From positions 1 to 23,092 of IMG/VR virus record IMGVR_UViG_3300031643_000015: DNA of 23,092 bases. One strand, 5' to 3'. The DNA is from a virus. Below are positions 1 to 23,092 of this stretch, piece after piece (the stretch's first letter is position 1; every line of letters begins with the position of its first letter). The position numbers and the translations under genes were made by a program. The notes beneath the pieces are model-generated. The model was given only the letters and a program-made list of their open reading frames with translations. It was not told the origin of the DNA and searched no databases.

Positions 1-720
1 GTCGCAACGTGCACCTGTTTTGAAATAAACTCCGCCACCACCAGCACTTGTTCTATCTACACTTAGGTCTACTCCTGTCTGTTTACCATCACACCCAAGA
101 TATTCACCTTCGTTAATAGCAAGAGACAAACCTGTATATTTGTGATAGCCTGCGCTTGGGACTTCACCAATTTCTACCCCATCGTGACAGGTGAAATTTC
201 CAGAACCATTATCCTGAAAAGTTCCAAGACGTAGGCAATTGCCCTCCGCAGCAAAGCTTATATGTATCTCTACTATATCCAACTCGCCAGCAGCATTAGC
301 TGGGTTGTTATAGTCAATATGGGTCTGAACGGAGGAGCCAGTTGAAATGCTACACGCTGCTGCCCTATCAATCGCTGGACTACCTACCTCAATAGCTGTT
401 CCCTTCTTTCTATACCTGAACCTGGCCTCACAGGACTCTCCACCATCGTCTGTTATCTTCCCATTGATTCGGGCTGTAGCGCCTCCTTTGTTAGAGGCAG
501 CCTGCGTGATAGCTGTGGGGACTTCTACTACTGTGGGCGCTACAACTGAGGCTACCGCTTGAATAGCAGAAGGCGTGATGGAGACTGAGCCGTGAATAAC
601 CGTTGGAGCGACAACCGAGCCTATTGCCGAAGCAGGAGAGGGTGTAACACTTACGCCTTCCCCACTCTCATCAAACGCTACTTCGTCAAAGACACATAAA
701 TCAAAGACTGCTTTTGACAT
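1..720 (-). CDS. Putative virion/tail protein with N-terminal repeats, 3' end missing
   Basis: The reading frame opens with ATG at 718-720 after an AAAGGAAAGTAA ribosome binding site and runs without a stop to base 1, so at least 240 residues are present and the C-terminus lies outside the window. After a short N-terminus there are two copies of a roughly 22-residue Ser/Val/Ala-rich unit (each with an SVVAPTV core, preceded by a TPS motif). A segment around residues 70-110 (ARINGKITDDGG, then a CEARFRYRKKG stretch) resembles the fibronectin-III-like folds of phage and environmental surface proteins. The rest is Gly-, Ser- and Asn-rich. It follows the putative tail-fibre gene with a 10-base gap. 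A virion or receptor-facing role is inferred from position and composition; no family could be named. Confidence 0.75.
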   Translation of the reverse strand, partial: MSKAVFDLCVFDEVAFDESGEGVSVTPSPASAIGSVVAPTVIHGSVSITPSAIQAVASVVAPTVVEVPTAITQAASNKGGATARINGKITDDGGESCEARFRYRKKGTAIEVGSPAIDRAAACSISTGSSVQTHIDYNNPANAAGELDIVEIHISFAAEGNCLRLGTFQDNGSGNFTCHDGVEIGEVPSAGYHKYTGLSLAINEGEYLGCDGKQTGVDLSVDRTSAGGGGVYFKTGARCD

Positions 721-730
721 TTACTTTCCT

Positions 731-1891
731 TTATGGCGTGAACTCTCCTGCTTCTGTGTGAATATGCCCAGCATCATCTATTGCCATACCGCCTGATTGA
801 ATGCCAAAATCATCGCCACCTGCGCCTACGGCGGTTTTTACTCTTGCTAATGCCGTACCTGCGTTTCTAACATCAACACAAGTAGCATAGTTAGCACCAC
901 CACCAGTATCTAAAAAGATAGTGCCAGAAATGATTAGCAATCTTGCATCATTAGAAACATACAACATAGATGCTATTGTCTCACTATTGGCATCGAGATT
1001 TACATTACACGTATTACCAGTTGCCCCATTCATCCATCGGAGCAACCATGTCCCAGTGTCACAATCTCCGCCTGTCTTTGCTATAACACTATTTTTGGGA
1101 GCAGCGGCATTATCCCTTACATACGCCACAAACTGACCGTCAAAAATTATGCCTTCATCGTTAAGGTTAATGGTGATGTCGTGCCCATTTAAGTCAATCA
1201 TTATGTATCCACCAGCACTAATCATACTATTGAAGGTAACTGTTGATGTGATTTCAATGGCTTCTTGAAGTTGAATTGTAACAGCAGCCTGTAGTATCAA
1301 TCCCTTCAGGGCATCAGCACAAGCTCCTAGAGTCGCAAAATCTTGTCCTGAACCTATTGTATAGGTCGTGGCAGTATCAATAATCTCCCAACCTGCATAG
1401 GTTCGATTTTCCCAAGATGTCCCTAGCGGAGCATTTAAGGCAGGCAAAGTAGCAGACTTTGAGATTGCTACATAATCAGAACCTGCTCCATGAACGCCCG
1501 TAGTTGCAGCATCATGGTCGAAAGCCCATTCAGAAGTAGGTGCTTTGGTTGCCTCATCTTCTGTAGGAGGGTTCTCTAAGTCTGCTATCTTCAAAGAATC
1601 ATCAATTCCATCCTGAAGCTCCTCGATAATTCCAGCTGTAACCCTCAGCTCCACTGCCTTCCCAGATGCGTGAGCAGCAGCATCCGTTCCTTCCTCATGC
1701 CTAGTTACAGTAAGGACATCACCAGTTCGTGATGTGCATTTGACTATCTCATCTTCGCAGGTAACATGAAAGTCCCCGGAGGTCGGGAACAAAGCCCCCC
1801 CGCCAGTGGCTAAAGTCCATTCGGTAACAGCATCATCTACGCCACTAGCCAGTGATGATATAGCTCTATTCGCTACTTTTAGAAATGCCAT
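731..1891 (-). CDS. Putative tail fibre/appendage protein, beta-helix type
   Basis: This 386-residue protein has the layout of a phage tail fibre or spike. Residues 1-90 form an N-terminal module seen at the start of many phage appendage proteins (LFPTSGDFHVT, then VTRHEEGTDAAAHASG and a VELRVTAG segment). A linker with the frequent phage motif TEDEATKAPTSEWAFDHDA follows at about residues 108-130. From about residue 180 (GSGQDFATLGACADAL) the sequence becomes a run of short beta-type repeats, the usual entry into a pectate-lyase-like right-handed beta-helix. The ATG at 1889-1891 has an AGGAGGTAATAT site in front of it. No catalytic residues can be assigned. A host-surface binding or attachment role is inferred from the architecture. 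Confidence 0.75.
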   Translation of the reverse strand: MAFLKVANRAISSLASGVDDAVTEWTLATGGGALFPTSGDFHVTCEDEIVKCTSRTGDVLTVTRHEEGTDAAAHASGKAVELRVTAGIIEELQDGIDDSLKIADLENPPTEDEATKAPTSEWAFDHDAATTGVHGAGSDYVAISKSATLPALNAPLGTSWENRTYAGWEIIDTATTYTIGSGQDFATLGACADALKGLILQAAVTIQLQEAIEITSTVTFNSMISAGGYIMIDLNGHDITINLNDEGIIFDGQFVAYVRDNAAAPKNSVIAKTGGDCDTGTWLLRWMNGATGNTCNVNLDANSETIASMLYVSNDARLLIISGTIFLDTGGGANYATCVDVRNAGTALARVKTAVGAGGDDFGIQSGGMAIDDAGHIHTEAGEFTP

Positions 1892-1910
1892 ATATTACCT
1901 CCTAGCCTCA

Positions 1911-1939
1911 GACGCACGGAATTAAAACACCCGTGCGTC
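1911..1939 (-). repeat. 9-bp perfect hairpin upstream of the tail-fibre gene
   Basis: GACGCACGG and CCGTGCGTC form a perfect 9-bp inverted repeat around an 11-base A/T-rich loop. It occupies the 68-base gap between two structural genes, about 20 bases ahead of the fibre gene's start. There is no T-run on either strand after the stem, so it is not a canonical terminator. Transcript stabilisation or an RNA processing site is a reasonable guess. Confidence 0.6.
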
Positions 1940-1959
1940 CATACCTTGACACTGCTTGA

Positions 1960-2421
1960 TTAACTTTCAGTCAGGCGAAGTTCACAATCCTGCAATGTTA
2001 GGGATTGCCCGTCTGATACCGACCTGTCACTTACCAAATCCCAGTATGCTAAAACCAGGCGACTGCCTACTGTTTCGTTGTCGTCCAGTAATACGGCATA
2101 CCTGGCTCCATCACCTGAATCAGGGATTGAGCCGCCCGATGCCGTCCAGACAACATCTTTAACCTGAATCTTGGCCAGGTCGTTACTGTCATCCTCGTTA
2201 ATGACATCGAAGTCTGTGCTGTTGGGAGTTAGCTGATAGCCCCCGGTGGTATATCCATTCCCGGCTGCTATCTCAGTAAGCTCGCCAAAGGTGTTGATGT
2301 CGCAGGTCGGCGCAACCGCCGATGTCACTAACGCCACATAGAAATTTGTGGGTATTGTCCCTCCCCTGAAAAGCCAACTGAGTGCTGAGTATTTTCCTCT
2401 GTTTGTCCATCCTACTGCCAT
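1960..2421 (-). CDS. Small putative tail protein
   Basis: A 153-residue protein with a good AAAAGGAGGTAAACACA site before the ATG at 2419-2421. The pattern is that of short phage tail-fibre-type proteins: an amphipathic N-terminus (WTNRGKYSALSWLF), then a beta-strand FYVALVTSA, a Gly/Thr-rich GNGYTTGGYQL segment, and an alternating beta C-terminal half that includes AKIQVKDVVWTASGGSIPD. Its plan (N-terminal helix, VALVTSA or IALFTGS strand, GxYxR/GGYQL strand, VxWTA or FATATDDWG strand) is shared with the neighbour at 2645-3055, suggesting the two are divergent paralogues. The exact virion location is unknown. Confidence 0.6.
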   Translation of the reverse strand: MAVGWTNRGKYSALSWLFRGGTIPTNFYVALVTSAVAPTCDINTFGELTEIAAGNGYTTGGYQLTPNSTDFDVINEDDSNDLAKIQVKDVVWTASGGSIPDSGDGARYAVLLDDNETVGSRLVLAYWDLVSDRSVSDGQSLTLQDCELRLTES

Positions 2422-2437
2422 TGTGTTTACCTCCTTT

Positions 2438-2644
2438 TTAGCCTCTCGGGTAAAATTCCCAGGATTGAGGCCTGGTTAGCCCATTGAGGCTGTTTTGATA
2501 AATAAGAAATTGTTTGTCTGCCCAATTCTGATACCATCTTACAGACGCAGGGACTATCTGAGTCCGCATCTTATTGAGCCACGCCTGGGCATTAAAAGTC
2601 TCCCAAGGTAGGGAGCCCGTAAGCCCCCTACCTATGAATTCTAT
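2438..2644 (-). other. 68-codon in-frame extension after the UAG of the upstream tail gene
   Basis: Directly after the TAG at 2645-2647 the same frame stays open for 68 codons and ends with TAA at 2438-2440, two bases before the AAGGAGG site of the next gene. The peptide is protein-like and Trp-rich (LPWETFNAQAWLNKM, VRWYQNWADKQF, a closing SWEFYPRG) and fills the whole 223-base gap. No ATG, GTG or TTG with a ribosome binding site opens it; the only in-frame ATG (2567-2569) lacks one and would give 43 residues. It could be the C-terminal part of a stop-codon readthrough product of about 205 residues, a gene with a non-standard start, or a remnant that lost its start. Confidence 0.45.
2607..2632 (-). 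repeat. 10-bp hairpin 12 bases after a UAG stop codon
   Basis: On the minus strand GGTAGGGGGC pairs with GCTCCCTACC (10 bp including one G-U pair) around the six-base loop TTACGG. It begins 12 bases after the TAG of the 136-residue tail gene and lies inside the open extension frame. No T-run follows, so it is not a typical terminator. Its position resembles RNA structures that stimulate stop-codon readthrough. Confidence 0.6.
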
Positions 2645-3055
2645 CTATGCTACTGTGATGCCCAGGTCGCCTGCGGGAATCTTGAATATGTCACCCGTGC
2701 CAACAGCCTTAGTAGCCGTCAACGCCCCCCACATAATGACGTCCACGTTTGTTCCCCAGGTAGTGTTTGTCTCGTCGGTGACGATGGCCACATGGGTAAT
2801 TACACCCCAGTCATCTGTCGCTGTAGCGAATGTTATATCCGCCCCGTTCTCGCTTGTTCCTGCCGTAGCGGTAGTGAAGGTTGCCGTAGCCCGTGCATAC
2901 GCACCTCCAGTACTCTCTTCGGTAGGAAGGTTAGCTTCCAGCCCAGCTGACCCTGTGAACAAAGCAATAAAATGCTCCGTTGCCGGGGTTGTGGTCTGGT
3001 TCATGAAGTAGTGATTGATAATGCTGTTCTCTGCGTAGTCTGTAAAGTTCGCCAT
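2645..3055 (-). CDS. Small putative tail protein, possible readthrough gene
   Basis: A 136-residue protein started by ATG at 3053-3055 behind a strong CGGAGGTAAAAA site. The N-terminal helix (FTDYAENSIINHYFM), the strand EHFIALFTGSAG, the GGAYARATATFTTA strand and the DWGVITHVAIVTDE segment match a recurrent family of short phage tail-fibre-associated proteins. The neighbour at 1960-2421 has the same order of elements. The stop is TAG; the same frame then remains open for another 68 codons with a hairpin 12 bases downstream, so a longer isoform is possible. TAG is used as an ordinary stop by other genes here (terminase large subunit, radical SAM gene), so genome-wide amber recoding is unlikely. 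Virion location is inferred. Confidence 0.7.
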   Translation of the reverse strand: MANFTDYAENSIINHYFMNQTTTPATEHFIALFTGSAGLEANLPTEESTGGAYARATATFTTATAGTSENGADITFATATDDWGVITHVAIVTDETNTTWGTNVDVIMWGALTATKAVGTGDIFKIPAGDLGITVA

Positions 3056-3068
3056 TTTTTACCTCCGT

Positions 3069-3233
3069 TTACTTTTTACCTCTCCACCCGCATATCGGGC
3101 AGAGTAGGTCGCCTTTTTGATTTTCCCTTAACGGGAAGTCGCACTCAGGACACTTAGTAATCTTTTGGTCCCGAAGCCTTTGTTGCTCTTCTAGGTTTTC
3201 TTTTAGTATGTCTCTTAGTTGTTCCCAGCCCAT
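3069..3233 (-). CDS. 54-residue zinc-ribbon microprotein
   Basis: A 54-codon frame, ATG at 3231-3233 to TAA at 3069-3071. The product begins MGWEQLRDILKENLEEQ, a charged helix of about 25 residues, followed by a zinc ribbon made of C28-P-E-C31 and C45-P-I-C48-G-W. Small proteins with this helix-plus-ribbon plan and the MGWEQLRDI-like opening recur in tailed-phage structural operons; no activity is known. AGGATGGTGA lies just before the start. The gene sits 24 bases after the radical SAM gene and its stop lies 13 bases before the next ATG. Zinc binding is inferred from the four cysteines. Confidence 0.65.
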   Translation of the reverse strand: MGWEQLRDILKENLEEQQRLRDQKITKCPECDFPLRENQKGDLLCPICGWRGKK

Positions 3234-3257
3234 TTGTCACCATCCTGTGCGGGTAAT

Positions 3258-4046
3258 CTAGCCCTCCGTGCATTTGTCGCACTTCGGGAGCTCGTTCCCC
3301 TTTCCCTGTCTGTGCATCATCTGGTAGTGTTGATGTTTCTCGCTTTGCCATATCTCCTCTATTGTTTCGTTGTTCAGATTTCCAAATGTTACCTCCCCGA
3401 AGGGGTCGAAGCAGCACAAAACCACATCGCCGTTATAGCGAATGGTCATGCCGTTGATCGCTCTAGGACAAGATGTCCACCTTCGTCTTTCGTAAGGATA
3501 TTGAGTACCCGCCCATGATTGATACTGAATCACCGTTCCACCTGATTGAACAAACCCCTTCATTTCTTCTTGGCTTATTGTGGGATAAGCAACCATCGTC
3601 GCTCGGTATTTCACTCCAAGCCGTTCCATAGTCTTAAAAGCCCGTACCACTTCCCAATAATCAGTCAGCCCCATGATGCTCTCCCGTGTCCCTGGATTCA
3701 GGCCGTTTAGAGAAATGCTGTATCTTACGGCGGGGATGTCTTTTAGCTGATTTATAACCTCGTCCGTCAAGAAACTTCCGTTTGTATAGACTTCTATATC
3801 TACATTAGGCAAAGTCTCTCTCAGTTTCTTGAGTCGGGGGATAAACTTCTTATCCAGAAACGGCTCCCCAGTCAGCATGGGTATGAATTGTGTCAGGCTG
3901 GGTAATTGCTTCGCTTCATTGAGAATCTTGTCGTAGAGCTCATCGGTCATAAACCCCTTTTCCTTAAACTCGTGATGAGGGCAAAAGACACAATTAGCGT
4001 TGCAATGATTAGTCGTTTCTACCTGCATAAATAAGAGGTCTTTCAT
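3258..4046 (-). CDS. Radical SAM enzyme with C-terminal SPASM-type cysteines
   Basis: A 262-residue radical SAM protein. The family signature CxxxCxxC is at C15, C19 and C22 (NHCNANCVFCPHH) and would bind the 4Fe-4S cluster that cleaves S-adenosylmethionine. LTGEPFLD (58-65) corresponds to the usual GGEP-type motif, and VEVYTNG-like and YSISLNG strands follow in order. The C-terminal part has C193, CC at 211-212, and CDKC at 256-259, spaced as in SPASM/twitch extensions that hold auxiliary clusters. The ATG overlaps the stop of the methyltransferase-glycosyltransferase gene by four bases (ATGA), so the two are probably made together. Substrate unknown; modification of a virion protein or glycan is possible. 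The stop is TAG. Confidence 0.85.
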   Translation of the reverse strand: MKDLLFMQVETTNHCNANCVFCPHHEFKEKGFMTDELYDKILNEAKQLPSLTQFIPMLTGEPFLDKKFIPRLKKLRETLPNVDIEVYTNGSFLTDEVINQLKDIPAVRYSISLNGLNPGTRESIMGLTDYWEVVRAFKTMERLGVKYRATMVAYPTISQEEMKGFVQSGGTVIQYQSWAGTQYPYERRRWTSCPRAINGMTIRYNGDVVLCCFDPFGEVTFGNLNNETIEEIWQSEKHQHYQMMHRQGKGNELPKCDKCTEG

Positions 4047-5458
4047 TTCGTCACCGCCGGGACCTCCCCGGGCTCTTTCCAGGGATAGGGGTAAACATCA
4101 TCTATCTTCTTGCCTCTTGTCGTCAGGAAATTCAGGAAGTGCTCAGCCCCGATAAAGCCTTTCATCTTATGCCCGCATATCACCCCGGGATCAACGAATA
4201 TCTTAAATCCCGCGGCCTCTACCTTCCGGCAGAAGTAGAAATCCTCACCCACGAATGTCCCCTTGTTGTATTCAAACCAGGGAGGCTCGATTGCATCAAG
4301 AACTTGCCTATGAATTAAAAGACACCCACCCCCAACGCCATCACATTCTATTAAATCTTCCTTCTTGGAGGGTAACACCACAGCCTCGTTCTGTTTTATC
4401 TTATCGGTATGCTTGAACAGGAATTGAGCTATTGGGTCAATTATGGACTCATAGAAATGCGCATCCTTGATTGGCCCCGTTGTCTCCTGGTAGGCGTATT
4501 TATAACAGTGAGGCACGGGATTGCCGGGTGACTTGAAGTATAGCCCACTCACTACGGGAAGGTCCCAAGACATGAGTTTCCGCAACGTCTGCGGATGAAA
4601 GGTCTGGTCAGAGTCCATGAAGAATAACCAATCCTTTTCTAGTTGCCGGATTATATCGTTCCTGGCCACATCGGCTGGCCTACTAGAAACCTTTGTTAAT
4701 CTCGTGCCCGGGGGCTTGTCTAATCCTACGAATGAATAGAACCATTCGTCAGTCATCGCTCCCAGCATCGGCACACCTACATGAACGCCTTTACTTTCTC
4801 CACCTTTGACTAGATCGCCATTCGAGCGTTCTATCAAACCGGCATCCCTGGCCATTTTGGTAAAATACTCCGAGTGGTCAAAGTGCATCGGGAAGATGTC
4901 CTGTTGCTTGAAGTTAGACCGGTGATAGACAAACCCGCCATTCTTGAGGCAGCCTGCTATCTGCTTTAATAACTTAGGCAGAGCATCTTTGTGGATATGC
5001 TCAAAGAAGTCGTTAGCAATTACGATGTCGAAGTCTCGCTGCCCATTGAGATCATGGGTTATTACAATATCCAGTCCCCGGTCAGCGAATCTCTGCTTCG
5101 CAAAGGCCGACAGTTTCTCCGATATGTCGCAGTAGGTCACATTGTTGCCCGCATAGGCGAGAGCAATACATAATGACCCTATTCCTGCGCCTATCTCTAG
5201 TATCTTCTCACCATGATATGTAAGAAGCGGTTGGATGAAGCTATGATAAACAGGGGAGTCATAGTTCCACTTTATAAGCTCGTAGAGATAATGGTCAGCC
5301 TTCTTATACCATTCTGTGACCTCTTCTGCCGTCTGTGGGTTGCCTGTAACCCATTTCTCGGCGGCTTCTACTATGGTGTATTCCTGGACTCTCTTTAAGG
5401 CTTGCTTGTACGAGATACCCAAGAATCGAGCTAGTTCCCTTGTTGCTTGTTCTATCAA
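4043..5458 (-). CDS. Methyltransferase-glycosyltransferase fusion
   Basis: A 471-residue two-domain enzyme. Residues 75-180 form a class I SAM-dependent methyltransferase: motif I LEIGAGIGS (87-95), acidic end of strand beta-2 (YCD, 109-111), the DFDIVIANDFFEH segment (142-154) and LKNGGFVYHR after it. Residues 225-445 form a GT-A-type (GT2-like) glycosyltransferase: VPMLGAMTDEW opening, PADVARN, the metal-binding DSD at 282-284 (WLFFMDSDQTF), DGVGGGCLLIHR (373-384), GEDFYFCRKVEAAGF (404-418), and CGHK near residue 430. The start is TTG at 5456-5458 after GAGGAGGG; no ATG occurs in frame until residue 191. A strong GC hairpin lies just upstream. It is coupled to the radical SAM gene by ATGA. 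Phage glycosyltransferases of this kind occur in structural operons; a virion-modifying role is inferred. Confidence 0.85.
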   Translation of the reverse strand: MIEQATRELARFLGISYKQALKRVQEYTIVEAAEKWVTGNPQTAEEVTEWYKKADHYLYELIKWNYDSPVYHSFIQPLLTYHGEKILEIGAGIGSLCIALAYAGNNVTYCDISEKLSAFAKQRFADRGLDIVITHDLNGQRDFDIVIANDFFEHIHKDALPKLLKQIAGCLKNGGFVYHRSNFKQQDIFPMHFDHSEYFTKMARDAGLIERSNGDLVKGGESKGVHVGVPMLGAMTDEWFYSFVGLDKPPGTRLTKVSSRPADVARNDIIRQLEKDWLFFMDSDQTFHPQTLRKLMSWDLPVVSGLYFKSPGNPVPHCYKYAYQETTGPIKDAHFYESIIDPIAQFLFKHTDKIKQNEAVVLPSKKEDLIECDGVGGGCLLIHRQVLDAIEPPWFEYNKGTFVGEDFYFCRKVEAAGFKIFVDPGVICGHKMKGFIGAEHFLNFLTTRGKKIDDVYPYPWKEPGEVPAVTK

Positions 5459-5477
5459 TTTTCCCTCCTCTTTTTAT

Positions 5478-5516
5478 GGGGGACAGGGGGAAGGAGGGAG
5501 AAACCCCCTACCCCCC
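5478..5516 (-). repeat. G/C-rich inverted repeat with G-run clusters
   Basis: On the plus strand GGGGGACAGGGGG (5478-5490) faces CCCCCTACCCCCC (5504-5516) across a 13-base loop. The transcript (minus strand) would carry two 5-bp G-C stems separated by a small internal loop. It also contains GG-A-GG-TT-G6-TA-G5, a possible two-layer quadruplex. It lies between the small virion gene and the TTG-started fusion gene, about 8 bases before the latter's ribosome binding site. No T-run follows on either strand, so it looks like a translation or stability control element and not a terminator. Confidence 0.55.
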
Positions 5517-5532
5517 AACCTCCTATTAGGCA

Positions 5533-5548
5533 GGCTCCTTACGGAGCC
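5533..5548 (-). repeat. Hairpin with a GNRA loop containing a stop codon
   Basis: GGCTCC-GTAA-GGAGCC on the minus strand is a perfect 6-bp stem closed by a GTAA (GNRA-class) tetraloop. The loop holds the TAA stop (5539-5541) of the 131-residue gene. No T-run follows. It may protect the 3' end of the upstream message. Confidence 0.5.
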
Positions 5549-5934
5549 AAGTACCTCGGATTGAACCGGGCATTTACGGAATCAAACAAGTTTCCTGTCC
5601 CAGCGGCCGGCGTTATGGTGTGTCTAAGATAACGATAGCCATCCGACATTTCCTCAGCCCTTATCTCTACAGATTGAGCTGTGTCAGTAGTGGCCGATGC
5701 AATAGTCAGAGTGGCCAGATAGGACGTGGAAAACTGAGTTGAATTCGTCCCTTCAGCTATCACGCAGGTCAAGGCACCCTGCCACTGAGTAGCACCAGCT
5801 GCGTGGATTACGGCTACATAGTTATTATATTTCGCCATGTCCACAGCGGCACCATTCACCGCGGCTGCCGTCCTGTAGGTAGCAGCTACGGTAATCCCCT
5901 CAGTGAGTTTTATGTTTTCGCTTCCTTTGTGCAT
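5539..5934 (-). CDS. Small putative virion protein following the capsid gene
   Basis: A 131-residue protein with no family I can name. ATG at 5932-5934 follows CAGGAGAAAAAATA. The sequence is Ala/Thr-rich and predicted beta-rich (VAVIHAAG, WQGALTCVIAEGT, YLATLTIASATTD), with a YRYLRHTITPAAGTGNLFD segment near the C-terminus. Location directly behind the major capsid gene and composition suggest a decoration, head-fibre or other minor virion component. A terminator-like hairpin separates it from the capsid gene, so it may be made at a lower level. No enzyme motifs are seen. Confidence 0.6.
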   Translation of the reverse strand: MHKGSENIKLTEGITVAATYRTAAAVNGAAVDMAKYNNYVAVIHAAGATQWQGALTCVIAEGTNSTQFSTSYLATLTIASATTDTAQSVEIRAEEMSDGYRYLRHTITPAAGTGNLFDSVNARFNPRYLAP

Positions 5935-5962
5935 TATTTTTTCTCCTGACGTTTTAATAAGA

Positions 5963-5985
5963 AAGGCGGGTCGTCAGCCCGCCTT
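5963..5985 (-). terminator. Terminator-like hairpin after the major capsid gene
   Basis: AAGGCGGG and CCCGCCTT form an 8-bp perfect stem with a seven-base loop. On the minus strand the stem is followed by TCTTATT, a weak U-tract. It lies 20 bases after the capsid stop. A partial terminator here is a common way to make more capsid than downstream product. Confidence 0.6.
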
Positions 5986-6004
5986 CTTTGCTAATGAATT
6001 AACT

Positions 6005-7132
6005 TTATGATGTGGTCGAAGCCAGACACACAAATGGAGACTTGGTTGTGCCCCTCTTTGGGGTAAACGCAGAGTCTATTAAGGGCTGGCCATCCACTCG
6101 CTTTACGAATCTCCAGGTCGTCTCATCGGTAGAGAATCGGTATTCGATTGACCTGTCCACCTTCAGCCCCTTGCGGTCTCCGATAAGATACTGGTCGAAG
6201 TCATAGAGTCCTATGTCTCCAACCGACCCTAGTGTTGGTACGTGCTCAGAGAAATACAAGGGTATGCCGAACAGCCCACCAGGTACACGCTGACCTGCAA
6301 TCATCGTCCAGGTGATTACAGCAGTGCCGAGGTTAATCAGTTGGGGCAGTATAGCCTTATTCGCTACCCATGCCACGCTCTTGGCGTACATATCGCCCCT
6401 GAAACGAGACATGATATTCCCCAGGTCAACAAGGGCGACCTGATTCACCACTGCCCTGAGCGGCGTTAAAAGAGCACCACCATTCATAATTCCTAGTGGT
6501 TGCCCTACTCCGTTGCCCTGCCAGAAGGATTCTTCCTCATACCATACTATGGCATCGCCAAAGAGTTTGAGTAACAGGGCCTCTAGTCCCACAGCATTAT
6601 CTTCCAAGAGTTCGTCCGAAGCATAGGTAAACCCGGTCAACTTCTTGGCAATTAGCTTTACCCTTCCGAAAGTAGGGTCAGCAGGAGTCTTGGGACCAGC
6701 TTCTTCCGTCCAGTAGGCAATCACACCGCCATATACTGAGCTGGAGTGTGAGGGATCGAAGACTACCGAGTAATTATAGGTATCCGAAGACATTGGGACT
6801 TTACGGGCGAGAGGACGAACTATGGCGTTCTCAAGAGAGTAGGTTTCTATACCGGCCGCAAATTGCTCTGGTACAAGAAACCCGCCAGCGCTGTCAGTGC
6901 CTTCCGATAAAGCCTTCTTCCGCCAATCACCGGATTCCATCCTCTGAGCGTGATGGTCGGCGACAGCCCGCAGATACTCCCCGAAGCTCTTGAACTGAGG
7001 TTTGTCCTCAATCGCTGGAGGCGCATCGGGATCCCCCGGCAGGTATTTCCTTTCAGGTTGCTTTAATTCCTCCACGACTTTAGCAGCCGCAGTGGCCGCT
7101 ATTTCAGCTATTTTTTCTTCTGTCATTTCCAT
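6005..7132 (-). CDS. Major capsid protein, HK97 fold
   Basis: A 375-residue HK97-type major capsid protein. A short charged N-terminal arm (residues 1-75, a delta/scaffold-like region) precedes the mature core, which starts around LSEGTDSAGGFLVPEQF. Characteristic pieces follow: SLENAIVRPLARKVPM (N-arm/E-loop entry), WTEEAGPKTPADPTFGRV, KKLTGFTYASDELLEDN, the ESFWQGNGVGQPLGIMN loop, an A-domain segment with VWVANKAILPQL-like sequence, and LYDFDQYLIGDRKGLKV. The prohead protease encoded just upstream probably removes the N-terminal arm. The ATG at 7130-7132 has a CGGAGGTAAAAA site that overlaps the end of the protease gene, whose TAA is only three bases upstream. A hairpin follows the gene. 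Confidence 0.93.
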   Translation of the reverse strand: MEMTEEKIAEIAATAAAKVVEELKQPERKYLPGDPDAPPAIEDKPQFKSFGEYLRAVADHHAQRMESGDWRKKALSEGTDSAGGFLVPEQFAAGIETYSLENAIVRPLARKVPMSSDTYNYSVVFDPSHSSSVYGGVIAYWTEEAGPKTPADPTFGRVKLIAKKLTGFTYASDELLEDNAVGLEALLLKLFGDAIVWYEEESFWQGNGVGQPLGIMNGGALLTPLRAVVNQVALVDLGNIMSRFRGDMYAKSVAWVANKAILPQLINLGTAVITWTMIAGQRVPGGLFGIPLYFSEHVPTLGSVGDIGLYDFDQYLIGDRKGLKVDRSIEYRFSTDETTWRFVKRVDGQPLIDSAFTPKRGTTKSPFVCLASTTS

Positions 7133-7135
7133 TTT

Positions 7136-8413
7136 TTACCTCCGTAATTTTCCTTTTGCCTGATTGACTACTGCCTCTACTGATGCCTGCACTATGGCTT
7201 GTATATCAGCCTCAGTAAGAGATGGTTCAATCTTTTCAGGCTCTTCTGTTTGGGCTGAATCCAAGACTTCCTGAGCGAGAGATTGAATCTTCCCTAATCG
7301 CTCACGATTAGCCTTATTCAGCACTGCGCCGATTTTCTCGGCTATATCAACAGGAATGTCGTCTCCTGCTAAACGCATAATCCACCTCACTAATCCCCAA
7401 GCAGCCAGTTTATTCTCATCATTCAATCCTTCATCCTCAACTGCCTTTGCCAGATAATCAATTTCATCTGCTATCGAGGCTTGGCTGACAGTAGCCTCTT
7501 TCCCAGGGCCAGGTCGTTCAACACGCCTCATATCGCCCCCGCACTTAGGACACTTCAATTCATTGCAATGTTCATCGCTCCCCATCTTATAGCCGCATTC
7601 AATACACTCACACTCAAAAGCAGCCTTACTTTCCTGAGCGGGTTCAAATGTACCCTCATGCTCAGTGCAATGAGACTTGGCCTCGGCTGCCGTCCATGCT
7701 TCTTTATCATAACGATAAGCCTGTTCGGTCATAGCCGTTTCGTCTTTCAATTTGCCCATGATTATTGAATACTTCTTCCCTTCATGCTCTCGCTCGGTGC
7801 GCTTGAAAGTACCCTCCTGAAAATCGTCAGGGTCTTTAAGTCGGCAAGCGTGTTCATTGGGATAGGGCTTTTCAGTTAAATCCTCCGTAACCTCTTCTAA
7901 TACCTTCATCTGTTTATCCGTTATCAGCCCCTTCGTCTTTGCCTCTGCTAAAGCATTAGGGTTAGCCGGCACAGGACAGCCACTAAGTTCAAGCAAGTCC
8001 TGTTTTAGGTATCTTGTGGGACTATGCCCGAGCATTACATCTTCGTCTTTTACTTCTATAGGTTCACTCGCAATAGGCATAAACCCTACTGACGTAGCTC
8101 TCAGGAATCCGCCTTTATAGAGCTTATAAATTGTGTCGGCAAATTCATAATCCTCTCGTTTGGCAAATTCAATATGAAATTTGAGACGGCTATCATCTAG
8201 CCACACCTTCACGGCCTTGCCTACCGGGGGAGCATCATATTGATGCGCCCATAGAAATACAGGATTCTTCTTGTAATTCTTGAGCTGCCAGCCTGACGCT
8301 TGTATGATGTCGCCTACCCGGTCAGTGTCCTCAGTTGAGCCCACGAATTCGAGAACTCTATCCCCGACCTCCTTGATTTCAAACGATATAACCTTTCTAA
8401 TCATTTCTGGCAT
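7136..8413 (-). CDS. HK97-type prohead protease with extra C-terminal domains
   Basis: Residues 1-155 are a herpesvirus-like/HK97 prohead serine protease: GSTEDTDRVGDII, catalytic His57 in FLWAHQYDAPPVGK, catalytic Ser108 in FLRATSVGF, and the LELSGCPVPANPNAL end motif. It would trim capsid subunits and itself during head maturation. The protein is 425 residues, about twice the usual length. Residues 185-260 form a separate module with NEHACRLKDP, GKKYSIIMGKLK, TEQAYRYDKEAW and AAEAKSHCTEHEGTF, a domain found in other phage head-morphogenesis proteins. Then comes a zinc ribbon (CIEC at 270-273, CPKC at 288-291) and a helical tail. ATG 8411-8413 follows CGGAGGTAAATT. The tail might serve as a fused scaffold or targeting region. 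Confidence 0.9.
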   Translation of the reverse strand: MPEMIRKVISFEIKEVGDRVLEFVGSTEDTDRVGDIIQASGWQLKNYKKNPVFLWAHQYDAPPVGKAVKVWLDDSRLKFHIEFAKREDYEFADTIYKLYKGGFLRATSVGFMPIASEPIEVKDEDVMLGHSPTRYLKQDLLELSGCPVPANPNALAEAKTKGLITDKQMKVLEEVTEDLTEKPYPNEHACRLKDPDDFQEGTFKRTEREHEGKKYSIIMGKLKDETAMTEQAYRYDKEAWTAAEAKSHCTEHEGTFEPAQESKAAFECECIECGYKMGSDEHCNELKCPKCGGDMRRVERPGPGKEATVSQASIADEIDYLAKAVEDEGLNDENKLAAWGLVRWIMRLAGDDIPVDIAEKIGAVLNKANRERLGKIQSLAQEVLDSAQTEEPEKIEPSLTEADIQAIVQASVEAVVNQAKGKLRR

Positions 8414-8432
8414 AATTTACCTCCGATTATGT

Positions 8433-10355
8433 TTATACTATCGGCACCCACGTGCACCTACAGTTAGGGTGTGCCGGGATTCTCCCTGATGCCTGCTTAC
8501 GGGGATATTCGCTGCCATGCTGGGGGCCACACTCGTCACAAGTGCGGTCATCTAGCGCTGTGTACCATTCAACCTTCTCTACCCCTACATCGCCATATCC
8601 TTGTAATGCACCCTCGTTAGATGCAGCTATCGTCTCAGTCCTGGCCACCGTTCGGGAACGAACCTTGTTAGCTTCTCCATAATAAACAGTAACCCTCTTT
8701 GTTAATTTAGGGACTGATTCACCTAACTCAAAACCCTCTGCTAACGTCCCTCGTAAATCGTCTATTGACGTGCCATTCAGGAGTTTGGCCAATTCAAGTG
8801 AATGGGTACGAATCCATGCTAAGGCAGGCTTACTCAATCCCTTCCACTCTTTATGAGGAGTCTCCGGGGCGATAAGGTCCTGTGCATCGCTATAATGATG
8901 GTTGAATACCTCGCCGATTAAGGGCTGAAGTTTATCATCGAACTCCTCTTCAGCCTCGCCAACATCAAACAGGGCATCTTCGGGACCCTGCGCATTCTTC
9001 AAATTACTGATAACTTCCTTCTTCTGGTCGTCCCATAGTTTCTTCAAGGCGGTTATGAATAATTTTTCTTCACCCTCAGTCTTGGCTATGTATGCCTTCC
9101 AGAATGCGTCTTTCTGAGGTTCGAGCCATCTACTATAATGCATAGCAAAATAATGATTGGCATATCCAGTTAGGTCTCGCTTCAGAGGTTGAAGTTGCTT
9201 CGCAGGAACCTCTAATACACTGAAGGGTAGAAGGAAAGTGCCTTCTGCTTCGGCATCCATACCAATGACTAATCTCGCTTCCTCTCTTGTGATAATCCCT
9301 GCTGTGAAGTCCTGTCTATTCTGATTCCTAAGCCGGTCAATATCCTCTGGAACAGGATTTACAAAGTCAAACTCCAAGTCCTCATCGAACAGAGGGCATA
9401 GTTGCTCATTCAGGGCTTCCCTGATACGTTGTAAAGCTGGATGGATGGTGTATTTAGAAAAGACATATTCGTCAGCCTCAGCCCGGGCACGGCTTCCAAT
9501 ATCGGCTGCACCAATTAGAGACTCCGGTATATGATAAGCTCCGAGGATCAACTTCTTACTGGCCATCCTGAGAGCCGCAAAGTCAGCATCTCGCATATTG
9601 AAAGCGACATTACTAGCCTTCGCTCCACCCCAGAGAAACCCCGGTTTGTAGGCATTACGCCAGCCCTGGTGCATATCGGAGAACTCGTCTCTTAGTCTCT
9701 TCCTTTCTTCTGCCGGTGGAAGGTCAGGAAACTCTAAGAATACCCTCGGCGTAGCATCGTTATAGAAAAGTTTGTTTTGATACTTACCAGCGTATAGTTC
9801 CGAATCCAGGTCGGTAGAGATAGACCGCGCTGCCCCAATCCCTCGATATGGATTAGCAGGATTGGGATTGAAGATATGTATGACTTCAGGGACTTCGAGC
9901 TTTACTTTTACTGAGCCCCGGCTGAACTCATAATGGGAAATGTAAGTTTCTGCCGAGGGAACTATCGTCATATTCCCCGGCGGAGCTAACCACATCTCAG
10001 CAGGAACGCCTAACCTGTTTTTATTAAGGACAATAAACGCTTCCCCTACTAGCTCGATATAGGTTTGCAGCATCAAGAGGAATTGGTATCGTGTCTGAAA
10101 CGGGTTTATTCGGTTCCACAAGTCAACAAGCGGGTGATTGTCTATCTCTTCCTCGTTGCTTGCTTGATACAGCATCCACTCCGAAGAAGCGACTGAGTTC
10201 GCTATTAACGACACAGCACCAAATAGCCAGCCTATGTTCCCATAAGCCTGTAGATAGCCTTGGTAATCACGGCCTGGGGGAATAGCCATTTCAGTGAATC
10301 CCCCACCGCCTAGTCTATAACCGAGTAGTCTGCGTATTGTGTCCTTTACTGCCAT
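8433..10355 (-). CDS. Portal protein fused to a MuF-type minor head domain
   Basis: A 640-residue fusion. Residues 20-395 match the HK97-class portal: VSLIANSVASSEWMLY, NHPLVDLWNRINPFQTRY, the ELVGEAFIVL strand, PEVIHIFNPNPANPYRGIG, FLEFPDLPP, and a long C-terminal helical part (ARAEADEYVFSKYTIHPALQ). It forms the dodecameric DNA gate of the head. Residues 510-640 are a Mu gpF-like domain: VRSRTVARTETIAASNEG, VEWYTALDDRTCDECGPQHG, and a closing IPAHPNCRCTWVPIV. MuF proteins are injected or internal head proteins. Portal and MuF are normally separate neighbouring genes. ATG at 10353-10355 follows AGGAGATATAT. It lies 9 bases after the terminase stop. Confidence 0.93.
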   Translation of the reverse strand: MAVKDTIRRLLGYRLGGGGFTEMAIPPGRDYQGYLQAYGNIGWLFGAVSLIANSVASSEWMLYQASNEEEIDNHPLVDLWNRINPFQTRYQFLLMLQTYIELVGEAFIVLNKNRLGVPAEMWLAPPGNMTIVPSAETYISHYEFSRGSVKVKLEVPEVIHIFNPNPANPYRGIGAARSISTDLDSELYAGKYQNKLFYNDATPRVFLEFPDLPPAEERKRLRDEFSDMHQGWRNAYKPGFLWGGAKASNVAFNMRDADFAALRMASKKLILGAYHIPESLIGAADIGSRARAEADEYVFSKYTIHPALQRIREALNEQLCPLFDEDLEFDFVNPVPEDIDRLRNQNRQDFTAGIITREEARLVIGMDAEAEGTFLLPFSVLEVPAKQLQPLKRDLTGYANHYFAMHYSRWLEPQKDAFWKAYIAKTEGEEKLFITALKKLWDDQKKEVISNLKNAQGPEDALFDVGEAEEEFDDKLQPLIGEVFNHHYSDAQDLIAPETPHKEWKGLSKPALAWIRTHSLELAKLLNGTSIDDLRGTLAEGFELGESVPKLTKRVTVYYGEANKVRSRTVARTETIAASNEGALQGYGDVGVEKVEWYTALDDRTCDECGPQHGSEYPRKQASGRIPAHPNCRCTWVPIV

Positions 10356-10364
10356 ATATATCTC

Positions 10365-11582
10365 CTATACATCGAAGGCATAGCCCTTATATTCAGACTT
10401 GCCCATAACGCCATATCGCCTAGCGTCCATAAGATGCGAAAAGACGTGCATGGTCTTTTCTGTCAACTTGCCGTCCTTGTCCTGGATATATCTGTAATTG
10501 CGCTGCTCCTTGATACCGTTGGTTGAATCCTTTGTCCAGTAGTGTTTATACTGCCTGACCTTCTGATGCCCAAATTCAACGCTCCCAGGCCCCTTAGAGG
10601 CGGGTTTGATATTGAACCCACACCGCTTGATTTCCTCGATAGATTTAGGCTCGGCTGAGTCGGCAAAGATTTCATCATATCCCTTTTTAACTCCCAGCTC
10701 TTCCATGCGAGAAGCGATAACATCATTAGTTAATCCCTTGTCGTAGATTATCTCCTGGCAATATAACTCCTCGCCTAGAATGAGGCACTTTACAAGAGCC
10801 GTGGGGTCAGTCGAATAACCGAAGTCTAACCCGTAGAAGGTATCTCCATGCTCAGGCATCAAATCTACCTGCTGAAGAAGGGGATAGACTAAGCCCTCAA
10901 CCTTGCCTATCAAACCAAGCCCGTAAACATTCCACCAGTTCGGGTCTTTGTCTTTGTTCGACTCGATGTTAGATACTACCTCTTTAGGGAGTACGTCCAT
11001 AGCGTCTAAATAGGTAGAATGAATGTATTGATTCTCTGGCTCACCTATCCAGTATTCATGCGCCCAGAACTCCGAGACGGGATTCCAGTCTGCGAAGGTG
11101 AATAGCTTAGTTCGTATGTCTAATCCCTGAGCTGTCTCGTAGGGGATATTATTAGCCTCGTTTAAGAATAAGATGTCTCTCCGGGGGCCACGCACCTTAT
11201 CCGGTTCGTCAGCACCGAAGAATTCTATTATCGAATTCCCTATGCTGTAAATATGGTCAGTCTTATTGTATCGGGGGTTGTTATCACTCTCCCCAAGTAC
11301 ATTAAAAAAATCACGGATAGCTCCCTTTTTCAGGTGGGGTAAGGACTCACTCACTATGGAGATAACAAGCCTAGCTTCGCTATGACGAGCTATCAGGATG
11401 AGAAGCTGAAGGATAGACCACGTTTTACTTGAATATGTCCCTCCCTCGTTGATTGCCCGGCGGAATCCGTCTAAATACGCTTTTGCGTTGTCACGATAAA
11501 CCGATGTGAGAGACCACTTGACCACCCGCGATGATTTTATCTGTGAGTTGCTTCGTTTCTGCGTCTTTAACGCTGATTTCAT
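10365..11582 (-). CDS. terL: Terminase large subunit
   Basis: A 405-residue packaging ATPase-nuclease of the Terminase_3/PBSX group. The ATPase domain has a Walker A variant GGTYSSKT (47-54), Walker B DILFLNEA (136-143) and a coupling segment near TFADWNPVSEFW. The C-terminal RNase H-like nuclease has its acidic residues at D253 (YGLDFGYSTDPTAL), D308 (EIFADSAEP) and D386 (SHLMDARRYGV). The ATG at 11580-11582 overlaps the preceding small-terminase gene by 92 bases, with GGAG eleven bases ahead. A GTG at 11523-11525 (opening VVKWSLTSVYRD) would shorten the overlap but has no clear ribosome binding site. The stop is TAG, in frame with the portal start. Confidence 0.95.
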   Translation of the reverse strand: MKSALKTQKRSNSQIKSSRVVKWSLTSVYRDNAKAYLDGFRRAINEGGTYSSKTWSILQLLILIARHSEARLVISIVSESLPHLKKGAIRDFFNVLGESDNNPRYNKTDHIYSIGNSIIEFFGADEPDKVRGPRRDILFLNEANNIPYETAQGLDIRTKLFTFADWNPVSEFWAHEYWIGEPENQYIHSTYLDAMDVLPKEVVSNIESNKDKDPNWWNVYGLGLIGKVEGLVYPLLQQVDLMPEHGDTFYGLDFGYSTDPTALVKCLILGEELYCQEIIYDKGLTNDVIASRMEELGVKKGYDEIFADSAEPKSIEEIKRCGFNIKPASKGPGSVEFGHQKVRQYKHYWTKDSTNGIKEQRNYRYIQDKDGKLTEKTMHVFSHLMDARRYGVMGKSEYKGYAFDV

Positions 11583-11901
11583 ACTTTATCGGCTCTCCGT
11601 TTTCCCCACCAACAGGCTGCAATACCTTGCCTTCAGTGCGGTCCAGCAGTATGTTGAGGTCGTAGGAATTTTTAAGTGCCCGCCTTACCAAATTATGTGC
11701 TAGGGCCTCAACAATAGCCTTTTCCTTCACCATCCCCGTAGCTAACAGTTTCTTTAACTCCTCGCTCACATACCTCACATCGGGCGGCCGGCCAGCAGGG
11801 TTTCCTGATTGCCCTGGCGTAAATTTCTTTCTACCTTTTGCAAGGTTCGCCAGTGTGTTCGGATGCTTGCCCACAGGATATTTAGATTTCTGTTTCGCCA
11901 T
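11491..11901 (-). CDS. Putative terminase small subunit, DUF5681-like
   Basis: A 136-residue protein with the FTPGQSGNPAGRPP motif (residues 27-40) typical of DUF5681 proteins, followed by a helical part (EELKKLLATGMV, EALAHNLVRRALKN) and ILLDRTEGKVLQPV. Proteins of this type are commonly found directly before the large terminase and are taken as small terminase subunits that recognise the packaging site. The basic N-terminus (MAKQKSKYPVGK) fits DNA contact. ATG 11899-11901 follows GAGGAACAAG. It overlaps the 31-codon gene upstream and terL downstream. The family assignment rests on the PGQSGNPAGRP motif and position. Confidence 0.7.
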   Translation of the reverse strand: MAKQKSKYPVGKHPNTLANLAKGRKKFTPGQSGNPAGRPPDVRYVSEELKKLLATGMVKEKAIVEALAHNLVRRALKNSYDLNILLDRTEGKVLQPVGGENGEPIKYEISVKDAETKQLTDKIIAGGQVVSHIGLS

Positions 11902-11977
11902 CTTGTTCCTCAGTGGTAGTTTCCTCTGCCTCTGTTATGCTGTCTCTAGTCCATATAAAGTTATCGTCAAAGTCCAT
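11882..11977 (-). CDS. 31-residue acidic microprotein
   Basis: A 31-codon frame (MDFDDNFIWTRDS then a Glu/Thr-rich acidic tail) from ATG 11975-11977 to TAA 11882-11884. AAGGAGGAAG lies directly before the ATG, among the best ribosome binding sites in the window. It overlaps the end of the 59-residue gene by 11 bases and the start of the small terminase gene by 20. The strong site and snug fit support translation. It may act mainly to couple translation into the terminase gene. No function can be named. Confidence 0.45.
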   Translation of the reverse strand: MDFDDNFIWTRDSITEAEETTTEEQDGETEI

Positions 11978-12146
11978 CTTCCTCCTTAATCTTTTCCCAG
12001 CACTCAGGATGTACGGGCACTAATTCAACCTTGTCATACTGTTTTCTGTGCCACCAGACGAAATCATCATACTGCCAAATCATCTCTGGGCAGTATCCGC
12101 ATTTCATCTGGACACCGGCTTGTCGGATTTTGCCTGTGCCTATCAT
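11967..12146 (-). CDS. 59-residue putative metal-binding protein
   Basis: ATG 12144-12146 to TGA 11967-11969 encodes 59 residues. The sequence holds C16-x2-C19 (MKCGYCPEMIWQYD) and a second pair formed by H46 and C49 (VHPEC), arranged like a small zinc-binding knuckle, plus several Trp residues (FVWWHRK). It starts three bases after the stop of the membrane-protein gene, with GGTGA just ahead, and overlaps the following microprotein gene. No family is recognised. The function is unknown; position before the terminase genes is the only clue. Confidence 0.6.
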   Translation of the reverse strand: MIGTGKIRQAGVQMKCGYCPEMIWQYDDFVWWHRKQYDKVELVPVHPECWEKIKEEDGL

Positions 12147-12149
12147 GTT

Positions 12150-12380
12150 TCACCAGAATATCACCTGTACGAGTTTCGCTATCAATATCCAGACAATGAC
12201 ACCAAGGGCTCGCCCAAAGGCGTAGTAGTGATGCTCCTTCTTGAGCGATTCCAATAGTTCACTGCTAGGCTTGTATCTGGCACGCCAGGGGCAAAGGACT
12301 TCGCAAAGCCCTTCCACTAGAGCGTGTACCTCCCCAGGCTTGTTTAGAAACTCCTTAAAGTTAATACCACCTATAAACAT
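12150..12380 (-). CDS. Small protein with one C-terminal membrane segment
   Basis: From the ATG at 12378-12380 the product is 76 residues. A soluble N-terminal half (INFKEFLNKPGEVHALVEGL, two Cys nearby) is followed by a hydrophobic stretch of about 20 residues at the C-terminus (ALGVIVWILIAKLVQVIFW), so it is probably tail-anchored. I chose this start because it overlaps the stop of the peptidase-like gene as TGATG. A start at 12437 would give 95 residues but overlap that gene by 58 bases. Its place after a holin-like and a peptidase-like gene makes a lysis-accessory role conceivable, but this is only inference from position. Confidence 0.55.
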   Translation of the reverse strand: MFIGGINFKEFLNKPGEVHALVEGLCEVLCPWRARYKPSSELLESLKKEHHYYAFGRALGVIVWILIAKLVQVIFW

Positions 12381-12961
12381 CAGATTAAAGCAATAGCCCC
12401 TTGCAAAGAATAGAAATCGGTCAGCCTCTTTGTCCACATATACATACCATCACTCTGAGGCTCGAATACCATCGGCTCGCTATCGGGGAAAAGTATCAGG
12501 TTATAAGAATGTCCACTTTTATAGTCTATGACATCAGCCACTTGAGTGAGCTGAAAAATCAGGTTCACCATAACCTTGAACAGCATGGCGAACTTATCGC
12601 AGTCAAAGAAGTCTCGAACATACTCCAACCTGTCCGTGATATCCCAGGCTACGACATTGGCAAAGTTCTTTCTATTGGTTAGTCTATAATTGCCATCCAG
12701 GGGTAGCCTTATAATCTCCAAGCCCATGCCATTAAGCTGTGCTTGAATCCAGGCCGTGTCTCTCTCAGCAATATAGTCTATCTTCGGAGGAGCAGGTCGA
12801 GGAACTAATAACTCAAGCTGCCTTATCGTGTTCTCTGCCTCAATAAGTTTAGAGCCGATGTCCTTTAGGTTGCTACTGCACTCAGCAAAGTTTGTTGAAC
12901 ACCGCTCATACTTTAGCTTATAGCCCGAGAGGTCTCCCAGAAAGTCTTGCCAGTTAAACAT
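12380..12961 (-). CDS. Papain-like (agglutinin-C-type) putative cysteine peptidase
   Basis: A 193-residue protein. Residues 15-50 are a predicted coiled coil (SSNLKDIGSKLIEAENTIRQ). The C-terminal domain (about 60-193) has Cys121 in FFDCDKFAMLF, His151 in SGHSYNLILF and Glu167 in PMVFEPQSD. This C-H-E order and context match the papain-like C-terminal domain of Marasmius oreades agglutinin, seen in phage proteins as a DCD-FA, H-YN, EPQ pattern. Cleavage of a protein or peptide bond is inferred. ATG 12959-12961 is preferred over the in-frame TTG two codons earlier because GGAG lies seven bases before the ATG. The holin-like gene is two genes upstream and no classical endolysin is present here. 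Confidence 0.65.
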   Translation of the reverse strand: MFNWQDFLGDLSGYKLKYERCSTNFAECSSNLKDIGSKLIEAENTIRQLELLVPRPAPPKIDYIAERDTAWIQAQLNGMGLEIIRLPLDGNYRLTNRKNFANVVAWDITDRLEYVRDFFDCDKFAMLFKVMVNLIFQLTQVADVIDYKSGHSYNLILFPDSEPMVFEPQSDGMYMWTKRLTDFYSLQGAIALI

Positions 12962-13000
12962 TTGCAAACTCCATAACTTCCTGATAGCATCCAGATGGTG

Positions 13001-13285
13001 CTATCCACAAAATTGCGTAACACAATTATCACCGTCAAAAGCATGAAACCTTATATGCGCAAACTCAGGCATCTTAATTGAACACCATCCATCACGACAA
13101 TTAAGTGGGCATCCTATAACGGTGCAACCAAACCGATATACTTCCTCAATAGGGTCATACGCCAAAAGAGGGATTAGTGCTTTGGCATCTTTGGGTTTAG
13201 ACATTTTGGCAATCTTACGTATATCCTCTCTGCATTTACCACAGTATAGGTCGCCTGATTCACGCCCACATTTAGCACATATCAT
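13001..13285 (-). CDS. Cys-rich zinc-ribbon protein
   Basis: A 94-residue protein opening MICAKCGRE, with a zinc ribbon made of C3-x2-C6 and C15-x2-C18 (LYCGKCREDI). The second half holds six more Cys (GCTVIGCPLNCRDGWCS, DNCVTQFCG), perhaps a second metal or disulfide site. The ATG at 13283-13285 is preferred over an in-frame GTG four codons earlier because the GGGAGG site lies within that stretch. It lies between the holin-like and peptidase-like genes. No family is recognised. A hairpin (12983-13005, 7-bp GATAGCA stem) covers the TAG stop. Confidence 0.6.
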   Translation of the reverse strand: MICAKCGRESGDLYCGKCREDIRKIAKMSKPKDAKALIPLLAYDPIEEVYRFGCTVIGCPLNCRDGWCSIKMPEFAHIRFHAFDGDNCVTQFCG

Positions 13286-13315
13286 TTTGCCTCCCACTTA
13301 TCTTGATAATAAGGT

Positions 13316-13567
13316 TCAACCATTCTTCTTCTCTATCGCTGTGGCTACCTTATTGACCAAAGTGTCGAAGTTATTAGCATTTTTAGCCTTGATATGAGTT
13401 ATCGCCCGCTCCCCGAACCACCAGACAATCGTAGGAATAGCTAATGCCAGGAACCACTCCGGCGCGGTGATACCCTCTATGACGATTTGGGCGATCACGG
13501 CAGCGAAGATAATGCTAATTGCCGGTCTTGCTATTGCTCGGATGATTTGAACAACTGGATTCTCCAT
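13316..13567 (-). CDS. Holin-like small membrane protein
   Basis: An 83-residue protein with two hydrophobic segments, about residues 14-33 (ARPAISIIFAAVIAQIVI) and 38-53 (WFLALAIPTIVWWFG), joined by a short turn (EGITAPE). A charged amphipathic tail rich in Lys ends EKKNG. The ARP...WWFGERA plan is that of GTA_holin_3TM-type and related phage holins, which open the inner membrane at lysis. The ATG at 13565-13567 has AAGGAGGGACC. It is the first gene after the candidate late promoter and its leader hairpins. Family membership rests on topology and a short motif. Confidence 0.65.
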   Translation of the reverse strand: MENPVVQIIRAIARPAISIIFAAVIAQIVIEGITAPEWFLALAIPTIVWWFGERAITHIKAKNANNFDTLVNKVATAIEKKNG

Positions 13568-13589
13568 GGTCCCTCCTTAAATGAAAGAA

Positions 13590-13605
13590 CCACCCAAAAG
13601 GGTGG
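13590..13605 (-). terminator. Terminator-like hairpin in the late leader
   Basis: CCACCC-TTTT-GGGTGG on the minus strand is a perfect 6-bp stem followed by TTCTTTCATTT, a moderate U-tract. It lies 22 bases upstream of the holin-like start and about 50 bases after the predicted transcription start. A second stem, GGGCG-GAATA-CGCCC (13634-13648), precedes it. In this position it would act as a leader terminator or pause site. Confidence 0.55.
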
Positions 13606-13658
13606 CCTGTCAATGAGCTTGGTTTACTGTCTAGGGCGTATTCCGCCCCGTGTTTTTA

Positions 13659-13687
13659 AGGGTATCACGGCTTTGAAATATTGTCAA
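13659..13687 (-). promoter_or_regulatory. Candidate late promoter
   Basis: On the minus strand a perfect -35 TTGACA (13682-13687), a 17-base spacer, and a -10 hexamer TACCCT (13659-13664) that keeps the T-A-x-x-x-T positions of TATAAT. TGA precedes the -10, giving the TGn extended motif. Transcription would start near 13652 and run into two hairpins and then the holin-like gene. It overlaps the last codons of the 153-residue gene. It is the best sigma-70-type match I found. Confidence 0.5.
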
Positions 13688-14126
13688 CTCCCTCTCCCAC
13701 ATTTACCTTTTGGTAATGTTTCCTCGCCTTTTTCCAGGCACCAAAAGACATCCTTTTCCGCTTAAATCCCTTGACATACATCAGCGCAGCCCGGGCATCC
13801 GGGTCCAGATTACTAAACTCTCTTCCTGCCTCAACCTGTGCGACTAACAATTTCCCATGTATGCCTGTTCTTTTAAGCCTAGTCTCTACCTCAGCAAGTA
13901 TAAGTATTGACTTGGTAAAAGCCCCTTCGGTTTTAATTCTTTTCTGCCCTGCATTGTCATCTACCCTATCAGGATCTTGTGGCCAGTGCCCAGCTCTTAA
14001 TGTGTCGGCGTTCGCTAAGATAAAAATAACTTGGTAGGGGCACCATCTTATTTCCCCGAAATGGAACCAAGTAGGTGGTACCGTGCACTCCCTATAATCC
14101 TTACAGTCTCGGCAGTCCCCAGTCAC
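13665..14126 (-). CDS. Cys-rich protein before the late promoter, candidate late regulator
   Basis: A 153-residue protein started by GTG (14124-14126) that overlaps the previous stop as GTGA. The N-terminus has C5, C8, C14 and C29 (GDCRDCKDYREC, then FGEIRWCPYQVIF), a plausible zinc site. A central helical region follows, and a basic C-terminus (FKRKRMSFGAWKKARKHYQK, about 120-139) could bind nucleic acid. I do not recognise the family. Its place just upstream of a candidate late promoter with a leader terminator is where many phages carry Q-like antiterminators or ArpU/RinA-type late activators, and its size fits. That role is inference from position and composition. It and its neighbour lie downstream of a strong terminator. 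Confidence 0.6.
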   Translation of the reverse strand: MTGDCRDCKDYRECTVPPTWFHFGEIRWCPYQVIFILANADTLRAGHWPQDPDRVDDNAGQKRIKTEGAFTKSILILAEVETRLKRTGIHGKLLVAQVEAGREFSNLDPDARAALMYVKGFKRKRMSFGAWKKARKHYQKVNVGEGVDNISKP

Positions 14127-14332
14127 CCTTCCCTCTCTTGAGCATCAACCGAGTAACCAGGTTTCTCCTTCATCAGCTTGTCTATCTCCGCGAGGTCCTC
14201 GATTTTCGTCTCGCACTCGATAGCACGGTCACCGCGCTTTGGTGGTATCCACTTCTTACCCATGAACTTTCTATAAATCTCAGCCCACTTCGGCTTGCTC
14301 GATTCTGATAATAAATCTACAAATGTAGCCAT
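14123..14332 (-). CDS. 69-residue protein of unknown function
   Basis: A small charged protein (MATFVDLLSESSKPKWAEI, then FMGKKWIPPKRGDRA, and an acidic helix ETKIEDLAEIDKLMKEK). No domain is recognised. The ATG at 14330-14332 sits 13 bases after the stem of a strong intrinsic terminator and has no clear ribosome binding site or promoter, so expression probably depends on transcription passing the terminator. The stop overlaps the next start as GTGA, suggesting the two proteins act together. Confidence 0.55.
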   Translation of the reverse strand: MATFVDLLSESSKPKWAEIYRKFMGKKWIPPKRGDRAIECETKIEDLAEIDKLMKEKPGYSVDAQEREG

Positions 14333-14341
14333 CGTCTTAAC

Positions 14342-14387
14342 AAAAAAAGAGGCGAGCCCCCAGGTCTCCCCGGGTAAAACTCGCCTC
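14342..14387 (-). terminator. Strong intrinsic terminator closing the early block
   Basis: GAGGCGAG and CTCGCCTC form an 8-bp perfect stem. The loop can fold further through a CCC/GGG pair. On the minus strand the stem is followed at once by TTTTTTTG, a seven-base U-tract. It lies between the 66-residue gene ending at 14437 and the ATG at 14332. The plus strand has no T-run after the stem, so it works in one direction. The remainder of the gap (14388-14436) holds only a short AGCTA-type repeat. Confidence 0.85.
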
Positions 14388-14436
14388 CAGTTCCTATGCT
14401 GGTCAGCTAGCTTAGCTTAGCTTTTTATTCATTCTT

Positions 14437-14637
14437 CTAGCCTGTGAGTTCATACGGCACTTTTATATCGCAACCCGATAAATCCCAAGTGTCGCCCTGG
14501 TCTAGTTTTTCCACTACCCAAAATACAAGAGGTATTCCATCCTTGGTAATACAAACCTCTAATGTTACCTTCCCGTCATCAATCGCAACCAATCTGACAG
14601 ATATTCCGTCCCCAATGAGTTTTATATTCTTATCCAT
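14437..14637 (-). CDS. 66-residue protein of unknown function
   Basis: A small, predicted all-beta protein. ATG 14635-14637 has an AAAGGAGGCGTAG site and lies one base after the preceding stop. The segment from residue 8 (IGDGISVRLVAIDDGKVTLEV then a KDG turn) resembles the central strands of CsrA-type RNA-binding proteins by eye, but the first CsrA strand and C-terminal helix motif are not convincing, so no function is assigned. It is the last gene before the strong terminator. Confidence 0.55.
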   Translation of the reverse strand: MDKNIKLIGDGISVRLVAIDDGKVTLEVCITKDGIPLVFWVVEKLDQGDTWDLSGCDIKVPYELTG

Positions 14638-14838
14638 CTACGCCTCCTTTACTATTTTATCAAATCTCACTAGCTCTGTGCCAAGTCCATCATTGGTAAC
14701 GGCGACAACCTTCATAGGCTGCCCATCCACAAACTCAAGTTCCTTAATACGGCTGTGGGGGTGAGCTATGCCCCAATCTATCAAGGCTTTTTGAGCCCTG
14801 GTTAGCTTACACTCTATCAGCTTTACGCCTTCAATCAT
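14638..14838 (-). CDS. 66-residue protein of unknown function
   Basis: A small basic protein with an N-terminal helix (CKLTRAQKALIDWGIAHPHS) and a short beta part (LEFVDGQPMKVVAVTNDG, LVRFDKIVKEA). The ATG overlaps the upstream stop by four bases (ATGA) and the next gene starts one base after its stop, so it belongs to a coupled set of three small genes. No family is recognised. Confidence 0.55.
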   Translation of the reverse strand: MIEGVKLIECKLTRAQKALIDWGIAHPHSRIKELEFVDGQPMKVVAVTNDGLGTELVRFDKIVKEA

Positions 14839-15050
14839 TTCAATAGGGCGAGAATCTTCACTATAGCTTCACCAAAGGCTATCCTTTGAGCTACATGGTA
14901 TCTATCTTCTGGATAAGGATTCTCCACCTTCTCTATTTCTTCGGCTATTAGGGTGAGGATTTCATTGCCAATCACATCAGGCGAATCACTAATCTGTTCC
15001 ATAAAATCCTGACCAAACTTTGCTATGATTGCATCTATCTTGTCTTTCAT
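14835..15050 (-). CDS. 71-residue helical protein of unknown function
   Basis: A small acidic, mostly helical protein (IDAIIAKFGQDFMEQIS, NEILTLIAEEIEKVENPYPE, FGEAIVKILALLK). ATG 15048-15050 follows AAAGGAGGGATAA. No domain is recognised. The 72-base gap between it and the VRR-NUC gene upstream contains no credible gene. Confidence 0.55.
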   Translation of the reverse strand: MKDKIDAIIAKFGQDFMEQISDSPDVIGNEILTLIAEEIEKVENPYPEDRYHVAQRIAFGEAIVKILALLK

Positions 15051-15122
15051 TTATCCCTCCTTTAACATCACAAATTGTGACCTTATTCAACGCTCCTGCT
15101 GTCTCCTGCTTTAATAGCTCCT

Positions 15123-15437
15123 TTACTTTCTGAGTATCCTTGCAATCTCCTCGATGTCCCCCGGGCGCCACACATAAACCTCGTGGCCACCACACTCCAG
15201 CAGGGCAACAAGCCACTCCTGCTGCTCCGGCGTGAGCTTCCCCTTCTCAGTCTTGAGCTCAGCGAAGATTACCCGCTTCTGCTCAGGGTTTACCAGCACC
15301 AGGTCAGGGAATCCCCGCGGTGAGTGGATGCTGGTCCAGGAGAAATACATCTTCCACCCGAAGAGTCCGCAGAGATCCCGGACCCACTCTCTCAGGTCTC
15401 GCTCGGTGACTATTATCCTATGGGTTTCTGTTTTCAT
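15123..15437 (-). CDS. VRR-NUC domain nuclease
   Basis: A 104-residue single-domain VRR-NUC protein (PD-(D/E)xK superfamily). The catalytic set is visible: D45 in RGFPDLVLVN, E60-x-K62 in VIFAELKTEKGKLTPEQ, followed by the EQQEWLVALLECGGHEVYVW region that closes the family fold. An N-terminal helix (TERDLREWVRDLCGLFGW) precedes it. Stand-alone phage VRR-NUC proteins are thought to be structure-specific or Holliday-junction-type nucleases in recombination or repair. The ATG overlaps the upstream stop (ATGA). Cutting specificity cannot be read from the sequence. Confidence 0.88.
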   Translation of the reverse strand: MKTETHRIIVTERDLREWVRDLCGLFGWKMYFSWTSIHSPRGFPDLVLVNPEQKRVIFAELKTEKGKLTPEQQEWLVALLECGGHEVYVWRPGDIEEIARILRK

Positions 15438-15730
15438 AACTCAACCTTTCGCCAGCTTTTGTTCCACATATCCTCTTGGACTAACTTACCGCTTGGTATA
15501 TCCCTAACCCACACATCAGGCAAGCTCTGGTCTTCTGCTAGTTTCACATAGCCAGCTATCTTCGCTATCTCAGCGAAACCCCCCGAAAGAGTATTGAGCA
15601 TACTTTGGATTTCTTCATGGCTTAAATAGCCAGCTTCTTTGAATAACCCCTTAATTTGCTTGACTTTATCTTCATAGGTCTGCATATTGTCTGTCAGGAT
15701 TCTTTTAAGCCCCTCTCTTAATTCATCCAT
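15434..15730 (-). CDS. 98-residue protein of unknown function
   Basis: A mainly helical protein (MDELREGLKRILTDNMQTYE, KVKQIKGLFKEAGYLSHEEI, SGGFAEIAKIAGYVK) with a C-terminal DVWVRDIPSGKLVQEDMW segment. I start it at ATG 15728-15730 because AAAGGAGGGAAT lies directly ahead. An ATG nine codons earlier would overlap the previous gene and translate the binding site. It is coupled to the VRR-NUC gene by ATGA, but no shared function is evident. Confidence 0.55.
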   Translation of the reverse strand: MDELREGLKRILTDNMQTYEDKVKQIKGLFKEAGYLSHEEIQSMLNTLSGGFAEIAKIAGYVKLAEDQSLPDVWVRDIPSGKLVQEDMWNKSWRKVEL

Positions 15731-15753
15731 ATTCCCTCCTTTGATTGCTTGCT

Positions 15754-16209
15754 TCATTTCTCAGCCTCTGGTAATAATTCCAAAATGCGTAATCCTTTAG
15801 GGCTGGCACCATTTAATCTTCCCCAGCCAGCTTGTAGAAAACAATAGCCAGGATTAGGGGATTCTATCTTTGCTGGGTTGACATAGGTGAACAACCTTTC
15901 CTGAGGCCATTTTTGCCAAGCAAGTTTAACAGCTTCAGATATAAGTTCACTTGATAAAATATCGCTCTCATTCCTAAAGACAGCGCAATTAACACCTACT
16001 TGCTGATCGTGCCGGATTTTCTCTTTAACCCACACAAATAAAGCATCACATTTCGCTGTAATCAATACCATATGCTCACCAGGCGGGCATATACGGCGCC
16101 AATTCTTATAATGGCGAGTCCTCTTCGGCCGTGCTGAGTAATGCCTTTCAAAGAATGGCCTCAACCTTACATCGCCATCCCTAATTTCTATCCAGTGTGA
16201 ATCAAACAT
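15754..16209 (-). CDS. Phage GNAT-like protein, function uncertain
   Basis: A 151-residue protein of a family often found in phage early regions: RPFFERHYSARPKRTRHY, then ICPPGEHMVLITAKCDALFVWVKEK, a GVNCAVFRNESDILSSELI segment, LAWQKWPQERLFTYVNPAKI and NPGYCFLQAGWGRLNG. The order of strands and the LFTYVNP...GYCFLQAGW ending look like the GNAT acetyltransferase fold, where the last element is usually the acceptor-side strand. No acetyl-CoA loop of the classical Q/RxxGxG/A type is obvious, so the enzymatic call is tentative. ATG 16207-16209 follows AGAGGCTAAGAA. Confidence 0.6.
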   Translation of the reverse strand: MFDSHWIEIRDGDVRLRPFFERHYSARPKRTRHYKNWRRICPPGEHMVLITAKCDALFVWVKEKIRHDQQVGVNCAVFRNESDILSSELISEAVKLAWQKWPQERLFTYVNPAKIESPNPGYCFLQAGWGRLNGASPKGLRILELLPEAEK

Positions 16210-16253
16210 TTCTTAGCCTCTACTCTTTTGAAGGAATAGACAAACCCGTTCAT
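16188..16253 (-). CDS. Possible 21-residue microprotein
   Basis: A 21-codon frame (MNGFVYSFKRVEAKKCLIHTG) with ATG 16251-16253 overlapping the preceding stop as ATGA and an AAGGAGGCAGC site directly ahead. That site is otherwise unexplained, since the next larger gene starts 44 bases further on. The frame ends 22 bases inside that gene, so it could couple translation across the gap. The evidence is the binding site and the fit only. Confidence 0.3.
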   Translation of the reverse strand: MNGFVYSFKRVEAKKCLIHTG

Positions 16254-16726
16254 GCTGCCTCCTTTAGGTATTTATCTTTGAGAGATTGCCACACTTTGTC
16301 CTTATCGTCTTTTCTATAGTCCACGCCCAAGTTAAAATACCTTACTTCATCATTTGCCATTTCTAATCTATTGGCTAGAGCAGCGATTGTTTTGCCTGCT
16401 TCAAGGGGATTGCCTTTTGCATCCGCCATAACCTCATCTAACCTTCTAAGGAAGATAAAGCACACTCTTGATAATTCCTCAAGGCTTTTATGCTCTACCC
16501 TAAGTTGTTTTTTTATCTCCCTTGCTACCTCAGCCTTTGCTTGCTGGATAAGCAGTTGCCCGTTTCCTAATGCCTGAATACCTAAACCAATAGCCTTCCC
16601 CAAGTCCGTGATTGTAATTAAGGGCAATCCAACTTCTACGCTTTTCAAAATCTCAATAGCCCTTTCTATTGTTATCTTTTCCCCTTCAGGAATCTCAGCA
16701 CTCAATACATCTGGCCTCTCCTTCAT
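16250..16726 (-). CDS. 158-residue helical protein of unknown function
   Basis: A mostly alpha-helical protein with no recognised family. It has an acidic N-terminus (PDVLSAEIPEGEKITIERAI), a hydrophobic central part (GLPLITITDLGKAIGLGIQALGNG) and a longer helix (QQAKAEVAREIKKQLRVEHK), ending in a charged KDDKDKVWQSLKDKYLKEA tail. ATG 16724-16726 follows AAAGGAGAATTGAA. It comes directly after the replication initiator, so an accessory role in replication is possible but unproven. Confidence 0.55.
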   Translation of the reverse strand: MKERPDVLSAEIPEGEKITIERAIEILKSVEVGLPLITITDLGKAIGLGIQALGNGQLLIQQAKAEVAREIKKQLRVEHKSLEELSRVCFIFLRRLDEVMADAKGNPLEAGKTIAALANRLEMANDEVRYFNLGVDYRKDDKDKVWQSLKDKYLKEAA

Positions 16727-16773
16727 TTCAATTCTCCTTTACTGTTCCTTCATTGCCCATCAGTGGAGATTAG

Positions 16774-17526
16774 CTAGCCTTTCTTTTTGCCATATTTCGA
16801 CCAATTCCTTAAAACCCCGACTATGTATCGCCAGTCCGGATGATTTTGTGCAATGGCCTCTCTTATAGCATCGTACACCCAATCTGGCGAGTATCGCCCA
16901 CAGGCAGTTTTTAATTCGGCTTCCATGTCTTCAGAGATGGTAGCTCCAAGTAAGACATTTTCTTGGTAAAGAGTTATTACTTCCTCTTTTGATTTCAAGA
17001 ACCGAACTGAACTTTCTTCTTGTTTAGTTTCTTCTTTATAATCTCTTTCTCTAATCTCCTTCTCTAATCTCTTATCTCTATCTCTAGTTGTACCTTTAGT
17101 TACAGCATCCTCTGTAACTTGGTGTTGTAACCTTTGGTTACTATTTTCAGGGTCATTATCAATCGTGTCTTGTATCTGGGTAGCCCCCTCCCGATAAGGC
17201 TTTTGACGGTGGTACTCAGATTGGTATTTTGACCAGTTTTTAATGGCGACTATGTTGCGATTTTCGATGCAGACCCTATCAGTTTGCACCAATTTTTTCT
17301 TGCAGGCCACCCATTTCTGCAAAGAAATTTGCAGTAGGTCGGCTAATTGTTGGTCCAGAAATCCCACATGGTCGGTGATTTTTATCTCCCCCTCATCACC
17401 ATACTTGCCCGAGCCAGCCAGAACTAAAAGGTCAATCCATATCCCCCGGAGTTCAGGGGTTTCATCTCTGATAGTGCCGTTCAACCACTTGTCACAGTAT
17501 ATTTTGATCCAAGTTCTGCTACCCAT
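16774..17526 (-). CDS. Replisome organizer / DnaD-like replication initiator
   Basis: A 250-residue protein. Residues 5-110 match the phage replisome organizer N-terminal winged-helix domain (WIKIYCDKWLNGTIRDE, LRGIWIDLLVLAGSGKYGDE, FLDQQLADLLQISLQKW, VAIKNWSKYQSEYHRQ). A charged linker of Arg/Asp/Glu repeats (about 145-170, KRLEKEIRERDYKEE) follows. The C-terminal part (CGRYSPDWVYDAIREAIAQN, WRYIVGVLRNWSKYG) is the DnaD/DnaB-like domain that bridges origin DNA to the helicase loader. The ATG overlaps the HNH stop by eight bases, with AAAGGAGCAAGGC before it. The origin may lie in or near this gene, as in related phages, but no iteron set was picked out. Confidence 0.82.
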   Translation of the reverse strand: MGSRTWIKIYCDKWLNGTIRDETPELRGIWIDLLVLAGSGKYGDEGEIKITDHVGFLDQQLADLLQISLQKWVACKKKLVQTDRVCIENRNIVAIKNWSKYQSEYHRQKPYREGATQIQDTIDNDPENSNQRLQHQVTEDAVTKGTTRDRDKRLEKEIRERDYKEETKQEESSVRFLKSKEEVITLYQENVLLGATISEDMEAELKTACGRYSPDWVYDAIREAIAQNHPDWRYIVGVLRNWSKYGKKKG

Positions 17527-17863
17527 GCCTTGCTCCTTTACTCAAGTTGCAATGCCGACAACTTAAAACTAGATTTTCTTTTATGTTTTGCCCACCTTGG
17601 GATATGGGTATAATATGGTCAATTTGAAAGGGAATCACATCAAGCCCGTTGTAGAATTCCATGCCTTTAAGGTCAATACCCTTTGGGTTCTCTACTACCG
17701 TTGGTTTGCCATAGCGATTAATGAATTCACCACGTTTCCCACAGTATTGGCATATGCAATCATCTCGCTCAATAACTTCACGAGCTAGGGTCACTGGAAT
17801 CGAGTGACGTTCCACCTTTTCATCCAGGCTGATGGCCTTGCTTACAAATCTACCTCTAGCCAT
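17519..17863 (-). CDS. HNH endonuclease
   Basis: A 114-residue HNH nuclease. C38-x2-C41 (CQYCGKRGEF) and C102-x2-C105 (LSCRHCNLSKG) bind the structural zinc. The catalytic beta-beta-alpha part has D82-H83 (QIDHIIPISQGG), N97 (ENLVLS) and N106. It nicks or cuts DNA with a metal ion. The first 20 residues (MARGRFVSKAISLDEKVERH) look like the opening of phage replication-initiator proteins, so the nuclease may have fused into, or replaced, the body of such a gene. ATG 17861-17863 follows GAGGGGGTATTAG. It overlaps the initiator gene by eight bases. Homing or a replication-linked nicking role are both possible. Confidence 0.85.
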   Translation of the reverse strand: MARGRFVSKAISLDEKVERHSIPVTLAREVIERDDCICQYCGKRGEFINRYGKPTVVENPKGIDLKGMEFYNGLDVIPFQIDHIIPISQGGQNIKENLVLSCRHCNLSKGARHG

Positions 17864-17906
17864 CTAATACCCCCTCAGAAAGTAATTTGCCGTGTCCTTC
17901 TGGATT

Positions 17907-18251
17907 CTAGCCATTAGCTTTCTGCATCACCCTTTCAATCTCCCGCGTCCTCTTATTGCTCGTGGACAATGCGGCGGCCTCTTTTGAGCCTACCCCGAGG
18001 TCCCTCAAATGCTGATAGTTCTGCTTCTTCGTTTCCAGGTAAACATAGTATCCGGGGCGCAAGCTGCTTTTGGCTTTAGCCTTAACCGGGCCAACCTTCG
18101 CTTTCTGCCCTAGCTGCTCTGCCAGGGTCTTTTCCCGGTAGCCCTGGGGCTCTTTGTGTAAAAGACACTTCCAGTTGTTGCAGACAGAGAGATAGTGTTT
18201 ATGGAAGCTAAACTCTGTTAATGGTTGTCCGCAGCAAGAACAATTAGCCAT
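17907..18251 (-). CDS. Zinc-finger protein of unknown function
   Basis: A 114-residue protein. The N-terminus has C4-x2-C7 (NCSCCGQPLTEF) and a second set with H and C (HKHYLSVCNNWKC), probably one zinc site. A basic central part (KAKVGPVKAKAKSSLRPGYY) precedes a helix-turn-helix-like C-terminus (YQHLRDLGVGSKEAAALSTSNKRTREIE). The start overlaps the DUF5131 stop by one base (TAATG), so the two are coupled. DNA binding is a fair inference; the target is unknown. Confidence 0.6.
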   Translation of the reverse strand: MANCSCCGQPLTEFSFHKHYLSVCNNWKCLLHKEPQGYREKTLAEQLGQKAKVGPVKAKAKSSLRPGYYVYLETKKQNYQHLRDLGVGSKEAAALSTSNKRTREIERVMQKANG

Positions 18252-19273
18252 TAAACTCCATCTGTTGGCATCTCTTGTCTTAACTCCGCAATGCTTTCAT
18301 AATTAGGATGATTGCCTTGTGGTATATCTTCCCAAAACTCAGGATGCCCAGTTAATAAAGGCCATAAGTTGTCCTTCAAGAAAACCTTGACTCCCGCCTT
18401 GTCCGCAGCCTCTACTATCTCCTGGACCCATTCGATTTTAGGCTGCAAAGTAAACTTATTGCCATAAGGCATAACTGAGCCATCTTCTCGCTTATATGCC
18501 TCGGCTAACCTCAGCATTTCAATTCCTGTGCCAGTGCAAGCCCCGATGATGAGCCAGTCAATGGTGGGTTTGCCAAAGAATAGCAGCATAGGTTCTAGTA
18601 GCGGTTCAAGGCTAAGAAATTTGACCTTTGCATCTATCTGCTCAAGGTAATAGCCAGCATCATCAACCATCCTGCCATTCGTAGCCGTCACCCCCACCCA
18701 GCAGTTATCAGGAAAGGGTGAGAACCTGATTAGGTTCTGAGGTTGCTTGGTGAGAAGGTAGAAGCGGTCATACTCGTCGTTGTCCCAAATTGCATCCATA
18801 ATTCGGCTTGTCCAATCTTCCGGCACACCAATACCAAAGAGGTCGCCCATATCACATACGAAGATGCCTTTACGCTTGCTCTCTATTAGAGCACTTCTTA
18901 TTCCAGAATTGAATCGCCCCTCATAAGAAGGGACAGGCTTAATATCCTCTAGCCTTTCTTCCCAAAAGCGGGGATAGAAGGGGTCTTGTGAAGGGTGATA
19001 GCCCACAGGATAGTCAATCTCGCCAGCATTGAGTATCATCTTCGGCCAGTTATCATTCGCCAAATACCTCTGTTTCAATCTCCCATTCGCCAGCCTGTAG
19101 GCATAGCAAGGGAAGCCACCGCCTTTGCATAGTCCGTTATCGTGGTTTAGGCAGCCGGTGATGGGATTATATGTCCATCCTAATTCATAACTACTCGCCT
19201 GTGTGGGGTCTAGGTTAGGTGCCATCATTACTGGATTCCTTACCCATCCTGTTGCTGAACTTGCTCTATTCAT
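18251..19273 (-). CDS. DUF5131 family protein (phage Gp37/Gp68 type)
   Basis: A 340-residue member of DUF5131, phage proteins with a radical-SAM-like barrel plan. Seen here: LGWTYNPITGC with Cys41, then C49 and C56 (GLCKGGGFPCYAYRLA), the GIFVCDMGDLFG and DRFYLLTKQPQNL strands, NCWVGVTATNG, VKFLSLEPLLEPM, IDWLIIGACTGTG and VKVFLKDNLW. These landmarks are those of the family; the three Cys could hold a cluster, though the spacing is not CxxxCxxC. Biochemical activity is not established. I chose ATG 19271-19273, because the GGAGGT site lies inside the four extra codons of an upstream ATG. A structured leader with an anti-Shine-Dalgarno element precedes it. Confidence 0.85.
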   Translation of the reverse strand: MNRASSATGWVRNPVMMAPNLDPTQASSYELGWTYNPITGCLNHDNGLCKGGGFPCYAYRLANGRLKQRYLANDNWPKMILNAGEIDYPVGYHPSQDPFYPRFWEERLEDIKPVPSYEGRFNSGIRSALIESKRKGIFVCDMGDLFGIGVPEDWTSRIMDAIWDNDEYDRFYLLTKQPQNLIRFSPFPDNCWVGVTATNGRMVDDAGYYLEQIDAKVKFLSLEPLLEPMLLFFGKPTIDWLIIGACTGTGIEMLRLAEAYKREDGSVMPYGNKFTLQPKIEWVQEIVEAADKAGVKVFLKDNLWPLLTGHPEFWEDIPQGNHPNYESIAELRQEMPTDGV

Positions 19274-19373
19274 AATTACCTCCATAAAAGTGGTAGCAGG
19301 GGTTGGTCAGGCCCCCGCCACCTATATCAAAGAAAGGAGGTGAAAAGAAGTTGGTAGTAGTCATTTTTGTCAT
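19266..19373 (-). CDS. Possible 35-codon leader ORF before the DUF5131 gene
   Basis: ATG 19371-19373 overlaps the stop of the MBL gene (ATGA) and the frame runs 35 codons (MTKMTTTNFFSPPFFDIGGG onwards) to TAG 19266-19268, eight bases past the DUF5131 start. A second ATG three codons in has AGGA at useful spacing. Ribosomes reading it would unwind the leader hairpin and the anti-Shine-Dalgarno element. It may be a coupling or leader peptide; a folded protein is unlikely. Confidence 0.3.
   Translation of the reverse strand: MTKMTTTNFFSPPFFDIGGGGLTNPCYHFYGGNYE
19278..19343 (-). promoter_or_regulatory. Structured leader: hairpin plus anti-Shine-Dalgarno
   Basis: On the minus strand, 5' to 3': TCACCTCCTTT (19333-19343), a match to the 3' end of 16S rRNA and complementary to a Shine-Dalgarno site; an 11-bp hairpin with G-U pairs (GGTGGCGGGGG with CCCCTGCTACC, 19292-19322, nine-base loop); ACTTTTAT; and GGAGGT (19278-19283), the DUF5131 binding site. 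ACCTCC can pair with that GGAGGT and close the site, with the hairpin stacked between. A translation switch or attenuator is inferred. Confidence 0.45.
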
Positions 19374-20056
19374 CCTATATAAACCGGTTTGCCTGTTACT
19401 TCCTGCACCTTTCGCTTGAACATATCTGCGTCAGAGTTGTTATCGCTCAAATGGAGCAGGTGTATCTCCTCGACCTTGCTCAAGTCATTTGCCCGGAGCA
19501 TATCAACCAGCGTCTCCAGACTCATGTGGTCATGGAGAATTGACCGCCGTAGCTCTGATGAAGGGGTGTTATCCTTGAGCAGAGGCGAGCTGTAATTCGC
19601 CTCAATCATAAGGTGACTTAGCCCTTCAAATCTGTGGGCGAGATAAGCTGTATCAGTGGCGAAAAGAAGTTTCTCGTGGGATTGGTTAGCCATTAGAAAA
19701 CCGAGCGGCTCAGCGGCGCCGTGGTGCAACTGGAAGGGTTTTATCGCCCAACTGCCGATATGGAATTGAGTCAATGCCTCGATGATGTGTAACCTATGGC
19801 CAGATAGTTTAAGGGCTTCAGCAGTCCCGCGGCTCATGTAACAGTCTATGCCGGCTCTCATAACCTCATGCGCCGCCTTAGCGTGGTCCTGGTGTTCATG
19901 CGAGATAAGGCAGCCGACCAGCCGGGATACTTCGAAGTTTAAGCCTTGCTGAATGAGGCGAAATGGAATACCGGCCTCCAGGAGCAACGGCGTTTTGCCA
20001 TCGCTCACAAAGTAAGCGTTACCACTGCTCCCGGAAGCCAGAACCTTTATCTCCAT
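19370..20056 (-). CDS. Metallo-beta-lactamase-fold hydrolase, RecT-associated
   Basis: A 228-residue MBL-fold protein of the YycJ/WalJ-like group. The metal site is clear: H53-x-H55-x-D57-H58 (LISHEHQDHAKA), His at 111-112 (FQLHHGAAEP), D135 (LLFATDTAY) and H202 (HLLHLSDNNSD). The start is LASGSSGNAYFVSDG, typical of the subfamily. Members act as hydrolases or 5'-exonucleases on nucleic acid. MBL proteins next to RecT in phages have been suggested to be the exonuclease that makes the single strand RecT binds. The ATG lies one base after the recT stop. No separate RecE, YqaJ or lambda-type exonuclease is visible here. Confidence 0.85.
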   Translation of the reverse strand: MEIKVLASGSSGNAYFVSDGKTPLLLEAGIPFRLIQQGLNFEVSRLVGCLISHEHQDHAKAAHEVMRAGIDCYMSRGTAEALKLSGHRLHIIEALTQFHIGSWAIKPFQLHHGAAEPLGFLMANQSHEKLLFATDTAYLAHRFEGLSHLMIEANYSSPLLKDNTPSSELRRSILHDHMSLETLVDMLRANDLSKVEEIHLLHLSDNNSDADMFKRKVQEVTGKPVYIG

Positions 20057-20057
20057 C

Positions 20058-21164
20058 TTAAAACTCTGGCTTCTCCTCGGCCGCCTTCTTGGGCCCTACC
20101 CTGACTGCCGCTATCAGTGCGTAGCACTCCGCCGGGCTTTTCGTTATCTCTGCCTGGGTAGAAACCCCGAGCTCGGCCAGAACTTGCTTTGGTTGCAAAC
20201 CGAAGTCCTCAAAACACGCCTTCGTCATAGCTGCTACAGTTTTGAGGCTTGCAGGATCACGCTTTGGTGGCTCCGTGTTCTCTGTCCCTGCTGGCTCCCC
20301 GACAATCTCCCCTGTCTCGGGATCCACGTCAATAATGTCCTTGTTGGCGTTCTCCGAAATCTCATCTTCAATCTCACCCTCAGCTGCTTCATCATCGGCA
20401 GCCTCTACTGCCAGATAGCTTTCGTTCACCTTACGGGGGTCAACTTGCAATTTCTCAGTAACACGAAGCACCAAGGTTTTATACCTCATTTCCACTGGAT
20501 TCTTTGTCCAGAAGTCTTGAGTCTTTGCCATCGCCTTTGACTTCTGAAAATCCGTTTCCGTTACGATGACCAACTGGTTTTTGTGGCTATCGGCATATAC
20601 GATATACCCGAATCCACCAACAATATCCCCGCGGTCAAACGGCTGCGTCACCTCAAACTCATAGCTCTCGACACTATTTTTCAGAGTTCGCTTGATAGGT
20701 ATGAACCTGTCTGCACTATAGACAAGCTCATAGATGATGTCTTGCGGCTCATTTACTGCCATCCTGCGCCGGTATAAGTCCTTGCCCGCATACCCTATTC
20801 TCAGGTCAAGGTCATACTTGCCTTCCTTGCTATTCCAGTAAGGGATAGGGTGGATATGATTGGCGATAAGGGCATCTAAGCCGAGGTCTATTCTGTGAAC
20901 GGCGTCAATGGCTAATTTATTCAAATTGATATTGTTCCAGACTATTGGCTGCCGTTCACTACTGCGCTTTGCCTCTAAATCCTTCAATGTGGCATCAATC
21001 TTAATGAAAAGATGCTGGGCCAAATGCCTCTGATATGGCGTCATCTCAAGGGAATCGCTTATCGTTGAATCGAACTCCCTGACGACCAGGCTGGTGAACT
21101 TTTCCCCCGGTGTTGGTTCCCGCTTAGCTACTGTCGTGTCCTTTTTCTCCTCTGATTTTCCCAT
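20058..21164 (-). CDS. recT: RecT family single-strand annealing recombinase
   Basis: A 368-residue RecT protein. The core (about 80-255) carries family landmarks: LDALIANHIHPIPYW, LDLRIGYAGKDLYRRRMA, VGGFGYIVYADSHKNQLV, and KSKAMAKTQDFWTKNPVEMR followed by TLVLRVTEKLQVDPRKVN. It anneals complementary single strands during phage recombination and repair. The C-terminal 100 residues are an acidic linker (EAADDEAAEGEIEDEISENA), the DVDPETGEIVG motif and a small helical end domain (CFEDFGLQPKQVLAELGV) perhaps for partner binding. ATG 21162-21164 follows AAGGAGGAATCAGATA. It lies between the Rad50-like gene and the MBL gene. Confidence 0.93.
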   Translation of the reverse strand: MGKSEEKKDTTVAKREPTPGEKFTSLVVREFDSTISDSLEMTPYQRHLAQHLFIKIDATLKDLEAKRSSERQPIVWNNINLNKLAIDAVHRIDLGLDALIANHIHPIPYWNSKEGKYDLDLRIGYAGKDLYRRRMAVNEPQDIIYELVYSADRFIPIKRTLKNSVESYEFEVTQPFDRGDIVGGFGYIVYADSHKNQLVIVTETDFQKSKAMAKTQDFWTKNPVEMRYKTLVLRVTEKLQVDPRKVNESYLAVEAADDEAAEGEIEDEISENANKDIIDVDPETGEIVGEPAGTENTEPPKRDPASLKTVAAMTKACFEDFGLQPKQVLAELGVSTQAEITKSPAECYALIAAVRVGPKKAAEEKPEF

Positions 21165-21181
21165 TATCTGATTCCTCCTTT

Positions 21182-23092
21182 TTATATCGCTATAGCTTCT
21201 TTTGCTGCTTCAATTCTAAGCACCTTGTCAGCCTCACTCACATATAGCCTGATCTGCTGCCCCTTTGTCTGTAGTAACTGCGTAACAGCCTCAGCGTTAT
21301 CTACCCATATCGGAGCGTCAAACTGGAAGTGCTCGCTCAAGGTGTTAATAATGTCGAGCCCGATGTTTATTCGCGCCGAGTTATTAAGTGCTGAGCTATA
21401 CGGCACCCCGAGGTATATCGTCTCGCATACTTCCTCTACCCCGCCGTTCACTAGCTGGTCGAACAGCTTAAACCTTGCCAGCTCAAAGCGACTATTTATC
21501 CTGTCCTCAAGCAGACTGACCTTTGTTCTAACAAACTGCTCAGTGAGGTATAATTCCCCTTCCAGCCTCTCAAACTCTTTAGCCAGTGTTCTTTCCTCAG
21601 CCTTCAATTCCTCAATGCGCTGTAGGCCGGCCTCGCGCTGTTTAATCTGAGCTATTGCTGATTCGCAATCCGCTATCTTTGTGTCAATGGCAGAGAGAAT
21701 CAATCTCATGGCCTCGACTGCCCCGCTATTAGTAGCCTTGAGCTTTTCGATATCCAGCTCTATGTCGCTTTTCTTTTGGGTTAATTCAGCATAAGCGGGA
21801 TTGGCCGGCGGTTCTGTTTCTTTATTCTCCAAGGCAGCGAGAGCAGCCCTGGCGCCGTCAAACTCTTTGTTTAATTCAGTAAGCCGTGCTTCATCTTTCG
21901 TATTGTCCAGTTCAAGGTTAGCGACCTCTTTGTTTAATGCCTTGACCTTTGCCTTAATTGACTGCCCTTCATCGGTAATTGACGCTAGCTTATTTGCCTT
22001 GTTTTGGTTAAAGGCAGCCGTGGCCAACTCCCTAGCTGCCTCTACATATTCCGGCGGTAAGGATTGTCCACACGCCGGGCAAGTATCGGATTGCTCAAAG
22101 GTAAAGGTTTCAGAGTTGGCCACAGTCCAGTCCTGGCGGAGGGCATTGAGTTTAACTTCAAACTGTCCTATAAGCCCTTGGCACTCTTCTATCTGGTCTT
22201 TCCGTATTGCCGCATCAGTATCAATGCTTGCCCGTTCAATCGCCAGCTTGCTTAATCCTAGCCTTGCTGCTTGCGTTTCATCGGCTGCCGCCCCCCGCTG
22301 TTCATTCTCTAGCTGAAGTATCTCGGCCTCAATCACCCTTAGCTCTTTTGTCAGCTCTGCAACTCCGCCGCCGGCCTCAAGGTTCGCAAGTTCCCGGGCT
22401 TTCACATTGCGGTTTCCTTTCAAATCCTCAAGCTCTGTTTTAAGACCAGGAGCATTGATAGCATCGGGTAAACTGCGCTGAACCTCACTAATGCGCACAG
22501 GTATCTTCTCTATCTCTTTGTTGATTTCTGAACGCCTGGCTGCTATGACCTTGCGATGGTCCTCGAGCTTATGGCCATTTAGAATCTCAGGTAGTTTTGC
22601 CAGCTTAGAATCACTGGCTATTACCTCAGCATCGCTCAGGTCGCCGCATACTTCTAAGAGTAGCTTCCTGCGGTCCTGCCAGTGTAGAACCTCATTGAAG
22701 TGGCGAGGATTGGTGAGCAGCTTAAAAGCATCTTCATCTATGACTTCGGCGATCCTGGCTTCATACTCATTCTTCTTAGTAGGCACACCGTCCAGGAAGT
22801 AGTTTGTCGTGTGTCCTGTAAATTCCCGGTCGACGGAGCCTCGCTTCTTGGTCCAGTTCTCGGAGTAGACTTTCTTTAGAAGCAGAGGCCGCCCGGAGAT
22901 ATCCAGGTGGGCCTCAACCTCATGCTCTAAGCCGTGTATCGGCTCTCCGTCTACTCCAAGTGTTTTGATTTCAAAGTCCTTCCGGTTGGCTGAGTCTTTA
23001 TCAAACAATAGCCACGAAAAGGCATCGAACAGAGTTGTTTTGCCTACCGCATTCTCCCCATATATGCTCGTGTCTCGACCTGCGATATCAAG
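21182..23092 (-). CDS. Rad50/SbcC-like ATPase, 5' end missing
   Basis: The frame is open through the right window edge, so the N-terminus is missing; 636 codons are visible. Within the first 30 is a Walker A (YGENAVGKTTLFDAFSW), then a beta-rich ATPase lobe (VDREFTGHTTNYFLDG), a long coiled coil, and a zinc-hook Cys pair (DTCPACGQSLPPEY) at the coil apex. The second coil arm and a C-terminal lobe follow, with INIGLDIINTLSEHF and a divergent Walker B region APIWVDNAEAVT. It is shorter than SbcC but has the same plan. Rad50-type proteins tether and open DNA ends with a nuclease; no SbcD/Mre11 gene is next to it, but an MBL protein is. A TTG-initiated start at 23008 would lose Walker A and is wrong. 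Confidence 0.88.
   Translation of the reverse strand, partial: LDIAGRDTSIYGENAVGKTTLFDAFSWLLFDKDSANRKDFEIKTLGVDGEPIHGLEHEVEAHLDISGRPLLLKKVYSENWTKKRGSVDREFTGHTTNYFLDGVPTKKNEYEARIAEVIDEDAFKLLTNPRHFNEVLHWQDRRKLLLEVCGDLSDAEVIASDSKLAKLPEILNGHKLEDHRKVIAARRSEINKEIEKIPVRISEVQRSLPDAINAPGLKTELEDLKGNRNVKARELANLEAGGGVAELTKELRVIEAEILQLENEQRGAAADETQAARLGLSKLAIERASIDTDAAIRKDQIEECQGLIGQFEVKLNALRQDWTVANSETFTFEQSDTCPACGQSLPPEYVEAARELATAAFNQNKANKLASITDEGQSIKAKVKALNKEVANLELDNTKDEARLTELNKEFDGARAALAALENKETEPPANPAYAELTQKKSDIELDIEKLKATNSGAVEAMRLILSAIDTKIADCESAIAQIKQREAGLQRIEELKAEERTLAKEFERLEGELYLTEQFVRTKVSLLEDRINSRFELARFKLFDQLVNGGVEEVCETIYLGVPYSSALNNSARINIGLDIINTLSEHFQFDAPIWVDNAEAVTQLLQTKGQQIRLYVSEADKVLRIEAAKEAIAI

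Follow-up and report, generated by a model that had tools for sequence, protein, structure and literature searches.

We found that the window, the whole 23,092-base virus record analysed here, carries within its head operon a gene for a methyltransferase fused to a GT-A glycosyltransferase, followed directly by a gene for a radical SAM enzyme. We consider it somewhat likelier than its alternatives taken together that these genes form a virion-glycosylation cassette, which would be expressed with the late head genes and would equip a protein of the head or tail with a sugar that is methylated and radically oxidised. Directly observed are three domains with intact motifs, the conserved linkage of the two genes and the position of both within the head operon. 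A sequence-only reading of the same DNA had proposed that a virion protein is modified in several steps, and this remains the best account of a conserved cassette with intact motifs in a structural operon.

Location of the two genes in the head operon

All structural genes of the window are on the minus strand. Along this strand we observed TerS/TerL, the portal protein (with a Mu F domain), a protease, an HK97-type capsid protein, a 131-aa protein (p131), the methyltransferase-glycosyltransferase (MT-GT) fusion and the radical SAM enzyme, followed by a head protein of the phrog_240/Gp80 type, a 153-aa protein and a tail fibre. The genes downstream of the cassette, among them those of the phrog_240 head protein and the tail fibre, also include a phrog_644 match. 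The features that matter here are as follows.

6005–7132, minus strand: HK97-type major capsid protein with a Ser/Thr-rich C-terminus (PF05065, 2.4e-41)
5539–5934, minus strand: p131, the 131-aa protein between the capsid protein and the fusion (PHROG match, phrog_5707)
5463–5470, minus strand: ribosome-binding-site-like GAGGAGGG ahead of the fusion's TTG start codon (read from the sequence)
4043–5458, minus strand: MT-GT fusion gene, 471 aa, TTG start (open reading frame, Pfam, alignment)
4805–5458, minus strand: class I SAM-dependent methyltransferase domain, residues about 1–218 (Pfam, fold, motif I)
4115–4801, minus strand: GT-A glycosyltransferase domain, residues about 220–448 (fold match and motifs)
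3258–4046, minus strand: BtrN-like twitch radical SAM gene, 262 aa (Pfam, sequence and fold match)
3261–3479, minus strand: twitch domain, residues about 190–262 (PF13186, 9.7e-15; Cys pattern)

The TTG start of the fusion sits 4 bases past GAGGAGGG; at its other end, the stop codon of the fusion and the start codon of the radical SAM gene overlap as ATGA. Both open reading frames and their overlap, between the capsid-region and the tail-type genes, are thus present as the sequence-only reading had described them. A position within the structural gene region is a mark of viral glycosyltransferases that glycosylate virions, and the fusion gene has it. Searches of the window for tRNA genes and Rfam families gave no matches.

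Domains of the fusion protein

That a single protein combines a class I methyltransferase with a GT-A enzyme had been claimed from the letters of the sequence, and Pfam, fold and motifs all bear this out. The Pfam model Methyltransf_12 matched residues 87–176 (6.9e-15), with motif I, LEIGAGIG, at residue 87. The AlphaFold2 model of the fusion (mean pLDDT 83) has the Rossmann fold that goes with this glycine-rich motif in class I SAM methyltransferases, and its methyltransferase half matches enzymes of the ChlM/UbiG type with Z about 17.

For the other half, the GT2 Pfam match was below threshold (PF00535, 4.8e-4, residues 264–296), yet the GT-A domain is clear from fold comparison, with the GT-like domain of LH3 at Z 16.4 and STIV A197 at Z 15.6. 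The DxD motif (D282, D284), the GED motif at 404–406 (E405, D406) and the terminal His (H430) are invariant among the aligned relatives with the same domain order. We see that the fold, the DxD motif and a catalytic acidic residue, which together define GT-A enzymes, are all in place.

In annotated phages, the fusion found only partial glycosyltransferase matches (23–27%). A genome scan with the fusion produced no relative of the whole protein; its only matches were methyltransferases that stand alone, from 4 of the 294 Dehalococcoidia genomes. We also considered a defence role for the two enzymes and rejected it, as the PADLOC matches (pVip, 6e-10; mad2, 4e-15) are partial and reflect generic radical SAM and methyltransferase folds.

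Conservation of the gene pair

The MT-GT fusion was found in 13 IMG/VR contigs, the window included, two of which (L010 and L011) end inside the fusion gene. Co-occurrence in relatives, the check that the sequence-only reading had named, is observed: the radical SAM gene comes next after the fusion in 8 of the 11 readable contigs (the window, L003, L004, L005, L007, L008, L017 and L031; in L004 a single gene intervenes), while three relatives (L009, L018 and L019) have the fusion without an adjacent radical SAM gene. Because of these three contigs, and because the presence of the radical SAM gene changes at least two times on the tree of the fusion, the radical SAM step is optional.

Both genes appear in the same order in independent contigs, in relatives that are 47–77% identical. 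Synonymous sites are saturated, so that no dN/dS figure can be computed, whereas nonsynonymous differences amount to 0.13–0.23 per site. An order that is kept at such divergence argues that the pairing is not due to chance. We also looked for scattering of the two genes and for loss of catalytic residues in homologs, either of which would have spoken against a joint system, and found neither; active-site motifs were kept.

In nine contigs (the window, L004, L005, L007, L008, L010, L017, L019 and L031), the fusion is located past the capsid gene and p131, sometimes with one gene between. In L009, on the other hand, it adjoins the major tail protein and not the capsid. Additional genes at the locus fit sugar chemistry: an HldE-type nucleotidyltransferase-like gene stands between the pair in L004 (PHROG 2.2e-10, with Pfam at only 0.035), and an extra GT-B gene precedes the fusion in L007 (7.9e-25).

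Separately, the fusion of L011 (5170–6741) has an additional methyltransferase-like stretch, some 200 aa long, between its methyltransferase and glycosyltransferase parts. Either a true insertion or a chimera made in assembly could account for it.

Other arrangements of the same functions and the likely host

The same functions meet at head genes in other arrangements as well. In contigs L020–L026 the domain order is reversed (GT-MT), and in three of them (L021, L025 and L026) the GT-MT gene lies past a protease and a capsid-type gene of 464–469 aa unlike that of the window. In L032 and L033, a relative of the radical SAM enzyme (35–36%) directly precedes a glycosyltransferase fused to a methyltransferase of another family, Methyltransf_24, with a P22-type coat gene upstream in L033 and a head-closure gene downstream in L032. 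There are also partial sets: L077 has a glycosyltransferase alone, at tail genes, and L034 has a radical SAM relative with neither a glycosyltransferase nor a methyltransferase neighbour. In our view, the repeated meeting of these functions at head genes is the strongest argument for a joint modification of the particle.

The closest cellular relatives of the radical SAM enzyme (39–42%) were found in Dehalococcoidia and other Chloroflexota, with strong relatives in 9 of 294 sampled Dehalococcoidia genomes. The host is likely to be a member of Dehalococcoidia (uncultured Chloroflexota). The radical SAM tree neither supports nor refutes an origin of the phage gene from the host. A search of 50,697 annotated phage records with the radical SAM protein (tblastn, E 1e-5) gave no match.

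In Dehalococcoidia the relative belongs to a conserved chromosomal operon, observed in L035–L042 (L037: 6254–8822), which encodes a glucoamylase-like protein, with weak similarity to oligosaccharide amylase, a Methyltransf_24 protein and this BtrN-like twitch enzyme. A 1.5-Mb Dehalococcoidia genome has a prophage-like region (L065: 3191–4357) with a TerL 68% identical to that of the window; its head region is otherwise divergent. A contig of another Dehalococcoidia genome has the portal-protease-capsid-p131 order at 24–41% identity, with the cassette absent.

The radical SAM enzyme and its probable substrate

The 262-aa protein matched the Pfam models Radical_SAM (PF04055, 3.1e-22) and SPASM (PF13186, 9.7e-15). 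The sequence-only reading had noted a CxxxCxxC motif and SPASM-like cysteines. The first part stands: CX3CX2C (C15-C19-C22) is present in all alignment rows and places the protein in the radical SAM superfamily. The second part needs correcting. By the published definitions, SPASM has a seven-Cys motif with two auxiliary clusters (PMC6231123, also for twitch); the second-cluster motif of a full SPASM, CX2CX5CX3C, is absent in every alignment row. The auxiliary-cluster cysteines follow the BtrN-type twitch pattern, CX9-15GX4C plus CX2C, as C193-x12-G-x4-C211 and C256-x2-C259, with C212 conserved too. With no CX5CX3C and only four auxiliary cysteines, the C-terminal domain is, by its cysteine pattern, a one-cluster twitch domain and not a full SPASM.

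The earlier suggestion to predict the structure of this region was followed (pLDDT 84). BtrN is the nearest solved enzyme both by sequence (E 9e-20, the next 5e-6) and by fold (Z 22.5, the next being SuiB at 19.8). These values speak for kinship to the BtrN family only, with two-electron oxidation of a hydroxyl of a sugar or an aminocyclitol, the reaction that defines this family, as the predicted one; in this subfamily, function does not track sequence clusters (PMC6231123).

In the main alternative, the target of the radical SAM enzyme is a side chain or the backbone of a virion protein, altered in the manner of an anSME or a RiPP maturase, either independently of the glycosyltransferase or by making its attachment site. 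Many SPASM/twitch enzymes do act on peptides, the radical SAM gene adjoins those of small virion proteins, the peptide-acting SuiB, SkfB and anSME also match the fold at Z 18–20, and peptide-maturase models match the protein, below their own cut-offs. Still, the model leaves no room for a fused RRE, which together with a precursor peptide gene marks RiPP radical SAM maturases, as its core strand begins at residue 6 of 262, the domain is a twitch and not a full SPASM, and BtrN is clearly the top match by sequence. Moreover, the neighbours that recur, both in other lineages and in the likely host, are enzymes of the methyl, glycosyl and glycoside types. We therefore regard a peptide target as unlikely, and with it the radical-modified peptide of the sequence-only reading.

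A sugar-modifying cassette could work as follows. The GT-A half would attach a sugar to one of the virion proteins, with the capsid protein or p131 as the most likely acceptor, and the fused methyltransferase would O-methylate the transferred sugar. The BtrN-like enzyme would abstract a hydrogen from a sugar carbon, with the four-Cys auxiliary cluster as the likely electron acceptor, so that the sugar would be oxidised (less likely epimerised) before or after the transfer. A more specific version, in which the late radical SAM dehydrogenase of the virus oxidises a methylated sugar on its own capsid and the glycan is tailored by radical chemistry, we offer tentatively, at a little less than an even chance.

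The probable target

Genes for glycosyltransferases and methyltransferases are common among lysogenic conversion genes, and in cells, relatives of both the radical SAM enzyme and the methyltransferase domain occur near genes of the surface-polysaccharide type. The cassette could thus act on the host instead of the virion and alter a surface glycan or the S-layer in the course of infection or lysogeny, for receptor masking or superinfection exclusion. However, conversion genes usually sit at prophage ends, while these genes are translationally coupled within a late head operon, and a membrane segment was noticed in neither protein. Since such genes recur past the capsid gene in several unrelated head modules, a virion target is likelier, and we give the host surface, also named in the sequence-only reading, a lower probability than a peptide target.

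The least probable alternative makes the two genes separate passengers, with the fusion glycosylating the virion and the radical SAM enzyme doing an unrelated metabolic job; the unpaired fusions of L009, L018 and L019, the lone glycosyltransferase at the tail genes of L077 and the unaccompanied radical SAM relative of L034 would agree with it, but the adjacency in 8 of 11 contigs, the overlapping ATGA junction and the independent second pairing of this radical SAM family with a GT-MT fusion (L032/L033) make it improbable.

For a cassette that glycosylates the virion, the capsid protein and p131 are, judged by gene position, the best candidate acceptors; p131 lies between the capsid and the fusion in nearly all relatives. 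The Ser/Thr-rich C-terminal tail of the capsid protein, present in 9 of 9 phages with the fusion, was striking at first as a mark of the acceptor, but 23 of 55 capsids (related sequences) from phages with no fusion share it, and the association is weak. An alignment of p131 revealed no clear fusion-specific Ser/Thr site. Because the capsid tail is weakly tied to the fusion, and because the fusion of L009 is at the major tail protein, the acceptor may differ between phages.

Comparison with known systems

We know of no radical SAM step reported in mycobacteriophage virion glycosylation. The mycobacteriophage glycosyltransferases of Che8 (gp110), Corndog (gp38) and Myrna glycosylate capsid and tail-tube proteins, according to PMC12363180, which cites Freeman 2023 for this. 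Like them, the fusion is phage-encoded, and it is a candidate virion glycosyltransferase. For A197 of Sulfolobus turreted icosahedral virus (STIV), an essential protein, glycosylation of the major capsid protein has been proposed (PMC10551542). The fusion shares its viral GT-A fold (Z 15.6 over 167 residues, 22% identity); A197, however, is a lone glycosyltransferase of an archaeal virus, while here, in a tailed phage, the domain shares one protein with a methyltransferase, and its gene is coupled to that of a radical SAM enzyme.

BtrN is the 2-deoxy-scyllo-inosamine dehydrogenase of the butirosin pathway (4M7S/4M7T), a twitch radical SAM enzyme that oxidises an aminocyclitol. The phage enzyme resembles it in size, in the one-cluster four-Cys twitch domain (PMC6231123, PMC9012708) and in having no fused RRE. 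It differs in sequence (22% identity over the structural alignment) and in setting, a phage late operon with glycosyltransferase and methyltransferase neighbours as opposed to an antibiotic cluster.

Virus glycosyltransferases that act on virions are thus already known or proposed, and the combination of a methyltransferase fusion with a twitch radical SAM enzyme appears to be new; no such locus appeared in the literature searched, which took in few of the subscription journals. Phage virion glycosylation has so far been a matter of a few isolates and of sugar transfer. If the proposed function is true, a cassette that adds methylation and probable oxidation has been assembled anew, from enzymes of different families, in head modules unrelated to each other, which would suggest that particle glycans are under real selection in environmental phages. 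The cassette would then also allow radical sugar chemistry to be studied in a small system with defined genes.

Other genes of the window

A 344-aa phrog_2045 protein is encoded at 18251–19285 on the minus strand; it is weakly similar to the 'radical SAM mobile pair protein A' (9e-15) and is a PADLOC PDC-M41B candidate (2.5e-25). The span 19370–23092, also on the minus strand, looks like a recombination module, with a metallo-beta-lactamase-like protein, a RecT-like annealing protein (phrog_148, 2e-10) and a long ATPase with a P-loop-like start that continues past the contig end.
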